Below, piece after piece: positions 1 to 64,000 of a stretch of DNA of 64,000 bases; position 1 is the first letter of the stretch; every line of letters starts with the position of its first letter. The DNA is from Candidatus Lindowbacteria bacterium RIFCSPLOWO2_12_FULL_62_27. Lineage in GTDB: Bacteria > Lindowbacteria > 2-12-FULL-62-27. The position numbers and the translations under genes were made by a program. The stretch spans positions 62,001-126,000 of the forward strand of contig MFPR01000030.1 in NCBI GenBank assembly GCA_001784175.1, read 5' to 3'. Below the pieces are notes generated by a model, which was not told where the DNA came from, did no database searches, and saw nothing but the letters and a program-made list of their open reading frames with translations.

Positions 1-3000
1 TCGAGGCGGCGCCGCTCAGCGTCACGGTGTCGCCGGCGATGCGGACGGTGTCGGATCCCGCGACGGAGGCGAGGGGCGGCGTGTTGAGGCCGGTGCAGAT
101 GATGTCGTCCGGCGCCGAGGTGTCCTTGCCGTCGAAGACGCGGAGACGAAATACATACACGCCGTAGGAATCGATCAGGACGCTCGGCGTCGCCGTGTTG
201 GCGCCCAGAATCGCCGGGGTTGTCGGCCCGGACACCTGCGACCACGTGTAGGCGAGCGTGTCGCCGTTCAGGTCCGTTGAGGCGAGGCCGCTCAGGGTGA
301 TCGTGTCCGGATGAAGGATCATCGCGTCGGGGCCGGCGTTGGCGGCCGGCGGAACGTTGCCGGCGGTGACGCGGACGGTGTCCGGGGCCGAGGTGTCGAA
401 TCCGTCGTTGACTTCGAGCTGGAAGATGTAAGTGTCCATAAACGCGGTGTCGAGGACGAAGGTCGGACTCGCGACCGTGAAAGACGGCGTCAGGGCCACC
501 GTCGGGGCGCCGTTGGCAGTCTGGGTCCACCGGTAGGTCAGCGGGTCGCCGTTGGTGTCCATCGACGCGCTGCCGTTCAGCGTGTCGACCGATCCGGCCG
601 GGACGACGACGTCGAGGCCGGCGTTGGCGACGGGCGGGGTGTTGGTCGCGGTGATGAGGATCGTGTCGGTCGCCGTGTCCGTGCCGTCGTCGACCACCAC
701 CTGGAACAGGTACTGGGTCACGCTGTCGGCGGACGCGAAGGCCGGGTTGGCGGCCGACGGGCCGGGCACGAGTGACACAAGCGGGCCGGTGATCCGCGTC
801 CAATTGTACGTCAGCGTGTCTTCGGTGTCGGCGTCGGTCGAGGCGGCGGCGTTCAGAAAGACCGTGTCCTTCTTCGTCACGGTCGCCGTTGCCGGGCCGG
901 CGTCGGCGATGGGTTTCGTGTTGACCACCGTGTCCTGGACCGTGTCGGCGTTCGTGTCCGTGCCGTCGTTTACGACCAGTTGAAATACATACGTGCCTTT
1001 CAGCGTCATGTAGACGCTCGCGGTTGCGGCCGTGGGGTTATTGATCGTGACGGCCAGGCCGGAAAGTTGCGTCCACGAGTAGGTCAGGGCGTCGCCGGCA
1101 TCGCTGTCGGTCGAGGCCACGCCGACCAGGAGAATCGTGTCGTTGTTGGGGCGGGTCGTGTCGAGACCGGCGTTGGATACCGGGAGCGTGTTCAGGACCG
1201 TGACCAGCACGGTGTCGTACGAGGTGTCGACCGCGTCGTTCACGCGGAGCTGGAAGACGTAGACGCCCTTGTTGGTCATGAAGACGCTTGCGACCGCAGC
1301 CGACGCGTTGTTGATCGACGCGGCCGGGCCGGAAAGCTTTGACCACAAATAGGCGAGCGTGTCGCCGTTGGCGTCGGACGAGCCGGCGCCGTTCAGGGTC
1401 ACCGTGTCGTTGTTCGGGACGCTCATCGTGTCCGGGCCGGCGTTGGCGACGGGCGCGACGTTGCCGGCCGTGACGCGGACGGTGTCCGGGGCCGAGGTGT
1501 CGAATCCGTCGTTGACTTCGAGCTGGAAGACATAATCTCCGATGAAGGATGTGTCCAGGACGAAGGTCGGAGTCGAAACCGTGAAGGACGGCGTCAGCGT
1601 GACCGTCGGGGCGCCGCTCGAAAGCTGGGTCCACCGGTAGGTCAGCGGGTCGCTGTCGGCGTCGGTCGAGCCGCTGCCGGTCAGGGTGTCGGTCGATCCG
1701 GCCGCCGTGCCGTGATCGATACCGGCGTTGGCGACCGGGACCGCGTTGACGGCCGTGATCTCGACCGTGTCGGCGGCCGTGTCCGTGCCGTCGCTCACGA
1801 CCATCTGGAAGACATACTTGGTGACGCTGTCGGCCGACACGAAGGCCGGGTTGACCACCAGGCTGTTGGGCATCAGGGACACGAACGGGCCGGAAAGCTG
1901 TGTCCACGTGTACGTCAGGCTGTCGCCCGTGTCGGCGTCGGTGGAGGCGGCGCCGGAGAGGTAGACGGTGTCCTTCTTGCTGACCGTCGTGTCCGGGTTG
2001 GTGATCGCGACGGGTTTGGTGTTGAGCGCCGTGATCTGCACGGTGTCGAACGTTGTGTCCACCGCGTCGCTTACGCCGAGCTGGAAGACGTAGACGCCCT
2101 TGTTGGTCATGAAGACGCTCGCGACGGCGCTCGCCGGGTTGTTGATCGACGCGGTGGGGCCGGACAGCTTGGTCCACGAATACGTGAGCGAGTCGCCGTT
2201 GCCGTCGGACGAGCCGGCGCCGTTCAGCGTCGCCGTGTCGTTGTTCGGCACGCTCGTGTCCGGGCCGGCGTTGGCGACCGGCGGGATGTTGCCGGCGGAG
2301 ATGCGGATCGTATCGAAGGACGAGTCGCCGTAAACGTCCGTCACCGTCAGGCGGAACACGTAGGCGCCGGTGTAGGCCGAATCGGACGCGAACGACGGAT
2401 TAGCGGCGGTGGCGCCTGGCGTCAGCGTCATGACCGGGCCCGTCTCCTGGGTCCACTGGTAACTCAGCGAATCCCCGTCCGGATCGCTGGAGGCGGCGCC
2501 TGAGAGCGCCACCGTGCTGCCCGCCACGATGCCCGTGTCGGGACCGGCGTTGGCGATGGGCTTGCGGTTGATCACGCCGACCGGCAAGCCCACCGTGTCG
2601 TCGCCGCGGCCGGCGTAGGGGGCGTTGTTGAAGCCGATGTATCCGCCCGAGTCGCCGCCGGCGCCGCTTCGCGCCGTGGCCCGGATCGTCACGTCGATCG
2701 TGTCGTTCCGGGGCGCGGTGGGTTTCACGAAAATTGCGACTTTGATGTTCCCCGTCGAATCGGGCGGCAGGTTCAGAGACGATATCTGGGTCGCGCCCGA
2801 GGCCTCCCAGAAGCTGATGACCACGCTGTCGGACACGTCAAACCCGTTCGACCGGCGCTTGACGCTTGCCGCGCTGAAGAGCAGTGAGTCGGTGGCGTTG
2901 CCCGCGTTGGTGACCGACACGTCATGCCACGCCGTGTCGGGCGGGGGCATCACAAAGGTGTCGGGCGACAGGCGCGCCAGAGAATCGCCGTAGACGGCCG

Positions 3001-3229
3001 AGATCGTCGCGCTGACCGACAGGGGCGTCGTGGCGAACTTGGTGTCGTTGCCGGCCGGGCTGGTGACGGTGGCGACGATGTCGCCGGTTACATCCGCCAC
3101 GTTGGCCGCCCCGCCGTCTCCTCCAACGGCGATGACCGACCCGGCCAAAGCGCCTGCCGCGCGGACCTCGGAAGGACAGACCAGTCCCAGACTCGCCATA
3201 TATAATATGGAGAGGAGGAGAAGGGACAT
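1..3229 (-). CDS. Secreted PKD-repeat surface protein (3' end outside window)
   Basis: Reading from ATG at 3229 the minus strand is open to the window edge, giving at least 1076 residues; the C-terminus is missing. The N-terminus (MSLLLLSILYMASLGLV...) looks like a signal peptide. Next comes a block resembling the protein encoded just upstream (AVGGDGG followed by a DIVA motif). From about residue 205 there are nine complete and one partial PKD/K319L-type beta-sandwich repeats of about 95 residues, each opening like PVANAGPDT, with GAGSSD and YVFQL motifs inside. Such repeats are typical of adhesive or extracellular scaffold proteins. No catalytic domain is visible. Another in-frame ATG lies at 3199, but starting there would cut the signal peptide. 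There is no clear Shine-Dalgarno. GC is high and strongly repetitive. Function inferred: cell-surface adhesion or structure. Confidence 0.85.
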   Translation of the reverse strand, partial: MSLLLLSILYMASLGLVCPSEVRAAGALAGSVIAVGGDGGAANVADVTGDIVATVTSPAGNDTKFATTPLSVSATISAVYGDSLARLSPDTFVMPPPDTAWHDVSVTNAGNATDSLLFSAASVKRRSNGFDVSDSVVISFWEASGATQISSLNLPPDSTGNIKVAIFVKPTAPRNDTIDVTIRATARSGAGGDSGGYIGFNNAPYAGRGDDTVGLPVGVINRKPIANAGPDTGIVAGSTVALSGAASSDPDGDSLSYQWTQETGPVMTLTPGATAANPSFASDSAYTGAYVFRLTVTDVYGDSSFDTIRISAGNIPPVANAGPDTSVPNNDTATLNGAGSSDGNGDSLTYSWTKLSGPTASINNPASAVASVFMTNKGVYVFQLGVSDAVDTTFDTVQITALNTKPVAITNPDTTVSKKDTVYLSGAASTDADTGDSLTYTWTQLSGPFVSLMPNSLVVNPAFVSADSVTKYVFQMVVSDGTDTAADTVEITAVNAVPVANAGIDHGTAAGSTDTLTGSGSTDADSDPLTYRWTQLSSGAPTVTLTPSFTVSTPTFVLDTSFIGDYVFQLEVNDGFDTSAPDTVRVTAGNVAPVANAGPDTMSVPNNDTVTLNGAGSSDANGDTLAYLWSKLSGPAASINNASAAVASVFMTNKGVYVFQLRVNDAVDTSYDTVLVTVLNTLPVSNAGLDTTRPNNDTILLVGVASTDSDAGDALTYSWTQLSGLAVTINNPTAATASVYMTLKGTYVFQLVVNDGTDTNADTVQDTVVNTKPIADAGPATATVTKKDTVFLNAAASTDADTEDTLTYNWTRITGPLVSLVPGPSAANPAFASADSVTQYLFQVVVDDGTDTATDTILITATNTPPVANAGLDVVVPAGSVDTLNGSASMDTNGDPLTYRWTQTANGAPTVALTPSFTVASPTFVLDTAFMDTYIFQLEVNDGFDTSAPDTVRVTAGNVPPAANAGPDAMILHPDTITLSGLASTDLNGDTLAYTWSQVSGPTTPAILGANTATPSVLIDSYGVYVFRLRVFDGKDTSAPDDIICTGLNTPPLASVAGSDTVRIAGDTVTLSGAAS

Positions 3230-3242
3230 GCCTGGGATTTTA

Positions 3243-3268
3243 GATTTTGGATTTTGGATTTTGGATTT
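3243..3268. repeat. Heptamer tandem repeat GATTTTG
   Basis: A short run of GATTTTG units (period 7) sits just upstream of the PKD gene start. The same heptamer, as CCAAAAT on the opposite strand, is repeated at 8861-8897. Such arrays are a dispersed low-complexity repeat in many bacterial genomes and contaminate predicted N-termini when they are translated. Confidence 0.8.
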
Positions 3269-3362
3269 AAACCCAAAACCCGCAACCCGCAATCCGCATC
3301 CCACGGCGTTCAGTTCAGTCTTCCCGCCGTCAGGTCCGCGCATGCAGACTCCAATCTCTGTC

Positions 3363-3394
3363 GTCGTCATACCCGCGCAAGCGGGAATGACGAC
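3363..3394. repeat. REP-type hairpin
   Basis: Two 14-nt arms (13 of 14 paired) close on a GCAA tetraloop; the core reads CCCGCGCAAGCGGG followed by AATGAC. It lies 14 bp beyond the stop codon of the 3408-4514 gene and could protect or end that transcript. The core matches the palindromes at 35122-35230, so it belongs to a dispersed REP family. Confidence 0.75.
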
Positions 3395-3407
3395 CTGGAT
3401 CGCTGAA

Positions 3408-4514
3408 TTACTTAATGTAAACCCTGAATCTCACATACCCCGCGTCGACGTCCGGGGAGACCGCGTCCACCGTGCCGGCATTATCGCCGTTGGTCGGGCC
3501 CACGCCGAGGTTAAACGTCCACTTGATCATCGCCGCGGCCGGATCCGTGTCGCCCACGACAACGCCTGCGGTGTCCGTGATCGTGATTGTCGCCAGCGCG
3601 CCGGTGTGCGGGAACGCCGTCGCCGAATCGCCATTGGCGGCTGTCCCGAGCGTCGTGAACTGCGGGATACGGACCTTGATCGTGAAGCCCACGCCGGTGT
3701 CGTTTCCGTCGTTGTCGTAGCGGATCGTGTACTCGACTTTGGCGCCGGGAACCGTGTCGACCGCCAAGCCGGCATAGCTTGTCGGCGCCGAGATGATGGC
3801 CGACGTGTCGAGCGCCAGGCGGATATTCACATCCTTGACGTTCACGCCGAAGGTGACGTTCGCGTTGCCGTCGCCGGCGTACGAGTCGCCGTTAAAGCCG
3901 CCGTACCCGCCGGAATCGCCGCCCACGCCGTTGTTGGGCAGGGTCTTGATCACGGCGTCCGCCAGGCCCAGCGCGCCGGGCGTGTCGTGCGAGATGGTGA
4001 TCGTCACCTGCGTTTCCGCGCCGGGTGGAATCGATGAGAGGGTGAACGCGGCGTAGCTGTCGTTGCCGTTCTGGTAGATGGTCACCCCGTTGACCTTGAT
4101 GGTCACCGAATCCTTGGCCGCGCCGGTGACGGCGGCGGTGTCGGTCTTGATCTTGATGTTGTCCGTCACGTTGGCGTAGTTCGTGATGGCCAGCGTGAAG
4201 TTCGCAACGCCGCCCGGCGACAGGCCGAGGGTGGCCGCGCCGATGGCGCCGGCGGTGTCACCGAACACCGAGATGATGCTCGCCGAGAGGTTCGCGCCGA
4301 TGTTCGTCTTGAACTGCGTGTCGCTGCCGAGAGAGCTGGTATAGCTGGCGACGATGTCGCCGAAGACGTCGGCCTGGTTGGCCGAGCCTCCGTCACCGCC
4401 GACCGCGACGACCGAGCCGGAAGCCGCGCCGGAGACGTACTTGGCGTCCGCCGGAGCGCTCCAGACCAGTGCCAGGACCGCGATCGCAGCAATTGAAATC
4501 AGTAGTCTGTGCAT
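3408..4514 (-). CDS. Secreted beta-domain surface protein
   Basis: 368 residues from ATG 4514, preceded by a strong GGAGGAGAAGGG ribosome-binding site. Residues 1-24 form a signal peptide ending in a likely ADA cleavage site. The N-terminal AVGGDGG...DIVASYTS block is shared with the downstream PKD protein. The C-terminal ~110 residues (starting YDNDGNDTGV, ending VDAGYVRFRVYIK) are clearly related to the end of the Kelch protein encoded upstream. No enzyme motif is seen. The predicted protein is rich in Thr, Asn, Gly and Asp with few Cys, typical of Ig-like extracellular sandwiches. Probably exported and co-expressed with its two neighbours; the exact role is unknown. Confidence 0.85.
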   Translation of the reverse strand: MHRLLISIAAIAVLALVWSAPADAKYVSGAASGSVVAVGGDGGSANQADVFGDIVASYTSSLGSDTQFKTNIGANLSASIISVFGDTAGAIGAATLGLSPGGVANFTLAITNYANVTDNIKIKTDTAAVTGAAKDSVTIKVNGVTIYQNGNDSYAAFTLSSIPPGAETQVTITISHDTPGALGLADAVIKTLPNNGVGGDSGGYGGFNGDSYAGDGNANVTFGVNVKDVNIRLALDTSAIISAPTSYAGLAVDTVPGAKVEYTIRYDNDGNDTGVGFTIKVRIPQFTTLGTAANGDSATAFPHTGALATITITDTAGVVVGDTDPAAAMIKWTFNLGVGPTNGDNAGTVDAVSPDVDAGYVRFRVYIK

Positions 4515-4599
4515 GTCCCTTCTCCTCCAAAAAAGTTGTCGCTCAAACGAGTTGAGCCAGGATCTATGTCAAGGATTTCTCCTGAAATCTGTAACTTCG

Positions 4600-6801
4600 T
4601 CACTTGATGTAGACCTTATATTTTACGTACCCGGCGTCGTTATCAGACGTCACCGCGTCGACGACGCCGACGGCGTCACCGTTGTTCGGGGGCACGCCGG
4701 TGGTGAACGTCCATTTGATGCGCACGGCGTTGGGGTCGGTGTCGGCCACGACGTTGCCGGAATCGTCCATGACGGTGACTGCGGCTGTGGCGCCGACGTG
4801 CGGCATGAGGAACGCCGACGCGGCCGGGGAATCGGCGCCGGTGCCGAGCTGGGCGTTCTGCGGGATCTTGGCGGTCAGGACGAAATTGACGGCGGTGTCG
4901 CCGCCGTCGTTGTCGTAACGCAGGGTGATGGTCATCGCGGCGCCGGGGATCGTGTCGTTGGCGGCGCCGCCGTAAGAGGCCGGGGTGACGATCGTGTCCT
5001 GCGCGATCCCAATCAGGACTTTGGGCCGGCCGGAGATGACGCGCAGGACGCCCATCGAATTCATGTCGGTGTCCGGCGCGTCGCCCGTGAGGACATGGGT
5101 CGCGGCGGCTTTGAGTATCCTGGCGTCGATCGTGTCGTCCACCGGGGCCGTGTCGGTCACCTCCACCGTCACCATGAAATTTTTCGTATCGCCCGGTGCG
5201 AGGACCCGCGGCGCGAAAGTGAAATTGACCACGCCGCTCACCAGCGTGCGGCTGTCGCCGAGAATGTCGGCGGGTTCGAGGAGCCCCAGAATGCCCGTGT
5301 CCTCCCAGAGTTTGATGCCGAGCGGAACGAAGACGGTGTCCGGAGAGAGGATAATATTGACCTGAAGGCCGGTGATCGTGTCGGTCTGGCTGGCGTTGTC
5401 TTTCGGCAGGTCGTTCGTCACTGAAAACGCCATGATCACCGCCGTGTCGCCCTGCCGAACCTCGGTATCGGCGTTGCGGGCCTTGCCGTCGAGAACGGCG
5501 TTGACGACCGCGTTCACGATTTGCGAGTCGCCCACGTCGCCCGGGTCGGTGTATCGCATCCGGACGGTGTCGCCGGGCTGGATGTAAAGCTTGCCGCTGT
5601 TGTGCCCGTTGTCGGCGGAATTGCCGCTGAAGCGGAACTCGGTTTCGAAAATGGCGTTGTTGGTATCCTTTTCCGTCAACACGGGCGTTTCCTGCTCGCC
5701 GGAGCCGAGGTTGATCATCGTGATCGTGAACGTCTCCGCCACGGTCGGATTCGTGTTGACGCCGGTGTCGGTCACGCGGATCGTCATCGTCTCGCCGGGC
5801 GCGACGCCTATCACGCTCATCCCGCCGTGGATCGCCTGTAAAAGGCCGGCGGAGTTGGATGCGGGCGGAAGTCTATACCCCCAGAAGTTGGCGGTGTTGC
5901 CCGCAAAGGCATAAAGGGTGTCGCCTGAACCGGGATACACCAGCGCTCCGCCGTAAGACACGCCGGTCGGGGTGGCCGCCTTCGTGTCCCAGGTGTTCGT
6001 GCTGATGTGATAGGCCCAGAAATTGGTGCTGGTACCCCCGCGAAGAGCGTAAATGATGTCGCCCGAACCGGGATAGACCAACCCTCCGCCGTAATTCACG
6101 CCGGCCGGGGTGGATGCCTTCGTTGTCCACGTATCATTGCTGATGGAATATCCCCAGAAGGCGTCGCCCGTACTCCAGTTCCCCTCGAGGGCGTAAAGGG
6201 TGTCGCCCGAACCGGGATACACCAACGATCCGCCGTAATTCGTGTAGTTGGGCGCGGCCGCCTTCGTTTCCCACGTGTTGGTACTGATGGTGTATTTCCA
6301 GAAGGTGGTAGTGGTATTGCCCTGAAAGGCATAGATCGTGTCCGAGCCAGTAGCCACCAACGCTCCGCCGCGCATAACATTGCCTGAGACGGACGTCAGC
6401 GAAGTCCACGCGTTATTGCTGATGGAGTATCCCCAGAAGCCGGTGGTAGCGTTGCCGGCAAGAGCGTAAATGGTGTCGCCCGAGCCGGGATAGACCAACC
6501 CTCCGCCCTCGTCGACGCTGGCCGGGGTGGCCGCCCTCACGAACCATGAGTCGGCGGAAATGGAATACCCCCAGAAGGTGTTGGTGATGCCGCCTTGGAA
6601 GGCATAAATGGTGTCACCCGAAGCGGGACACACGAGCGACGCGCCATTACCCACGGAGGCGGGGGCGGACGCGCGGGTGTCCCAGGTGTCCGCCGCGTTC
6701 GCGTCGGGAGTGAAAAGTGCAAAGTGGAAAGTGAAGAGTGCGAGGATGAGGCAGACTTGGAGACAGGGGGACAAGGAAACAATGTTATTGACTTTTGCCA
6801 T
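4600..6801 (-). CDS. Secreted Kelch-propeller protein with Ig-like C-terminus
   Basis: 733 residues from ATG 6801, chosen because GGTGGAG lies just upstream and the next residues (MAKVNN..., hydrophobic core, ending DANA) form a signal peptide; the frame is open to 6972, but that extension lacks coding character. About six Kelch-like repeats of ~49 residues follow (SGDTIYAF...FWGYSIS...W), predicted to form a beta-propeller. Then come beta-sandwich segments including a YIQPGDTVRMRYTDPGD stretch, and a C-terminal domain shared with the 3408-4514 protein, ending DAGYVKYKVYIK. The three minus-strand neighbours look like one surface-protein cluster. A CRP-like palindrome lies 82-97 bp upstream of this start. 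Function inferred only as an extracellular binding or structural protein. Confidence 0.85.
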   Translation of the reverse strand: MAKVNNIVSLSPCLQVCLILALFTFHFALFTPDANAADTWDTRASAPASVGNGASLVCPASGDTIYAFQGGITNTFWGYSISADSWFVRAATPASVDEGGGLVYPGSGDTIYALAGNATTGFWGYSISNNAWTSLTSVSGNVMRGGALVATGSDTIYAFQGNTTTTFWKYTISTNTWETKAAAPNYTNYGGSLVYPGSGDTLYALEGNWSTGDAFWGYSISNDTWTTKASTPAGVNYGGGLVYPGSGDIIYALRGGTSTNFWAYHISTNTWDTKAATPTGVSYGGALVYPGSGDTLYAFAGNTANFWGYRLPPASNSAGLLQAIHGGMSVIGVAPGETMTIRVTDTGVNTNPTVAETFTITMINLGSGEQETPVLTEKDTNNAIFETEFRFSGNSADNGHNSGKLYIQPGDTVRMRYTDPGDVGDSQIVNAVVNAVLDGKARNADTEVRQGDTAVIMAFSVTNDLPKDNASQTDTITGLQVNIILSPDTVFVPLGIKLWEDTGILGLLEPADILGDSRTLVSGVVNFTFAPRVLAPGDTKNFMVTVEVTDTAPVDDTIDARILKAAATHVLTGDAPDTDMNSMGVLRVISGRPKVLIGIAQDTIVTPASYGGAANDTIPGAAMTITLRYDNDGGDTAVNFVLTAKIPQNAQLGTGADSPAASAFLMPHVGATAAVTVMDDSGNVVADTDPNAVRIKWTFTTGVPPNNGDAVGVVDAVTSDNDAGYVKYKVYIK

Positions 6802-7120
6802 CACTCCACCACCAGCCACGGAGGCAGACGGATCGGTGTGCGCGGGGCGGACCCATCCAATACTTAATTGGAAAGATATGTTTGTGATCTGGATCACATT
6901 GGCGAGGCAGGTTCGCACGAAAGGCCCTCCGACTTTTTGGTATTTGATCAGTCGGCCGGGCCTGTTTGGCACTTGACCGGGGTGGCTCCCTGCAGAAATA
7001 GCCTATTCATAAGTCCTATATCCATCCATATAATAGTCGGCAGGACCGACCCCTCAGTTAATACCTGCAAAGATTAACCGGCGGGTGGGGAAAAGTCAAG
7101 GAAAAAGATTGTGATCTGGG
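6802..7120. other. Intergenic regulatory region, no gene
   Basis: These 319 bp separate the surface-protein cluster from the pentose phosphate operon. They are less GC-rich than the genes around them and hold two CRP-like palindromes (6883-6898 and 7110-7125). On the minus strand there is also a CCGACT...AGTCGG stem (about 6927-6953) that would lie in a leader of the Kelch gene. I could not match the region to a known riboswitch. Confidence 0.6.
6883..6898. promoter_or_regulatory. CRP-like binding site
   Basis: TGTGATCTGGATCACA matches the classical CRP pattern TGTGA-N6-TCACA perfectly. It lies 82-97 bp upstream of the Kelch protein start. A cAMP-producing cyclase is encoded at 44707-48552, so cAMP-dependent control is plausible, but the regulator itself is not in this window. 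FNR/CRP-superfamily relatives bind similar sites. Confidence 0.6.
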
Positions 7121-7125
7121 TCACA
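7110..7125. promoter_or_regulatory. Second CRP-like palindrome at the pgl 3' end
   Basis: TGTGATCTGGGTCACA differs from the 6883 site at one base and extends to 7-bp perfect arms (ATTGTGA/TCACAAT). It overlaps the pgl stop codon. Read on the minus strand it is followed by CTTTTT, so a weak intrinsic terminator for the pentose phosphate operon is an alternative reading. Confidence 0.5.
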
Positions 7126-7858
7126 ATCCCGGAATTGCGGCGTCGACCAGCCACGTCAGGCGGCCATTCGTGGGGCGGACGCCTTGGGACGGGTAGAGGT
7201 CGGCGTTCGGGGCGCCGTGGAGGACCTCGCGGAGGGCGGCGGCCTTGTCGGCGCCGGCGACCATGAAGAGGACGTGGGCGGCGGCGTTCAGGACCGGGTA
7301 GGTCAGGGTCACGCGGTCGGCGGGGGTCGGGGTGCCGGCGAATTTATCGACGTGGGTGGAGACCACCCACCGCTTCGTCTCATTCAGGGCGGCCGTGCCC
7401 GGAAAAAGCGATGCGGTGTGACCGTCGGGGCCCATGCCCAAGAGGATGAGGTCAAACCGCGGGAATGGGCGGTCATCGGTTTCGCCGAAGATGCGGAGGA
7501 GCGTACCCTCGTACTCGGCGGCGGCGATGTTGGGCGGGGCCTCGCCGCGGATGCGGTGGATCTGGCGTTTGGGGATGGAGACGTTCATGAGGAGGCTGGC
7601 GTTGGCCATGCGGTAGTTGCTGTAATCGCTTTCGGGGGTGACACAGCGTTCATCGCCGAAGAAGATGTGGACCTTTTGCCAATCGATCCTGTCCCGGTAC
7701 ATGTCCGCCGCCAGGAGTTCATACATGCCCCTGGGGGTCGAACCGCCGGCGAGTGCGACGGTAAACCGATCGCCGGCGCGGCCGACGGCCTCAGAGAAGA
7801 GAGCGGCGGCTTTCTGGAAGATTTCTCCGGGCGACGGGCAGACGATCAGGTCGGGCAA
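7121..7858 (-). CDS. pgl: 6-phosphogluconolactonase (DevB type)
   Basis: 245 residues, the usual length for the SugarP-isomerase-like lactonase family. It hydrolyses 6-phosphogluconolactone to 6-phosphogluconate, the second step of the oxidative pentose phosphate pathway, in the cytosol. Visible family motifs are AGGSTPRGMYELL near residue 37, FFGDERCV near 66 and GMGPDGHTASLFPG near 140. The start is a TTG codon with GGAAAAG just upstream and no better ATG. It is the last gene of the operon, 15 bp after glk, and its stop codon lies inside an inverted repeat that could be a regulator site or terminator. Confidence 0.93.
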   Translation of the reverse strand: MPDLIVCPSPGEIFQKAAALFSEAVGRAGDRFTVALAGGSTPRGMYELLAADMYRDRIDWQKVHIFFGDERCVTPESDYSNYRMANASLLMNVSIPKRQIHRIRGEAPPNIAAAEYEGTLLRIFGETDDRPFPRFDLILLGMGPDGHTASLFPGTAALNETKRWVVSTHVDKFAGTPTPADRVTLTYPVLNAAAHVLFMVAGADKAAALREVLHGAPNADLYPSQGVRPTNGRLTWLVDAAIPGL

Positions 7859-7873
7859 GGCTTTTCCAAAGAA

Positions 7874-8851
7874 TCACCGCGTGGCCGCGTAGTACGCGGC
7901 GCCGAGGAGGGCGGTCTTGTCGTTGAGGATGACCTTGACCGGGATTTTTTTCAGGAGGTTCTGAAAGCGTCCCTTGGCGAAGAAGGCCTGCATGAAGGTC
8001 CCGTCCTTGAGCTTGTCGATGATCTTGGGCCCTATCCCCCCTCCGATGTAAAGTCCGCCGGTGGCCATGGCTTTGAGGGCGAGGTTGCCGGCCTCGGCGC
8101 CGTAGACGGAGACGAAGAGATCGAGCGTTTTGGCGCAGAGGTCGGACTTGCCGGCGAGGCCGGCTTTCGTGATGGCCGCGCTCGGGTCCATCTTCTGCAT
8201 CTCCTCCGTCAGCCACGCGGGTTCGGTTCCGAACCGGCCGGTCGATTTGAGGAAGTCATAGACGTTCTTGAATCCCGGGCCGGAGAGGACGCGCTCGCAA
8301 CTGACGTGCTGGGGCCATTTGGCCAGGAGGAATTTGAAAAGCTCGATTTCGAGGTCGTTGCGAGGCGCGAGGTCGGCGTGGCCGCCCTCGATGCCGAAGG
8401 CGTGGTGCGTTTCGCCGTCGAAGAACATCATGGCTTCGCCCAGTCCCGTGCCCGCGGCGATGACGGCACGGTTGCCTTTCGCTTTCGCGTCGCCGTCGTG
8501 GAGGACGTGAAAATCTGTTTTTTTCAGGACCGCGACCCCCCAAGCGTTGGACTCGAGATCATTCAAGAGCCACACCGGCGCACGCTTCAGTTTCCTTGAC
8601 AGCGCCTTGCCGTCCACGACCCACGGGAGGTTGGTGGCTTCGCAGCGGTTGCCGATGACCGGCCCCGCAATCCCGAAACATGCACGGTCGACCTTTTCCG
8701 GAAATTTTTTCAAATAGTCAGTGACGATCGCTTCAAGGCTCGAATTTTCCTTGCTGGAATAGGTTTTAAGATTTCGGGGCGTGTAGCAGTCCTTGCTGGT
8801 GAAAAAGGCGAGATTGGTTTTGGTGCCCCCGATATCACCGGCGAGGATCAC
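7874..8851 (-). CDS. glk: Glucokinase
   Basis: 325 residues from GTG 8851. Phosphorylates glucose with ATP to glucose 6-phosphate, feeding zwf directly upstream. The N-terminal phosphate-binding loop LAGDIGGTKTNLAF and an internal GTGLGEAMM segment identify the Glk (non-ROK) family. The frame stays open to a TTG at 8893, but that extension would be encoded wholly by the CCAAAAT heptamer array (GFWILDFGF), so I prefer GTG at 8851. No Shine-Dalgarno is visible at either start; translation may depend on coupling from zwf. Confidence 0.9.
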   Translation of the reverse strand: MILAGDIGGTKTNLAFFTSKDCYTPRNLKTYSSKENSSLEAIVTDYLKKFPEKVDRACFGIAGPVIGNRCEATNLPWVVDGKALSRKLKRAPVWLLNDLESNAWGVAVLKKTDFHVLHDGDAKAKGNRAVIAAGTGLGEAMMFFDGETHHAFGIEGGHADLAPRNDLEIELFKFLLAKWPQHVSCERVLSGPGFKNVYDFLKSTGRFGTEPAWLTEEMQKMDPSAAITKAGLAGKSDLCAKTLDLFVSVYGAEAGNLALKAMATGGLYIGGGIGPKIIDKLKDGTFMQAFFAKGRFQNLLKKIPVKVILNDKTALLGAAYYAATR

Positions 8852-8860
8852 GGTTTTAAA

Positions 8861-8897
8861 TCCAAAATCCAAAATCCAAAATCCAAAATCCAAAATC
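8861..8897. repeat. Heptamer tandem repeat CCAAAAT
   Basis: About five units of CCAAAAT occupy the gap between the zwf stop and the glk start. Same heptamer as 3243-3268. It lies inside an operon and would be transcribed; it may affect the spacing or coupling of glk translation. Confidence 0.85.
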
Positions 8898-8902
8898 TCA
8901 AT

Positions 8903-10420
8903 CTAATCACGGGGGTTCCACCACATCCGGCCCCGCTTTGCCATCAGCTTGTCGGACTCCTCCGGTCCCCAGGAGCCGGCGGCGTAGTTGGGGAATTTGC
9001 GCGCGGGGATGTTCTGCCAGATGTCGAGGATCGGCGAGCAGACTTTCCAGGAGGAGTCGACCATGTCGAACCGGGGGAAGAGGGTGTTGTCGCCGATCAT
9101 GACGTCGTAGATGAGGGTCTCGTACCCGGTTTCGGGCGCGGCGTGAAAATAGTTTTCGTAATTGAAATCCATCCGTACCGTCTTGAGCTTGACGGTCGGC
9201 CCCGGGATCTTGGCCTCGAACATGAGCGAGATGCCCTCGGACGGCTGGATGTTCATGATGAGGCGGCAGGGCTGGATCGATTCGATGTTGGCGTTGCGAA
9301 AGAGCATCATGGGCGCGCGATTGAACTGGAGGACGGCCTGCGTCATGCGTTTGGGGAGGCGTTTGCCGGTGCGCAGATAAAAGGGGACACCGGCCCAGCG
9401 CCAGTTTTCGATGTCCAGTCTCATCGCACAGTACGTTTCCGTATTGGATTTGGGATTGACCGACGGATCCTCGCGGTATCCCGGCACCGGCTTGCCGCCG
9501 ACCATGCCGGCGCCGTACTGGCCCCGGACGGTGGTTTCGAGGATGGCCTCCTCGGTCAGCGGCCGGATCGCATTGATGACTTTGACCTTTTCGTTCCGCA
9601 CATCCTCCGGCCGCAGGCTGATGGGCGGCTCCATGGCGATGACGGAGAGGACCTGGAAGACGTGGTTCTGGATGATGTCGCGGAGGGACCCGGCGGTGTC
9701 GTAATAGCCGCCGCGGCCTTCGACGCCGAGCGTTTCGGACACGGTGATCTGCACGTGGTCCATGTTGTCCCGGTTCCAGAGCGGCTCGAATATGCTGTTG
9801 GCGAACCGGAACATCATGATGTTCTGCACGGTTTCCTTGCCCATGTAATGGTCGATCCGGTAGACCTGGTCCTCCTCGAAGACCGAACAGATCTGCTTGT
9901 TCAGGTCGCGGGACGTGTCGATGTCGCGGCCGAACGGTTTTTCGACCACGATGCGCCGCCATCCGGCGCCGTTTTGACCGTCCGACCGCTGAAGACCGAC
10001 CTCGCCGAGCATCTGGGCGATGGTGCCGAAGAAGGCGGGCGGGACGGAATTATAGTAGAGGACATTCCCGCCGGTCTTGCGTTCGGCGTCGACCTGCTTG
10101 AGGAGCGCCGCCAGTTTTTCGAACCCGGCGCGGTCGCTGAAATTTCCGGTCTGATAGTAAAGCCCCTTGACGAATTCGCCGGCCCGGTCCAGCGGAATCT
10201 TGCTGCCGGCGAATTCCTTGAGATTGTCCGCCATGTAGGCGCGGAACTCATCATGCGACATCTCGCGGTTGGCGAACCCGACCACGGCGAAATTTTCCGG
10301 GAGGAGATTCTGATTCATCAAATTGTAGAGCGCCGGGATCAGCTTGCGTTTGCAGAGGTCTCCCGATGCTCCGAAAATGACAACGGTGCAGGGATCGCCG
10401 GGCCGGCCCTTTTCGGACAT
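8903..10420 (-). CDS. zwf: Glucose-6-phosphate 1-dehydrogenase
   Basis: 505 residues. Oxidises glucose 6-phosphate to 6-phosphogluconolactone with NAD(P)+, the committing step of the oxidative pentose phosphate or Entner-Doudoroff route. The nucleotide-binding fingerprint VVIFGASGDLCKRKL lies at about 12-26, and the substrate-binding signature YRIDHYMGKETVQN contains the catalytic His and Lys. The length matches the family. The start at ATG 10420 is 5 bp after the gnd stop, indicating tight coupling; the frame upstream of it is a shadow of gnd. It is followed by gene glk after a heptamer repeat. Confidence 0.96.
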   Translation of the reverse strand: MSEKGRPGDPCTVVIFGASGDLCKRKLIPALYNLMNQNLLPENFAVVGFANREMSHDEFRAYMADNLKEFAGSKIPLDRAGEFVKGLYYQTGNFSDRAGFEKLAALLKQVDAERKTGGNVLYYNSVPPAFFGTIAQMLGEVGLQRSDGQNGAGWRRIVVEKPFGRDIDTSRDLNKQICSVFEEDQVYRIDHYMGKETVQNIMMFRFANSIFEPLWNRDNMDHVQITVSETLGVEGRGGYYDTAGSLRDIIQNHVFQVLSVIAMEPPISLRPEDVRNEKVKVINAIRPLTEEAILETTVRGQYGAGMVGGKPVPGYREDPSVNPKSNTETYCAMRLDIENWRWAGVPFYLRTGKRLPKRMTQAVLQFNRAPMMLFRNANIESIQPCRLIMNIQPSEGISLMFEAKIPGPTVKLKTVRMDFNYENYFHAAPETGYETLIYDVMIGDNTLFPRFDMVDSSWKVCSPILDIWQNIPARKFPNYAAGSWGPEESDKLMAKRGRMWWNPRD

Positions 10421-10425
10421 GGAAC

Positions 10426-11370
10426 TTATTTGGCCTTGACGGGCGCCTTGCGCGGGCCGACGGTCTGGCCGGCGGCGGTCTTGACGGCGTGTCCGCCGAA
10501 CTGCTGGCGAAGCGCGGCGACGACCTTGTCGGCGTACTCCTCCTCCTCGCGGGAGCGGAACCGCGTGAAGAGGGACATGGCGAGGACCGGCGCGGGCACG
10601 TCCTCGTCGATGGCGGCCTGCAAGGTCCATCGGCCTTCGCCGGTGTCCTCGACGTAGCCCTTGATGTTGGCGAGTCCGGGGTCGGCCTTGAAGGCGTCCT
10701 CGAGAAGCTCGCAGAGCCAGGACCGGACGACGCTGCCGCGGTTCCAGACGGCGGCGATGGCGCCGAGGTCGAGATTAAACGGGGATTTGTGAAGGACGGC
10801 GAATCCCTCGCCGTAGGCCTGCATCATGCCGTATTCGATGCCGTTGTGAACCATCTTGACGAAATGCCCGGCGCCGGCCTTGCCGCAGTGGATGTATCCG
10901 TTTTCCGGCGCGAGCGTCTTGAAAATGGGATCGAGCCGCTTGAATATTTCCTTGTCGCCGCCCATCATCATGCAGTAGCCGATCTTGTAGCCCCAGATGC
11001 CGCCGCTGGTGCCGACGTCCATGTAATGAATGCCCTTTTTCTTGAGTTCCTCCGCGCGGCGCGCGTCGTCCGTGAACTTGGAGTTGCCGCCGTCGATCAG
11101 GACATCGTCCTTGTCGCACATGTCCGCGAGCGCGTAGAGCGTTTCGTCGGTGGGCTTGCCGGCGGGAACCATGACCCAGATGGCGCGGGGTTTTTTCATT
11201 TTTGAAACGAGTTCCTTGAGGGTGAAGGCGCCCTCGACGTTTTTGATTCTGGCGAATTCCTTGACGGTGTCCTCCCCGCGGTCAAACGCGACGATCTTGT
11301 GCCCGCCCTCCGCCAACCGCTTGACCATGTTGCCGCCCATTCTTCCCAAACCGACCATTCCGAGTTGCAT
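10426..11370 (-). CDS. gnd: 6-phosphogluconate dehydrogenase, decarboxylating (short form)
   Basis: 314 residues, the short (~300 residue) GndA-type enzyme rather than the ~470-residue form. Converts 6-phosphogluconate to ribulose 5-phosphate and CO2 while reducing NAD(P)+. Motifs: the Rossmann fingerprint MVGLGRMGGNMVKRL at the N-terminus, IDGGNSKFTDD, the substrate loop VGTSGGIWG, and GAGHFVKMVHNGIEYG with the catalytic Lys and Asn. ATG 11370 has AAAGGAGA seven bases upstream; an adjacent in-frame GTG is less well spaced. Second gene of the operon. Confidence 0.95.
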   Translation of the reverse strand: MQLGMVGLGRMGGNMVKRLAEGGHKIVAFDRGEDTVKEFARIKNVEGAFTLKELVSKMKKPRAIWVMVPAGKPTDETLYALADMCDKDDVLIDGGNSKFTDDARRAEELKKKGIHYMDVGTSGGIWGYKIGYCMMMGGDKEIFKRLDPIFKTLAPENGYIHCGKAGAGHFVKMVHNGIEYGMMQAYGEGFAVLHKSPFNLDLGAIAAVWNRGSVVRSWLCELLEDAFKADPGLANIKGYVEDTGEGRWTLQAAIDEDVPAPVLAMSLFTRFRSREEEEYADKVVAALRQQFGGHAVKTAAGQTVGPRKAPVKAK

Positions 11371-11402
11371 CACTGTTCTCCTTTCGAGTGGGTGTTACGT
11401 TC

Positions 11403-14303
11403 CTACCGGGTGACCGCCTCGACAGACTTTCTCAGCCGCTCCAGATTTTTATCGACGTTCTTGCCCAGATGCACCCGGATGAGCCGGCGGCCGCGTTTGG
11501 TGAGCGACTGGAAATCGCCGAGGGCCTGGGCCTGCTTGAGGACGCCGAACGTGAATGATTCGCCGGGGATCGGCAGGTCCTCCGGGTCGTCGCAGGTGAT
11601 CTGCGTGAAGAATCCGGAGTCGGGGCCGCCCTTGTGAAGCTGTCCGGTCGAGTGCAAAAACCGCGGGCCGAATCCCACGGTGGTTGCGACCTTTTTGGTG
11701 TCGCGGACCGTCGCGCGGATCGACTGGAGGGCCTTCGTGTGGGCCGCGTTCATTTCGATGTAGGCGTTGAACGCGGCGTAATCGCCGGCCGTGAGCCGCG
11801 AGAAGTGCGCGTGGAGGACCGACTCGATGGAGCCTTTCGGGAAAGAGCTGCGGGATGCTTTGGTCTTGAGTTCCGCCGAGTTTTTCTTGTCGGCGAAAAT
11901 CGAAATCCCGTCCGAGACGAGGAGCGGTTCCTCCTCCGGGAGTTTCCCTTTTTTCTTGTACTCTTCCAGAAACGCCTTCGTGTTGTCCTTGCTTTCCTGG
12001 ACGTTGGGCTGGTCGAACGCGTTGATGCCGAGGATGGCGCCGGCGGTGGCGGTGGCGATTTCCCAGTGGAAGAATTCCTCGCCGAGGTCCATGGCCGCCC
12101 CGATGACGTTGCGGACGACCGGCTGGCCGGCCTTTTCGAGCGCGTCGACCATCTTGTCCTGTTTGGCGTCCGGCGCGGATGAGAGCCGGATGTAGGCAAA
12201 GACGCGGTCGGCGCCGTACTTGTCGGGCGCGCCGGGCGGCTCGTCGGCGACGGGGATCAGTCCCCGGCCCTCCTTGCCGGTGCTCTCCGCGATGAGCTGC
12301 TCGAGCCACGCGCCGAGGTCGCTGACGCCGGGCGACGCGATGATGGTGACCTTGTCGCGCCCCTTTTTCGCCAGCTCGCCGAGGATGGTTCCGAGGACGA
12401 CGCCTGGATTGTCCTCGGGCGGGACGCACGACGCGCAACTGTGGACCATGCGTTCGGCCTCGCGGAGGAACGCGGGCACATCGACGCCCATGGCGGACGC
12501 GGGCACCAGTCCGAACTTGGACAGGGCCGAGTACCGGCCGCCGATTTCGGGCACGCCGGAAAAGACATGCCAGAACCCTTTTTCGGTGACCTCTTTTTCC
12601 AGGGCCGAGCCGGGGTCGGTGATGGCGATGAAATTCTGCGCGGCCTTTTTCGCGTCGCCCTTGAAGGCCTTTTTCATTTTGTCAAAGAAGTAATGGTGAA
12701 AGACGTTGGGTTCCGTGGTGGATCCGGACTTGGAGGCGACGATGCAGAGGGTTTTGGCGAGATCCACTCTGTCTTCAAAGGACCGGACCTGGGCCGGGAC
12801 CGTGCTGTCGAGGACGAGGAGTTCCGGAAAGCCCTTGAGGACGCCGAAGGTCATCCGCAGGACCTCGGGACAGAGGCTCGATCCGCCCATGCCGAGAAGC
12901 AGGATGTGCTTGAAGCCGCGTTTCTTCACTTCCTGCTGGAAGTCGACGAGCCGGCCAACGCGCTCGAGTTCCTGTTCGACGATGTGAAGCCATCCCATCG
13001 CGTTGTAAATGATCGGATGGTGCTCCTTCTTCTTCGTCCACAGGGTCGGGTCGCGGTCCCAGAGGCGTCGGACAAAACCGGACTTGCGCATGCTGTCGAG
13101 CGCGGCCTTCACCGTCTCGGTGTCCTTGCCGATCGAAAAACTCTGCCGGTTGATCTCCTCGCCTTCGATGCCCTCGCGCTTCTTTTCGATCGCGCTCATG
13201 AGTTCGTCAAACGAATCGGAGAAGGCCTTGACGCCCTCGTCCATCAGTTTGGCCGTGGCGTCGGCAAGGTCAATGCCGGAGTCCGCGAGGAGTTTGAGTT
13301 CGCGTTCGGCCGCATCGACGTTTTTGTCGAGGGTCTGCGCGGGCTCGCCGTGGTCGCGGAAGGCGCTGAAGGTCGCGGCGGGCACGGTGTCGACCGTATC
13401 GGGGCCGATGAGGCCTTCGATATAGAAGACGTCGCGGTACTTGGGATTCTTGGTGCTGGTGGAGGCCCAGAGGAGCCGCTGAGGCCGCGCGCCCTTTTCG
13501 GCGAGTTTTTTCCAACGCGGCGAAGCGATGATCTGTTGGTAAAGTTTGTAGGCGATCTTGGCGTTGGCGATGGCGATGCGCCCTTGGAGTGCGGCGAGTT
13601 TTTCGCGTTCCGCGTCGGATTTGAGGAGCGGGAGGCGCAGGGCGATGCGTTTGTCGATTTCGGTATCAATGCGGCTGATGAAGAAGCTGGCGACGGACGA
13701 AATGTTGCGGATGTCCTTGCCGGCAGCCGCGCGTTTTTCGAGGCCGGCGATGTAGGCGTGGGCGGCTTGTTCGTACATGTCGACCGCGAAGAGCAGGGTG
13801 ACGTTGATGTTGAATCCGTCGGCGATGAGCCGCTCGATGGCGGGGATGCCGGCGGGCGTGGCGGGGACCTTGATCATGACGTTGTCCCGGCCAACTTCGC
13901 GTCGCAGGCGGTTGGCCTCCTTGATCGTGCCTTCGGTGTCGTTGGCGAGGTAGGGCGATACCTCCAAACTGACGAACCCGTCGCGGCCCTTGGTCTTGTC
14001 GTAGACGGGCCGGAGCAGGTCGGTGGCCATCTGAATGTCCTTGACGGCGAGGGTTTCGTAGATTTCATCGACGCCTTTTTCTTTTTTCACGAGGGATTTG
14101 ATCACGTCATCGTAATCGGTGCTGCCGGAAATCGCGTTTTTGAAAATGGTGGGATTGGAAGTAATGCCCAGAAGCCCGTCATGGTCGATCATGTTTTGAA
14201 GTTCACCGGATGTGATGAGTCCCCGGCGAATGTTGTCGTACCAGATGCTCTGCCCGAACTGCTGTACTCCGACCAGCGGATTCGCTTGCGTTTGTGTGGC
14301 CAC
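11403..14303 (-). CDS. Bifunctional transaldolase / glucose-6-phosphate isomerase fusion
   Basis: 966 residues, two enzymes in one chain. Residues ~1-370 are a Tal-type transaldolase (NMIDHDGLLGITSNPT, then MIKVPATPAGIPAIERL with the Schiff-base Lys). Residues ~400-960 are a phosphoglucose isomerase (LLLGMGGSSLCPEV, then SKSGSTTEPN and a GGRYSALS motif). Together they interconvert fructose 6-phosphate with glucose 6-phosphate and with the non-oxidative pentose phosphate branch, letting carbon cycle through zwf and gnd. This fusion is known in several bacterial groups. It starts with GTG (VATQTQ) behind AAGGGGTGG. First gene of the five-gene operon. Confidence 0.94.
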   Translation of the reverse strand: MATQTQANPLVGVQQFGQSIWYDNIRRGLITSGELQNMIDHDGLLGITSNPTIFKNAISGSTDYDDVIKSLVKKEKGVDEIYETLAVKDIQMATDLLRPVYDKTKGRDGFVSLEVSPYLANDTEGTIKEANRLRREVGRDNVMIKVPATPAGIPAIERLIADGFNINVTLLFAVDMYEQAAHAYIAGLEKRAAAGKDIRNISSVASFFISRIDTEIDKRIALRLPLLKSDAEREKLAALQGRIAIANAKIAYKLYQQIIASPRWKKLAEKGARPQRLLWASTSTKNPKYRDVFYIEGLIGPDTVDTVPAATFSAFRDHGEPAQTLDKNVDAAERELKLLADSGIDLADATAKLMDEGVKAFSDSFDELMSAIEKKREGIEGEEINRQSFSIGKDTETVKAALDSMRKSGFVRRLWDRDPTLWTKKKEHHPIIYNAMGWLHIVEQELERVGRLVDFQQEVKKRGFKHILLLGMGGSSLCPEVLRMTFGVLKGFPELLVLDSTVPAQVRSFEDRVDLAKTLCIVASKSGSTTEPNVFHHYFFDKMKKAFKGDAKKAAQNFIAITDPGSALEKEVTEKGFWHVFSGVPEIGGRYSALSKFGLVPASAMGVDVPAFLREAERMVHSCASCVPPEDNPGVVLGTILGELAKKGRDKVTIIASPGVSDLGAWLEQLIAESTGKEGRGLIPVADEPPGAPDKYGADRVFAYIRLSSAPDAKQDKMVDALEKAGQPVVRNVIGAAMDLGEEFFHWEIATATAGAILGINAFDQPNVQESKDNTKAFLEEYKKKGKLPEEEPLLVSDGISIFADKKNSAELKTKASRSSFPKGSIESVLHAHFSRLTAGDYAAFNAYIEMNAAHTKALQSIRATVRDTKKVATTVGFGPRFLHSTGQLHKGGPDSGFFTQITCDDPEDLPIPGESFTFGVLKQAQALGDFQSLTKRGRRLIRVHLGKNVDKNLERLRKSVEAVTR

Positions 14304-14394
14304 GCAGTACCACCCCTTCTCCCCGTTTCCCCTCTTCGACCGTCCAGCGCGGGCATCCTAGCTTGGCCGTTTGGGAAAATCCACAACTATTTTT

Positions 14395-14423
14395 TTGACT
14401 TTGGGATTGGCCGGGACTATGAT
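14395..14423 (+). promoter_or_regulatory. Sigma70-type promoter of a leaderless gene
   Basis: TTGACT at 14395-14400, exactly 17 bp, then TATGAT at 14418-14423. The next gene's ATG (14430) is 6 nt after the -10 box, where transcription should begin, so the mRNA is probably leaderless. No Shine-Dalgarno is present. Confidence 0.7.
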
Positions 14424-14429
14424 GAAGAC

Positions 14430-14960
14430 ATGGACCTCATGGAAATGTGGCAGGAGGCGGTCCGGACGACGCGGGTACGCCGGCGGCGGCTGGCCGGGCT
14501 TGAGACCTTCGAGAACACGCGGCTGCCCTACATTCTGGTCAGCGAGCATCCGCGCCTGCCGGCGCAATCGCATGTGCGGCAGGGTGCGGTGGAGGTGGCG
14601 CGGCCGAAACTCATTTTGCCGGAGCATCATCCGCAGTTTGAAGGATTCGACTTTCATGAAATGGCGGCGGACGAGAACAGCGTCAACACGCTGATGTTCG
14701 TCCGCGGCGTGCGCCTGCCGAGCCTCAAGTTCAAGAACCGCCAGCAGCAACAGGTGTATGACGGGACGGTGGAGGAGGCGCTGGCGCAGTACGGGCGGGA
14801 CCTGGCGCGGACGGAGGACGTTGCGACGGGTCTCATCACCGGCAACGAAGGCGTGTGGCCGTTTGCGCTCCTGTTCTACGTATCGCTTCTAATCGTGAAG
14901 AACGTCCCGAAGGACATCGAGCGGATGATGGAGGATTTTCGCGAGCACTTTCCAAATTAG
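14430..14960 (+). CDS. Conserved-looking hypothetical protein
   Basis: 176 residues from ATG 14430. I do not recognise the family. The N-terminus is basic (TTRVRRRRLAG), followed by a central segment with several His-Pro pairs (VSEHPRLPAQSH, PEHHPQFEGFDFHE) and a C-terminal hydrophobic stretch GVWPFALLFYVSLLIV followed by an amphipathic end. The -10 box directly upstream suggests a leaderless transcript. The stop is 7 bp before the MFS/spermidine-synthase gene, so the two are likely co-transcribed. Codon use is typical of the window. Confidence 0.75.
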   Translation: MDLMEMWQEAVRTTRVRRRRLAGLETFENTRLPYILVSEHPRLPAQSHVRQGAVEVARPKLILPEHHPQFEGFDFHEMAADENSVNTLMFVRGVRLPSLKFKNRQQQQVYDGTVEEALAQYGRDLARTEDVATGLITGNEGVWPFALLFYVSLLIVKNVPKDIERMMEDFREHFPN

Positions 14961-14967
14961 CGCCAAG

Positions 14968-17862
14968 ATGCTGTACGCCCTCGGATTTGTTTCCGGCTGG
15001 TCCGCCATCCTTTACCAGATTTTGTGGATGCGCCGATTCGGGCTCCTCTTCGGCTCCACGGCCGCGTCGATGGGCGTGTGCCTGGCCGCGTTCATGGGAG
15101 GGCTCGGCGCCGGCGCGTGGCTCCTGGGCCGGCTGTCGGACCGGCTCCGGCGTCCGGAGCGACTGTATGGAGGGATCGAGCTGGCCGTCGGATTGTACGG
15201 GCTTGCGTCGCCGTACATCTTCGACGCGGCGTTTTCAGCGCTGCAGGCGGCGATGGATGGCGGAGCGGGCGGAGCGGCATCGGGGCGATTGATCCTCAAG
15301 TCCGCGTTGGGAGCGCTCCTGCTTTTGCCGCCGACATTTCTGATGGGCGGAACGTTTCCGGCGGCCATCCGGTATCTGTCATCGACGGCGCAGGATCGAG
15401 GGCGGCCCATGGGCCTCTTCTACGCCGCCAACACGCTGGGCGCCGCGGCGGGGGCGGTGCTTCTGCCGGTGGCGCTGCTGGAGCGATTCGGCATGAACGG
15501 CGTGACGTGCCTCGCGGCCGCGGGCAACGGGATCGCGGGGATCGGGGCGTTTCTCCTGCCTGTCGCCGGGGGGAAAACAGAGGGCGGGGAGGCGACCGCC
15601 TCTCCATATATATATAGGGGGGTTGGCGGGGCCTTTTTCCTGTCGGGGTTTGCCGCGCTGGCGCTTGAAACGCTGTACAATCGGGTTCTGATATTGACGT
15701 TCGGCAGTTCCATCTATTCCTATTCGTTCATCCTGTTCGTCTACCTGCTGGGCATGGGTCTGGGCAGTGAGGGATATGTGCTTCTGGAGCGGCGTCTGGG
15801 CGCGCGGACGATTTTTTTCGGCGCGCAGCTTTGCGTGTTCACGTATCTGGCGGCCAGCATCCCGTTTCTGGACCGGGTGGCGCTTGCGCAGCTCTGGATG
15901 TTCGACCGATGGGAAGGGCAATTTTGGGGATTTCACGCAGCGAATCTGGCGGCGGCGGCGCTGGTCTGCGGAATCCCGGCCCTCGGGTTCGGCGTGGGAT
16001 TTCCGGCGGCGTTAAAAGCGCTGACGGGCGAGCGGGACTTGGGCCGTCGGACCGGCGCATGGACCGCCGTCAACGGGATGGGGTCGGCGCTCGGGGGTCT
16101 CGCCGTCACGTTTGTTCTGCTTCCATGGCTCGGGAGTTTCCGATGCTTTGAGATCATCCTGGCGCTCATCGGCGTATCGCTGATTCTGATCGGCGGGTCT
16201 TTTTGCTCGGCGCGGCGGACATGGGCCACGGCTGTTGCGATCGGCCTGGCAACGGCCGGGATCATCGCCGTCACGCCGGCCTGGGACCTCCGGTACTTTC
16301 ACACCGAAATCAGCGTCCGGCCGAACATTGCGCTCGAAGCCTGGCGGGAAGGCGGGATGGACGCGAAAGCTCTCGACGACATGCGCGTCACGTCATTCAA
16401 GGAAGGCGCGGACGGAACGGTCAGCATCGTGGAATACCGGAACCCCGAGACGCCCGGCCCGGGCCGGCGGGCGTGGCGGCCGCGGGGAGACGACCGCATC
16501 GTGAGTCTGTTCGTGAACGGGAAGGTGGACGCGAGCGACCAGTACTCGGACATGGTCACGCAGAGTCTTCTCGGGCATCTGCCGATGCAGTTTCGCCCGG
16601 GGGCGCGGTCGGCGCTCCTGGTGGGACTCGGCAGCGGCGGCACCGCCGCCGCGCTGGCCCGGTATCCGCTCGAACGGCTGGACATCGTGGAGATTTCGGC
16701 CGAGGTCGTTCAGGCGGCGCGGGCGCATTTCGGGCACGTCCATCACGGCGTTTTGGAGGACACGCGCGCGCGCGTGATCATCGAGGATGGGCGAAGTTTT
16801 CTGTCGGGTCGCCGGTCGTATGACGTGATCGTGAATGAGCCGTCGAACGCGTGGGTATCGGGCGCGGCCAATTTGTTCACGCGGGAATATTTCGGGCGGG
16901 TCCGGCGGACCCTTGCGCCGGGCGGCATTTTTTGCCAGTGGTTTCAGTCGTACACGATGTCGTGGGAGAACCTCCTGGCGCTCCTGGGAACGATGCGATC
17001 GGAGTTCCGGCACCTGCGCGTTTTTCATTTTTCGCACGTCGATTTCAGCGGCGACCTCCTGATCCTCGCGTCGGAGGAGAGATTGGAGGTGTCGCCCGGC
17101 CAGTGGGCCGGGGTGGATCCCCGATTGAACGCGGATGCGCATCTCGGCTGGATCCAATCGTTCAACGACCTCATGCGCGGCTATGTCCTCGGCTCGGCCG
17201 AGCTCGACGCCGCGCTGGCCGCGCGCCGGATGCCCGCGACGCCGCACACGGACGACCGGCCGACGCTGGAGATGCGCGGCCCGAAGGATCTGTTTCTGAG
17301 GACGACGACGGCCAACCTGTTCCGGTTTGTGGACCTCGCGCCGGAATTGACGTTCGAATGGTCGATCGCCGGATCAGGGGCGCCGGAGGCGCTCGGACTC
17401 GAGGTGCGGCTGGAGAATCCGGCCGCCCGAATGTTTGAGGGGGGCGGCCTGCGGGTGGTGACGTTTTTGGACGAAAGCCGGACCTTCCTGCGCCGGCAGT
17501 CTTTTTTATACGGCCGATGGTCGGCGGGGGACGGAGGGCGCGGGAAGACGACCGAGATTTTCCGGCCGCTGCGAGGCCCCGTCGAAGAGGCGGCGCACGG
17601 GCTGACGATTTCGGGCTTTTGCGGCAAGTCTCCGGAATCGGCGCGAAGCGTCCGGAGCGAGGACGGCCGGAGGATGACCGTTGTTCAAACGGAGGACACA
17701 ACCTCCGTGACCGCCTATGCGGCCTGGAATTGCGGGCCGGCGGGCACGGGGCCGAAGACGTTTATTGTCCGGTACAGAGCGCCGAAGACGGATACCTCGG
17801 GCGCAAGGGCGAAGGACCTATGGTCCGCGGCGTCAAAAGAGTTCAGATGCCGGGGAGAGTAG
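14968..17862 (+). CDS. MFS-type transporter fused to spermidine synthase-like domain
   Basis: 964 residues. The N-terminal ~420 residues are a run of about 11-12 membrane helices starting YALGFVSGWSAILYQILWMRR, the usual opening of fused MFS/SpeE proteins (FLMGGTFPAAIRYL). After a linker, residues ~540-760 form a Rossmann-like class I methyltransferase/spermidine synthase fold (LLVGLGSGGTAAAL, then VIVNEPSNAWVSG). In true spermidine synthases the catalytic region carries a GGGDG and an Asp-rich loop; here these are degenerate (LGSGG), so polyamine synthesis is not assured. The last ~200 residues are predicted beta-rich and unrecognised. Two smaller relatives occur at 54047-57288. Confidence 0.85.
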   Translation: MLYALGFVSGWSAILYQILWMRRFGLLFGSTAASMGVCLAAFMGGLGAGAWLLGRLSDRLRRPERLYGGIELAVGLYGLASPYIFDAAFSALQAAMDGGAGGAASGRLILKSALGALLLLPPTFLMGGTFPAAIRYLSSTAQDRGRPMGLFYAANTLGAAAGAVLLPVALLERFGMNGVTCLAAAGNGIAGIGAFLLPVAGGKTEGGEATASPYIYRGVGGAFFLSGFAALALETLYNRVLILTFGSSIYSYSFILFVYLLGMGLGSEGYVLLERRLGARTIFFGAQLCVFTYLAASIPFLDRVALAQLWMFDRWEGQFWGFHAANLAAAALVCGIPALGFGVGFPAALKALTGERDLGRRTGAWTAVNGMGSALGGLAVTFVLLPWLGSFRCFEIILALIGVSLILIGGSFCSARRTWATAVAIGLATAGIIAVTPAWDLRYFHTEISVRPNIALEAWREGGMDAKALDDMRVTSFKEGADGTVSIVEYRNPETPGPGRRAWRPRGDDRIVSLFVNGKVDASDQYSDMVTQSLLGHLPMQFRPGARSALLVGLGSGGTAAALARYPLERLDIVEISAEVVQAARAHFGHVHHGVLEDTRARVIIEDGRSFLSGRRSYDVIVNEPSNAWVSGAANLFTREYFGRVRRTLAPGGIFCQWFQSYTMSWENLLALLGTMRSEFRHLRVFHFSHVDFSGDLLILASEERLEVSPGQWAGVDPRLNADAHLGWIQSFNDLMRGYVLGSAELDAALAARRMPATPHTDDRPTLEMRGPKDLFLRTTTANLFRFVDLAPELTFEWSIAGSGAPEALGLEVRLENPAARMFEGGGLRVVTFLDESRTFLRRQSFLYGRWSAGDGGRGKTTEIFRPLRGPVEEAAHGLTISGFCGKSPESARSVRSEDGRRMTVVQTEDTTSVTAYAAWNCGPAGTGPKTFIVRYRAPKTDTSGARAKDLWSAASKEFRCRGE

Positions 17863-17880
17863 CGACGGAAACGCCGTCGC
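17862..17880 (+). terminator. Possible terminator hairpin between convergent genes
   Basis: GCGACGG/CCGTCGC, a perfect 7-bp stem with a 5-nt loop, begins at the last base of the stop codon of the plus-strand gene and lies before the convergent RHH gene. There is no T-tract, so termination by it alone is uncertain. Confidence 0.35.
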
Positions 17881-17895
17881 GGCCCGGCCGGTTCC

Positions 17896-18093
17896 TCAGG
17901 CGCGGCGTTTTCGAGACCGGCTCTTGACGACGCGCGCCATGTCCTCCCGGCGGCGGCCCGGCGGCAGGGGCCGGTTCAATCCGGTCCGGACCATTTCGCG
18001 AACGATGGACGCCATCGACCGCTGATGGGTGAATGCCAGCCGCTTGAGCCGTTCGTGCACGGGCGCGTCAAGCTGGATGATCAAGCGTTTCAT
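17896..18093 (-). CDS. Ribbon-helix-helix (CopG/MetJ-like) DNA-binding protein
   Basis: 65 residues from ATG 18093, preceded by GGGAGGAACGG. The N-terminal strand KRLIIQLDAP followed by two helices (VHERLKRLAFTHQ, SMASIVREMVRTGL) is the ribbon-helix-helix fold. The C-terminus is basic (SRSRKRRA). A 48-bp perfect palindrome made of 8-bp TGATATCA boxes lies 20-67 bp upstream of the start and is the obvious autoregulatory operator. RHH proteins are often antitoxins, but no toxin gene adjoins it: the neighbours are the ends of unrelated genes. It may be a solitary regulator or the survivor of a toxin-antitoxin pair. Confidence 0.85.
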   Translation of the reverse strand: MKRLIIQLDAPVHERLKRLAFTHQRSMASIVREMVRTGLNRPLPPGRRREDMARVVKSRSRKRRA

Positions 18094-18112
18094 CCGTTCC
18101 TCCCTTCCCCGA

Positions 18113-18160
18113 AGTGATATCATGATATCATGATAGCTATCATGATATCATGATATCACT
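18113..18160. promoter_or_regulatory. 48-bp perfect palindromic operator of 8-bp boxes
   Basis: The sequence is its own reverse complement over 48 bp. It consists of two contiguous TGATATCA boxes (18115-18130), a central TGATAGCTATCA (18131-18142) and two more TGATATCA boxes (18143-18158), flanked by AG and CT. Contiguous 8-bp palindromic boxes are how MetJ-type RHH repressors bind cooperatively. It lies just upstream of the RHH gene. Confidence 0.85.
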
Positions 18161-18178
18161 CTCGTTTGGCAAGGGGCG

Positions 18179-19057
18179 TCAGGGCGGGATCCAGCAGGTG
18201 GAGATCGGGTGGAGGGCGATGCGGCCGTATTTTTTCTTGTAGGCCGAGATGGGTCCCGCGTCGGAGATGCCCCAGTCGAGCCTCCGGACGCCGGCCGATT
18301 TGAGTTTTTTCATGAGTTCGTAGTCCATGAGTTCCTGGGACCGCCCGTGTTCCTGGAGGGTGAGGGCGAGGAGCATGTAGGCATAAGGGCCAGCGACGAA
18401 GGCCGCGCTGACACCCAGGACCCTTGTTCGCCGCACGGCGACGACCAAAATCAGTCCGGGCGCGCGCGATCCCGCCGCCGAGAGGAGGTTCGGGATCCAG
18501 AAGGTGGCGACGCGCGGTTTGATGGAGTTCCATTCCGTGAACACTTTCAGAGCGCGGTCCCCATGCAGGGCCGCGTCGTACGGTTCCACCGTGATACCCT
18601 CGCGTTCCGCGTGCCGGAGGGAATTGCGGAGTGATTTATACTGGCTGCCGCCCAGGTCGAGATCGAATTCATCGAGGTCGCTGAGTTCCACGTTCTGCGC
18701 GATCGGCGCCCGGGCCGTCGGGCAGAGTTCCCTGAGCCGCGCCAGCAGTTGCGCGTCGAGACCGGCCGCCAGAATCCCGCGGCGCAGGTAGGCCGACCGC
18801 ATCTCATCCTCGAACAGCCGCGGTCCGCCGGGGCCGAGCGGTTTCTGGATTCGCATCGATTTTTCGTCCGGCTCGACGATGATCAGCGCCGACCCATCCT
18901 CCACGCGTGCGCGCAGCCGCGCGGTCGGCTCGACAAAGAGGTCGAGGAGCCACGGGTGCTGCATCTGGTAGAAAATATTCTCCTCGACAATCCGGATCAG
19001 ATCCGGCCAGCCGCCCCCCTCGATTCGAAATTCGTGTCCGGGGGAGAATTTCTTCAT
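18179..19057 (-). CDS. DUF2156/GNAT-like protein
   Basis: 292 residues from ATG 19057. The central and C-terminal parts (YKSLRNSLRHAEREGITVEPY, ...PGLILVVAVRRTRVLGVSAAF, then YELMKKLKSAGVRRLDWGISD and YKKKYG) resemble the GNAT-fold C-terminal domain of DUF2156/phosphatidylglycerol lysyltransferase-like proteins. Those transfer an aminoacyl group to a lipid or act on other acceptors. There are no membrane helices, so it would be the soluble domain only. It is divergent from the histidine kinase gene with an 82-bp gap. Substrate unknown. Confidence 0.7.
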   Translation of the reverse strand: MKKFSPGHEFRIEGGGWPDLIRIVEENIFYQMQHPWLLDLFVEPTARLRARVEDGSALIIVEPDEKSMRIQKPLGPGGPRLFEDEMRSAYLRRGILAAGLDAQLLARLRELCPTARAPIAQNVELSDLDEFDLDLGGSQYKSLRNSLRHAEREGITVEPYDAALHGDRALKVFTEWNSIKPRVATFWIPNLLSAAGSRAPGLILVVAVRRTRVLGVSAAFVAGPYAYMLLALTLQEHGRSQELMDYELMKKLKSAGVRRLDWGISDAGPISAYKKKYGRIALHPISTCWIPP

Positions 19058-19122
19058 ATGCCCGCATCCTACCTCCGGGCGACCGCTCCGACAACGTCGA
19101 ATATTGACAGGTGAGGAGCCCA

Positions 19123-19134
19123 ATGAAAAAGTAG
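19123..19134 (+). other. Three-codon upstream ORF (Met-Lys-Lys-stop)
   Basis: ATG AAA AAG TAG sits 4 nt after a strong GAGGAG (19113-19118) and ends 5 nt before the histidine kinase ATG at 19140, which has no Shine-Dalgarno of its own. Ribosomes could terminate here and restart on the kinase ORF. Could also be chance. Confidence 0.4.
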
Positions 19135-19139
19135 CGCGC

Positions 19140-21104
19140 ATGGCGGAGAACCTGAGAGCCCTCGTGGTGGACGACGAGGAGTCCTACCGGCGATTTTTCA
19201 AACGGTCCCTGGAGCGCAGGGATTTTCACGTGCGCGTGGCGTCCAGCCCGGACGAAGCGGACAAGGTTCTGGAGCAGGAGATCTTCGACGTGATCGTTCT
19301 GGACATCCTGATGCCCGGCGAAACCGGGGTGTCGCTCCTGAAACGAATCAAGCGAAAAGACCCGTTTGCCGAGATCATTCTGATCAGCGGCCACGCGACG
19401 GTGGAATCGGCGATCGAGGCCCTGCGCGGCGGCGCGACCGACTACATCGAAAAGCCCTTCACCGACAGCGAGCAGGTGCTGGCCACCATCGAGCGCGCGG
19501 CCCAGCGGCGGAGGGCCCGAACCGGCCCGTGGGACATCCTGCTGATTTCCACGGACGCGGCCGGCGTTTCGACCATCGTCAACACGTTGAACCCTCACAG
19601 CGTGCTGGTGGTCGAAAACGGCGAGGAGGCCATGGCGTTTTTGACGGCGCGCGTTTTTCACCTGGTCCTCCTCGATCTGGACCGGACCGATGTTTCGGCG
19701 CCGGACACGCTGACCGAAGTGGTCGAGCGGTTTTCGGCCACCCCCGTCATCGCGCTGACCGCGGCGGGCGACGACGAGATGGCGGCCCGTGCGATCGAAA
19801 TGGGCGCGCAGAATTTTGTGAGGAAAGACGCCGTCAAGACCGAACTGGCCCAGTGCGTCGTGGAGGTGCTGGACCCGAACCGCGCGCTTCTGCCCCAAGT
19901 GCGCGCCGAGGAGGTGGAGGCGCTGATGGGCCCCTCGGGCGCGCTGCGGTTCGTTTCGGGCAGCGAAAATTTTTACCGGCTTCTCATCAATTCGATGGCG
20001 GAAGCCTGTTTTGTCGTCGACAGCGCCGGCACCATCACCTTTGCGAACGAGTCGCTGGAGAAACTGACCGGCCTCGACAAGGACAAGATTCTGGGCTGGA
20101 AGGGCCATGAGTTGTTTTCGGAGGATTCGCAGAAACGGATCCGGAAAATATTCGACAGCCTCGTTCATGAACGGACCTCGCGCACGTTCGGGGCCGAGGT
20201 GGAACTCAAGGCGGGCCGGGGCGATAAACTTCCCGTACTCCTTCGCGGCACGACCCTTCACACCAAGGAAAGCGGCTTTGAAGCCTCCTTCATCCTCATG
20301 ACCGACATCCGGGAGCAGAAGGAACGCGAGCGGAAGCTCCGGGAGCTGGTGGCGATGCAGAATGATTTCATCTCGATGACCTCCCACGAGCTCAACACGC
20401 CCCTCGCCGTCATCGCCGGGTCGCTGTCGCTCCTCAACGAGCGCGTGTTCGGCGAGGTCAGCGAGCAGCAGTCGAAGCATCTGACGATCATCGAGCGCAA
20501 CGTCGGGCGGCTGCAGCGGCTGGTGAAGGACCTGCTGGACATTTCGCGGATCGACTCGGGCCGGCTGAGCCTGCAGCCGACGCTGACAGATATGAGGAGT
20601 CCGGTCATGTCGGCCTGCCAGGCGCTGTACGGGATCGCCCAGGAGCGCGGGATCAAACTGATTTTCCCGGGCACCGACACGCCAGTCTTCAAGGCCGTGG
20701 TGGACGGCGACCGGATCGAGCAGGTGGTCCTCAATCTGGTGAATAACGCCCTGCGCTATGCCGCGAGCCGGGTGGAGGTCAAACTGGACGAGGTCGAAAC
20801 GGAGAACGGCGCCGAAGTGCGGGTCGCCGTGGAGGATGACGGGCCGGGGATCGCCGAGGAGGACCTGTCCCACCTTTTCACGAAATTCTATCGCGGTCTC
20901 AAATCGTCGCAGGCCGGCAAGGGCACCGGATTGGGACTTACCATCGTCAAGGGCCTGGTCGAGGCGCATGGCGGAAAGGTCACCGCCGGGAACCGCGCGG
21001 AGGGCGGATCGCGCTTCACGGTGCTGATTCCAAAAACGCCGGTGCCGGACGTATCGAAGGCGCGGAAACCGCCGGCCGCCGAGCCGGTGCCAACCCAGAC
21101 ATGA
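19140..21104 (+). CDS. Hybrid sensor histidine kinase (REC-REC-PAS-HisKA-HATPase)
   Basis: 654 residues, cytosolic (no membrane helices). Residues ~1-125 are a receiver domain (LVVDDEESY, phosphoacceptor D55 in IVLDILMPG). ~130-250 are a second, receiver-like domain lacking the usual acidic pair. ~270-390 are a PAS domain (VVDSAGTITFANESLEKLTG). The HisKA H-box ISMTSHELNTP carries H416, and the HATPase follows (NLVNNALRYA, DDGPGI, GKGTGLGLTIVKG). Having receivers ahead of the kinase suggests it takes phosphate from another kinase and relays it onward. Its stop overlaps the start of the GGDEF regulator by 4 bp, so they form a cognate pair. Start choice: ATG 19140; a TTG at 19104 is also in frame. 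Confidence 0.92.
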   Translation: MAENLRALVVDDEESYRRFFKRSLERRDFHVRVASSPDEADKVLEQEIFDVIVLDILMPGETGVSLLKRIKRKDPFAEIILISGHATVESAIEALRGGATDYIEKPFTDSEQVLATIERAAQRRRARTGPWDILLISTDAAGVSTIVNTLNPHSVLVVENGEEAMAFLTARVFHLVLLDLDRTDVSAPDTLTEVVERFSATPVIALTAAGDDEMAARAIEMGAQNFVRKDAVKTELAQCVVEVLDPNRALLPQVRAEEVEALMGPSGALRFVSGSENFYRLLINSMAEACFVVDSAGTITFANESLEKLTGLDKDKILGWKGHELFSEDSQKRIRKIFDSLVHERTSRTFGAEVELKAGRGDKLPVLLRGTTLHTKESGFEASFILMTDIREQKERERKLRELVAMQNDFISMTSHELNTPLAVIAGSLSLLNERVFGEVSEQQSKHLTIIERNVGRLQRLVKDLLDISRIDSGRLSLQPTLTDMRSPVMSACQALYGIAQERGIKLIFPGTDTPVFKAVVDGDRIEQVVLNLVNNALRYAASRVEVKLDEVETENGAEVRVAVEDDGPGIAEEDLSHLFTKFYRGLKSSQAGKGTGLGLTIVKGLVEAHGGKVTAGNRAEGGSRFTVLIPKTPVPDVSKARKPPAAEPVPTQT

Positions 21105-22495
21105 CTTCCCCTCCGAACCGGCGGACGCTGCTGCTCGTGGACGACGAGGAGGACCTGCGCGAGGTCCTCCACGATCTACTGACGACCTCGGGGTTCCGGG
21201 TCGTCACGGCGGCCGACGGCCGGGAGGCGCTGTCGAAATGGCCGGCGGTGAATCCCGACCTGGTCATTCTCGACGTGATGCTGCCGGACCTGAGCGGATT
21301 CGAAGTATGCAAGAGCATCAAGGCGCGCGCGGCGGGACATCTCCCGGTGATCCTGCTGACGGCCCGCGGGGATGTGGAGAGCATGGAGGACGGCCTGCTG
21401 GTGGCGGCCGCGGACGACTATGTGGTGAAACCTTTCCGGCATCGGGAGCTGGTGGCGCGCATCCACGCGTGCCTGCGCGTGAAGGACCTGCACGACGTGA
21501 TCCGAAAGCAGAACGAGTTTCTGAACCAGCTCAGCATCACGGACGACCTGACCGGCCTTTACAACCACCGGTACCTGACGCGCAAGCTGGACGAGCGGGT
21601 CAAGGCCCTGCACCAAACGGCGGGCGCGCTGACGTGCGCGCTGATCGACCTCAATCAATTCAAGTCCATCAACGACCTGTACGGCCATCTGACCGGCGAT
21701 GAGGTCCTGCGGCGGTTTGCCGAATTTCTCAAAAGCACGCTTCCCGCCGGCCATCCGCCGGCCATCTGCGGCCGGTGGGGCGGCGACGAATTTTTGATTA
21801 TTTTTTCGGACGGCACCCCGCCCGCGTCCTGGGAATCAGGCCTCACGGAGCTTCTGAAAAAAAATCAGGACCGTATTCTCGGCAATCTGCCGCCGCCCAA
21901 GGCTTCGCGGGAGAAACAGCCGGCCATTGGGTTGAGCGGCGGGATGGCCGTCGTGAGCGGCCCCGATCCGGCGCTCGATGCCGTGCAGATCATGGCAGAC
22001 CTGGACACGCTGCTGTACCGCGCGAAGGACGGCAACGGCAGCCGGATCGAGACAGCGGCGCCGAACTCGATCGGGCGGCGGCGCGATCGGAGCCGGGCCG
22101 GACCCGCGCGGCCGACGGGTCAGGTGCCGCTGATCTATGTTCTGGAGGACGACCCCGACATCTGCTCGATCATCGGAGACATGCTGGCACGTCAAAAAGT
22201 GGAGGCGCAGATTTTCCAGGAAACCCCGAAGATGCTGGAGGCGCTGAAGGCCGCCGTGCCGGACCTGATTCTCCTGGACCTAAAACTTTCCGACGCCGAC
22301 GGCATGGACGTCTGCCGGCAGATCCGGCGGAAGCCGGAGTTTTCCGGAACCAAAATCAGTTTCCTGACGGCCTTTACGTCCGAAGACATCAAGCAGGAGG
22401 CGATGGCATGCGGAGGGGACGCGTTTCTGATGAAACCGTTCACCTACTCCAAATTTGTCCAGGAAATCCAGCGTTTGCTGGGACAGAAAATCTGA
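21101..22495 (+). CDS. Response regulator with GGDEF domain (REC-GGDEF-REC)
   Basis: 464 residues. The N-terminal receiver has the DDEED pocket, D58 in LVILDVMLPD and the late Lys in VVKPF. A diguanylate cyclase domain follows with the catalytic motif RWGGDEFLII (GGDEF intact, about residues 227-231) and no RxxD inhibitory site in the usual position. After a basic linker a second receiver has D392/393 in LILLDLKLSDADG and MKPF. It should make c-di-GMP from two GTP when phosphorylated. Its ATG overlaps the kinase stop (ATGA). A PilZ protein at 48541-51054 is a candidate receptor. The tRNA-Met promoter begins at its 3' end. Confidence 0.92.
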   Translation: MTSPPNRRTLLLVDDEEDLREVLHDLLTTSGFRVVTAADGREALSKWPAVNPDLVILDVMLPDLSGFEVCKSIKARAAGHLPVILLTARGDVESMEDGLLVAAADDYVVKPFRHRELVARIHACLRVKDLHDVIRKQNEFLNQLSITDDLTGLYNHRYLTRKLDERVKALHQTAGALTCALIDLNQFKSINDLYGHLTGDEVLRRFAEFLKSTLPAGHPPAICGRWGGDEFLIIFSDGTPPASWESGLTELLKKNQDRILGNLPPPKASREKQPAIGLSGGMAVVSGPDPALDAVQIMADLDTLLYRAKDGNGSRIETAAPNSIGRRRDRSRAGPARPTGQVPLIYVLEDDPDICSIIGDMLARQKVEAQIFQETPKMLEALKAAVPDLILLDLKLSDADGMDVCRQIRRKPEFSGTKISFLTAFTSEDIKQEAMACGGDAFLMKPFTYSKFVQEIQRLLGQKI

Positions 22496-22501
22496 TATAG
22501 T
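22474..22501 (+). promoter_or_regulatory. Probable tRNA-Met promoter
   Basis: TATAGT at 22496-22501 preceded by TGA (extended -10, TGN) and a weak -35 TTTGCT at 22474, 12 bp before the mature tRNA 5' end. It overlaps the stop codon of the GGDEF gene. Confidence 0.45.
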
Positions 22502-22512
22502 CGGCCGCGGTC

Positions 22513-22586
22513 GGCGGGGTAGCTCAGTCGGTTAGAGCGGGCGTCTCATAAGCGCCAGGTCGCGGGTTCGATTCCCGCCTCCGCCA
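22513..22586 (+). tRNA. tRNA-Met (CAT), elongator type
   Basis: 74 nt folding into a full cloverleaf: acceptor GGCGGGG/CTCCGCC, D-arm GCTC/GAGC, anticodon stem GGCGT/GCGCC with loop CTCATAA, T-arm GCGGG/CCCGC with TTCGATT, discriminator A. The 5' base is G and the T-loop is ordinary, so it is not the initiator. An Ile-CAT (lysidine) identity cannot be excluded by eye. CCA is not encoded. Confidence 0.9.
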
Positions 22587-22599
22587 TACAGGGATGTAT

Positions 22600-22745
22600 T
22601 GTCCCCGGAGCAGGGCAATTTTCGTACAGGAAGTACGAAAATTGCCCAAGGGTGCGACCGGGACATCAGGGATGTATTGTCCCTGCTGTCCCAGCTTAAG
22701 TTTCGCCATGGATGGCGAAACAGTCCGGGTCAAACAGCAGGGACA
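22600..22745. repeat. Nested double-hairpin element downstream of tRNA-Met
   Basis: Two tandem units. Unit 1 has a perfect 15-bp stem (22613-22627 / 22633-22647, loop AGGAA) inside a TGTCCC...GGGACA pair. Unit 2 has a 10-bp stem (22700-22709 / 22712-22721) inside a perfect 12-bp outer stem, TGTCCCTGCTGT / ACAGCAGGGACA (22678-22689 / 22734-22745). The units share GGGATGTATTGTCCC and GGGACATCAGGGA borders. No coding frame is credible. This looks like a non-autonomous palindromic element. Confidence 0.75.
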
Positions 22746-22754
22746 TCAGGGACG

Positions 22755-23348
22755 TCACCCCTCGTTCAACGCCTTTTTCGCCACCCGCGTGGCGAATACG
22801 GTGACGGCCACCGTTGCGAGCAGACCCACGACGAACAGGATGTTTTGGCCCGGCCCGGCCTGAACGGTTCCTGTCAACACCTCGGCCAGGCTTTTCATGG
22901 CGGACCCCACGTAGACGATCATGACGGTGCCGGGGATCATGCCGATCCAGGACGCGAGGACGTAATCCCGGAACCGGACGCCCGTGATGCCGTAGGCGAA
23001 ATTCTGGAGGTTGAACGGAAAGACCGGCGAGAGGCGCGTGAGGAGCACCATTTTGAATCCATTCTGCGCCACCGCGCGGTCCACCGCCGAAAATCGCGGA
23101 TACGATTCGACCTTGCGGCGCACCCAGTCGCGCCCGACGGTCCGGCCGATCCAGAACGCCGCCGACGCGCCGGCCACGCTTCCGGCCGCCACGCACAGGT
23201 ATCCCTTCCAGACGCCGAACAGAAATCCCGCGGCCAGCGACAGGACCGTGCCCGGGAACGCGACCATGCAGGCCGCCACGTACAGAGCCGCAAGCGCGGC
23301 CGGCCCCCAGAGGCCAAGGCCGGCGACCGCGGCGAGTATTTTTTCTAT
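22755..23348 (-). CDS. TVP38/TMEM64 (VTT/SNARE-associated) membrane protein, ATA start
   Basis: 197 residues, about five membrane helices. The core FPGTVLSLAAGFLFGVWKG, an F/YG-rich loop and LLTRLSPVFPFNLQNFAYG are the VTT (DedA-like) signature of the TVP38/TMEM64 family, implicated in lipid scrambling and membrane homeostasis. No ATG, GTG or TTG exists near the N-terminus. The best initiation site is ATA at 23348-23346, which overlaps the TAG stop of the upstream gene (ATAG) and has GGAGG exactly 7 nt before it. A later GTG or ATG would remove the first helix. Last gene of the membrane-protein run. Confidence 0.85.
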   Translation of the reverse strand: MEKILAAVAGLGLWGPAALAALYVAACMVAFPGTVLSLAAGFLFGVWKGYLCVAAGSVAGASAAFWIGRTVGRDWVRRKVESYPRFSAVDRAVAQNGFKMVLLTRLSPVFPFNLQNFAYGITGVRFRDYVLASWIGMIPGTVMIVYVGSAMKSLAEVLTGTVQAGPGQNILFVVGLLATVAVTVFATRVAKKALNEG

Positions 23349-24418
23349 TTCAGCGCCTCCGGCGCCGGTCGCCGAAACTCTCTGTCGAGAAGGTACAGAT
23401 ACATGACCGCCATGGCGTCCTGGTCGACGCCGGTGGTGTTGTTGTAAACGCTCACGATTTCGTAGTCGTGATCCTTGAAGACCGGTATCCCCCTTTGGCT
23501 GGAATACCGGTCGACGCGCGAGATGCCGATTTTGTCTTTGAACCCGCGGGCGCGGCTTTTGAAGAGCGACTTGCCGGTGGTGAGGTCCCGGAGTTCGAGC
23601 GATTCCGCGAATGGATGCAGATGCACGGCGATGTAATGGACGGTGCAATCGAACGGCAGATCCATGAGCCTGGTCGCGAGCGTCCGGCGCACCTCGCGGC
23701 CGGGCTTGACGACCCAGTGCCCGGTGAATTCGCGCGCGAAGGTGTCGTGGTAGATGTGCTGGTCGGCGTTCTGACCCGGCAGGCAGTCGGCCTCGTGGAC
23801 GGTTTCGTCGGGCTTGTCGATCCCGTAGTATCCGTCGCGGCCCTTCAGGAGCGCCAGCCCATAGGCGCCGCGCGTAAAGAGCGGTTTGAAGGGCGCCTTC
23901 AAGTCCCGGTCCCGGACATACTCGACTTCGACCTTGTGGCGCACGTGGAACGTTTCGTTTTCAATGTTATGGTTGAGGACCTGCGTGGTGAGGGACAGGG
24001 CCTCGGTCGAAAGAATCGGGATCCCGAATCCTTTCGGAAAATCGACCGACACCTCGCCCTGCGAGAGCGTGAAGAGGCGGTTGGAGACATTCCGCCCAAA
24101 GAGGACATTGTGGCGGCCGGCGTCATAATAATCGAGATTGCTGTGACACATGAATTCCTGCGACACCGGCGCCGTGTCTTTCGGGCCCACCACCACGGCC
24201 CGGTATCCGGTGATCCAGAGCAATTCCGGAGTCTTGCGGTCGGCCGGCCAGAAACTCTGGGTGCTCTGCGGCCCTTTCATCGACGGGTATTTCCGGTCGA
24301 TGGTGTAGACTTTCGACAGCACTTCGACCGTCCGTGTCGCTTCCTTTGCCGCGCGCGCCGACGCTGACACGCCCAGAAGGCCCAAAAACAGGATGACCCA
24401 TCCGCTTCTCCGTCTCAT
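23345..24418 (-). CDS. Secreted protein, possibly PHM-like copper monooxygenase fold
   Basis: 357 residues from ATG 24418 (GGAG six nt upstream); an in-frame ATG at 24430 lacks a ribosome-binding site. A signal peptide (WVILFLGLLGVSASARA) is followed by a beta-rich mature protein. His-rich pieces (FMCHSNLDYYD, VLNHNIENETFHVRHK, VHYIAVHLHPFAESLEL) and a late DAMAVMYLYLLD recall the HxH and Met copper ligands of type II ascorbate-dependent monooxygenases (PHM/DBM). The similarity is only by eye; ligand count and spacing were not tested. It is translationally coupled to the VTT gene downstream. An exported metal-binding protein is the safer reading. Confidence 0.6.
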   Translation of the reverse strand: MRRRSGWVILFLGLLGVSASARAAKEATRTVEVLSKVYTIDRKYPSMKGPQSTQSFWPADRKTPELLWITGYRAVVVGPKDTAPVSQEFMCHSNLDYYDAGRHNVLFGRNVSNRLFTLSQGEVSVDFPKGFGIPILSTEALSLTTQVLNHNIENETFHVRHKVEVEYVRDRDLKAPFKPLFTRGAYGLALLKGRDGYYGIDKPDETVHEADCLPGQNADQHIYHDTFAREFTGHWVVKPGREVRRTLATRLMDLPFDCTVHYIAVHLHPFAESLELRDLTTGKSLFKSRARGFKDKIGISRVDRYSSQRGIPVFKDHDYEIVSVYNNTTGVDQDAMAVMYLYLLDREFRRPAPEALK

Positions 24419-24442
24419 CGGGTTCTCCATCCTATCAGTCGC

Positions 24443-25987
24443 TCAATTCTTTCGGAAGAGACGCACGAACGGCGTCAGCTCCATCACGGTACCCGCGGGG
24501 TGCGCCTGCTTCCAGAAGACGACGTATTCCTGGACGAACGGATCCTGGGGCGTCGTCGCGATGAGGACATCGTCGTAGAAGTCGAGAAACTCCCGGCGCT
24601 GATACGGCGCGAGGCGTGTTTCGAACAGGTTGGGAACCGGCCAGGGGGAGTTCGGCCGGATCCAGAAATGTTCCTCGATGAAAAGCCTCGGATCGTAGCT
24701 GCCGAATTCCGCCGCGTAATGCGGGAATCGATGAAGGCCCGGATACCCGGAGAGCGACGGAAAAACGACGCTGTAGAAACGCCGGCCCGGCCGAAGGGCC
24801 GACGGCCAGTCCCCGAACACCATGCGCTGGAGGCCCTGGTTCCAGCGGACGTATTTGGTCAAGCTCGCGCCTTGAACCGCCAGCGCCGTCACGATAAGCG
24901 CCGGCATCAGGATCCGCAGCCGAATGGTGCTGTCCGCCGGGAGGAGCACGCCCGAGTAGACGAGGGCCATCAGCAAGGCCAGCTCGAGCGCGCGGGCGTT
25001 GGCGTAATGGAGATAAACGGTCTTGGCCGGCCCGGGCCATTCGGTGATGTAAGGCAGGAGGACCGCGGCCGCGAGGAACGCCAGGACCTGCGCGAAATGG
25101 CGCCGCTCGATCTGCGCGTCGGCGCCGGCGGCTGCGGGCGGCGGTTTCATTTGAACCGCGCGCCACGCGATGTGCGCAAGGATGAACGCGAGTGTCAGGA
25201 AGAGACTCCACTGGAGCGCCGGGATCGTGTAGACGCCTCCGATCAAGGCGAGTTTGCTCCAGCTCCACGGAATCCAGTGATAGGAGGAGGCGCCCGACGG
25301 CCCGAGGTCGTCCGCGAGCGGATTCGGTTCGGGCAGGACCTGCGTCAGGCGGATGAGATGGTAGGCGAGCGGCACGACGCAGGCCGCAAGCGCCGGCCAG
25401 CGCGCCGATTTTCGGCTGACCGAGTCGACGGCGAGCATGAGGGCCCAGAAAGCGAACGCGATGACATGGGTGAAATAGAGGCAGACCGGCGCCAGCCACA
25501 GCCAAAGCGGGCGGGGTCGGTCCGGCGCCATGATCAGCCGCGCGTAGAAAATGAGGAGAAGCGTTTCGCCCATCCGCCACGCAAAATTCCCGAACTGCCC
25601 GGCGAAATCCCACCGAAGGAGACTTGCCACGAGGGGAATGAGCCAAAGCGGCGCGGCCATCCGAAGCATGCGTCCGATCCGCACCAGCGCGGCCAGGAGC
25701 GCCACCCACGCGACGAGGTCCACCGCGAGGATGACCCGGGTCGGCGACTGGCCCGTCAGCTTCGCCGCCAGCGCCACGAGCAGATCGTGGAGCGCGTAAG
25801 GCGGCGGAAGGACGAATCGGAACTGCTCCGCTTCAAACACGCGGCCCTCCCAGACGCGCAGTTCCAGCCAGATCCGGCCGGCCGTGCTGGGAAGATCCAT
25901 GATGGGCGGCGTCGGCGACGCGAAGATCGGCCAGGTGGAGAGTCCCGCCGCGAGCAGGATCGCGCACGTGATCCGATTCATCTTCAT
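24443..25987 (-). CDS. Multi-TM protein, GT-C glycosyltransferase-like
   Basis: 514 residues from ATG 25987, which overlaps the stop of the upstream YfhO gene (ATGA). About 9-11 hydrophobic segments and a soluble C-terminal region (...HWIRPNS...FLDFYDDVLIAT). No named family is obvious. Topology and position beside two YfhO paralogues suggest a polyprenyl-phosphate-sugar-using GT-C enzyme or a membrane protein of surface glycan assembly, but a DxD/ExD motif in the first loop was not identified with confidence. The frame upstream of 25987 belongs to the neighbour. Confidence 0.65.
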   Translation of the reverse strand: MKMNRITCAILLAAGLSTWPIFASPTPPIMDLPSTAGRIWLELRVWEGRVFEAEQFRFVLPPPYALHDLLVALAAKLTGQSPTRVILAVDLVAWVALLAALVRIGRMLRMAAPLWLIPLVASLLRWDFAGQFGNFAWRMGETLLLIFYARLIMAPDRPRPLWLWLAPVCLYFTHVIAFAFWALMLAVDSVSRKSARWPALAACVVPLAYHLIRLTQVLPEPNPLADDLGPSGASSYHWIPWSWSKLALIGGVYTIPALQWSLFLTLAFILAHIAWRAVQMKPPPAAAGADAQIERRHFAQVLAFLAAAVLLPYITEWPGPAKTVYLHYANARALELALLMALVYSGVLLPADSTIRLRILMPALIVTALAVQGASLTKYVRWNQGLQRMVFGDWPSALRPGRRFYSVVFPSLSGYPGLHRFPHYAAEFGSYDPRLFIEEHFWIRPNSPWPVPNLFETRLAPYQRREFLDFYDDVLIATTPQDPFVQEYVVFWKQAHPAGTVMELTPFVRLFRKN

Positions 25988-28218
25988 GCGATGGATCTCC
26001 GACCGATCCATGTGGACGCCGCGCACAGGAGGGCCGCGGCCAGACTCACACACAGGCCGACCCGGAAACTCGCGGGACCGTACGCCAGATCAACGACGTG
26101 AACACCGGCGGGAACTTCCACTGCTCTGAAACTGTACTGCGCGCGCCGAACCCCGGCGGGAACGCCATCCACCGCCGCGCGCCATCCCGGATAATAGACG
26201 TCGTGGATCACCACATATCCGGCGGCCGGCGCCGTAACCTCCAGCCGGACATGATCGGCGCCGTAGGACAGAAACCGGCAAGCGGACAGAGCAGCCGCCG
26301 GAGGCGCGGACCCGGACCCGGACACGCCCGCGGCGGCGGGAGGACCGCCGGTCAGGATCACGCGCGCGGCCGGATCAAACGCCCGATCGGTCACCGCGCG
26401 AAGCGCATCGTGTTCGGAAAGCGTGACCGCGTCGCGAATCCAGATCGCGCGCGGCAAGGGATCGGGCAGGACCCGGAGCACGCCGCGGTCGGCGTCGACC
26501 ACGGATTTGAGGCCGAGCATCCGGAATGCGGGATGATCAAACCGCGTGATGACCACGTGCGTGAAGAAATCCTCGCTCGACGGTGGCAGACCTTCCGCGC
26601 CGTTTATCAGGCGGAGCGGATGGGAAAGCATGAGCGGGTTGTGGCCGCGAACGGCGAATGTCCGCGACAGGAGCGTCAGATTACCAAGATCGTTCGGCGC
26701 GGTGGCGTAGACGCGCTCGAAATTGTCCGAGGGCCCGGCGAGTTCGTGAATCCGCCAGGCCGATGCGCGCGCCGCCGCGTATTTTTCCGTCGAGCGAATC
26801 ATCCCGTGTCCCGCGAGCCACAGGTCCAGTACCGTCAGGCTCACCAGAAGCGCGCGGGAGGCGCCGGCGCCGATTTTTTCCCGATGTCCTGCCGCGAGAA
26901 TCGCGAACGCGGCGGCCGCAAAAAGAGAAAAGCGGACCGCCGCATCCGCCGCCAGCCCCAGAACGCCGGGCGGCAGGTCAGAGACCACGGCGGACAAATG
27001 CAGATAGGCGGCGCCCAGCGCGATTCCCGCCGCGATCCAGCCGGCGATCATGCGTGCGGCATGAACCGGCAGGCGATCCTCCATGCGCCGGACGAGACCG
27101 GCGACCAGAATGGACTGGGCCGCCATCGCGAGAAACAGCGCTCGGATGGGGTCCCGGAAATGATCCACCCCGGGAATCGCATGGACGTATCCGAACAGCG
27201 GATTGTATTTACCCAGCGCGAGGAAGATCGACGCCGCGAAGATCACAAAACAATATCGCTCGAAGGCCGTCGCGGTTTTCCAGCCGAACCCGAGGAGCGC
27301 GAGCGCAGCCAGCGCGCCGGCGTGGGCGCCGGATTCCCAGAACGAATGCGCGTAGGAGCCGATCCAGTAGGTAGCGTCGAGCGGATTTCCGAACGCGAAC
27401 GGGAAAAAGAGATTGAGAATCTCCACGGGCCGCAGGGACCCACGGACGGCCGCTTCAAGAGAGACGCCGTCTCCCCGCGTCGTCCAGGACATGAATTCCA
27501 GCGTGGGTATCACCTGCGCGCCGGCCAGCGCGAATCCGGTCAGCACGCACGCGGCGAAAGCGATCAGGCTTTTGGAAAGCGAGGGCCTGTCGACCGGCCA
27601 CGGCCGGACTACGGCAAGACCCAGGAGAAATATCAGACCATAAAATCCCATGAGCGGGTGCCCGCCGAGCACCATCAGCGCCGTACACACCGCGACGAAG
27701 ACCCAGCCCCGCGGCGCAGGCAGAGACGCCGCCCGCGCGAAGGCCCACCAGAGCCAGGGGACCCACGCGGCGGACTGAAGATACGCCAGATGGCCGGCAT
27801 AGAGATGCCGAAGGATGTAGCCGTTGAAGGCATAGACCAGGCCTGCGAGAAACGATGCGGTCCGAGCGTAGCCCATCCGGCCGGCAAAGAGAAACATGCC
27901 GGCGGACGCGAGGATCAAATGAATGGCCACCGTCCAGCCATAGGCTGACTCCGGAGAGAAAACATAAAACAGGATTCCGCCCGGATACATCGCGAAGGCC
28001 TGGAGGTCGGCCACCTGCGGATACCCGCAGAGGAGATAGGGATTCCACAGGGGCAGGCGGCCATACTCCAGAACGTAGTCTCGGAGGAAGCAACGGATCG
28101 GATAAAAAAAGACGAGAAAATCGCCCCCGTAGAGCGGATGCGCCGGCAGGAGCGTCTTTCCGAAAAACGCGATGCAGGCCGCCGCGAATCCGGCGAGCGC
28201 GATCAGCGCGCGCGGCAT
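25984..28218 (-). CDS. YfhO-family membrane protein (copy A)
   Basis: 744 residues from ATG 28218, overlapping the end of copy B by 16 bp. Starts MPRALIALAGF, then about 12-13 membrane helices with the YfhO/GT-C features GGDFLVFFYPIRCFLRD, GRLPLWNPYLLCGYP and a PHLYAGHLAYLQSAAWVPWLWW-type region (split by residues not shown). The C-terminal ~250 residues are an extracytoplasmic beta-rich domain ending with a terminal helix (VLPDPLPRAIW..., YYPGWRAAVDG). In Firmicutes YfhO acts in glycosylation of teichoic acids; here the substrate is unknown. Clearly paralogous to copy B over the full length. Confidence 0.85.
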   Translation of the reverse strand: MPRALIALAGFAAACIAFFGKTLLPAHPLYGGDFLVFFYPIRCFLRDYVLEYGRLPLWNPYLLCGYPQVADLQAFAMYPGGILFYVFSPESAYGWTVAIHLILASAGMFLFAGRMGYARTASFLAGLVYAFNGYILRHLYAGHLAYLQSAAWVPWLWWAFARAASLPAPRGWVFVAVCTALMVLGGHPLMGFYGLIFLLGLAVVRPWPVDRPSLSKSLIAFAACVLTGFALAGAQVIPTLEFMSWTTRGDGVSLEAAVRGSLRPVEILNLFFPFAFGNPLDATYWIGSYAHSFWESGAHAGALAALALLGFGWKTATAFERYCFVIFAASIFLALGKYNPLFGYVHAIPGVDHFRDPIRALFLAMAAQSILVAGLVRRMEDRLPVHAARMIAGWIAAGIALGAAYLHLSAVVSDLPPGVLGLAADAAVRFSLFAAAAFAILAAGHREKIGAGASRALLVSLTVLDLWLAGHGMIRSTEKYAAARASAWRIHELAGPSDNFERVYATAPNDLGNLTLLSRTFAVRGHNPLMLSHPLRLINGAEGLPPSSEDFFTHVVITRFDHPAFRMLGLKSVVDADRGVLRVLPDPLPRAIWIRDAVTLSEHDALRAVTDRAFDPAARVILTGGPPAAAGVSGSGSAPPAAALSACRFLSYGADHVRLEVTAPAAGYVVIHDVYYPGWRAAVDGVPAGVRRAQYSFRAVEVPAGVHVVDLAYGPASFRVGLCVSLAAALLCAASTWIGRRSIA

Positions 28219-30485
28219 GCGAAAAACGCCGCCAGCGCCACACCGAGCATGCTGAGTGCGGCGCCGAGCGCCAGACTGACCGGCGCGAACCACATCTCGA
28301 CCCCATGCCGGCCCGCGGGCACGGGAACGGCGCGGAATGCGTAATTGGCGCGGAGAATCGAAACTCGAGCGCCATCCAGCGAGGCGCGCCAACCCGGATA
28401 GTAGACATCGTTGACAACCAGATACCCCGTGTCCGGCGCGTCGACTTCAATTTTCAGGCGATCGGGAACTTCCTCCAGAATCCGGCCTGTGGGCGGCGTG
28501 TCCGTGCGCGCCGGGGGGACCACCGCCGCCCCGCCCGGGCCGGACGCGCGGTCCGTCAGAAGGACGGTCCGGGCGGGATCAAACTCTGGCGACGCGATCC
28601 ATTGCAACGCCGAGTCCTCCGGGACGCCGGCGGCCGTTCCGACCCAAAAGGCTCTCGGCATCGCGCCGGGAACGGCGATAGCTTCGAATCGGTCCGGATT
28701 CACGGCGAGGCCGAGGCTCAGGAGCCGCTGGGCCGGCCGATCGATCCGCTCGATCGGCGGCACGAGGGTGATGAAATCCTCCCGTTCCGGCGACTGGCCC
28801 CATGTCGCCAGAAGAAACCGGACGTAGGAGGACAGCACCAGCGGGTTGTATCCCCGAACGCCAAGCTGGCCCGTCAGCATCGTCGTGTTGCCGAATACAT
28901 AGGAACCCGATACGCTGACGCGCCGCCCTCCGCCGCGTTCCGCGCCCGAGAGAGACAGAATCGCGTCGCGGTCGGCCTTGAGGCGCGCCACCGAATCCGT
29001 CGGCTGGATGAGGCGCCTTCCCTCCCAGTACATGTCTCCGAGCGTCAGCGCCGCGAGGAGCGCGCAGGCCGCCCGGACGCCGATTTTCCGGCGCTGCGCG
29101 GCGATCGCAAGAATCAGGATGCAAACGAGCCCGGCCACGCATACGGCAAGAGACCGGCTGAGACTGCCGGCCGCATACAGTTCGAGAACCTTCGGGAATT
29201 CCGCCCACGCCTGTGGAAAGGCGGCCAGCCCGACGACGGCGATGGCAAGCGCCAGAATTAAAAGCGCCATCCGCCTGAGGGGGATGGAAGCTCCGCCCGT
29301 GATCCGGTCCAGCAGGGCGGCGGCCAGGATGGAAAGCGCCGTCGCGGACAGAAACAGAATCTGCGAAGGCACGCGGAAATTCCTGACGATCGGCAGGGCA
29401 TGATAGGCGGGGAAGACCGGGTTGTGCTTGCCCATGGCAAGAAATACGGAAAGGATCAAAACGCCGAACGCATACCGCTCAATCCTCGACGCCGACCGCC
29501 ACGAAAATCCGAAGATCGCCGCGACCGCAAGCAGCCCCGTATAGGCGCCGGTCTCCCAAAAAAAGGTGACCGTCGGCGTTCCCCAGTAAGTGCCATCCGG
29601 AGGGCTGCCGAACGGCATCGGGAAAAACAGGTTGAACAAATCCACCCCCCGAAGCGAATCGCTGACGGCCGCCTCGTAGAGGATGCCGTCGGAACGCGTG
29701 GACCACGCCGTAAATTCCGCGGTCGGCAGGAGCTGAACGCCGGCGATCGCAAAGCCGGCGCCGACCGAGACCGCGAACACCGTCATGCGCCTTCGCAACG
29801 AAACGGCCGCCGCCGCCGGCGCATTAAAGACGGCCATGCCAAGCAGAAACAGGAGCGCGTAGAAGGCAATTTGAGGGAAGCCGCCGAGCAGCATGAGCGC
29901 GGTGAAGACCGAAGCCAACGCCCAGCCGCGTGTCCCGTCGGATGACCAGGCCCGCCGGCAGGCCCACCACAGCCACGGCACCCAGGCCGCGGTTTGAAAG
30001 AGGGTCAGGTGTCCGGCGTAGACATGGCGAAGCATGAACGCGTTAAACGCGTAGAGAACGCCGGCCGTCCAGGACGCAGGCCAGGACAATCCGAAATCGC
30101 GCGTGAAGGCGAACATGCCGAGCGCGGCCGCGAAAAAATGGAGCGCGACGGTCCAGCCGTACGCCTGTTCCGGCGGCATCGCATAAAAAAGCGCGCCGCC
30201 CGGATAGATCGCGGAAACCTGGATGTCGGCCAGAAAGGGCGCGCCGCAAAAAACGTGCGGGTTCCAGAGCGGCAGCCGGCCGTGGTCGCGGACCTGTTCC
30301 CACAGGAACTGCTTCATCGGATAAAAGAACATCAAAAAATCGCTCCCGAAGAGCACCCGGTCCGGCAGGAGGACCGGCCAGAAAAAGAGGGCGCAGACGC
30401 CGGCATACGCGATCAGCGCTTTTCGCATGAAGGCTGGGGCGCGCTGTTTCGAATCGCGCCCGGTGTCATCCGTCGACATTGTCAT
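28203..30485 (-). CDS. YfhO-family membrane protein (copy B)
   Basis: 760 residues from ATG 30485 (AGGGTG upstream); ATG at 30479 or 30428 are alternatives, the last aligning with the start of copy A. Same architecture as copy A: MRKALIAYAGVCALFFWP helix, FGSDFLMFFYPMKQF, GRLPLWNPHVFCGAPF, about a dozen helices and a beta-rich periplasmic C-terminus (VNDVYYPGWRASLDG). First gene of the run of coupled minus-strand membrane genes (B > A > 24443 > 23345 > 22755), all with overlaps or short gaps, suggesting one operon for surface glycan or lipid work. Confidence 0.85.
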   Translation of the reverse strand: MTMSTDDTGRDSKQRAPAFMRKALIAYAGVCALFFWPVLLPDRVLFGSDFLMFFYPMKQFLWEQVRDHGRLPLWNPHVFCGAPFLADIQVSAIYPGGALFYAMPPEQAYGWTVALHFFAAALGMFAFTRDFGLSWPASWTAGVLYAFNAFMLRHVYAGHLTLFQTAAWVPWLWWACRRAWSSDGTRGWALASVFTALMLLGGFPQIAFYALLFLLGMAVFNAPAAAAVSLRRRMTVFAVSVGAGFAIAGVQLLPTAEFTAWSTRSDGILYEAAVSDSLRGVDLFNLFFPMPFGSPPDGTYWGTPTVTFFWETGAYTGLLAVAAIFGFSWRSASRIERYAFGVLILSVFLAMGKHNPVFPAYHALPIVRNFRVPSQILFLSATALSILAAALLDRITGGASIPLRRMALLILALAIAVVGLAAFPQAWAEFPKVLELYAAGSLSRSLAVCVAGLVCILILAIAAQRRKIGVRAACALLAALTLGDMYWEGRRLIQPTDSVARLKADRDAILSLSGAERGGGRRVSVSGSYVFGNTTMLTGQLGVRGYNPLVLSSYVRFLLATWGQSPEREDFITLVPPIERIDRPAQRLLSLGLAVNPDRFEAIAVPGAMPRAFWVGTAAGVPEDSALQWIASPEFDPARTVLLTDRASGPGGAAVVPPARTDTPPTGRILEEVPDRLKIEVDAPDTGYLVVNDVYYPGWRASLDGARVSILRANYAFRAVPVPAGRHGVEMWFAPVSLALGAALSMLGVALAAFFACRAR

Positions 30486-30504
30486 GTAATAACACCCTGC
30501 AATC

Positions 30505-30535
30505 TTGACACGCAAGCCGTGTCCTTTGGTACAAT
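30505..30535 (+). promoter_or_regulatory. greA promoter (extended -10)
   Basis: TTGACA at 30505-30510 and TACAAT at 30530-30535 preceded by TGG, an extended -10. Spacing is 19 bp, longer than ideal, which the extended -10 could offset. The greA ATG at 30542 is 6 nt past the -10, matching the predicted start of transcription; no Shine-Dalgarno exists. Confidence 0.65.
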
Positions 30536-30541
30536 TCGCCC

Positions 30542-31021
30542 ATGGATAATTACATCACCAAAAAGCGGTACGACGCGCTGATGCAGGAGGTCAAGCATAT
30601 CCGGGAGGTGGAACTGCCGGAGGTGTCGAAGGCCAAGCTCTTGGCGGCGGAGGAGGGCGACCTCAAGGAAAACGGCGGCTATCACGCGGCCAAGGAACGG
30701 ATGGAGCTGTTGATGAAGAAGCTCGAGGATTACGAGGGCTTCGTGACCGGACCCAAATTCATCGACGATATCGCCATCAAGGGCGACGTCGTCACCCTCG
30801 GCACGGTCGTCCGGGTCCAGGACCTGCAGAACAACAGCGAGTCGGAATACTGCATCCTCGGCTCAGCCGACGCCGACCCCGACAAGAACATCATCTCCTT
30901 CCAAGCGCCCATCGCGCGCGGCCTGATACGCAAGCGGGTGGGCGACCAGTGCGACGTGCAGACGCCGCGGGGGACGAAACGGTACAAGATTCTCGAGATC
31001 AAGAGATTTTCCGGCGCCTGA
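30542..31021 (+). CDS. greA: Transcript cleavage factor GreA
   Basis: 159 residues, normal GreA length. An N-terminal coiled coil with the acidic tip (KLLAAEEGDLKENGGYHAAKERM, written here in part: EEGDLKENGGYHAAKE) reaches into the RNA polymerase secondary channel and stimulates cleavage of backtracked transcripts. The C-terminal FKBP-like domain has SEYCILGSADAD and SFQAPIARGLIRKRVGD. It is the last core gene before the restriction island and probably has a leaderless transcript. Confidence 0.95.
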   Translation: MDNYITKKRYDALMQEVKHIREVELPEVSKAKLLAAEEGDLKENGGYHAAKERMELLMKKLEDYEGFVTGPKFIDDIAIKGDVVTLGTVVRVQDLQNNSESEYCILGSADADPDKNIISFQAPIARGLIRKRVGDQCDVQTPRGTKRYKILEIKRFSGA

Positions 31022-31031
31022 CCCCGCTGCG

Positions 31032-31049
31032 AGATGGCGGAGGAGGAAT
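31032..31049 (+). repeat. Possible att-like copy of the tRNA-Phe 3' end
   Basis: AGATGGCGGAGGAGGAAT resembles 37094-37112 (AGATGGCGGGAGACGGAAT), the end of tRNA-Phe seen on the plus strand: 9 identical bases, then 7 of 9 after a one-base gap. The two copies bracket the restriction island. No integrase is present; this may be chance. Confidence 0.3.
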
Positions 31050-31057
31050 AAGCGCCC

Positions 31058-32572
31058 ATGTTTGAACAAGCCTTCAAGAACATCGATGACGTCCTCTGGA
31101 AAGAGGCGGGTTGCACCACCGAACTCGACTACACCGAGCAGACTTCCTGGCTCCTCTTCCTGAAATACCTTGACGGGCTGGAGCAAGACCGCGCCGATGA
31201 GGCCGCGCTGAACGGCAAGAAATACGCCTACATCCTCGACAAACCTTACCGCTGGGAAATATGGGCCGCGCCGAAGGGCAAAGACGGCGCGCTCGACCAT
31301 AACGCCGCCCTGACCGGCGACGACCTCCGCGACTTCGTCAATCAGAAGCTCTTCCCGTATCTCCACAAGTTCAAAGAAAAGGCCACTGGGCCGAACACCA
31401 TCGAATACAAAATCGGGGAGATATTCGGGGAAATCAAAAACAAAATATCGAGCGGATACAACCTGCGCGAGATCATCGACCACGTCGACGAACTTCGATT
31501 CCGCTCGCAGACCGAGAAACACGAACTCTCGCACCTCTACGAAGCCAAGATCAAGAACATGGGCAACGCGGGCAGAAACGGCGGCGAGTATTACACCCCG
31601 CGGCCGCTCATCCGGGCAATCGTGCGGGTGGTCAATCCCAAAATCGGCGAGAGCGTCTATGACGGCGCGTGCGGCTCGGCGGGCTTTTTGTGCGAGTCGT
31701 TCGACCACATGAAGTCGTCGGGCAAGCTCACCACCAAAGACCTCACCACGCTCCAGACGCGCACCTTCTACGGCAAGGAAAAGAAATCGCTCGCCTACGT
31801 CATCGCGATCATGAACATGATTCTGCACGGCATCGAAGCGCCGAACATCCTGCACACCAACACGCTCACCGAGAACCTCGGCGACATTCAGGAAAAAGAC
31901 CGCGTGGACGTGATCCTCGCCAATCCGCCGTTTGGCGGCAAGGAACGCAAGGAGGTTCAGCAAAACTTTCCCATCCGCACCGGCGAGACGGCGTTCCTGT
32001 TCCTCCAGCATTTCATCAAAATGATCAAGGCCGGCGGGTGCAGGGATGCACAAGTCCCTGCCGGCCGCCATGGAAGGCGGTGCATCGGCGGGGGCGGGCG
32101 CGGCGGCGTGGTCATCAAGAACACATTCCTCTCCAACACCGACAACGCGTCGGTGAGCCTGCGCAAGCTCCTGCTGGAAAGCTGTAACCTACACACCGTG
32201 CTCGACTGCCCCGGCGGTACATTTCAAGGCGCGGGCGTGAAGACCGTGGTGCTTTTCTTTGAGAAGGGCGCGCCCACCCGCAAGGTCTGGTTCTACCAGC
32301 TCGATCCCGGCCGCAACCTCGGCAAGACCAACCCGCTCAACGACGATGATCTGGCCGAGTTTGTGAAACTGCAAAAGACATTCGCCGACTCGCCCAAGAG
32401 CTGGAGCGTGGCCGCCAAGAGCATCGACCCGGCGACATTCGACCTCTCCGTGAAAAATCCCAACGGCGGTGAGGAAGTGACGCACCGTAGTCCGGAGGAA
32501 ATCATGGATGAGATTTCACGCGGAGACGCGGAGTGCGCGGAGGTTTTGGGGAGGATTCGAAAACTCATATGA
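31058..32572 (+). CDS. hsdM: Type I restriction-modification methyltransferase subunit
   Basis: 504 residues. The N-terminal HsdM helical domain (MFEQAFKNIDDVLWKEAGC) is followed by an N6-adenine methyltransferase domain: AdoMet region YDGACGSAGFLCESF and catalytic motif IV ILANPPFGGKE. It methylates adenine in the asymmetric site read by HsdS. Oddity: about 20 residues (CRDAQVPAGRHGRR...) interrupt the usual KAGG-GVVIKNTF junction; they are encoded by a 60-bp palindromic insert at 32039-32098. The C-terminus is partly encoded by a dispersed 29-bp repeat. SD GGAGG lies upstream of ATG 31058. Activity is uncertain because of the insert. Confidence 0.9.
   Translation: MFEQAFKNIDDVLWKEAGCTTELDYTEQTSWLLFLKYLDGLEQDRADEAALNGKKYAYILDKPYRWEIWAAPKGKDGALDHNAALTGDDLRDFVNQKLFPYLHKFKEKATGPNTIEYKIGEIFGEIKNKISSGYNLREIIDHVDELRFRSQTEKHELSHLYEAKIKNMGNAGRNGGEYYTPRPLIRAIVRVVNPKIGESVYDGACGSAGFLCESFDHMKSSGKLTTKDLTTLQTRTFYGKEKKSLAYVIAIMNMILHGIEAPNILHTNTLTENLGDIQEKDRVDVILANPPFGGKERKEVQQNFPIRTGETAFLFLQHFIKMIKAGGCRDAQVPAGRHGRRCIGGGGRGGVVIKNTFLSNTDNASVSLRKLLLESCNLHTVLDCPGGTFQGAGVKTVVLFFEKGAPTRKVWFYQLDPGRNLGKTNPLNDDDLAEFVKLQKTFADSPKSWSVAAKSIDPATFDLSVKNPNGGEEVTHRSPEEIMDEISRGDAECAEVLGRIRKLI
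32039..32098 (+). repeat. 60-bp palindromic in-frame insert within hsdM
   Basis: Contains GCAGGGA/TCCCTGC (32040-32046 / 32055-32061), CCGCC/GGCGG (32065-32069 / 32076-32080) and an enclosing GATGCAC/GTGCATC pair (32045-32051 / 32080-32086). The length is a multiple of three, so the hsdM frame continues. The flanks match ordinary HsdM sequence; the insert does not. Confidence 0.65.
32516..32544. repeat. 29-bp dispersed repeat, copy 1
   Basis: Begins TCACGCGGAGACGCGGAG and ends GCGCGGAGGT. 28 of 29 bases match the copy at 33720-33748. It lies inside the hsdM 3' end and encodes SRGDAECAEV there. The two copies bracket the DUF1016 gene. Confidence 0.75.
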
Positions 32573-33702
32573 AACTCACGCCGTCATTTTTCAAAACGAT
32601 CCGCGAGATTATCCTCTCCGCCCGTGCCACGGTCTCGCGTGGCGTGGACCTGGTGCAGGTTCACACGAATTTTGAGATCGGCAGGCGTATTGTTGAGGAG
32701 GAGCAGAAAGGCAAACGGCGGGCGGATTATGGGAAGGAAGTGATCAAAGCGCTTGCGAAGAAATTGACGGGCGAGTTTGGAAATGGATTTTCTCAGAGAA
32801 ATCTTGAATACATGCGCAGATTTTATCTGCTCTATCAGGATAGGAATGCAATTGCGCAATCAATGTCTGCACAATTGGGTCGCGGCAAGATTGCGCAATC
32901 ACTGATTGCGCAATCGGCTTCAGATCAAAAAGGCCGGACACAGGCTGGGAAATTGGCATCCATTGAAAAACACCCTCCCCGCCCCTTTACTCTTAGCTGG
33001 ACACATTACTTTTTTCTCCTCGGTATCAAGAACCCCGATGAGCGCAGCTTCTACGAGATCGAGTCCGCCCAACAGGACTGGACCGTCCGTGAACTTAAGC
33101 GCCAGTTCGACACTGGCCTTTACGAACGGCTCGCTCTCAGTCGGGACAAGAAGGGCATCCGAAAGCTGGCGCGGGAAGGACAGACAATTTCTAAACCTGA
33201 AGACCTCCTGAAGGAACCGTTGGTGCTGGAGTTTCTCGGGCTCTCCGAACAGTCCCGCTATTCCGAGTCCGATCTCGAAGCCGCCATCATCAACCAAATC
33301 GAACGGTTTTTGCTCGAACTCGGCAGGGGATTTCTTTTTGAGGCGCGGCAGAAACGATTCACCTTCGACGAAGAACACTTCTTTGTTGACCTCGTCTTTT
33401 ACAACCGCCTCCTGCGGTGTTACGTGCTCGTCGACCTCAAGATCGGCAAACTCACGCATCAGGATATCGGCCAGATGCAGATGTACGTGAACTACCACGA
33501 CCGGAAAGTCCGCCGCCCCGGCGAGTCCCCGACCGTCGGCATTATCCTCTGCAAACAGAAAAACAAGGCCCTCGTCGAGATCACCCTCCCCAAAGGCGCC
33601 AACATCCACGCCGGAGAGTATCAGCTCTACCTGCCCAGCAAGGCGCAACTCAAAAAGAAGCTCATTGAGTGGACGGCGGGGAAAGACGGCGGCGATGAGT
33701 AA
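32569..33702 (+). CDS. DUF1016 / YhcG-type PD-(D/E)XK nuclease-domain protein
   Basis: 377 residues from ATG 32569, overlapping the hsdM stop (ATGA). The N-terminal DUF1016 domain (VDLVQVHTNFEIGRRIVEEEQ, GFSQRNLEYMRRFY) and the C-terminal YhcG-like PD-(D/E)XK nuclease domain (FDEEHFFVDLVFYNRLLRCY followed by VLVDLKIGKLT, giving the D...(D/E)xK core) are both intact. Proteins of this family are frequent in restriction and defence islands, but their reaction is not settled. Residues 95-125 contain three IAQS repeats from ATTGCGCAATC direct repeats. It is placed between hsdM and hsdS. Confidence 0.88.
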   Translation: MKLTPSFFKTIREIILSARATVSRGVDLVQVHTNFEIGRRIVEEEQKGKRRADYGKEVIKALAKKLTGEFGNGFSQRNLEYMRRFYLLYQDRNAIAQSMSAQLGRGKIAQSLIAQSASDQKGRTQAGKLASIEKHPPRPFTLSWTHYFFLLGIKNPDERSFYEIESAQQDWTVRELKRQFDTGLYERLALSRDKKGIRKLAREGQTISKPEDLLKEPLVLEFLGLSEQSRYSESDLEAAIINQIERFLLELGRGFLFEARQKRFTFDEEHFFVDLVFYNRLLRCYVLVDLKIGKLTHQDIGQMQMYVNYHDRKVRRPGESPTVGIILCKQKNKALVEITLPKGANIHAGEYQLYLPSKAQLKKKLIEWTAGKDGGDE

Positions 33703-34960
33703 GGTCGGGGTGGAGAATCTCACGCGGAGACGCGGAGAGCGCGGAGGTGCGGGGGAAGATCGGGGCGATGGTATGAAGAATGGGTGGCCAACGAAGACGA
33801 TAGGCGAAGTTCTGCAAAAGACCGACACTGTTAATCCGCTGCAATCGCCACAAGTGGAGTTCGACTACATCGACGTTTCGAGCGTTTCCGATGCGACATT
33901 TCAGATCGAGACGACGCAGCGCCTCAAAGGAAAGGACGCACCGAGCCGGGCCAGAAAGCTCGTGAGAGCGAACGACATCCTTTTCGCGACGATTCGCCCC
34001 ACCTTGCAACGAATCGCCGTCGTGCCGGAACATCTCGACAAGCAAGTCTGTAGCACTGGCTATTTTGTTCTCCGGCCAAAGTCGGGAATTGACCACCGCT
34101 TCGTCTTCTACTTTCTTTTCACGGAGGACTTCACCGGGCAGATGGAATGTCTCCAGAAGGGTGCGAGTTATCCGGCTGTTACAGATGGCGACGTGAAAGC
34201 GCAGACGATTCCCGTCCCCCCGCTCCCCGAGCAGCGGCGGATCGTCGGGATTCTTGACGAAGCGTTTGAGGGCATCGCCGCCGCCAAAGCCAACGCCGAA
34301 AAAAATCTCCAAAACGCCCGCGCCCTCTTCGATAGCCACCTCCAATCCGTCTTCTCCCACCGCGGCGAGGGGTGGGTGGATCGCACGCTTGATCAAGTGT
34401 GTGTCGTCGAACGAGGCAGTTCACCCCGACCAATCAAAAACTACTTCACCACCGATCCAGATGGCGTGAATTGGATCAAAATCGGCGATACCGAAGAGGG
34501 CGGAAAGTATGTTTTTTCCACGGCTCAGAAGATCACGCCCGAAGGTGCCAAACAGTCACGATTCGTCAAAGAGGGTGATTTCATACTGACGAATTCTATG
34601 TCATTTGGTCGGCCATACATCATGAAGACAAGCGGCTACATTCATGACGGTTGGTTCGTGTTGAGGCTGAATATCTCAATTGACACCGATTATTTTTACT
34701 ACCTCCTTTCGTCGCGCTTTGTCCAATCACAGTTTTCTCAGTTGGCAAGTGGATCTGTCGTCAAAAACATCAGCGGCAATCTCGTAAAAAAGGCAGTCTT
34801 GCCGATTCCGCCGCTATCTCATCAGCATGTCATCGTTCAAAAGTTATCGGAGATATCCGCCGAAACTCAACGCCTCGCGTCCCTCTACCAGCAAAAACTC
34901 ACCGCGCTTGACGAACTGAAAAAATCGCTGCTGCACCGGGCATTCAGCGGGAGGTTGTAA
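33695..34960 (+). CDS. hsdS: Type I restriction-modification specificity subunit
   Basis: 421 residues from ATG 33695, which overlaps the end of the DUF1016 gene. Two target recognition domains are each followed by a conserved helical spacer (PLPEQRRIVGILDEAFEGIAAAKA and the C-terminal HQHVIVQKLSEISAETQRLASLY). It reads the bipartite target site and scaffolds HsdM. The first ~26 residues (NLTRRRGERGGAGED) come from the 29-bp dispersed repeat and are not normal HsdS; the family-like start is ATG 33773 (MKNGWPTKTIGEV). Apparently intact. Confidence 0.9.
   Translation: MSKVGVENLTRRRGERGGAGEDRGDGMKNGWPTKTIGEVLQKTDTVNPLQSPQVEFDYIDVSSVSDATFQIETTQRLKGKDAPSRARKLVRANDILFATIRPTLQRIAVVPEHLDKQVCSTGYFVLRPKSGIDHRFVFYFLFTEDFTGQMECLQKGASYPAVTDGDVKAQTIPVPPLPEQRRIVGILDEAFEGIAAAKANAEKNLQNARALFDSHLQSVFSHRGEGWVDRTLDQVCVVERGSSPRPIKNYFTTDPDGVNWIKIGDTEEGGKYVFSTAQKITPEGAKQSRFVKEGDFILTNSMSFGRPYIMKTSGYIHDGWFVLRLNISIDTDYFYYLLSSRFVQSQFSQLASGSVVKNISGNLVKKAVLPIPPLSHQHVIVQKLSEISAETQRLASLYQQKLTALDELKKSLLHRAFSGRL
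33720..33748. repeat. 29-bp dispersed repeat, copy 2
   Basis: One mismatch to the copy at 32516-32544. It lies in the extended N-terminus of hsdS. This TCACGCGGAGACGCGGAG family is common between genes in many bacteria, which supports the downstream ATG 33773 as the original hsdS start. Confidence 0.75.
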
Positions 34961-34968
34961 GAGAGATC

Positions 34969-35097
34969 ATGGCAGACGAAATGACCCCGCCGCAATCCGG
35001 CATCATCCTTTACCAGACCGAGTCAACTATTCGACAATATCGAACAGTTCGATCCGTGATCCCAACTTGTAAGTACGACTTATTACTGGGAGCATAA
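34969..35097 (+). pseudogene. RhuM-family N-terminal stub
   Basis: ATG 34969 opens 42 codons. The first ~18 residues (MADEMTPPQSGIILYQTE) match the usual RhuM N-terminus, as does the complete relative that begins at 35326 (PPGGQFLVYRTEDG). After that the sequence is unrelated and stops at 35097. It appears to be the remnant of a first rhuM copy cut off by the repeat-rich segment that follows. Confidence 0.6.
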
Positions 35098-35278
35098 AAT
35101 GTTTGACACATCGGCAAGGCCGTCACCCCCGCGAAAGCGGGGGTCCAGTCGCCGTATCCGAGCGAGGGACAGACTCTGGATTCCCGCTGGAGCCTGCCCC
35201 GGACTGGATTCCCGCTTTCGCGGGCATGACGGAACCGGGGCGGGAATGACGGAAGGGGCTGTCCGCACAACTTGTAAG
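35063..35278. repeat. Segment bounded by 11-bp direct repeats CAACTTGTAAG
   Basis: CAACTTGTAAG occurs at 35063-35073 and 35268-35278. The interval carries the inverted REP pair at 35122-35230. The direct repeats may be a target-site duplication from insertion, or two copies of an operator; the second is also half of a palindrome. Confidence 0.5.
35122..35230. repeat. BIME-like pair of inverted REP units
   Basis: The left unit 35122-35149 (GTCACCCCCGCGAAAGCGGG plus GGTCCAGT) and the right unit 35203-35230 are inverted copies agreeing at 24 of 28 positions. The left unit itself folds on a GAAA loop. The core is shared with the hairpin at 3363-3394. This is the widespread PRKRGSS/LDSRFRGHD-type repeat; no coding function. 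Confidence 0.85.
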
Positions 35279-35292
35279 GATTACTTACAAGT
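35270..35292. promoter_or_regulatory. Inverted repeat upstream of rhuM
   Basis: ACTTGTAAG-GATTA-CTTACAAGT, perfect 9-bp arms, ends 33 bp before the rhuM ATG. Possible operator or end of a small element. Confidence 0.45.
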
Positions 35293-35325
35293 TCATCCGT
35301 TACGCTCTATTCTGGAGTTTACACC

Positions 35326-36381
35326 ATGAGAAAAAAACCCGATACCACGCCTCCGGGCGGCCAGTTCCTTGTTTATCGGACGGAGGACGGGAAGCTCAAG
35401 ATCGATGTGCGATTCGAAGGTGAGACTGTCTGGCTGACGCAGCAGCTTATGGCGGAGTTGTTTCAGACCACCAAACAGAACATCGGGCAGCATCTGAAAA
35501 GCATCTTTGAAGAAGGCGAACTCACCCGGGAATCAGTTGTAAAGGATTTCTTTACTACTGCCGCCGACGGTAAGAACTACAACACCAACTTCTACAACCT
35601 CGATGCCATCATCTCGGTTGGCTACCGCGTCAAATCTCGTGTCGCCACCCAATTCCGCATCTGGGCCACCCAACGCCTGCGGGAATACATTATCAAGGGG
35701 TTTGTCCTCGACGACGAGCGGCTTAAGAATCCGCCGGGCAAGGGCCATACGGACTACTTCGACGAGTTGCTGGAGCGGATCCGCGACATCCGCGCGAGCG
35801 AGCGCCGGGTTTATCTGCGCGTGCGGGAGATTCTCGCGCTGGCCGCTGACTATTCGCCGTCCGAGCCGGAAACGCAGGCCTTCTTCCAGGCGGTGCAGAA
35901 CAAACTGCACTTCGCCGCCACCGGCAAGACCGCGCCTGAGCTGATCGCCGGGCGGGCCGACTCCGCTCAACCCAACATGAACCTGACGGCGTGGAAAAGC
36001 GGCGTGGTTCGCAAAGGCGATGTGACCGTGGCCAAGAACTATCTGCGCGAATCCGAGATCAACTAACTGAACCGAATCGTCGTCATGTTTCTCGATTTCG
36101 CCGAGGATCAGGCACGGCGGCGCAAGCAGATATTCCTGCGCAACTGGCAGACTCGGTTGAATGATTTCCTGCGGTTGAACGAACGCGCGATTCTGCCCGA
36201 TGCCGGAAAAGTAAGTCGCGAACAGGCTGACGCTATCGCGGAGCAGGAGTATGACCGCTTCGCCGCACGCCGCCGCGCGCGACTCGAAGACGAAGGGGAG
36301 GCCGACACGCTCAAGTTGCTCGAAGATGATGTGAAGAAACTGCCGAAGCCGAAGAAACGGAGGAAGGGCGAACAGAAATGA
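35326..36381 (+). pseudogene. RhuM-family protein gene with one in-frame nonsense codon
   Basis: Codons 1-246 (WLTQQLMAELFQTTKQNIGQ, ISVGYRVKSRVATQFRIWAT, LREYIIKGFVLDDERL) and the following frame (LNRIVVMFLDFAEDQARRRK to the stop at 36381) together make a normal-length (~350 residue) RhuM-family protein. They are separated only by TAA at 36064-36066, where homologues usually have a Glu-like codon before LNRI; one G-to-T change would explain it. The 3' end overlaps the hsdR start by ATGA, so the operon order is original. RhuM proteins often accompany restriction loci; their role is unclear. The ATG at 36085 could express only the tail. Confidence 0.85.
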
Positions 36382-37068
36382 ACGAAGCCGAAACCCGCGC
36401 CGAGCATATCGACCCCGCGCTGAAGGCGGCGGGCTGGGGCGTCGTCGACGGAAGCAAGATCCGGCGCGAACGACGAGAGCAACTGGCGCGGCATTCTCGA
36501 CTACTTCGCCCCCGCCGTGCAGATGGGAATGACCGCCACGCCCAAACGCCGGGACAACGTGGACACCCACGCCTACTTCGGCGATCCGGTCTACATCTAT
36601 TCGCTCAAGGACGGCATCAACGACGGCTTCCTCACGCCGTTCAAGGTGAAGCAGATTTCCACGACGCTCGACGAATATGTCGCCACCGGCGTGGACGCCC
36701 GCAACATCCGCAACATCGTGCTGATGCGCCCGATCAACACGATGATCGAGTTCAAGCAGATCGACGTGCTGGCCCACGTGGCCTACGCCTTGCCGCCGGT
36801 CACTCGCGAAGAACGCGCCGGAAAAGCCAAGGTCATCATCAGCACACGTTTCAACAGCAAACAGCAGATATTTCTCGACTTTGTGCTGTCGCACTACGTG
36901 TCGGTCGGCGTAGAGGAACTTGACCAGGAGAAGCTCACGCCACTATTGCGGCTCATGTATCACGATTCCATCGCCGACGCCGTGGCGGATCTGGGCCGGC
37001 CGGATGAGATTGGGAAGGTGTTCGCAGGCTTCCAGAAATACTTGTATCGGCAGCAGGCCGCCGCATGA
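36378..37068 (+). pseudogene. hsdR: Type I restriction endonuclease subunit remnant
   Basis: The start encodes the HsdR N-terminus (MNEAETRAEHIDPALKAAGW). At about 36468 the sequence jumps, with a frameshift, to the segment after the DEAD box (NDESNWRGILDYFAPAVQMG, MTATPKRRDNVDT). It jumps again at about 36760 from IEFKQI to DVLAHVAYALPP, losing the arginine-finger motif VI region. It then runs normally to the family C-terminus (GRPDEIGKVFAGFQKYLY). A complete subunit is several times longer; nuclease, Walker A, DEAD and motif VI are missing. The locus cannot restrict DNA with this gene. Confidence 0.9.
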
Positions 37069-37096
37069 TCCAGAAGTCACACCAAGTGTTATAAGA

Positions 37097-37169
<73 letters not shown>

Positions 37170-37181
37170 TGAACGGATCAC

Positions 37182-37211
37182 TTGTTACTACGCAACTCGA
37201 ACTTTAGTCAA
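37182..37211 (-). promoter_or_regulatory. tRNA-Phe promoter
   Basis: On the minus strand TTGACT (37211-37206), 18 bp, TAACAA (37187-37182), ending 12 bp before the mature tRNA 5' end. Confidence 0.6.
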
Positions 37212-37235
37212 CGGGATGGTATATCCGAATCCATC

Positions 37236-39983
37236 ATGTTCGTGAGGGTCTCCACTTGGGGACTATTGATTGTCTGGATCATTGGGAACACCGCGTGGGC
37301 GGCGACGACGCGCCCGCTGGACGACTGGTTTGACCCGTCGCTGCCGCTGTTCGCCTCCGATCTCATCTACGACGCGCGCCGAAATCAAATTTATGTCGCG
37401 GACCAGATCTCGGCGCAGGTGTTCGCCTTTTCGCCCGGCGATTCCACCGCGAAGCCGCTCGGCCTGACCGGATTTTCTCCGGCCCGTTCGGAGGCGCTCG
37501 AGCTTCTGGGCAACGGTCCCTTCCGCGAAAAATTATTGGGCGGCGAGCTTCGGCTGGAGCTGGAACCGGACGGGCTGTTTTTGTACGACGGCCGGAAAGT
37601 GTTCGGCAGCGACCGGTGGATTCAGATGGATGTTTCCCGCGGCCCCGGTTCCGCCCAGCCGGTCCGGCCCGCGCGGCGGGACATGACGCCCGGCCCGCGA
37701 GACCAGGATCAGAGCCTGCTGGCGGAGGCGGTGGCCGATCTGGCCGGGCGCGGGCGGCGGGTGAAACCGTGGCGATGGTCGGCGCGAAACCATACGTTTC
37801 AACTGATCGACGCGGAGGGGCGCGCGTATGTGTTCAGCGTGGAGTCACGCGGGTCCGGGCAAAACAGGTTGCGGTGGATCGCCGAACTCGACAGCCTCTT
37901 TGCGCGTTTGACCAACCTCCTGCAGGCGGAACTTCGCCCGGAAAAATCGGGCGCCCTCCACATCCGAACCGGCCGCAACCGCTGGACAGCCACGGTCGCC
38001 GATGATCCGTTCACCGGGGAACGTGTCCTCAACGTGGAGCCGGACACGGCCGGATCGCCGGCACGCCCGTACAAACCGCCGAAGACGCCGGGCCGCCCGA
38101 ACCTGCCGCTCGGTTGGTCCGATTATTTCCAGCGGCTCAATCTGCTGGTGGAGGGTCCGGCCGGCCAGTTGATTTTCGGCCGGATGCGTCTGACGCATTC
38201 GGGCGACAAATCGTTCGTGATGATTTCCCAAGGGGGCCGGATTCGCCTGTTTCCCTGGGACGGCGCCGAACCCAGCCCGGAGGAAGTGGTGATTTTGCCG
38301 GAAGGCTTTCTGGTCCAAGCGCCGCCGTACTGGCTCGCCGCAGGATGGACGAGTGAATTTACGGGCCTCTTGGATTTGGGCAACAGCCGGTTTCAGCGGC
38401 TGGCGCCGATCGTGTCCGGCGCTCCGGGCGGATCGCCCTCGGCGGCCGAGCCGGACCGAACGGAGGCCACCGGCCTGACCGCCGGCCTTTTCGTTCTCGA
38501 CGCCGAAAACCCGGCGCTGACGGAGTGGCCCATTTTGGAATGGCCGAGACTCTCGCTGCCGGAAGAGATGCTGATGACGGCGGAGCCGCAGGACCTCACG
38601 GTCACCGGCGCGGGCGAGGTGTATGTTCTGGCGAAGGACGAAGACCGCGGCCTGCGGTTGTTCCGCATGGGCGTCGCGCCGGAGCCCGTTCTGGATCTGC
38701 CGGATGACGTGCTGCCGGAATTTTTGTCGGGCGTTGAAATCACGTTGAATTCGCAGGACGAAAAGAAGCGCACGCTGTGGACAGTGGCCGGCCATCCGCC
38801 GGCGCTGGTCCGAAAAGGCCGGCTGGACCTGGGCTGGCAGGTGGGACAGGGGATTTACTGGCGGTACGAGCCGGAAGGGGTCATCCTGTTTTCGACCGAT
38901 CCCACCGGCGAGAGCGACACGGCGCTGACGGTCCAGATCGAAGGCGCGGACGTCAGCCGGGCGCTGCGGCTCGGGGATGCGAATTGGGTTCTGGAGACCG
39001 AATCCGGAATTTTCATTCTGGACGCCGCCGATCCCACCGCGCCGGACATCCTGCCGGTGGACGAAGAAGGCCGGGGCCTTCGGCCGGCCGCCCAGGGCGC
39101 GATCTTTGAAGTCCCCGGCGCCGGCGCCGTCCAGGTGTGGGAGGTCGGGCAGGACGGGAACAAAAAATCTTTGGGCCGGTTCCGCGAATCGTGGGCCGCG
39201 CTTGGCGCCGACGCGCACCGGATTTTTTTCCGCGACCGGTCCGCGCACAAGTTGCATGTGGTGCGCCGGTCCGCGAAGCCGACCGAGGATGAGATCGGCC
39301 AGATGACGGGCCGGTTGAATTTCGATTACGACGATCCCACGCCCGTGCTGCTCGTGGCGGTCGGCGGCGAAGCCCACGCCATGCTGGTGCGCCCGAAGGC
39401 GCCGACGTACCTCTTGGGGCCGATGCCCTACGGAATGTATCGGATGGACGTCTCGGCCGGATTTTTCGATTTTCCGGGGCCCACCGTGTTTTCCCTCATC
39501 CAGCCGGAGATGTCGCCGCCCGACATGCGGCTCGTGAAAACGCTCGATTTCATTTACCGCCGCGCAATCCACTTTCACGAGTCCGGCAACCTGGAACTCG
39601 CGCGGTTCAATTACGAGCTGTATCTTTCGCTCTACCCCTCCGGCCGGTCCGTCCATGACGCGCGGTCGGCGCTCCTGGCGCTCTACGCCGACGAGGAGCG
39701 ATGGGACGAGATGATCGAGTTTTACCGCAAGTCGCCTCCCGAAACGCGCTGGACGTTTCCGGTCCTCCTCCTGCTGCTCGACCGCCTGCCGCGTCTGGCC
39801 GACCGGCTGGAGATCGCGAAGAAGAGTCTCACGATCGCGCCGCAGGACGAGGGCGCGGCGGCCATTTTGTTTTTTCTTTACAAGCACACGCTCGATGCGT
39901 CCTTCAAGTCCGGGCTGGACCGGATCGGCGTTCCGCCGGTCTACCGCAGATTTTTTGAAAGTTTCGACCGGAGCCGCCTGTGA
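37236..39983 (+). CDS. Secreted protein with beta-propeller-like body and TPR-like C-terminus
   Basis: 915 residues from ATG 37236. Signal peptide FVRVSTWGLLIVWIIGNTAWA. The long middle part is beta-rich with repeated propeller-like turns (DLIYDARRNQIYVADQ, LTVTGAGEVYVLAKDE), but no named family is certain. The last ~150 residues are helical and TPR-like (IYRRAIHFHESGNLELARFN, DEERWDEMIEFYRKSPPE, KKSLTIAPQDEGAAA). The stop overlaps the GTG of the phospholipase D-like gene by 4 bp, so the two are translated together. Likely a periplasmic or surface scaffold; function unknown. No Shine-Dalgarno is seen. Confidence 0.8.
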   Translation: MFVRVSTWGLLIVWIIGNTAWAATTRPLDDWFDPSLPLFASDLIYDARRNQIYVADQISAQVFAFSPGDSTAKPLGLTGFSPARSEALELLGNGPFREKLLGGELRLELEPDGLFLYDGRKVFGSDRWIQMDVSRGPGSAQPVRPARRDMTPGPRDQDQSLLAEAVADLAGRGRRVKPWRWSARNHTFQLIDAEGRAYVFSVESRGSGQNRLRWIAELDSLFARLTNLLQAELRPEKSGALHIRTGRNRWTATVADDPFTGERVLNVEPDTAGSPARPYKPPKTPGRPNLPLGWSDYFQRLNLLVEGPAGQLIFGRMRLTHSGDKSFVMISQGGRIRLFPWDGAEPSPEEVVILPEGFLVQAPPYWLAAGWTSEFTGLLDLGNSRFQRLAPIVSGAPGGSPSAAEPDRTEATGLTAGLFVLDAENPALTEWPILEWPRLSLPEEMLMTAEPQDLTVTGAGEVYVLAKDEDRGLRLFRMGVAPEPVLDLPDDVLPEFLSGVEITLNSQDEKKRTLWTVAGHPPALVRKGRLDLGWQVGQGIYWRYEPEGVILFSTDPTGESDTALTVQIEGADVSRALRLGDANWVLETESGIFILDAADPTAPDILPVDEEGRGLRPAAQGAIFEVPGAGAVQVWEVGQDGNKKSLGRFRESWAALGADAHRIFFRDRSAHKLHVVRRSAKPTEDEIGQMTGRLNFDYDDPTPVLLVAVGGEAHAMLVRPKAPTYLLGPMPYGMYRMDVSAGFFDFPGPTVFSLIQPEMSPPDMRLVKTLDFIYRRAIHFHESGNLELARFNYELYLSLYPSGRSVHDARSALLALYADEERWDEMIEFYRKSPPETRWTFPVLLLLLDRLPRLADRLEIAKKSLTIAPQDEGAAAILFFLYKHTLDASFKSGLDRIGVPPVYRRFFESFDRSRL

Positions 39984-41170
39984 GATCGGCCTTTCGGTCG
40001 GCGATTCTCCTGGCCGTTCTGATCGCGCTGATCGCGACCTACCGGAAACTCAAGGTCGAAGAGCAACAGGCGCGCGCCGGGAAGGCGGACGCGCCCGCGG
40101 CGACGCTGGCAGATCGAATCCGGACGTTGCCCGAACCGCCGTCTACCTGGCGTCTTCTGGAAACCGCGCCGGACGAAATGAACCTCGACGACCTCCCGGA
40201 CGTTCGGGACGCGGTGATGGAGCTGCTGGAGTCGGCGCAGACGCGGGTGACATTCGAAAGTTATTTCCTGAAAAAATCCCTGGGCCGGCCCGCCCGGTGG
40301 TTGCTGGACGCGCCGGGCCGCGGCATCCACGTGCTCGGCGTCGTGCATCCGAACCCGATGAGCGACGCGCCGTTTCTCGACGAACTCCGGGCTGCGGGCG
40401 CTCAGATCATCGAACGCGATTTCGCGCCGCTCGGGGGCAATCCGGGAGATGGATACATCCACGCCAAATTCATCATCGCCGACGGCGCGCGCGGATATCT
40501 CGGCAGCGCCAACCTGGGCGCGGCCGCGATGACGGCCAACCGCGAGATGGGACTCTACTTCGAGGACGCCTCCATCGCCCAGACGCTGGAACTCATGGCC
40601 GGGTTCGACGCCGGCCAGATCAGCAAGGGCCTGTCGGCCGACATCCACACCGCCGTGCTGCTCCAGGGGGCGGCCGACGGATTTGCGGTGGAGGGCCTGC
40701 CGCGCTGCGAGGAGGGCATCGCGGCGCTATGCGACCTGGCCGAGCGCGAGATCGACATCATGATGTTCACGTTCAGCCACCAGTTCGGCCACTACGCGGC
40801 GATCGCCAGCCCCGTGCGCGCGGCGATCCGGCGCGGCGTGAAGGTCCGCCTGATCCACGAGTCTTCGACGATGCGCGAATTGCAGGGCGTCGCGCCGACG
40901 CTGAAGGACATGCGCCAATGGGGCGTGGAGATCCGCCTCGCCGACCTTTCGACGCTGGGCGGCCGGCCAAAAGGCCAGTATCACGCCAAGGCGATGCGGG
41001 TGGACGACGAGTACGTCATGATCGGCAGCAACAACTGGACCGACGCCGGCTCGCACGAAAACCGAGAAACCGCGCTGATCGTCCGGTCCAGACACATGAC
41101 GGGACAGTTCATCAAGCGCTTTAGCGCCGACTGGCGCGCCACGCACGTGATCAAGCCGTACGTGCATTAG
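39980..41170 (+). CDS. Phospholipase D-like protein (cardiolipin synthase-like)
   Basis: 396 residues, GTG start overlapping the upstream stop. An N-terminal membrane anchor (AFRSAILLAVLIALIATY) is followed by two PLDc domains. Both HKD motifs are complete: YIHAKFIIADGARGYLGSAN (HxKx4D, about residues 157-176) and QYHAKAMRVDDEYVMIGSNN in the second half. Such enzymes hydrolyse or transfer phosphodiesters (phospholipids or DNA) through a His-phosphoenzyme. The anchor suggests action at the outer face of the inner membrane. Its stop codon overlaps the stop of convergent lysS. Confidence 0.9.
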   Translation: MRSAFRSAILLAVLIALIATYRKLKVEEQQARAGKADAPAATLADRIRTLPEPPSTWRLLETAPDEMNLDDLPDVRDAVMELLESAQTRVTFESYFLKKSLGRPARWLLDAPGRGIHVLGVVHPNPMSDAPFLDELRAAGAQIIERDFAPLGGNPGDGYIHAKFIIADGARGYLGSANLGAAAMTANREMGLYFEDASIAQTLELMAGFDAGQISKGLSADIHTAVLLQGAADGFAVEGLPRCEEGIAALCDLAEREIDIMMFTFSHQFGHYAAIASPVRAAIRRGVKVRLIHESSTMRELQGVAPTLKDMRQWGVEIRLADLSTLGGRPKGQYHAKAMRVDDEYVMIGSNNWTDAGSHENRETALIVRSRHMTGQFIKRFSADWRATHVIKPYVH

Positions 41171-43014
41171 GCGTATTCGATTGGGATGTCAATGTTACAT
41201 TGTTGCAGAATGACCCTCGGGTCGGCTTTCTCCGCGCTCACCCGTTTCATGTAGGTTTTCCCGTCGTCCAGCGTCACGGTGAATTCGATGACGCCGCCAT
41301 CCTGCGTCTGATGGGAGGCGGCGCGGATGGTTTGGATCTTCGATTTTTCTTTTGACAGCCATCCTTCGAAGGCTTCCGGCGAAACGCCCGTGTCGCGCCA
41401 GAACTCTATTTGGTCGAACGGCACTTCCTTGAACCGCGCGATCACGAACTCCCGGTCGAGAAACGCCAGGAAGCTGCCCGCTTTCGGGCCCGACTCGCGG
41501 TCCAGCAGCGTCCGGTAGATGGACTGGAAGGCCGGCGGCTGGTCGATCGGGGTCAGGCGCGCGGCGTCAAAGATTGCTTTCTGAAGCGCCGTGTCCGACC
41601 ACTCGGCCTTGGGCAGGGCGTCCGCCAGGACGCGCAAAAATCCCCGCTGGGCCGGCGTGAGCGACGCGGCGCGCGCCGGCAGAGTTGACAGCAGCCGCAT
41701 CTTCTCCTCCTCGGCCGCGTAGCGGTCCAGCCAATAGCGCGCGGCCTGGACGCGGCGGTCGAGATGCCGGCGCTCGGCCGGAGAGAGCGGCGCACCCTTG
41801 CGTTTTTCGACTTCGGCCACAAGATCCATGTGCGGCATCTGGACCAGCATGATGACGATGTGGAAATTTTCCGCGTAATAGTCATTCTCGGACTTGACCT
41901 CGGAGAGCCGGTAGACCAGTTTCTCGTCCTCGATCGCCTTCGGATCATGAAAGGCCCGGTGGTGGGCGCGGTCAAAGTCGTTGAAGAGTTTCACGATGAA
42001 TTCCTCATCCAGCGTCACGTTCAGCGGCCGGTTGGGTTGCGTTCTCAGGATCAAGAAGCGCAGGACCTCCGGCGGCAGGAAGTCCGCCATTTCGCGGGCC
42101 ATGGCGCCGATTCCCCGCGACGAGCTCATCTTGGCGCCGCCGACCAGGAAAAATTCGTAAGGGATGTTGACCGGCGGCGACAGGCCGAAAATTTCCCGGA
42201 GGCACGCAGACGAAACATCCCGCGCGCCGCCCCGGGTGTTGTGGTCCTTCCCCGCGCCCTCGATCGTCACCGGGAATGTCCGCCACTTGGCAACCCACTC
42301 GAGCTTCCACGGAAGTTTGCCACGGCCGTCGAACGGCGAGACTTTCCCGCGATGCCCGCATCCGCGCGCCCATTGGACGAGGTCGGGCCGGCAGACGTAC
42401 TCGACCTCCTTGCCGTCATAGGCCGTGACTTCCGTCGTGCCGAGCCGCCCGCACTTCTCACAGATCGCCTGAAACGGATACCACGTTTCGGACCGTTTCG
42501 ATCCGCTGACCTCGAGATAGACGCGGCGCACAACGTCCGCGCGCCGCAGGATCGCGTCGATCACTTCGTCGAATTTGCCCGAACGGTACAGGTCCCGCAT
42601 CCGATAGGGCTCGGCCTGAACGCCCAGTTCGGCGAACACGTCAAAGAATTCCCGGATGTAATGCTCCGCCATATCCGATGCGGCGGATCCGGGAGGCGGC
42701 GGCACGTTGCAGAGGGGCGCGCCCAGATATTTTTCAAAATGTTCCCGTTCCGCGTCGCCCGCCGGGATTTCGTCCAGCGGATCGTAATCGTCCACTCCGA
42801 ACAAAAACCGCGCCGGAACGCCGCGGCTCTTCAGGACGCGGAACACCGCATCGTGAATGATCACGCCCCGGAGCGCCCCGACGTGAACCCGGCCGGAGGG
42901 AGTTTTGGAGTCGTTGATGATCTGAGGTTCAGCGCCTCGGATTTTGGCGGCAATGTCGGAAAACCACATATGGACCGAACCTGTCTCCTTTCTACAGTTC
43001 TCCAGCGCCGCCAT
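41167..43014 (-). CDS. lysS: Lysyl-tRNA synthetase, class I
   Basis: 615 residues from ATG 43014. It charges tRNA-Lys with lysine and ATP. Class I signatures: the HIGH-like TPSGRVHVGALRG (about 38-50) and KMSSS (295-299). A CEKCGR...CRPDL...CGH cluster near 185-221 looks zinc-binding. The class I form is the archaeal type, also found in spirochaetes and scattered bacteria; most bacteria use the unrelated class II enzyme. ATG 43014 has a TACAAT box 6 nt upstream and no Shine-Dalgarno, suggesting a leaderless mRNA; ATG 42969 (MWFSD) is an alternative with a poorly spaced AAAGGAG. Divergent from the candidate ncRNA. Confidence 0.93.
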   Translation of the reverse strand: MAALENCRKETGSVHMWFSDIAAKIRGAEPQIINDSKTPSGRVHVGALRGVIIHDAVFRVLKSRGVPARFLFGVDDYDPLDEIPAGDAEREHFEKYLGAPLCNVPPPPGSAASDMAEHYIREFFDVFAELGVQAEPYRMRDLYRSGKFDEVIDAILRRADVVRRVYLEVSGSKRSETWYPFQAICEKCGRLGTTEVTAYDGKEVEYVCRPDLVQWARGCGHRGKVSPFDGRGKLPWKLEWVAKWRTFPVTIEGAGKDHNTRGGARDVSSACLREIFGLSPPVNIPYEFFLVGGAKMSSSRGIGAMAREMADFLPPEVLRFLILRTQPNRPLNVTLDEEFIVKLFNDFDRAHHRAFHDPKAIEDEKLVYRLSEVKSENDYYAENFHIVIMLVQMPHMDLVAEVEKRKGAPLSPAERRHLDRRVQAARYWLDRYAAEEEKMRLLSTLPARAASLTPAQRGFLRVLADALPKAEWSDTALQKAIFDAARLTPIDQPPAFQSIYRTLLDRESGPKAGSFLAFLDREFVIARFKEVPFDQIEFWRDTGVSPEAFEGWLSKEKSKIQTIRAASHQTQDGGVIEFTVTLDDGKTYMKRVSAEKADPRVILQQCNIDIPIEYA

Positions 43015-43020
43015 ATTAAT

Positions 43021-43026
43021 ATTGTA
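43021..43026 (-). promoter_or_regulatory. -10 box of lysS
   Basis: TACAAT on the minus strand, 6 nt before the lysS ATG, in an AT-rich patch (43013-43037) that could also drive the plus-strand ncRNA. No good -35 was found at 17 bp. Confidence 0.45.
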
Positions 43027-43039
43027 TATATATATAAGG

Positions 43040-43326
43040 AAAGCCCGATTTGGATCGTTTCTGGTTGCATCCCGGGCCTCCTGCTGGTACGCTCCGCGTA
43101 CACTAGAAAGGAGGTGGTCCCAGCCTTGAGTAGAACAAACACGACCAGTGAGGTGCCTGAACGTTAGGCTTTCCACCTGACCTTTCACAACGGTAGCCGT
43201 CAGGTGGGTCGGCCGCGCAAGCGGCCGTCGCCTTGCGGAATTCAAACAGGTTACCGGACCCGGAAGCCCCCCGGCACAGGTCACCGGGGGCGGCCTCACT
43301 GGCCGAAAAAGCTTCTGGGTTTTTTT
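43040..43326 (+). ncRNA. Candidate structured ncRNA with 16S rRNA 3'-end complementarity
   Basis: Between divergent lysS and a convergent gene, this ~285-nt stretch has no credible long ORF but folds strongly. Stems: GTACGC/GCGTAC (43087-43101); CCACCTGAC/GTCAGGTGG (43173-43181 / 43199-43207); CGGCCGC/GCGGCCG on a GCAA tetraloop (43210-43227); CCCCCGG/CCGGGGG (43268-43274 / 43284-43290). It ends in a 9-bp closing stem followed by T7. At 43104-43120, TAGAAAGGAGGTGGTCC can pair with all 17 nt of a typical 16S 3' end (one G-U). A 13-codon frame (TTG 43126 to TAG 43167, or from GTG 43114) follows. It does not look like tmRNA, RNase P, SRP or 6S RNA to me. The 5' end is approximate. Confidence 0.6.
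43259..43326 (+). terminator. Multibranched intrinsic terminator of the ncRNA
   Basis: CCCGGAAGC (43259-43267) pairs with GCTTCTGGG (43311-43319), enclosing two further hairpins, and is followed at once by seven T residues (43320-43326). It lies 24 bp from the stop of the convergent 43351-44610 gene. Confidence 0.75.
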
Positions 43327-43350
43327 ATGCCCGCAGGCAATTTCCAGCCC

Positions 43351-44610
43351 CTACCCCGGCAGGCGGCGGCGGATGATCTCTTTGATGCGATCCGGCACGC
43401 AGGGATTCAACACAAGCTTCTCCATCGCCTCCGCCTGGTCGATCTTGTCACGGATGAGCCACGCGACCACCGGCGGGTCCAGTTTCTGGCGCACGAGAAC
43501 CAGGAGGTCGGCCATTGAAATGAGTTTATACCGGACAGCCACGTTCTCGACCGCGGCCGCGTCCGCCAGCTCGTAACAGGCGACGTGGGGATCGAGCGCG
43601 GCGTCCTCCTCAGGCGCCACCGGTTCCGGCGCCGCGCTTTCGCGGGTGAGGTGATGGGCGTAATCGGTGACGAACTCGCCGAGCCGGGCGACGGCCACAT
43701 CGAGGAGTTCCGGTTTCGACATATCCGCGTATTCGGTTTCGATCTCGTTCAATTCGTCCTCCAGGTGCGGCTGGTCGGGGGGGATGCGGCCATGCAGGTC
43801 GAGGATCAGTTTTTTGCAAGCCGACCGTTTCATGTCCATCTCGCGCTTGACGATGCCCTCGATCAACATCTTGATTTTGTCGTCCGTCAAATCCTTTTCC
43901 GCCGCCGCGCCGATGAAAAAAACGTCCGTGAAAAACCGGAACGTCAGGAGCCGGATGAGAAAACGGATGATCTTGTCGAAGATCGGCGCGAACCGGTAAT
44001 CGATTTCGTCGATCGCGTCCTGGCAGAGCTTGATCCGCTTCAACTTCTCCTCCGGCGACATCGGCGAGAGCTCCAGGAGGCCCATGGCCTTGTTGAAATG
44101 CTTCTTGGCCAGCGCGAAGTTGTCCATCACGCCCTGTTCGCCGCGGAGGTACCGGAACACGCCGGCGTTGAGGTGGGCGTCGGCCGTGTTGGATTTGGCG
44201 GATTCGAAAAAAAACTGCTCGGCCACCGCATCCTTGCCCCACCGGTGATACAGCGCGCCCAGCATCTGCAGGTCCTCCGGCAAAAGAAACGTCGCGTTGA
44301 TTTCGTCGATGATGTAGAGGGGAATCTCGCTGATGAAATGGAGCGGCCGGCATTCGGGTTTGGTCCGGTACTTCTGCCAGATCGCCTTGTTCAGTTTCTC
44401 GTATTTCCGGATCAGAACATTCCCCAGCCCGTCCTTGACGGTCTCCACCAGCCGCGGCGTCTGGCCCTCCACGTTGATCTTCTTGTCGAGATAGGACCGG
44501 TCGGCAAGAATGAAGAGATTCACCGCGTCCTTCGCCGCCGGCGCCTCCTCGGGCGATTCCTGTCCCGTCGATTGTGGTGGCACACCTGGTTCCGCTGCTT
44601 CCTGAGCCAT
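43351..44610 (-). CDS. Hypothetical protein with TPR-like helical region
   Basis: 419 residues from ATG 44610; the longer open frame upstream of it overlaps the divergent cyclase and is a shadow. The protein is mostly helical. After an acidic low-complexity start (SPEEAPAAKDAV) come TPR-like segments (LQMLGALYHRWGKDAVAEQF, SNTADAHLNAGVFRYLRGEQ), a hydrophobic patch IIRFLIRLLTFRFF, and coiled-coil-like stretches. The C-terminus (DKIDQAEAMEKLVLNPCVPD) is reminiscent of degenerate helical repeats. No family recognised and no signal peptide. It shares a ~100-bp divergent intergenic region with the cyclase gene. Confidence 0.75.
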   Translation of the reverse strand: MAQEAAEPGVPPQSTGQESPEEAPAAKDAVNLFILADRSYLDKKINVEGQTPRLVETVKDGLGNVLIRKYEKLNKAIWQKYRTKPECRPLHFISEIPLYIIDEINATFLLPEDLQMLGALYHRWGKDAVAEQFFFESAKSNTADAHLNAGVFRYLRGEQGVMDNFALAKKHFNKAMGLLELSPMSPEEKLKRIKLCQDAIDEIDYRFAPIFDKIIRFLIRLLTFRFFTDVFFIGAAAEKDLTDDKIKMLIEGIVKREMDMKRSACKKLILDLHGRIPPDQPHLEDELNEIETEYADMSKPELLDVAVARLGEFVTDYAHHLTRESAAPEPVAPEEDAALDPHVACYELADAAAVENVAVRYKLISMADLLVLVRQKLDPPVVAWLIRDKIDQAEAMEKLVLNPCVPDRIKEIIRRRLPG

Positions 44611-44706
44611 GACAGAGGAGAGGATACCAAAAACCGGCGTCAAATGTGAATGTGCGCGGATATTTTTGACTTCCGCAGGACGCATCCGCATGGGATGATC
44701 GGTCCA

Positions 44707-47700
44707 ATGGCAGAGACACGCGTATTCAGTCCCTTCATTCCGCCTCATCTTCTGCGGGAGCTTTCGGCGGGTCGCACGGCCCTGGAAGGAGACCGCGTCC
44801 TGGAGGGGGCGTTTCTGTTTTCGGACATATCCGGATTTACGGCCCTGTCCGAAAAATTGTCGGCCGCAGGCGCGGAAGGTGCCGAACGGATCGCGCACGA
44901 GATCAACCGGTGTTTCGATCCGCTCCTGAACCTGATGGACCGGCATGGCGGCAGTGTTCTCCGATTCGGCGGCGACGCGCTCCTGGTCTATTTCCCGGAA
45001 TCCGACGGCCTGTCCTGCCGGCACGCCCGGGCGGCGGCAAGCGCTGTGGTTCGAACCGTCACGACCATGAAGCCGGTGGAGACGCCGGGCGGGGCTGTCA
45101 AGCTCGGCGTCAAGGTCGGGCTGCACCGCGGACGTATCTTGGGCTTCGTCGCCCGGCTGGACAACACGCGAACCGAATACGTGACGCTCGGCGCCGCGCT
45201 GAACCGGCTGGCCGAATGCGAATCGGCGGCCGAGCGTGGGCAGGTGGTCGCGTCGGCTGATTTTCGGCGTGAGATCGGCGCGGGGAATCCACAAGAGTTG
45301 GATCGGCTGAGCCGGCCCGCGCGCCGTTTGGGTTCGGCGCCGAATATCACGCCAGCGAAACTGACGGGGTTTCTCCCCGCCCCGATTGCGGCCCGGCAGA
45401 CGCTCCTCGGCGAGCAGGCGGCGTGGCTGGCCGAAATGCGGCGCGTGACGGCCATGTTCATCAATGTCGATGGACTCGGCCGGCTGGCCGACCGGGCGGT
45501 CGCGCAGATACGGAGTGGAGACATCAACGCCGGGCGTGCGATCGTCCGGCAGATGGAATCATACTTTGCGGCCGTTCACGCCATCGCCGCCCTGCACGGC
45601 GGGTTTTTCTTCTCCACGGATTTGTACGACCACGGGGACAAGGTCATTTGTGTCTTCGGCGCGCCCGTGAGTCACGAGCGCGATGAGGAACACGCTGTCG
45701 ACGCGGCGAGGGACATTGCGAAGCTGCCCGAAAAAATGGGAATGCCGATCCGACAGCGCATCGGATTGAACAGCGGCCAGGCGTTTTGCGGGCTCATCGG
45801 CAACCGGCAGAGACGCGTCTATACGGTCATGGGAGACACCATCAACACGGCCGCCAGATGCATGTCGGCGGCGAGATGGCGGCGCGACGGCGCTGAAATC
45901 CTCACGCACGAAAACACGCTGGCGCGAACCCGCGGGCGGTACACGGGAACGCGGCGCGCGTTTGCGGCCAAAGGCAAATCGAAACCGGTTCCCGTCATGT
46001 CCGTGCGGGGCGAGCGGCCGTCCGCCGACATGGGCGTCGATTCGGGGCTGATCGGGCGGGACGAAGAGCGCCGGCGGATCGAATCGATGTTCGCCTCCGG
46101 AAAAGGATTCATCCTCGATCTGGCCGGAGACGCCGGGGTCGGCAAGAGCACCCTGCTCCGGTTCGCCGCCAAACTCTGGCAGACCGAAGGCGGCCGCGTC
46201 ATCGCGGCGGATTGCCTGCCGGTCGGCGCGACCGCGCCTTTTTTCCCGTGGCGCCGGGCGCTGTGGAATTATTTTTCGTTCGGCGACGATCCCGATCCCG
46301 CCCGTGTCCGGCGGGCGCTCGGGGAACTCGGAGGCCTCGCGCCGGACGATGCGGCGCTGGTGGCCGAGATGATCGGCGTCGAGATCGGCCGCCGGCCGCC
46401 GCCGCTCGACCCCAAACAGGCGGTCGAACGCCGGCTCGCGATACTTCGCCGGATCGTCGAGCGCGACCCGCGGGCGCTCTGGGTCTTCGAGGACGTCCAC
46501 TGGCTCGACGCGAACTCGGTGGACCTCCTGCGCCGCCTCGCAAAGGATCGCGCGCCCTGCCGCGTGATGGTCACGCACAGGCCCGGCCAGGAGATTTTTG
46601 ACGCGGGAGCGCCGGCGACGTCCCTGGGATTAAAACCATTCGGATTGAAAGAGTCCGGCGAGCTGGCCACCCGGATGCTGGGCGCGCGCGCTCTTCGCGA
46701 GTCGACGCTGGAGTCGCTGCACGCCAAATCGGAAGGCAACCCTTTTTATCTGGTGGAGCTGTACCGCTGGATTCTGGAACGCGGTGCGGAGTCGAGCATC
46801 CCGGACTCGATCAGTGCCGTCCTGCAGAGCCGCGTCGACCGGCTGCCTGACATTGACCGCGAGACGCTTCGGGCCGCCGCCGTCATCGGCAGGGGTTTCT
46901 TTCGCGATCTTCTGGCGGACGTGCTGCCGGTACGGGTGACGCAGGAGAAATTGAGGGAAATTCTGGGCCGGCTGGAGACCTCGGATTTTGTGCGGCTTCT
47001 GGGCGGGAACCAGTATGAATTCCGCCACGTCCTGACGCAGGAATCCGTCTACGAATCGATGACCACGGACCTCCGGCGGCGCCTCCACGGGCAGATCGCA
47101 CGCAGGCTCGAACGGCGCAAACAGGCCAACCACGTTCTGCTGGCGCATCACTTCGATCGCGCGGGGGTCGGCCCCAGCGCCATCGAGCATTTGGAGTTGG
47201 CCGGGCGGCAGGCCCAGAAAGTGTACGGCAATGACGACGCGATTCGCTGTTATTCGCGGGCCATCGACTGGCTCCAAAAAGAATCTGCGGTCCGGCAGAG
47301 GCTTCGCAAGCTCGCGGAGATTTTTCTCCGCCGCGCGGATGCGCACAAGGCCATCGGGCGCTTCGCGCAGGCCCGGGCGGACTGCATGGCCGCGGAGCGG
47401 ATCCATCTGAAAACGGCCGACATGGTTTCCGCAGCGCTCGCCAGAGACGCCGCGGGCGTGTGTCTTCAGCGGGAAGGCCGGCACCGCGAGGCGCACGCCT
47501 GTTCGGAGCAGGCGCTCCGGAGACTGCGGCGCGCCGGCTCGCCGCCCGAGGCGCTCGCCCGATGCCTCAACAGCCTGACCATCGCCAACTGGTATTCCGG
47601 CCGGACGGCGCTCGCGATCGAATACGGCGAGGAATCCATCCGCATTCGCCGCCGGCTCAAAGACCCAAAGCAACTCTCGCTGGGACTCTTTGCCCTTGGA

Positions 47701-48552
47701 AAAGCCTATACGGTCGTCTGCGATTTGTCCCGGGCGGTTTCCTGTTTCGAGGAATTGCACGCCGTTTCAAAACGGACGCGGGACGTGCCGGGGATCGCCT
47801 ACGCGCTCGACGGGCTCGGCCAGTGCAACCGGAAGCTGGGACGGCTGGGTCTCGCTCTTCGACAGCACCGCGAATCGTTCCGGTTGCGGGAAAGCGCCGG
47901 CAACCGGCGTGCGCTCGCCTATTCGTGCCTGAACGAGTCCCTCACGTATCTGACGCTCGGCCTGCCGGTGCGCGCGCTTCCGCATCTTGAACGGGCCGAA
48001 CAGTTCTTGAAGGAGACAGACGAGGAAAATCTCGTGGGGGAATTGTGGCGATACCGCGGCATGGCCGCGCTCGAGTCGAACCAGCCGTATCGCGCCGCCA
48101 TCTGCCTCGAACGGGCACTGCGGATCGCCCAGTCGACGGGATTTCTGGAATCCGAAGTCAACACCCTCGCGCCGCTGGCCCGGGCGACATCGATTCTCGG
48201 CGATCAGGTGCGCGCCGCGGCGATTTGCGACCGGCTTAGCGACATGGCCCGGGCGGCAAGGATCGTGGACCATTGCGTGTGTGCCGATCTGATCGTCGGC
48301 GAAATCGCCGCGCGGCAGGGGGACACGCGCCTCGCGGAAGAGTCGCTGCGGGCGGCGGCCGAGGCCGCGGCCCGGCATGAATTCTGGCCGCTGTTTCTCG
48401 AGATTGCAGAGCGCTGGACGAAATGGTTTCCCGCGCTGCCGCAGCCGGACGGCCTGCCGCCGCTGGACGCGGTCCTCCGCCGGCTGAGCGACAGCCTTGA
48501 CGATTTCGACAGGAGAGCCTTCGAAGCCCGGATCAGAGTACTACTCGGTTAG
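44707..48552 (+). CDS. Soluble adenylyl cyclase-like protein (CHD-CHD-ATPase-TPR)
   Basis: 1281 residues. Two class III cyclase homology domains come first. C1 has both metal Asp residues (D40 in FLFSDISGFT, D90 in RFGGDALLVYF). C2 has N253 where the first Asp should be (MFINVDGL), but keeps D311 and GDTIN. Then an AAA/NACHT-like ATPase with P-loop GDAGVGKS (474-481) and a Walker B WVFEDVHWLD, then ~600 residues of TPR repeats. This is the layout of mammalian sAC (ADCY10) and its bacterial relatives, in which one pseudosymmetric active site forms from C1 and C2. It should make cAMP, probably bicarbonate- or signal-regulated. ATG 44707 lacks a Shine-Dalgarno; a TGG-GATGAT extended -10 ends 7 nt upstream. 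Its stop overlaps the convergent gene by 12 bp. Confidence 0.88.
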   Translation: MAETRVFSPFIPPHLLRELSAGRTALEGDRVLEGAFLFSDISGFTALSEKLSAAGAEGAERIAHEINRCFDPLLNLMDRHGGSVLRFGGDALLVYFPESDGLSCRHARAAASAVVRTVTTMKPVETPGGAVKLGVKVGLHRGRILGFVARLDNTRTEYVTLGAALNRLAECESAAERGQVVASADFRREIGAGNPQELDRLSRPARRLGSAPNITPAKLTGFLPAPIAARQTLLGEQAAWLAEMRRVTAMFINVDGLGRLADRAVAQIRSGDINAGRAIVRQMESYFAAVHAIAALHGGFFFSTDLYDHGDKVICVFGAPVSHERDEEHAVDAARDIAKLPEKMGMPIRQRIGLNSGQAFCGLIGNRQRRVYTVMGDTINTAARCMSAARWRRDGAEILTHENTLARTRGRYTGTRRAFAAKGKSKPVPVMSVRGERPSADMGVDSGLIGRDEERRRIESMFASGKGFILDLAGDAGVGKSTLLRFAAKLWQTEGGRVIAADCLPVGATAPFFPWRRALWNYFSFGDDPDPARVRRALGELGGLAPDDAALVAEMIGVEIGRRPPPLDPKQAVERRLAILRRIVERDPRALWVFEDVHWLDANSVDLLRRLAKDRAPCRVMVTHRPGQEIFDAGAPATSLGLKPFGLKESGELATRMLGARALRESTLESLHAKSEGNPFYLVELYRWILERGAESSIPDSISAVLQSRVDRLPDIDRETLRAAAVIGRGFFRDLLADVLPVRVTQEKLREILGRLETSDFVRLLGGNQYEFRHVLTQESVYESMTTDLRRRLHGQIARRLERRKQANHVLLAHHFDRAGVGPSAIEHLELAGRQAQKVYGNDDAIRCYSRAIDWLQKESAVRQRLRKLAEIFLRRADAHKAIGRFAQARADCMAAERIHLKTADMVSAALARDAAGVCLQREGRHREAHACSEQALRRLRRAGSPPEALARCLNSLTIANWYSGRTALAIEYGEESIRIRRRLKDPKQLSLGLFALGKAYTVVCDLSRAVSCFEELHAVSKRTRDVPGIAYALDGLGQCNRKLGRLGLALRQHRESFRLRESAGNRRALAYSCLNESLTYLTLGLPVRALPHLERAEQFLKETDEENLVGELWRYRGMAALESNQPYRAAICLERALRIAQSTGFLESEVNTLAPLARATSILGDQVRAAAICDRLSDMARAARIVDHCVCADLIVGEIAARQGDTRLAEESLRAAAEAAARHEFWPLFLEIAERWTKWFPALPQPDGLPPLDAVLRRLSDSLDDFDRRAFEARIRVLLG

Positions 48553-51054
48553 CGCAAACGCCTTCGCCATCCGCAACCGCACCGCCGGGCCGTAGTCGTA
48601 AAAGGCCCAGATTGACCGGCCCTTCACCGAGCGGATCTTCCATGCGGCCAGGACAATTTCTTCTTCGCCCAGCGCGACCGCGACACTCTCGTTTTCGGCG
48701 AAGGCTCCGCCGCCTTCCAGGATGCAGCCGCTGAAACTGAGTTCGGTCACGACTGCGTCAACGACTCCGGGCGCGCCGCCCGGCGTGCAGGAAACGAGGC
48801 GCGCCGCCACACGGCACAATTTTCGCCGGCCGGATCTGAAAGGCCGCAGATCCCAGCTTTCAGGGGCGGAGATCCGCCAGCCGTCGGCGTTTGATTTTTC
48901 CACCGCCAGCGGCGTTCTCGATACGGCCGCCTCCCGGCCGATCTCCAATTCCACTCGAACGCGGTCCGGCACGAGACGCGTTTCGGGCGCGGCGACGAGG
49001 ATGGCATCGCCGGTGATCTCCGCGACGGCCACCCGCCAGACGCGGCCGCCCGGCTCGCGCAACACGGAGGTTCGCAGGCGCGACCGGATGAGCTGCGAAT
49101 GGCGGACCGTTCGGGCGCGCCGGTGCGCATGAAAGGCGGGCTCCGGGGAAGCCCGCGGTTTCAACGCTACGTCGCGCGGGATTTCCCGCGAGACTTCCGC
49201 GAAGGACGGATGCGCCGGGAACCATCGGTCTGTCCATCCGCCCGGCCGCCGGCGGCCGATCCGGTAAATCCGCCCGCGAAATTTTCTCAAGAACGCGTCG
49301 AGCCCTATGAGGAGCGGCAAAAAAAGCGGCGACCGGTCGGCCTTGCTGTCGGCCACGACCGCGACCACGCCCACGTTTGATTCCAGCAGGCGCTCGACAT
49401 GCTCCACCGTCCTGCGCACGCTCTCCATATCCAGGGCGCCGGTCAAATAGAGCGCTGAAAAGTCCGGCAGGTTGTCCACCACCACCGTCTGCTTCTTCGC
49501 GCCGGCCGGGTCAGCGCCTCCGGCGACCCAAGTGCCGGCGTCTCTGACGCCGGCCGGCTCCCCCAACGCCGACAATGCCCGGCGCGCCTGTTCCACCGCC
49601 GCCGGCTCGAATCCTCCATCGACGGAGATCATCGACCGAAGGACATTTTTCGCCAGAGCGCTCCGCCCCGTTCGGGAGAGACACTGGGCCAGCAGAAAGC
49701 ATGCCGCCGCCGGCCCCTGTTTCCGGACCGAATCCTCGAAGCAGGTGATCGCCGGCTCGAACGCGTCGTTCCACCAGTGCCGCAGTCCCGCGAAATACGA
49801 TGCGAGCGCCGCCACCGGCCTCTGTTCCGCGCGCGTCGCCTGCCGGACCCGGGCGCCCAGTTGCCGGAGCGCCGGCGCTTCCACGTCGATCACTGTCAGG
49901 CCCTCGATCCTTCGAACGGGAAGAAACTTCATCATCTCTTTGCTTGCGTCAACGCAATGGTCCAAGTCCGGCTCCACATATCGCGGAAGCCCCTCCAAGC
50001 CGGCCGCGCCCTGCCAGACCAGCGGATGGCGGGCCGAGAACGATCGAAGCCCTCGCGATCGACGCCGACCTTCGACCAAAGACTCGCACGAATCGATCGA
50101 AGACCCAAGATCGCCGATGGACCCATCGCGCAATCGCAGCACGCGCGCGGCGTCGGCCAGCGCCATACGTGGCGAGATGGGAACGCGCCGGATGGGAAAC
50201 AGGGAGACGCGTGATCCGGAAAACGGACGCGCCCAACGCTGCGCCAGCTCTTCGTAGGCCGTGCAGGATTCGGCGATGCGCAGAGTCTCGTCCGAAAATG
50301 CCGCCGGGAAATCCATGGCGCGCATTTCGGCGGGCGTTTTCAAATAAAAACAGGTGGCGGTGTAGGCAAACGATTTCGGCTTCTTGTCGGCCGTCTTGAT
50401 GTACAGGTTGTGAATGAACCAGTCCCCGGAGGTCGCATAATGGCAGTCGTTCGTCAGCACCGGCCGAACGGCGAACCGCCGCGCATACGACAAAACGGCG
50501 CGGTTGATCGGCGCCTGCTCCGGAATCGGATGCCCGGCCACTTCCGAGCGGAAATCGGCGCCGAAGAGATCGTAAAGTTTTCGGTAGATCTCCTCGGCCC
50601 GCTCGTACCGGCCGCCCCGCACGGCGATGCCGACCGGCCCGCCCACGCACGCCGTCGTGCAGATCAGTCCCTCGCGGCAGCGCTCCAGGAGGTCCCACGT
50701 CACCACGGCATATCGCGGGGGCCGAAAGCCGCGCGTCCAGCTCTCGTTGTTGATTCGGATCAGATTTTGAAATCCTTTGAGATTCTTCGCCAGCAAAATC
50801 AGATGCGTCCGGTCCATCCGATCGATCGGCGCTTCGCCCTGCCGCGCGTCAAAGTATGCCTCGCAGCCGAACACCGGGCGCACGGGAAAGGACCGCGCGG
50901 CCAGATACAGCGGATAGACGGCGGTCAGGCACCCATGATCCGTCACCGCCTGGGCCGGAACCCCGGTCCGGGCCGCCCACGCGAGGGTCTGGGCGGGATC
51001 GAGGATGCAGTCGGAAATCGAGCCGTTCAGATGGCTGTGCAGATGGACAAACAC
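48541..51054 (-). CDS. PHP-TPR-STAS-like-PilZ multidomain protein
   Basis: 837 residues from GTG 51054 with a perfect AAGGAGG. Residues 1-~275 match the PHP domain of DNA polymerase III alpha: HLHSHLNGSISD, AVTDHG, FGCEAYFDARQG, HLILLAKNLKGFQNL, GHPIPEQAPINRAVLSY, LTNDCHY. The metal ligands appear present, but no polymerase palm follows. Residues ~420-510 look TPR-like. About 521-595 resemble a STAS domain (FSALYLTGALDMESVRRTVE). About 640-740 recall a YcgR-like N-domain. 743-837 form PilZ (RRKLCR, then VTELSFSGCILEGG), the c-di-GMP receptor fold. Inferred: a c-di-GMP-responsive protein carrying a phosphoesterase-type PHP domain. The middle assignments are by eye and less sure. Confidence 0.8.
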   Translation of the reverse strand: MFVHLHSHLNGSISDCILDPAQTLAWAARTGVPAQAVTDHGCLTAVYPLYLAARSFPVRPVFGCEAYFDARQGEAPIDRMDRTHLILLAKNLKGFQNLIRINNESWTRGFRPPRYAVVTWDLLERCREGLICTTACVGGPVGIAVRGGRYERAEEIYRKLYDLFGADFRSEVAGHPIPEQAPINRAVLSYARRFAVRPVLTNDCHYATSGDWFIHNLYIKTADKKPKSFAYTATCFYLKTPAEMRAMDFPAAFSDETLRIAESCTAYEELAQRWARPFSGSRVSLFPIRRVPISPRMALADAARVLRLRDGSIGDLGSSIDSCESLVEGRRRSRGLRSFSARHPLVWQGAAGLEGLPRYVEPDLDHCVDASKEMMKFLPVRRIEGLTVIDVEAPALRQLGARVRQATRAEQRPVAALASYFAGLRHWWNDAFEPAITCFEDSVRKQGPAAACFLLAQCLSRTGRSALAKNVLRSMISVDGGFEPAAVEQARRALSALGEPAGVRDAGTWVAGGADPAGAKKQTVVVDNLPDFSALYLTGALDMESVRRTVEHVERLLESNVGVVAVVADSKADRSPLFLPLLIGLDAFLRKFRGRIYRIGRRRPGGWTDRWFPAHPSFAEVSREIPRDVALKPRASPEPAFHAHRRARTVRHSQLIRSRLRTSVLREPGGRVWRVAVAEITGDAILVAAPETRLVPDRVRVELEIGREAAVSRTPLAVEKSNADGWRISAPESWDLRPFRSGRRKLCRVAARLVSCTPGGAPGVVDAVVTELSFSGCILEGGGAFAENESVAVALGEEEIVLAAWKIRSVKGRSIWAFYDYGPAVRLRMAKAFALTE

Positions 51055-51098
51055 CGGGCCTCCTTTGTCTCCTGTCAGTCGACGGATCGTACCTCAAG

Positions 51099-51127
51099 TT
51101 GACATTTGCCGCCGCATTTTCTATTTT
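51099..51127 (+). promoter_or_regulatory. moxR operon promoter
   Basis: TTGACA at 51099-51104, 17 bp, TATTTT at 51122-51127. The moxR ATG is 8 nt beyond, so the transcript begins at or within 1-2 nt of the start codon; no Shine-Dalgarno. Confidence 0.7.
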
Positions 51128-51135
51128 CTTTCCCT

Positions 51136-52122
51136 ATGGTCGTCGATGTCAAAGGCGTCGAATCGAGAATTCGCGAAAAAGCGGCGGTCCTGCAGCGCCT
51201 GGTCGGCGAGATCGACAAGGTCATCGTCGGCCAGCGCATGCTCGTCGACCGGCTCCTCGTGGGGCTTCTGGCCGGCGGGCACGTGCTCGTCGAGGGGGTG
51301 CCGGGGCTGGCGAAGACGACGGCGATCAAGACGGTGGCGGCGGCGCTCAAGCTCGACTTCCGCCGGATTCAATTCACGCCCGACCTTCTCCCCGCCGACC
51401 TCATCGGGACGCTGATCTTCAATCCGAAGACCGGCGAGTACAGCACGCGCCGGGGGCCGGTCTTCGCCAACGTGATCCTCGCCGATGAAATCAACCGCGC
51501 GCCCGGCAAAGTCCAGTCGGCGCTCCTCGAGGCGATGCAGGAGAGGCAGGTCACGATCGGAACCGAAACATTTCCGTTGCCGGACCCCTTCATGGTGATG
51601 GCCACCCAGAATCCGATCGAACAGGAGGGCACCTACCCTCTGCCCGAGGCGCAGATCGACCGGTTCATGCTCAAGGTCAAGGTGACATATCCGTCGAAGG
51701 ACGAGGAGATGACCATCATGAATCGGCAGACGGAATTCCCGCCGGCACCGGTCGTGCCCGTTGTCACAGCCTCGGACCTCGCAGCCCTTCGCGAGCTGGC
51801 CGGAGAAATATACGTCGACGAGAAGGTCAAGCAATACATCCTCGACATCGTGTTCGCCACGCGGGATCCCAAATCCTTCAACTTGGATCTTGCGCCCCTC
51901 ATCTCATACGGCGCGAGTCCCCGGGCGACGATTTATCTGAACCTGGCCGCGCGCGCGCACGCCTTCATCGACGGGCGCGGATTTGTGACGCCGCACGACG
52001 TCAAGCGGATCGGGATGGACGTGCTCCGGCACCGGGTCATCGTCTCCTACGAGGCCGAGGCGGAAGGGATGGATTCCGAGGCGATACTGGGAAAAATATT
52101 CGACCACGTCCCGGTTCCCTGA
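51136..52122 (+). CDS. MoxR-family AAA+ ATPase
   Basis: 328 residues. AAA_3-type ATPase with Walker A GVPGLAKTTAIKT, Walker B LADEINRAPGKVQSALLEAM, and sensor MATQNPIEQEGTYPLPEAQID. MoxR proteins act as chaperones that insert or activate partner proteins, usually with the DUF58 and Bat proteins encoded beside them, as here. The ATG at 51136 has a promoter -10 directly upstream and no ribosome-binding site. Its stop overlaps the DUF58 start (TGATG). Confidence 0.93.
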   Translation: MVVDVKGVESRIREKAAVLQRLVGEIDKVIVGQRMLVDRLLVGLLAGGHVLVEGVPGLAKTTAIKTVAAALKLDFRRIQFTPDLLPADLIGTLIFNPKTGEYSTRRGPVFANVILADEINRAPGKVQSALLEAMQERQVTIGTETFPLPDPFMVMATQNPIEQEGTYPLPEAQIDRFMLKVKVTYPSKDEEMTIMNRQTEFPPAPVVPVVTASDLAALRELAGEIYVDEKVKQYILDIVFATRDPKSFNLDLAPLISYGASPRATIYLNLAARAHAFIDGRGFVTPHDVKRIGMDVLRHRVIVSYEAEAEGMDSEAILGKIFDHVPVP

Positions 52123-53030
52123 TGCAGTCTCCGGGTGTTTCGGCGGAAGACCGCCAGAGAGACCTTCTTCGCAAGGTTCGCCGCATCCAGATCCGAACCG
52201 AACACCTTATCCGCGATCTTTTCGCGGGCCAATACACGAGCGCCTTCAAAGGCCGCGGCATCGCGTTTTCGGAGGTCCGCGAGTACATTCCCGGCGACGA
52301 CATCCGGATGATCGACTGGAACGTGACCGCACGGATGAACTCGCCCTATGTCAAACAATTCGTCGAAGAACGCGAGCTCACGCTGATTCTCCTCGTCGAC
52401 CTCAGCCGGTCCGGATGGTTCGGGTCGGGACACAGGAGCAAGCGGGACCTGGCGATCGAGATCGCTTCGATCCTCGCCTTCTCCGCCATCCAGAACAACG
52501 ACCGCGTGGGGCTCATCCTTTTCACCGACCGGATCGAATCGTATGTCCCGCCCCGCAAGGGATCGAGCCACGGGCTGCGCCTGATCCGGGACCTGCTGTT
52601 TTATGAGCCGGCCGGTTCGGGCACTCGGATCCGGGTGGCGCTCGATTTTCTGAATCTCGTTTCCCGCCGCCGGGCCGTCGTGTTTCTGATTTCGGATTTC
52701 CAATCGGCCGACCTCGAAATGGCGCTGCCGGTGACGTCCAAGCGGCACGATCTCGTTCCCGTGCGGATCATCGACCCTCTCGAGGAACGCTGGCCCCGGC
52801 TGGGCCTGGTGGAGCTGGAGGACCTCGAGACGGGGGAGCGGCTGGTGTGGGATTCCGGATCGCGAAAATCGGCGGAGGCGTTCGTCGCAGACTCGAAGAC
52901 GCAAGCGGACCGGCTGAAAAGGCTGTTCGCCTCTCTCAAGCTCGACACGCTGACGTTTCGGACCGACCAGTCCGTCGTGGAGCCGCTCCGGAAATTCTTC
53001 CTCATGCGGCGCAGGAGGCAGGCCCGGTGA
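52122..53030 (+). CDS. DUF58 protein (vWA-like)
   Basis: 302 residues. The DUF58 hallmark FKGRGIAFSEVREYIPGDDI and MIDWNVTARMNSPYVKQF is followed by a vWA-like fold with a degenerate MIDAS (LLVDLSRSGWFG) and VVFLISDFQSADLE. These proteins are standard partners of MoxR in Bat/MoxR systems linked to stress tolerance and envelope function. ATG overlaps the moxR stop; its own stop overlaps the next GTG (GTGA). Confidence 0.92.
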   Translation: MQSPGVSAEDRQRDLLRKVRRIQIRTEHLIRDLFAGQYTSAFKGRGIAFSEVREYIPGDDIRMIDWNVTARMNSPYVKQFVEERELTLILLVDLSRSGWFGSGHRSKRDLAIEIASILAFSAIQNNDRVGLILFTDRIESYVPPRKGSSHGLRLIRDLLFYEPAGSGTRIRVALDFLNLVSRRRAVVFLISDFQSADLEMALPVTSKRHDLVPVRIIDPLEERWPRLGLVELEDLETGERLVWDSGSRKSAEAFVADSKTQADRLKRLFASLKLDTLTFRTDQSVVEPLRKFFLMRRRRQAR

Positions 53031-54031
53031 CGGCGCGCGCGGTTCTCCTCCTGTTCATGGTGGCGATGTCCGCGCAGGCGGCGCAGTCGGCCGGACCTGC
53101 GTCGAAATCGATCCGGCGGGAATTCGGACCCGTCACGGCCATCGTGGAGGTTTCGTCCGACAAGATCACCATCGGTGACGTGATCGAATGCCGCTTCGTG
53201 GTGGAGGCCAAAGAGGGCGTCACCGTTCTGTCCATGCCGAACCTCCTGCAAAATCCGGGACAGTTCGCGGTGCTCGACTACTCGCCGGCACAGCCCACGC
53301 CAATTTCGGGTGGAGGATTTCGGCAGTCAAGCTGGTTCAAGCTCGATCCGACCCTTCCCGGCGAGTACGTCATTTCGCCTCAGGAAATCCGATTCGTCGA
53401 TCGCCGGCCGGGTCAGGACGGCGGAGAGCGGCGATTCGAGACGCCGGAAGTCCGCATTCTCGTGACGGGATTGGTGGATGGCAACGCCGAGTGGGAAAAA
53501 CTGAAAGACCTTCGCGGGCCGCGCCTTCGGCCGCTGCGGATTCCGTGGCTCTGGATATCGATTGGAATCGCCGCACTCGCGGCAGGCCTGCTCCTGTTCC
53601 GATTCAGACGCAAAAAACGCGCGATTGAACTTCCGAAACCGGCCCACCTCATCGCCGAGCTTGGGCTGGACCGGCTCATGCGAGAAAATCTGATCGATCG
53701 CGGCGAGATCGAAATCTTCGTCACGCGCCTGTCCGTCATCCTCCGGCAATATATTGAAAACCGTTTTCAACTGCGGGCGCCCCGTCAGTCCACAGAGGAG
53801 TTTTTTGAAGACCTCAAATCCTCGCCCGCATTGAGTCCGTCCGAAAAGCCGATGGTGATGAATTTCCTCCGACAAGCCGACCTCGTCAAATTCGCGGCGG
53901 AATGGATCGACCGGGAACGCGCGCTGGCGCTCCTCGATACGGTCCGTCAGTTCGTCCGCCTGACCCGGGCGCCGGAGGCAGTGGCGCCGGTTCGCGCCGG
54001 CGGCGGCCCCGACGCCGCCAAGGCCGCATGA
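53027..54031 (+). CDS. BatD-like membrane-anchored protein
   Basis: 334 residues, GTG start overlapping the DUF58 stop. Signal peptide (AVLLLFMVAMSAQAAQS), a beta-rich extracytoplasmic region (VSSDKITIGDVIECRFVVEA), one membrane helix near residue 180 (WLWISIGIAALAAGLLLF), then a cytosolic helical domain (GEIEIFVTRLSVILRQYIENRF) like the DUF4381/BatD C-terminus. Full Bat operons continue with vWA (BatA/BatB) and TPR proteins, but here the next gene is on the other strand, so the operon is reduced to three genes. Confidence 0.8.
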   Translation: MTARAVLLLFMVAMSAQAAQSAGPASKSIRREFGPVTAIVEVSSDKITIGDVIECRFVVEAKEGVTVLSMPNLLQNPGQFAVLDYSPAQPTPISGGGFRQSSWFKLDPTLPGEYVISPQEIRFVDRRPGQDGGERRFETPEVRILVTGLVDGNAEWEKLKDLRGPRLRPLRIPWLWISIGIAALAAGLLLFRFRRKKRAIELPKPAHLIAELGLDRLMRENLIDRGEIEIFVTRLSVILRQYIENRFQLRAPRQSTEEFFEDLKSSPALSPSEKPMVMNFLRQADLVKFAAEWIDRERALALLDTVRQFVRLTRAPEAVAPVRAGGGPDAAKAA

Positions 54032-54046
54032 TCCTCCTCCAGAGAA

Positions 54047-55666
54047 TCAGAGGTCCCGGACAAATCCTCTCAAAGCCGCTGATTCCAGCGTTGCGCGGTT
54101 GTCGGAATAGACGGGAACATCCGCCGATTGGCGGATGGATTCGATCATCTCGTTTCTTCTCGCAAACCGGATGGCGCCGGGCGGATTCTGTTCGGCGGCT
54201 TTTTCCAGAATCTGATCGGGTGTCAGCCGGAGGGGCTGAAGCGCGCAGATGAAAATCACGTCGCCGATTCCGACATTCCAGATATGCATATACGGGAACA
54301 CGCCCGCCAGCGTCTTCAATACACCGTCGGTGTATCGTTCGTGGAGCAGATGCCCGGGCGCGTAGACGGCCGCAATCCCGTCCGGATGGAGATGGGCTTT
54401 CAGAGAAAGAAAGCTTTCGCGCGACAGAAGGGATGCCGTGGTGATGTCCGTCGGGTAGGAGGGTTCCATGGAGATGATGTCATATTTGCGGTCGGTCGTG
54501 CCGAGAAAGTGACGGGCCTCCTTGAAAATGTATCGGACGTTTTTGTTTTTGTCGATGTCGCGGAAAAAGAACTCCGTCACCGCCCGGTAGACGTTCGGGT
54601 CGATCTCAAGGCAGTCGACCTCCTTGACCAGGTTCGATGCGATTCGGACGGTGGTCCCGGTTCCGAGGCCGATGTTCAGAAACCGCAGGGGGCCGCCGGG
54701 ATTGGGGTGATAAAAATAGGGAAGATGCGCCAGCATGCTTTGCGTGGGGAAATCCTGGGCGAAGAGGCTGCTTTCATTTTTGCTGTTGATCTGGAGAAAC
54801 CGGATTTTGCCGTCCTCGAGAACTTTGACGATCCCGTATTTGTTTTCGTAGGATTTGAGAAGTCTGACGTCGCGTTCGATTTTACAAAACTGTTCGGGCG
54901 TCTGAAACCGTTTCTGGATGTAGATCGAAAATGGATAGACGGGAAATGACAGCCCGGCGCCGGCGCCGGCGAGCGAAACCAGAGCCAGTATCGAAAGGAG
55001 GGCGGCGGCCGAATGTTTTCTTGAAATAAAATACGCGGCGGACGGCACGCCCGGCAGAATTCCGCAGAGGAGCGCCGAATTCTTCAGCCCGAAGTATTCG
55101 ACGAAAACAAATCCGGTGAGAAGACACCCGGCGACGGCGCCCAGCGTGTTCAGCATGTAAAGCCGCGCCGTCACCGCGCCGGCCTGTTCGGCGTTCCGCA
55201 GAATCCGCTGGACCGCGATCGGAAAGACGGCGCCGGCGAAAAAGGACGGAACGAAGATCAGGACGAACACCGCCACGTACATCAGGCAAAAAGAAACTTC
55301 AAAAGAAACCGGCAGATGGAATTTCGCGAAAAACATCAGGTCGGACAGGTAGAGAAACGCAAAGCTGACCAGAATAGATGAGATCGAATACAAAAGAAGA
55401 TAAAGAAAAAAGACCGGGGGCGCCGCGGTCGGACTGCGTTTGCCGCCGTGGAAACTCCCGGCAAAAATGCCGCCCATCACCGACGCCAGCGTTACCGTGT
55501 AGGAATGGACCGAACTGCCCAGCGTCAGCGCCGTCATCCGGCCCCAGATGATTTCCAGGGAAAGCAGGGAAAATCCGGCGAGAAGATACCCGCCGAACAT
55601 CAAGACTTGCGCATTTTTCTCCACGCCCTGCCGGCCATCCGGCGGGCCGGCCGGAAAATCGGCCAT
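54047..55666 (-). CDS. MFS/spermidine-synthase-like membrane protein
   Basis: 539 residues from ATG 55666, which overlaps the stop of the upstream paralogue. N-terminal ~220 residues hold six or seven membrane helices (LMFGGYLLAGFSLLSLEIIW, the typical opening). The C-terminal half is a class I methyltransferase/SpeE-like fold (LRFLNIGLGTGTTVRIASNL, VDCLEIDPNVYRA, YDIISMEPSYPT). A polyamine-synthase GGGDG motif is absent, so the substrate is unknown. Together with its neighbour it follows ccsA, so a link with cytochrome assembly or periplasmic redox biology is possible but inferred from position only. Confidence 0.82.
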   Translation of the reverse strand: MADFPAGPPDGRQGVEKNAQVLMFGGYLLAGFSLLSLEIIWGRMTALTLGSSVHSYTVTLASVMGGIFAGSFHGGKRSPTAAPPVFFLYLLLYSISSILVSFAFLYLSDLMFFAKFHLPVSFEVSFCLMYVAVFVLIFVPSFFAGAVFPIAVQRILRNAEQAGAVTARLYMLNTLGAVAGCLLTGFVFVEYFGLKNSALLCGILPGVPSAAYFISRKHSAAALLSILALVSLAGAGAGLSFPVYPFSIYIQKRFQTPEQFCKIERDVRLLKSYENKYGIVKVLEDGKIRFLQINSKNESSLFAQDFPTQSMLAHLPYFYHPNPGGPLRFLNIGLGTGTTVRIASNLVKEVDCLEIDPNVYRAVTEFFFRDIDKNKNVRYIFKEARHFLGTTDRKYDIISMEPSYPTDITTASLLSRESFLSLKAHLHPDGIAAVYAPGHLLHERYTDGVLKTLAGVFPYMHIWNVGIGDVIFICALQPLRLTPDQILEKAAEQNPPGAIRFARRNEMIESIRQSADVPVYSDNRATLESAALRGFVRDL

Positions 55667-57288
55667 CAGCGAACCGGAACGCCGGCGGCGCCCATGTATT
55701 CGAGGACGGGACGGTCGGCCGTGTGAGCGGAGGCGGCGGCGTGCGATCCCATTTGGCGGATTTGAAATTCGTCCATGAGGACGTTCATCATTCCCGCGTG
55801 GCTCTTGTTGCCCGCTTTTTCGATGTCCTCGATGGCCTGCCTCCCGCCCCGCGCCAGGTGAGAGAGGCTTCCGAGGAAAACCGTCCAACCCGGCCCGACT
55901 TCATAGATTCTCGCGTAAGGGAAATTCCGCGAGAACGTCTTGATGACGACGGCTCTTTGCATTCCACCCAGCTCCGAAAATGAGACGCACTGGGCGAACA
56001 GCCCCCCCTCGCTCAATCTCGCGCCGATCAGCCGGTAAAAATCGTCCGTAAACAAAAATGCCGACGACGCGTCTCGATAGGGAGGGAGTGGCCGGGAAAG
56101 AACGACATCATAGGAGTCCGTCGTCACGCGGAGGAAATGTCCGGGGTCATCCGCAATGAGGCGGCCCTTGCCGATTTCGCCGAATCGGGGATAGAAAAGC
56201 TTCTCCACGACTTGCGCAAGCGCGGGGTGGTCGTCCACACAATCCACGTCCGATTCCGCCATCAGTGTCCGCATGGATGTCAGGGCGGTACCGGCGCCAA
56301 GCCCCAGCACCAGACACCGCCGGGCGCGCGGGTGGAGGACGACGGCGAGCATGGAGAGGGACTCGTCGATGAGTTGGCCGGGACCCAAAAAATCTCCGCG
56401 TATTTTGGCGCCCACGATCAATCTTTGGATCGCCGGCTCGTTTTCGGCGGGCTTGATCCAGTAAACCTGAATGGGCCCCGCGGCGTCGTTCTCCTCAAAA
56501 ATGAGCGTTGATTTTTGTCGCGCGGCGGCATAAGCCGCCTCGTTGGAATGGATATTCAGATTCGCGGCCGGCAGCCACCAGCCGCCAAAGGACAGGGCGC
56601 GTGTTCCGGGATAAATGAGAAATCCTCCCGCGAGCGCGAAGACCGCAAACAGGAGGGTGAACGATTTCATGGTCCTGGATCGTTCGGAAAGAAACAGGAG
56701 GCCGGCGCAAACAAAATCCAGCGCGGCGGCGGCAACGAGGGTCTTGCCAAGCCCGAGATTGGGAATGAGCAGGAACGCCGGCAACAGAGCGCCGATGGCG
56801 CCACCGGCCAACGTGACGGCAAGGATGCGGCCCACGGCGCTCGATGGGCTCTCCAGATTTTCCGCCGACGCCCGCCCCGCTGCGAAGATCGCGGCCCCCG
56901 TCGCCATCAGCGGGCCGGCCATGGACAACAATCCCAGAAAAAATGCGATTAACAACACAAGGCTTGGGTGATCCTTGACGGCATAATACGCGGGCGCGTA
57001 AAGAGCCGCGATGAAACCGAGAATGAAATTCGAAATGAGCCCGAGGACCCCGGCCAAAATCGCGCTGATAAACAATATCCGCTCCGCGCTCTGCGGCGCA
57101 CGCCCGCCGATCCATCCGCCCACACTGAAACAGATCAGCACGGCCGCCCAAAGAACGCTCTCGGTATAAACGCCCTCGCCGAAAACAAGCGCAAGCGTTC
57201 GCTGGAAGGCGCACACGTAGATCGCGCCGGCGCACCCGCAGAACGCCGCCGAGACAGTGATGGGCCAACCGCGTTTGCCGGCGTCCAC
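55666..57288 (-). CDS. MFS/spermidine-synthase-like membrane protein
   Basis: 540 residues from GTG 57288 (AGGTAGGAC upstream), 3 bp after the ccsA stop. About six membrane helices (SAAFCGCAGAIYVCAFQRTL, LWAAVLICFSVGGWIGG, and others), then a SpeE-like Rossmann domain (RCLVLGLGAGTALTSMRTLM, VDCVDDHPALAQVVEKLFYP, YDVVLSRPLPPY). The catalytic motifs of spermidine synthase are degenerate. Distant paralogue of the 54047 and 14968 proteins. The GTG is close to the ccsA stop, so translation is probably coupled. Confidence 0.82.
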   Translation of the reverse strand: MDAGKRGWPITVSAAFCGCAGAIYVCAFQRTLALVFGEGVYTESVLWAAVLICFSVGGWIGGRAPQSAERILFISAILAGVLGLISNFILGFIAALYAPAYYAVKDHPSLVLLIAFFLGLLSMAGPLMATGAAIFAAGRASAENLESPSSAVGRILAVTLAGGAIGALLPAFLLIPNLGLGKTLVAAAALDFVCAGLLFLSERSRTMKSFTLLFAVFALAGGFLIYPGTRALSFGGWWLPAANLNIHSNEAAYAAARQKSTLIFEENDAAGPIQVYWIKPAENEPAIQRLIVGAKIRGDFLGPGQLIDESLSMLAVVLHPRARRCLVLGLGAGTALTSMRTLMAESDVDCVDDHPALAQVVEKLFYPRFGEIGKGRLIADDPGHFLRVTTDSYDVVLSRPLPPYRDASSAFLFTDDFYRLIGARLSEGGLFAQCVSFSELGGMQRAVVIKTFSRNFPYARIYEVGPGWTVFLGSLSHLARGGRQAIEDIEKAGNKSHAGMMNVLMDEFQIRQMGSHAAASAHTADRPVLEYMGAAGVPVR

Positions 57289-57291
57289 GTC

Positions 57292-58119
57292 CTACCTGCC
57301 GCTTTCGTAAACCATATTGTGAACGCTGTCGACCCATATCTGGATGCCCCAGAACGTGATCAGGATTCCGATCAGGCCGATGACGGCCAGCGCGGCCAGG
57401 ATTTCTTTTTTGACGTTGAAATGTTTTCGCAGGTGCAGATAAAATCCGTAAAAAAGCCACGTGAACAAAGTCCAGGTTTCGACCGGGTCCCAGCTCCACC
57501 AGCTCCCCCACAGATAGTGCGCCCACAAACTGCCGGCGGCGAGCATGAGGGTGTGGCAAACGAATCCGGCGAGAATCCATTGATAGGCTAATTTTTCCCA
57601 GGCGGCCTTCCCATCGCCATTGGCCCCGCGGGTCAGAATTATCACGGCATATCCCGTTGCGACGATATATGCCGCGTGGGACAGCCAGGCGAAGAAGACA
57701 TGCAGATACAACCAGCCGCTTTTGTAAGGCGGGCTTAGGGGTTCGACGCCCGTGTCCTGCAGGACTCCGTATCCCATGAGGCACATCGCAGCTGCCAGAA
57801 CGAACATCGTGACGAATTCGGACGAAATGCCCGCAGGCGAACCACGCTTTTTCGAGTAATGGCCGGCCGCCAGATATGACACCATCAAAATCAGGGACAG
57901 CGAAAGGGTGTTTTCGTAGGCCATCAGATACGGCAAATGGCCGGATTCCCATATCCTGACTCCAATCGCGCACGCCTGAAAAATAACGCCGGCATGGATG
58001 AACCCGTCGGGCCGGACGCCCGCAGGTTTCTGAAAAACGGCCCTGGACAGGGTCACAAGCCACGCCATGGCAAAGGCGCCCACCGCACACCAGAAACAGA
58101 CCGCCTCGATCTTCGTCAT
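57292..58119 (-). CDS. ccsA: Cytochrome c biogenesis protein CcsA/ResC family
   Basis: 275 residues, eight predicted membrane helices. The heme-handling signature is complete: WGSWWSWDPVETWTLFTWLF (tryptophan-rich WWxWDPVE), with flanking conserved His residues (FVCHTLMLAAGSLWAHY, YLHVFFAWLSHAAY). With ResB it exports heme and attaches it to CxxCH motifs of apocytochromes outside the membrane (system II). ResB is encoded at 60061-61053 and a nonaheme cytochrome at 61055-62692, both on the same strand, but a toxin-antitoxin pair and an opine dehydrogenase lie between. Confidence 0.93.
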   Translation of the reverse strand: MTKIEAVCFWCAVGAFAMAWLVTLSRAVFQKPAGVRPDGFIHAGVIFQACAIGVRIWESGHLPYLMAYENTLSLSLILMVSYLAAGHYSKKRGSPAGISSEFVTMFVLAAAMCLMGYGVLQDTGVEPLSPPYKSGWLYLHVFFAWLSHAAYIVATGYAVIILTRGANGDGKAAWEKLAYQWILAGFVCHTLMLAAGSLWAHYLWGSWWSWDPVETWTLFTWLFYGFYLHLRKHFNVKKEILAALAVIGLIGILITFWGIQIWVDSVHNMVYESGR

Positions 58120-58135
58120 ATCAAACCAGCTCGGG

Positions 58136-58408
58136 TCAAGCAGCTTTTTTCGCGGTCTCCGTCAGGATCTGGCGCGCATAGGTGGAAGCGCCGCGGAGGC
58201 CCTTGGTTTCGGCGAGTCGTTCGAGAATGCGCTTGACGGAGCGTGACAGGCGAATGTTGAGCATGGCATTGTTGGTCTCGTCCTCCAGATCGACGATGTC
58301 GCGTTCGTCGATATACAGGCCGGTATCGTGCGTGTCAAACCATTTGACGACCTGCACGGAGGTCATTTTCTCGAAGTCGGGCCAATTTCTTTTTTTAATC
58401 TGTTTCAT
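58136..58408 (-). CDS. CopG-type antitoxin
   Basis: 90 residues from ATG 58408, preceded by GAGGAGAGAGG. The N-terminus (KKRNWPDFEKMTSVQVVKWF) and the C-terminal ribbon-helix-helix-like part (NIRLSRSVKRILERLAETKG) match CopG/BrnA-type antitoxins. It overlaps the toxin gene by 14 bp, in toxin-first order, as in BrnT-BrnA loci. It should neutralise the toxin and repress the shared promoter at 58706-58743. Confidence 0.82.
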   Translation of the reverse strand: MKQIKKRNWPDFEKMTSVQVVKWFDTHDTGLYIDERDIVDLEDETNNAMLNIRLSRSVKRILERLAETKGLRGASTYARQILTETAKKAA

Positions 58409-58679
58409 CCTCTCTCCTCGTTTTCCGTTTTTTTCTGTAGAACCGTTTTTCCCAGGGCGCCATATCACGCGCCGTTATCAAAAACTGCCCGGCCGGGCGT
58501 CGTTCGATCACGATCACGAGCAGGCGGCCGGCATGAGTTCGAGCGTAAACAATATTGAACGCGGCGCGGGATCGGGCTATGACGCGGACCGGATCCCGTT
58601 CGGCCTGACGTATTTCCTGCGTGGACACTGCGTGTTTCAGTATGTGCATGGCCGCATTTCTTGTGATAATGATGGTCAT
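58395..58679 (-). CDS. BrnT-like toxin
   Basis: 94 residues from ATG 58679 (AAAGAGG upstream). Features typical of BrnT/DUF4258-type RNase toxins: HILKHAVSTQEIRQAERDP, a short beta sheet with RLLVIVIERR and the closing ITARDMAPWEKRFYRKKRK. First gene of a two-gene toxin-antitoxin unit inserted between ccsA and the opine dehydrogenase gene. The exact catalytic residues were not verified. Confidence 0.78.
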   Translation of the reverse strand: MTIIITRNAAMHILKHAVSTQEIRQAERDPVRVIARSRAAFNIVYARTHAGRLLVIVIERRPAGQFLITARDMAPWEKRFYRKKRKTRREDETD

Positions 58680-58705
58680 TCACACGCCTCTTTGAACCAT
58701 GGCAC

Positions 58706-58743
58706 AGCATTCCACAGATGTGTGACAAAGTCAACACATGTGT
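58706..58743 (-). promoter_or_regulatory. Toxin-antitoxin promoter and operator
   Basis: On the minus strand TTGACT (58734-58729), 17 bp, AATGCT (58711-58706). The spacer holds CACAGATGTGTG (58713-58724) and the perfect palindrome ACACATGTGT lies at 58734-58743. Similar half-sites suggest binding by the antitoxin. Confidence 0.5.
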
Positions 58744-58748
58744 GTCCA

Positions 58749-60017
58749 TCATAGCACCAGATCGTCAATGGATGAGTAGCCAAAACGCCGGGGGGCGCTG
58801 GTCTCGCGGGTGTCGCGGCCGGCCAACCGGCCATTCGCCAGCAGATACTCCCTGCCCATCTGCTTCTGCGCCCAGTGCAACAGAAAATCAATGGTCGGCG
58901 TCGGAATGCCGGCAAGTTCGGAGATGCCTTTCCAGACGCACAGTCCATAGGGAATGTCCTCCGCGAAATAACGGTTCGAGAAATCCGGCGCCCAACCGCC
59001 ATCCACAGGCTTCAGGGGGCATTTGAACCCCTTATATCCGGGGCTCTTGGCGAACAACTGGTCGGCCGTTTTGCAGGACGGGTCGGGAAACGAGATGTAC
59101 TCGCTTTCATAGATCGTGGGCACATGCATTTCCAGACCATAGCGGGTTGACAGCAGTTTGACCAGTTCCTGTATCTCCGCGCTCGTGTGCTCCATTAAGG
59201 CGCCGGCCTCGGCGTCCATCTCCTCATAGAAGAGAGGATTTCGCGGCAAAACCTCGCCCGGCTTCCAGTTCTTCAGGACGCAGTACATCCTCTGCGGATG
59301 GATGTTGGCGTTCAGCGGAAAGAGTGTGCAGGAAAGAAAATGTCCCCCGTTCAGGCATTTTTTCCCCAACAGACGCGCTACAACCCTCATGGCATCCGGC
59401 GTTCGATCCTGCGGCACGGCGCAAATCGTGTATTCATCCTCGAATTGCTGGACGTGGACCGCCTTGCCGAACTCGGTAATCCGGCAATTGAACGGCATGG
59501 ACATGATGGAGAAGATGGTGACGCGGCGAAAGGCGTCGCCGAGAATTCGGCGGGCGATGTAATCAAACCCGCCCTGGCCGGGAGTTGCGCCGATGAATGT
59601 GCCGGGCGCGATATGGGGCGCGATGGCGGTCAAAACGTCTACATAGGCGAATGACGGCAGAGGGATGAGGATGACGTTGGCGTCGGGGATAGCCTCCGCC
59701 GGATCGTCCGTTACCCGGACCGGCGTCCCCCGAACCACGCCTGCCGGCGAGTTATGGGTCTCGAAATCCGCGACGATTGACCCTTGCTCGGCCAATCCCT
59801 GACGGATCCGCGCCGCTTCATTCCCGAAGGACGTGAAGACGCTCGTAGGCAGCCCTCGTGAGGGCAGCAGCGCCATCAACGCATGCGCCGCATGTCCTCC
59901 GCCGACCACGCAGACACGGATGTCTGCGTATCCGGAGTCGGGAATTCTGCGAAACAGGGATGTTGAGCAGCCGACGGAGGATGCGCAGACTTTCAATTCG
60001 TCCGGCCTCTCATCCAT
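58749..60017 (-). CDS. Opine (octopine/nopaline-type) dehydrogenase
   Basis: 422 residues. The N-terminal Rossmann fingerprint IRVCVVGGGHAAHAL (about 33-47) is followed by the opine dehydrogenase domain (MPFNCRITEFGKAVHVQQF, LFPLNANIHPQRMYC with the catalytic His region, YESEYISFPDP). These enzymes reductively condense an amino acid with a keto acid using NAD(P)H, or run in reverse; metallophore (opine-type) synthesis is one known use. No nicotianamine-synthase-like or metal transporter gene is visible next to it. ATG 60017 is the first in-frame start; the first ~30 residues are weakly supported. Confidence 0.85.
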   Translation of the reverse strand: MDERPDELKVCASSVGCSTSLFRRIPDSGYADIRVCVVGGGHAAHALMALLPSRGLPTSVFTSFGNEAARIRQGLAEQGSIVADFETHNSPAGVVRGTPVRVTDDPAEAIPDANVILIPLPSFAYVDVLTAIAPHIAPGTFIGATPGQGGFDYIARRILGDAFRRVTIFSIMSMPFNCRITEFGKAVHVQQFEDEYTICAVPQDRTPDAMRVVARLLGKKCLNGGHFLSCTLFPLNANIHPQRMYCVLKNWKPGEVLPRNPLFYEEMDAEAGALMEHTSAEIQELVKLLSTRYGLEMHVPTIYESEYISFPDPSCKTADQLFAKSPGYKGFKCPLKPVDGGWAPDFSNRYFAEDIPYGLCVWKGISELAGIPTPTIDFLLHWAQKQMGREYLLANGRLAGRDTRETSAPRRFGYSSIDDLVL

Positions 60018-60060
60018 TCGTCATGGCCTATTCCTCATCTGATCTGGCCGGCGTAATATT

Positions 60061-61053
60061 TCAGCAGGTCTCGGCGGCTTGCCTTCTCTTGGCCGCCGGA
60101 AACAGCCGCATCAGCATTCCGGCGAGGACCCCGACACACCCGGCGGCGGCGTAGCCGAATCCGGGGTCGCGCACGACGCTGAACTGCGCCCAACGCCGAA
60201 CCTCCGGAACGCTCACCGTCATCGACCGGCCGATGCCAACCGGGATTCCGGGCGATGCCATGTCAGGCAGAACATGCGCCCCCGCGTCGTCTTCGACCAA
60301 CAGGCGGAAAACCGAGTCGTCCTTTGACGTCTTTCGGGCTTTGATGCGGATCCCCAGCGCGGGGACATCGAGAAAATCAGATTCGTTGAGGATCAGGTCG
60401 AAATTGACGAACGACTTGAAAACGACGTTGCCTGCCGCATCGTCGATCTGAATTTGCGGAGATATTCCGTAACGCTTGATGTACACCCACGCGCCGCCGA
60501 CCTTCGCCGGATGGTTTACCCTGCACTCGGCCGGCCGGTCCGCGCCGCCGACGGAACGGACCGTGAAGCGGGCGGCAAGATCGAGCACGTTGCCGCACGG
60601 GCCCCGGACAACCTTCATTTCATCCAGCCCGATATTCAGATTCGGCAGGAGCGCCCCGCCCGCTCCGCTCTGGCCTTCCGTGAGAAGAACGCCCGCGTCC
60701 GTCTCCCGGAACTTCGCCGACAGGATCGCCCCCGTCAACAGGATCGCCATCGACGCGTGCATGATGAGCGATCCGGCCATGACGCGGCTTGGACGCATCT
60801 CCCTGTAAAAATGCCGCCACAAAACGGCGCCGAGATTGGCGAAAAACAGAACGACGCCCGCAATGAACGCGCCGCTTTTGACAAAGGCGGCCACTTTATC
60901 TTGAGGCATGAGCAGAATAAGGAAAATGAGCATGATCAGAGCGCCGAACATGACCATCGTGGATATTCTGGAGGACAGAGCTGTGATCAACTTCGCTCGA
61001 CCATCGGTGGGAGACGGGTTCGATATTGAAAGCGGCATTTTGTCTGTGTTCAT
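60061..61053 (-). CDS. ResB-like cytochrome c biogenesis protein
   Basis: 330 residues from ATG 61053, one base after the cytochrome stop. Three or four membrane helices (STMVMFGALIMLIFLILLM, AFIAGVVLFFANLGAVLW, VMAGSLIMHASMAILLTGAI, and a C-terminal one) surround a periplasmic beta domain, as in ResB/Ccs1. Shorter than classical Ccs1 (~450-550 residues), as often seen in multiheme-rich bacteria. Partner of CcsA in system II heme ligation. Its position directly after a nonaheme cytochrome supports this. Confidence 0.82.
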   Translation of the reverse strand: MNTDKMPLSISNPSPTDGRAKLITALSSRISTMVMFGALIMLIFLILLMPQDKVAAFVKSGAFIAGVVLFFANLGAVLWRHFYREMRPSRVMAGSLIMHASMAILLTGAILSAKFRETDAGVLLTEGQSGAGGALLPNLNIGLDEMKVVRGPCGNVLDLAARFTVRSVGGADRPAECRVNHPAKVGGAWVYIKRYGISPQIQIDDAAGNVVFKSFVNFDLILNESDFLDVPALGIRIKARKTSKDDSVFRLLVEDDAGAHVLPDMASPGIPVGIGRSMTVSVPEVRRWAQFSVVRDPGFGYAAAGCVGVLAGMLMRLFPAAKRRQAAETC

Positions 61054-61054
61054 G

Positions 61055-62692
61055 TCAGTAATTGAAATTATAATTTGCGGCCTTGTTGCCCGAGTGGCCT
61101 GACGCGCAACTGAGGTCATAGGCGGTCGGGTTGTTATTGGTCCAGCAATCGATTCCGCCCGATCCATCGTCGTAATCGAAGCCGGTCATCGCCGCGCCGT
61201 TCATAAAATGCAGGCCCAGGTAATCTTGACCGCTGCCGACGCCCGCGTTGGAGCCGTGGATGCCGCCGTTGGCGCCGCCGCCGTGACAGTTCAAGCACCA
61301 GATCGTGAAGGCGTTGTCGGTGTTGACGTCATGATTGGTATTGATCGGATGCGTCACCCGGCTTCTTGTCCGATTCGCGCCGCTGGCGTGATAGACGTCA
61401 TATCTATGGCACTTGAAGCAGAGCACATGCTCCTCGTTGGTGGCCCCGGCGCCGGCCGGGTTGTAAGTTCGAAGCAGATAGTCAATCGTGTAGTAGTTCC
61501 CCCCTGTCGGCTCGCCGTGGACGTAGTGGCAGTCGCTGCAGGTCACGTAGCTGGTTTCGGACCAGCCGTCCGTGAAAACGGTGTCGCCGATGTTGCCGCT
61601 TTGAAGTTTCCCCTTTTTGACGATGGGATGAATGGCCAGGTTGTTGGGATTGATCTCCCTCGATATGTCCGTGATGATATTCGGCGCCGCGCCGGACGGA
61701 ATTCCGGCGGAAAAGGACGAATGGCAGCGCAGGCACAACTCATACTCGTAATTCGTCCGCGCCGTCGAAAACTGAACCTTCGTCCAGTTGGTCGGCGCCG
61801 CCGGAAGGCCGGCGCCGCCGCCTCCCGAGTCGGGCCAGGCGTTGACCTGCACGCCGTACGTTCCTAGGAGCACGTTGCCGGCTTTCGTGTCGCCCACTGT
61901 GTGCGTGCCCCCCTGCGCATAATGCGGATTATGGCAGTCCTCACATTCCACGTGCGGATTGCTCGACCAGTTCAGCGTGTCTCCGGCCAAGCCGTGGTAA
62001 AACGGCGTGCGGTCGTTCGCCGCCGCGTCCTCATTGACGGGATGGTTGTAGAAGTTCGTCCCGTCGTTCAGAGACCTGAACTCGTCCTTGATGTCCGTCG
62101 CCGCCGGCGCGCCGTCGTGGCATTCATAGCAGAGATACTCCTCCTGGCGGATCGTGAGGTCGCTCGTGGGCTGGGTATTGGAGGTGTAAGGCCCCCCCGT
62201 GAGATTGTCGGCGTCGACGATTCTCACGCCGTGCGGATCATGGCAATTGACGCATTCGCCGGTGTTGTTGCCCGAGGCCGGATAGACGACGTTGGCGCTC
62301 GTCCAGTGCGAGGACAGTTCGAACTTGGCCTGGCCCGGCCAGCCCGGAAGATTGGCGTTGGTGTCGGTGTGGCAGACGAAACAGGTCGAATTGACCCACG
62401 GAGACGCGGCGGAGGGGGCCGGCAGCATTTTCGGATAGCCGGCGCCGGCGTTGGGCGTGTCGGTCGAATCCAACGACGCATGCTGAATGTGGCAGTTGCC
62501 GCAAAGTCCCGTGTCCCTGACGTCCGACGCGTAGCCTCCGATCCATCGAATCTGCGCGCCGGTGTCGGGATCGCCATGCGCGACGTTTTTGATGATGTTC
62601 GCCGCCCAAATATCCCGTACGGTCAGAAAGCAAACCGCCAAAGAGATCAAGGCCGCCGCCGGGAGGGCGAATTTTTCCCACGACGAATTCAT
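61055..62692 (-). CDS. Nonaheme c-type cytochrome
   Basis: 545 residues. Signal peptide to about residue 31 (LPAAALISLAVCFLTVRDIWA). Nine CxxCH heme motifs in order: CGNCH, CFVCH, CVNCH, CYECH, CEDCH, CLRCH, CSDCH, CFKCH, CLNCH. Several are preceded or followed by His residues (NPH, NHP, IHP) that could be distal ligands. A tenth site near the C-terminus reads CASGH, lacking the second Cys. Periplasmic electron transfer is expected, with doubled motifs (CxxCHxPH) typical of cytochrome c3-like multiheme proteins. Two bases after the radical SAM gene. Confidence 0.93.
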   Translation of the reverse strand: MNSSWEKFALPAAALISLAVCFLTVRDIWAANIIKNVAHGDPDTGAQIRWIGGYASDVRDTGLCGNCHIQHASLDSTDTPNAGAGYPKMLPAPSAASPWVNSTCFVCHTDTNANLPGWPGQAKFELSSHWTSANVVYPASGNNTGECVNCHDPHGVRIVDADNLTGGPYTSNTQPTSDLTIRQEEYLCYECHDGAPAATDIKDEFRSLNDGTNFYNHPVNEDAAANDRTPFYHGLAGDTLNWSSNPHVECEDCHNPHYAQGGTHTVGDTKAGNVLLGTYGVQVNAWPDSGGGGAGLPAAPTNWTKVQFSTARTNYEYELCLRCHSSFSAGIPSGAAPNIITDISREINPNNLAIHPIVKKGKLQSGNIGDTVFTDGWSETSYVTCSDCHYVHGEPTGGNYYTIDYLLRTYNPAGAGATNEEHVLCFKCHRYDVYHASGANRTRSRVTHPINTNHDVNTDNAFTIWCLNCHGGGANGGIHGSNAGVGSGQDYLGLHFMNGAAMTGFDYDDGSGGIDCWTNNNPTAYDLSCASGHSGNKAANYNFNY

Positions 62693-62694
62693 CG

Positions 62695-64000
62695 TCAGAC
62701 GGCCTCATGGACACTGTGCGCGGAAATGTGACGCGGAAGTTCCCCAAGCCGCAGGAGGTGCGATTTCAGGAATGAATTGTGCATCATGACCTTCATGGAA
62801 CGCATCATGTACTCGCGTTTGAAATCGTTTTTCAACGCCCGGACCTCTGACAACTTGTCCATGTAAAAATCCCGGTAACAGCGCAGGACCGCCGTGAAAA
62901 TTTCATCCCGGGACATGTTCTTCGGCCGGATGACCGGCTCGACCAGATTGTATTTGCTGAAATCCCATTCCTCGATATGGGGTTTGACCTGCGCGTAGAT
63001 GTCGCTGTAGGGCCAGGGCGTAAGAAGCAAAAAATGCGCGAAGTCCGGATTGAACCGTTTGGCCTGCTTGAGTGTGAAGGCGATGGACTGCGGGGTTTCG
63101 TCCGGCGTGCCGAGGACGAATGAGGTTTCGCTCACGATGTCGGCGGCGTTGATCAGCCGCAGGGCCTCCTTGGACTCTTCGACGGACAATTTCTTGTTGT
63201 AATCGTCGAGCCGGTCCTGTCCGGCCGCCTCCACGCCGACGTAGATGTGGATGATCCCGGCTTTGCGGTATTTCCAAAGGATGTCCGCGTCGCGAAGGAT
63301 GTCGACGACGGTCGTCTCCATGAGGAACATCACGTCTTTTTTCAGGCCGATCATCCGGTCGATGATTTCCTCCCATCGGCCGCGGTCGGTGGTGGGTCTT
63401 TCGTCGGGGATGAGAATGACGTTCACACCGTGCCTCTCGATCAACTCGCGCGCCAACTGCTCGAATTTGTCCGGTGAGATCGCCCGCCATGTCCGGTTCC
63501 AGAATTTTTGCTGGGAACAGAACGAACAGCCTTCCGAACAGCCGCGCGAGGTGCTGATGGAGCCGAGGGTGGAGTTCGGGATGACGTGATATTTGTAGAT
63601 GCTCCAATCGAGAAGACCGTAATCCGGCGAAAGCGTGTCCAGATCGCGGACGAATTCCCGGCGTCCGCCGGAAACGATCCGGCCGTCAACCCGGGCCCCC
63701 ACGCCGCGGGGCAGGCCGCCGTTCATTCCACCATCAAAAATCTGATTGAGCATGTCGCGAAACGGCAGTTCGCCCTCGCCGACGATGACATAATCGACGA
63801 AGGGATTTTCCGCGAGGATGTCCCGCCACATGAACGTCGCGTGGACGCCGCCGCATACGGTCACGACGCGCGGCGACATCTGTTTGACCCGGCGGAGCAT
63901 GTCGAGAGCGGCGGGAAAACTGGCGGTGTAGCCCCCGACGGCGATGAGGTCGGGATTGATTTCGGCGATCCTGCGGACCGCGCCGTCCAAATCCGCGCCT
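62695..64000 (-). CDS. B12-binding radical SAM protein (5' end outside window)
   Basis: At least 434 residues; the frame is open to the window edge, so the N-terminus is missing. The visible start is the second half of a cobalamin-binding domain (PDLIAVGGYTASFPAALDML, VVTVCGGVHATFMW). The radical SAM core has CSEGCSFC (CxxxCxxC) for the 4Fe-4S cluster, then VGVEAAGQDRLDDYNK. B12-dependent radical SAM enzymes of this class do methylations or ring rearrangements on lipids, antibiotics or porphyrins; the substrate cannot be told here. It is the first visible gene of the cytochrome operon. Confidence 0.9.
   Translation of the reverse strand, partial: GADLDGAVRRIAEINPDLIAVGGYTASFPAALDMLRRVKQMSPRVVTVCGGVHATFMWRDILAENPFVDYVIVGEGELPFRDMLNQIFDGGMNGGLPRGVGARVDGRIVSGGRREFVRDLDTLSPDYGLLDWSIYKYHVIPNSTLGSISTSRGCSEGCSFCSQQKFWNRTWRAISPDKFEQLARELIERHGVNVILIPDERPTTDRGRWEEIIDRMIGLKKDVMFLMETTVVDILRDADILWKYRKAGIIHIYVGVEAAGQDRLDDYNKKLSVEESKEALRLINAADIVSETSFVLGTPDETPQSIAFTLKQAKRFNPDFAHFLLLTPWPYSDIYAQVKPHIEEWDFSKYNLVEPVIRPKNMSRDEIFTAVLRCYRDFYMDKLSEVRALKNDFKREYMMRSMKVMMHNSFLKSHLLRLGELPRHISAHSVHEAV

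Follow-up and report, generated by a model that had tools for sequence, protein, structure and literature searches.

A conserved RNA gene whose short reading frame is probably translated, and whose peptide appears free to drift, lies in the window analysed here, a stretch of 64,000 nucleotides from Candidatus Lindowbacteria bacterium RIFCSPLOWO2_12_FULL_62_27. The RNA is best regarded as a distant homologue of the actinobacterial small RNA Ms_IGR-5, despite a score below the threshold of that family, and has relatives in about a dozen phyla. Comparison of these relatives supports the homology itself, the start, frame and stop of the mini-ORF, the drift of the peptide, a helix P1 and a weaker helix P0, the promoter and terminator, and the independence from neighbouring genes. 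The evidence suggests an old, overlooked RNA that may act by parking ribosomes and not by making a peptide. That this is a conserved, translated, stand-alone RNA deserves far higher confidence than the full mechanism proposed below.

Extent, relatives and surroundings of the RNA gene

The features of the locus, all on the plus strand, are as follows.

43065-43093 (+): candidate promoter, with a -35-like TTGCAT (43065-43070), a 17-nt spacer and a -10-like TACGCT (43088-43093), from the homologue pattern
43100-43326 (+): predicted RNA of about 227 nt, from 5'-ACACUAGAAAGGAGG... to the terminator T7, with ends inferred; from the Ms_IGR-5 alignment, homologues and fold z
43104-43120 (+): 17-nt complement of the 16S rRNA 3' end and ribosome-binding site of the mini-ORF, from the organism's own 16S, a genome search and homologues
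43115-43119 (+): 5' strand of helix P0, UGGUC, from covariation (z 4.65)
43126-43167 (+): 13-codon ORF, TTG...TAG, MSRTNTTSEVPER*, with frame, start and stop conserved in homologues
43143-43147 (+): 3' strand of P0, GACCA, in codons 6-8, from covariation
43150-43155 (+): GAGGUG, codons 9-10, Shine-Dalgarno-like, 9 nt before the stop codon and 6 nt before the last sense codon
43152-43159 (+): 5' strand of helix P1, GGUGCCUG, at the ORF end, from covariation
43173-43186 (+): internal anti-Shine-Dalgarno-like segment, CCACCUGACCUUUC, pairing with the ribosome-binding site in the predicted minimum-energy fold
43211-43226 (+): GNRA-capped hairpin GGCCGC-GCAA-GCGGCC in the variable middle domain, from fold and sequence
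43247-43255 (+): 3' strand of P1, CAGGUUACC, within the conserved 3' motif AAUYCNAACAGNYACCG
43256-43326 (+): predicted intrinsic terminator, with closing stem 43256-43267/43311-43319, inner hairpins 43268-43290 and 43292-43304, then U7

Transcription probably starts near 43100, because TTGCAT and TACGCT occupy the promoter position seen across the homologues. Among 84 non-redundant homologues, a TTGAC / TANNAT pattern lies at the matching distance upstream of a conserved ACRC..GAAAGGAGG, the ACRC itself standing about 9 nt 5' of AAGGAGG when the homologues are aligned on the AAGGAGG block. In a simple consensus promoter scan of the window, the two hexamers were too weak to be accepted. With a start at 43100, positions 43040-43099 would therefore be promoter and not RNA. 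The initial annotation had placed a structured, terminator-ended plus-strand RNA gene at 43040-43326; the gene stands, as do its GNRA-capped stem and its multibranched closing stem with the T7 behind it, whereas the 5' stem drawn in 43040-43099 gives way to the promoter. The extent is backed by the homologues L040, L042 and others, and the strand 43100-43326 folds at -103.4 kcal/mol (z -4.2). Among homologues the middle domain differs widely, both in length and in sequence, and a search of the 4.39-Mb genome found no second copy.

An earlier statement that the RNA belongs to no known class needs correcting. Rfam gives no RNA match over the locus at gathering thresholds; below them, Ms_IGR-5 (RF02471) scored 31.4 bits (E 1.6e-5 in a 471-base search), with model positions 1-184 aligning at full length to 43100-43328. 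By score the window RNA does not reach membership (at least 45 bits, the gathering score), and it has the 5' ACAC..AAGGAGGUGRUCC, the 3' CAGNCACC block, the terminator and the full-length alignment that mark the family. The same model scored G001 at 40.4 bits and G002 at 31.3 bits, and clear actinobacterial members possess the ORF and P1 as well. Ms_IGR-5 can accordingly be viewed, on these comparisons, as the actinobacterial branch of an old and wide RNA superfamily.

The Ms_IGR-5 model detected homologues in two genomes from the same family as well as in genomes belonging to unrelated families, and it matched 51 of 198 genomes in the phylum of one actinobacterial member, nearly always once per genome. 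A model based on sequence alone, made from six members and covering the first 78 positions, matched 26 of 386 diverse genomes; about 20 of these were judged real by inspection, and several of the non-genuine matches were antisense 16S. Scanning named genomes with a pattern that fixed the ribosome-binding site and GAGGTGSCTGA, and included no stop codon, yielded 94 stretches. The homologues come from Acidobacteria, Actinobacteria, Spirochaetes, deltaproteobacteria, Zixibacteria, Sumerlaeota/BRC1, Wallbacteria, Lindowbacteria, Eisenbacteria, Entotheonella, Gemmatimonadetes and others. Their records are mostly MAGs, and single-phylum occurrences could be binning errors; the overall spread over about a dozen phyla is independent of any one record.

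Two further observations were made on these contigs. A weak match near a tRNA gene (L083:1501-1536) reads GGGAAAGGAGGTGGTGCCC...TTGAGTAGAACACCC, like the ORF start in the window, and ends GAAGTCTAG before a terminator-like hairpin; it may or may not be a homologue. An Acido-Lenti-1 RNA (RF01687) lies at L104:2677-2722, about 2.6 kb from a homologue on the same contig.

Neighbouring genes are common to close relatives only, with none conserved across phyla; in 53 of the 94 loci, the window included, the gene that follows lies on the opposite strand. The conserved co-directional downstream gene expected of a cis-attenuator or leader peptide is thus not found, and the locus has the appearance of a stand-alone RNA gene with its own promoter and terminator. 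A partnership with lysS, which the initial annotation had proposed, was rejected on the same comparison, as the neighbours differ from lineage to lineage. The upstream neighbour in mycobacteria-like genomes is similar to aminodeoxychorismate lyase, which is consistent with ncMSMEG15794c (PMC10454040) adjoining MSMEG_5795, a gene named in a paper on Rv0812.

In the window, the divergent neighbour (41170-42984, minus strand) encodes a lysyl-tRNA synthetase of class I (Pfam tRNA-synt_1f, E 1.9e-87) rather than of the common class II, and the AT-rich TATATATATATA run at 43021-43036 is probably part of that gene's own promoter. A convergent ORF of 647 aa without a Pfam match (43351-45294, minus strand) lies just downstream of the RNA, and 44650-48552 (plus strand) encodes a 1300-aa adenylate/guanylate cyclase - AAA ATPase - TPR protein.

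Ribosome-binding site, mini-ORF and helices

The organism's own 16S gene, of which a single copy was detected, ends GGATCACCTCCTTTCTA, and the RNA carries TAGAAAGGAGGTGGTCC at 43104-43120 (+), which pairs with it over 17 nt with one G-U. This confirms the pairing that the initial annotation had drawn with the 16S tail common in bacteria. RNAduplex gives -30.0 kcal/mol for the complement, compared with -11.6 when AGGAGG is tested instead. With up to 3 mismatches allowed, the window contains one match, an exact one, against 0.12 in shuffles. A search of the 4.39-Mb genome that allowed three mismatches returned, at <3 mismatches, only 43104-43120 and the antisense strand of the 16S gene; the complement is therefore not a chance Shine-Dalgarno sequence, and its description as exceptional was justified. 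The RNA carries the strongest ribosome-binding site of its genome. Across homologues GAAAGGAGGTGRTC is near-invariant, and the wobble position is G in 68% and A in 32%. The 3' half of the complement appears to serve also as one strand of the covarying helix P0, so that the proposed role in 16S pairing keeps its exceptional complement but needs no 16S selection on all 17 nt.

Downstream of this site, homologues have in-frame ATG, GTG or TTG starts and an ORF of 10-17 codons. The stop lies exactly three codons after GAGGTG in 76 of 80 pattern-found loci (49 TAG, 15 TAA and 12 TGA); of the four others, three look like chance matches, and two of those lie within coding sequence. The single apparent departure from the fixed stop is an acidobacterial locus (L138:394-444, minus strand), where TCC replaces the stop after EVAEV, and this could be a frameshift or a sequencing error. 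Actinobacterial members found with the Rfam model have the same ORF, one with ACG or no clear start and a few with ATT or CTG, and the Ms_IGR-5 Rfam consensus also contains it. In all 50 of the profile-found homologues examined, GAGGTG keeps its fixed distance from the stop; the profiles do not force it, although the script sought GAGGTG and obvious 16S-antisense and weak matches had been removed beforehand.

Based on pairs of related members, pN/pS is 1.13 for the N-terminal codons, a rough figure since the pairs are non-independent, and 0.48 for the last three codons, which overlap P1. Outside the RNA helix, this rough figure offers no indication that the peptide is under purifying selection, the selection that a micropeptide would be expected to show. 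Start, frame and stop, by comparison, are kept beyond RNA-level constraint, which suggests that the mini-ORF is translated and its peptide free to drift. The 13-codon frame, which the initial annotation had mentioned only as what follows the complement, is present at 43126-43167 and is more than incidental: the mini-ORF is the most conserved organisational feature of the RNA.

Covariation among the homologues is seen in two helices. P1 pairs the ORF end (GGUGGCUG) with CAG(N)CCACC immediately before the terminator; in P0, UGGUCC or UGAUC from the 3' half of the 16S complement pairs with GGACC or GAUCA in the ORF codons. Covariation reaches z ~7 for P1 (own partners 7.15 versus 5.88 for swapped ones, sd 0.18, in 36 members whose sequence was unforced) and z 4.65 for P0 (91 de-duplicated members), both from permutations that leave some shared ancestry in. 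Within P1, pair 5 occurs as G-C, A-U and C-G, pair 7 as U-A, G-C and C-G, and pair 8 as G-C, A-U and U-A. We take the comparative case for P1 as strong and that for P0 as moderate.

The minimum-energy fold predicted for the window RNA contains neither helix; forcing P1 makes it 4.5 kcal/mol less stable, and forcing P0 and P1 together 7.8 kcal/mol. Segments comparable to the one that sequesters the ribosome-binding site in this fold occur with z > 2 in a minority of homologues (14 of 90), so sequestration was rejected as a universal feature and is treated as a local variant. Near-perfect internal anti-Shine-Dalgarno segments of 11-12 bp, for example GGACCACCTCC, lie between the ORF stop and the 3' motif in L090, L091, L152 and L196, which suggests a lineage-specific sequestering of the ribosome-binding site.

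Ribosome position as the proposed function

We propose that the RNA would load ribosomes through its unusually long Shine-Dalgarno sequence, and that these would translate a frame of 10-17 codons, whose peptide would be unimportant, and terminate at the stop 9 nt after GAGGUG. With the stop in the A site, the anti-Shine-Dalgarno sequence of the ribosome could pair with GAGGUG and hold the ribosome in place. GAGGUG 6 nt before the P-site codon is Shine-Dalgarno-like, with a spacing like that of initiation. Since GAGGUG overlaps P1, its conservation is partly explained without such pairing. The held ribosome would cover the 5' strand of P1, so that P1, and P0 with it, would stay open. The RNA would then alternate between a free state, in which P0 and P1 are folded or, in this genome's version, the Shine-Dalgarno sequence is sequestered, and a ribosome-held state. 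The most likely use would be to sense or titrate free or terminating ribosomes, with the result relayed through a folded or released 3' domain.

The strong start signal, the fixed stop, the drifting peptide and a helix lying under the terminating ribosome together point to ribosome position as the function. It is from these that we infer the holding at the stop, the switch and the regulatory output. We regard the full mechanism, a trans-encoded RNA that parks ribosomes at the stop of its mini-ORF, as evenly balanced between right and wrong. The superfamily as a whole has a reasonable chance of being a new kind of RNA under ribosome control. More tentative, and in our view somewhat improbable as a complete statement, is that these RNAs of about a dozen phyla form a new ribosome-parking class in which a peptide-irrelevant mini-ORF with a fixed stop and an internal Shine-Dalgarno sequence switches folds and thereby gauges or buffers ribosome availability. 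Of the earlier proposal of ribosome sequestering or sensing, or of leader-peptide control, the ribosome-engaging role is supported and the setting linked to lysS is not, the neighbours being unconserved.

A simpler account would make the RNA a decoy, in which antisense pairing to the 16S 3' end sequesters or protects 30S subunits and translation of the frame is incidental. The extreme complementarity, unique in the genome, and the near-invariance of GAAAGGAGGTG in homologues speak for it, but conservation of start, frame and stop while the codons drift indicates that translation matters, and the predominant G at the wobble position is suboptimal for 16S pairing and covaries with an internal partner. 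We therefore think the decoy unlikely. Unlikely to the same degree is an sRNA that acts in trans by base pairing, regulating mRNAs through its middle domain or its freed 3' strand, with the mini-ORF controlling only its stability or availability; a stand-alone, single-copy gene with promoter and terminator fits this, as do the conserved 3' motif and P1 3' strand with its anti-Shine-Dalgarno-like CCACC, whereas the middle domain varies greatly in length and sequence.

An mRNA for a functional micropeptide ending -EVxxx would account for the conserved ORF, the invariant Glu-Val, the constant stop distance and the low pN/pS of the last three codons. The C-terminal constraint overlaps P1, however, the N-terminal codons evolve as given above and the peptide length varies; moreover, GAG is the only codon used for Glu and GTG the only one for Val, a pattern to be expected of nucleotide constraint; it is partly forced by the search pattern yet recurs in profile-found homologues. 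This reading seems to us more doubtful still. A cis-acting leader or attenuator of a neighbouring gene has the classical layout of mini-ORF, structure and terminator on its side, but the frequent opposite-strand downstream gene and the absence of a neighbour common across phyla make it highly improbable. The parking of ribosomes at the stop is thus the reading we prefer. An actinobacterial sRNA of no known function gains relatives in about a dozen phyla, and a universally placed mini-ORF, translated on evolutionary evidence while its peptide drifts, points to a mechanism that lies in the position of the ribosome and not in its product. Genetically tractable carriers, M. smegmatis and Streptomyces, are at hand.

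Comparison with known RNAs

Ms_IGR-5, known as ncMSMEG15794c in M. smegmatis, resembles the window RNA in its 5' ACAC..GGAAGGAGGUGGUCC, in a mini-ORF ending GAGGUG-N9-stop and in the CAGUCACC strand before a terminator with an inner hairpin, and differs from it in a divergent variable domain. Rfam presents the family as actinobacterial, and the structure printed there is without P1. The Ms_IGR-5 transcript has been detected in M. smegmatis (PMC10454040), and expression has been reported in S. lividans (PMC8079986) and S. avermitilis (PMC8780764). Ms_IGR-5 homologues show significant ribosome footprints in Mycobacterium abscessus and M. smegmatis, in a study where footprints were common on mycobacterial sRNAs, even those without a known ORF, and where protection may stem from co-sedimenting ribonucleoproteins (PMC4974804). 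We found no description of an ORF in Ms_IGR-5 in the open-access literature, which is no proof of its absence.

The Caulobacter sRNA CC2171 (RF01867), compared by model match only, shares GAAAGGAGGUGAUCC close to its 5' end, and the match is limited to that stretch and a GC hairpin. It scores 16.5 bits (E 0.25), where membership takes at least 75 bits over the model. As a relative it was rejected: its recognisable matches in relatives are antisense 16S 3' ends (L053 and L056 included), and the rest is unrelated sequence.

Leader-peptide attenuators are like the proposed RNA in that the position of a ribosome on a short ORF controls RNA folding; the window RNA differs from them in being stand-alone, in lacking a conserved gene downstream and in showing neither peptide constraint nor a codon run. 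Dual-function sRNAs such as SgrS and SR1 are sRNA genes with a small ORF that encodes a functional peptide. The window RNA is like SgrS and SR1 in having a small ORF, and unlike them in that its peptide appears to drift neutrally.
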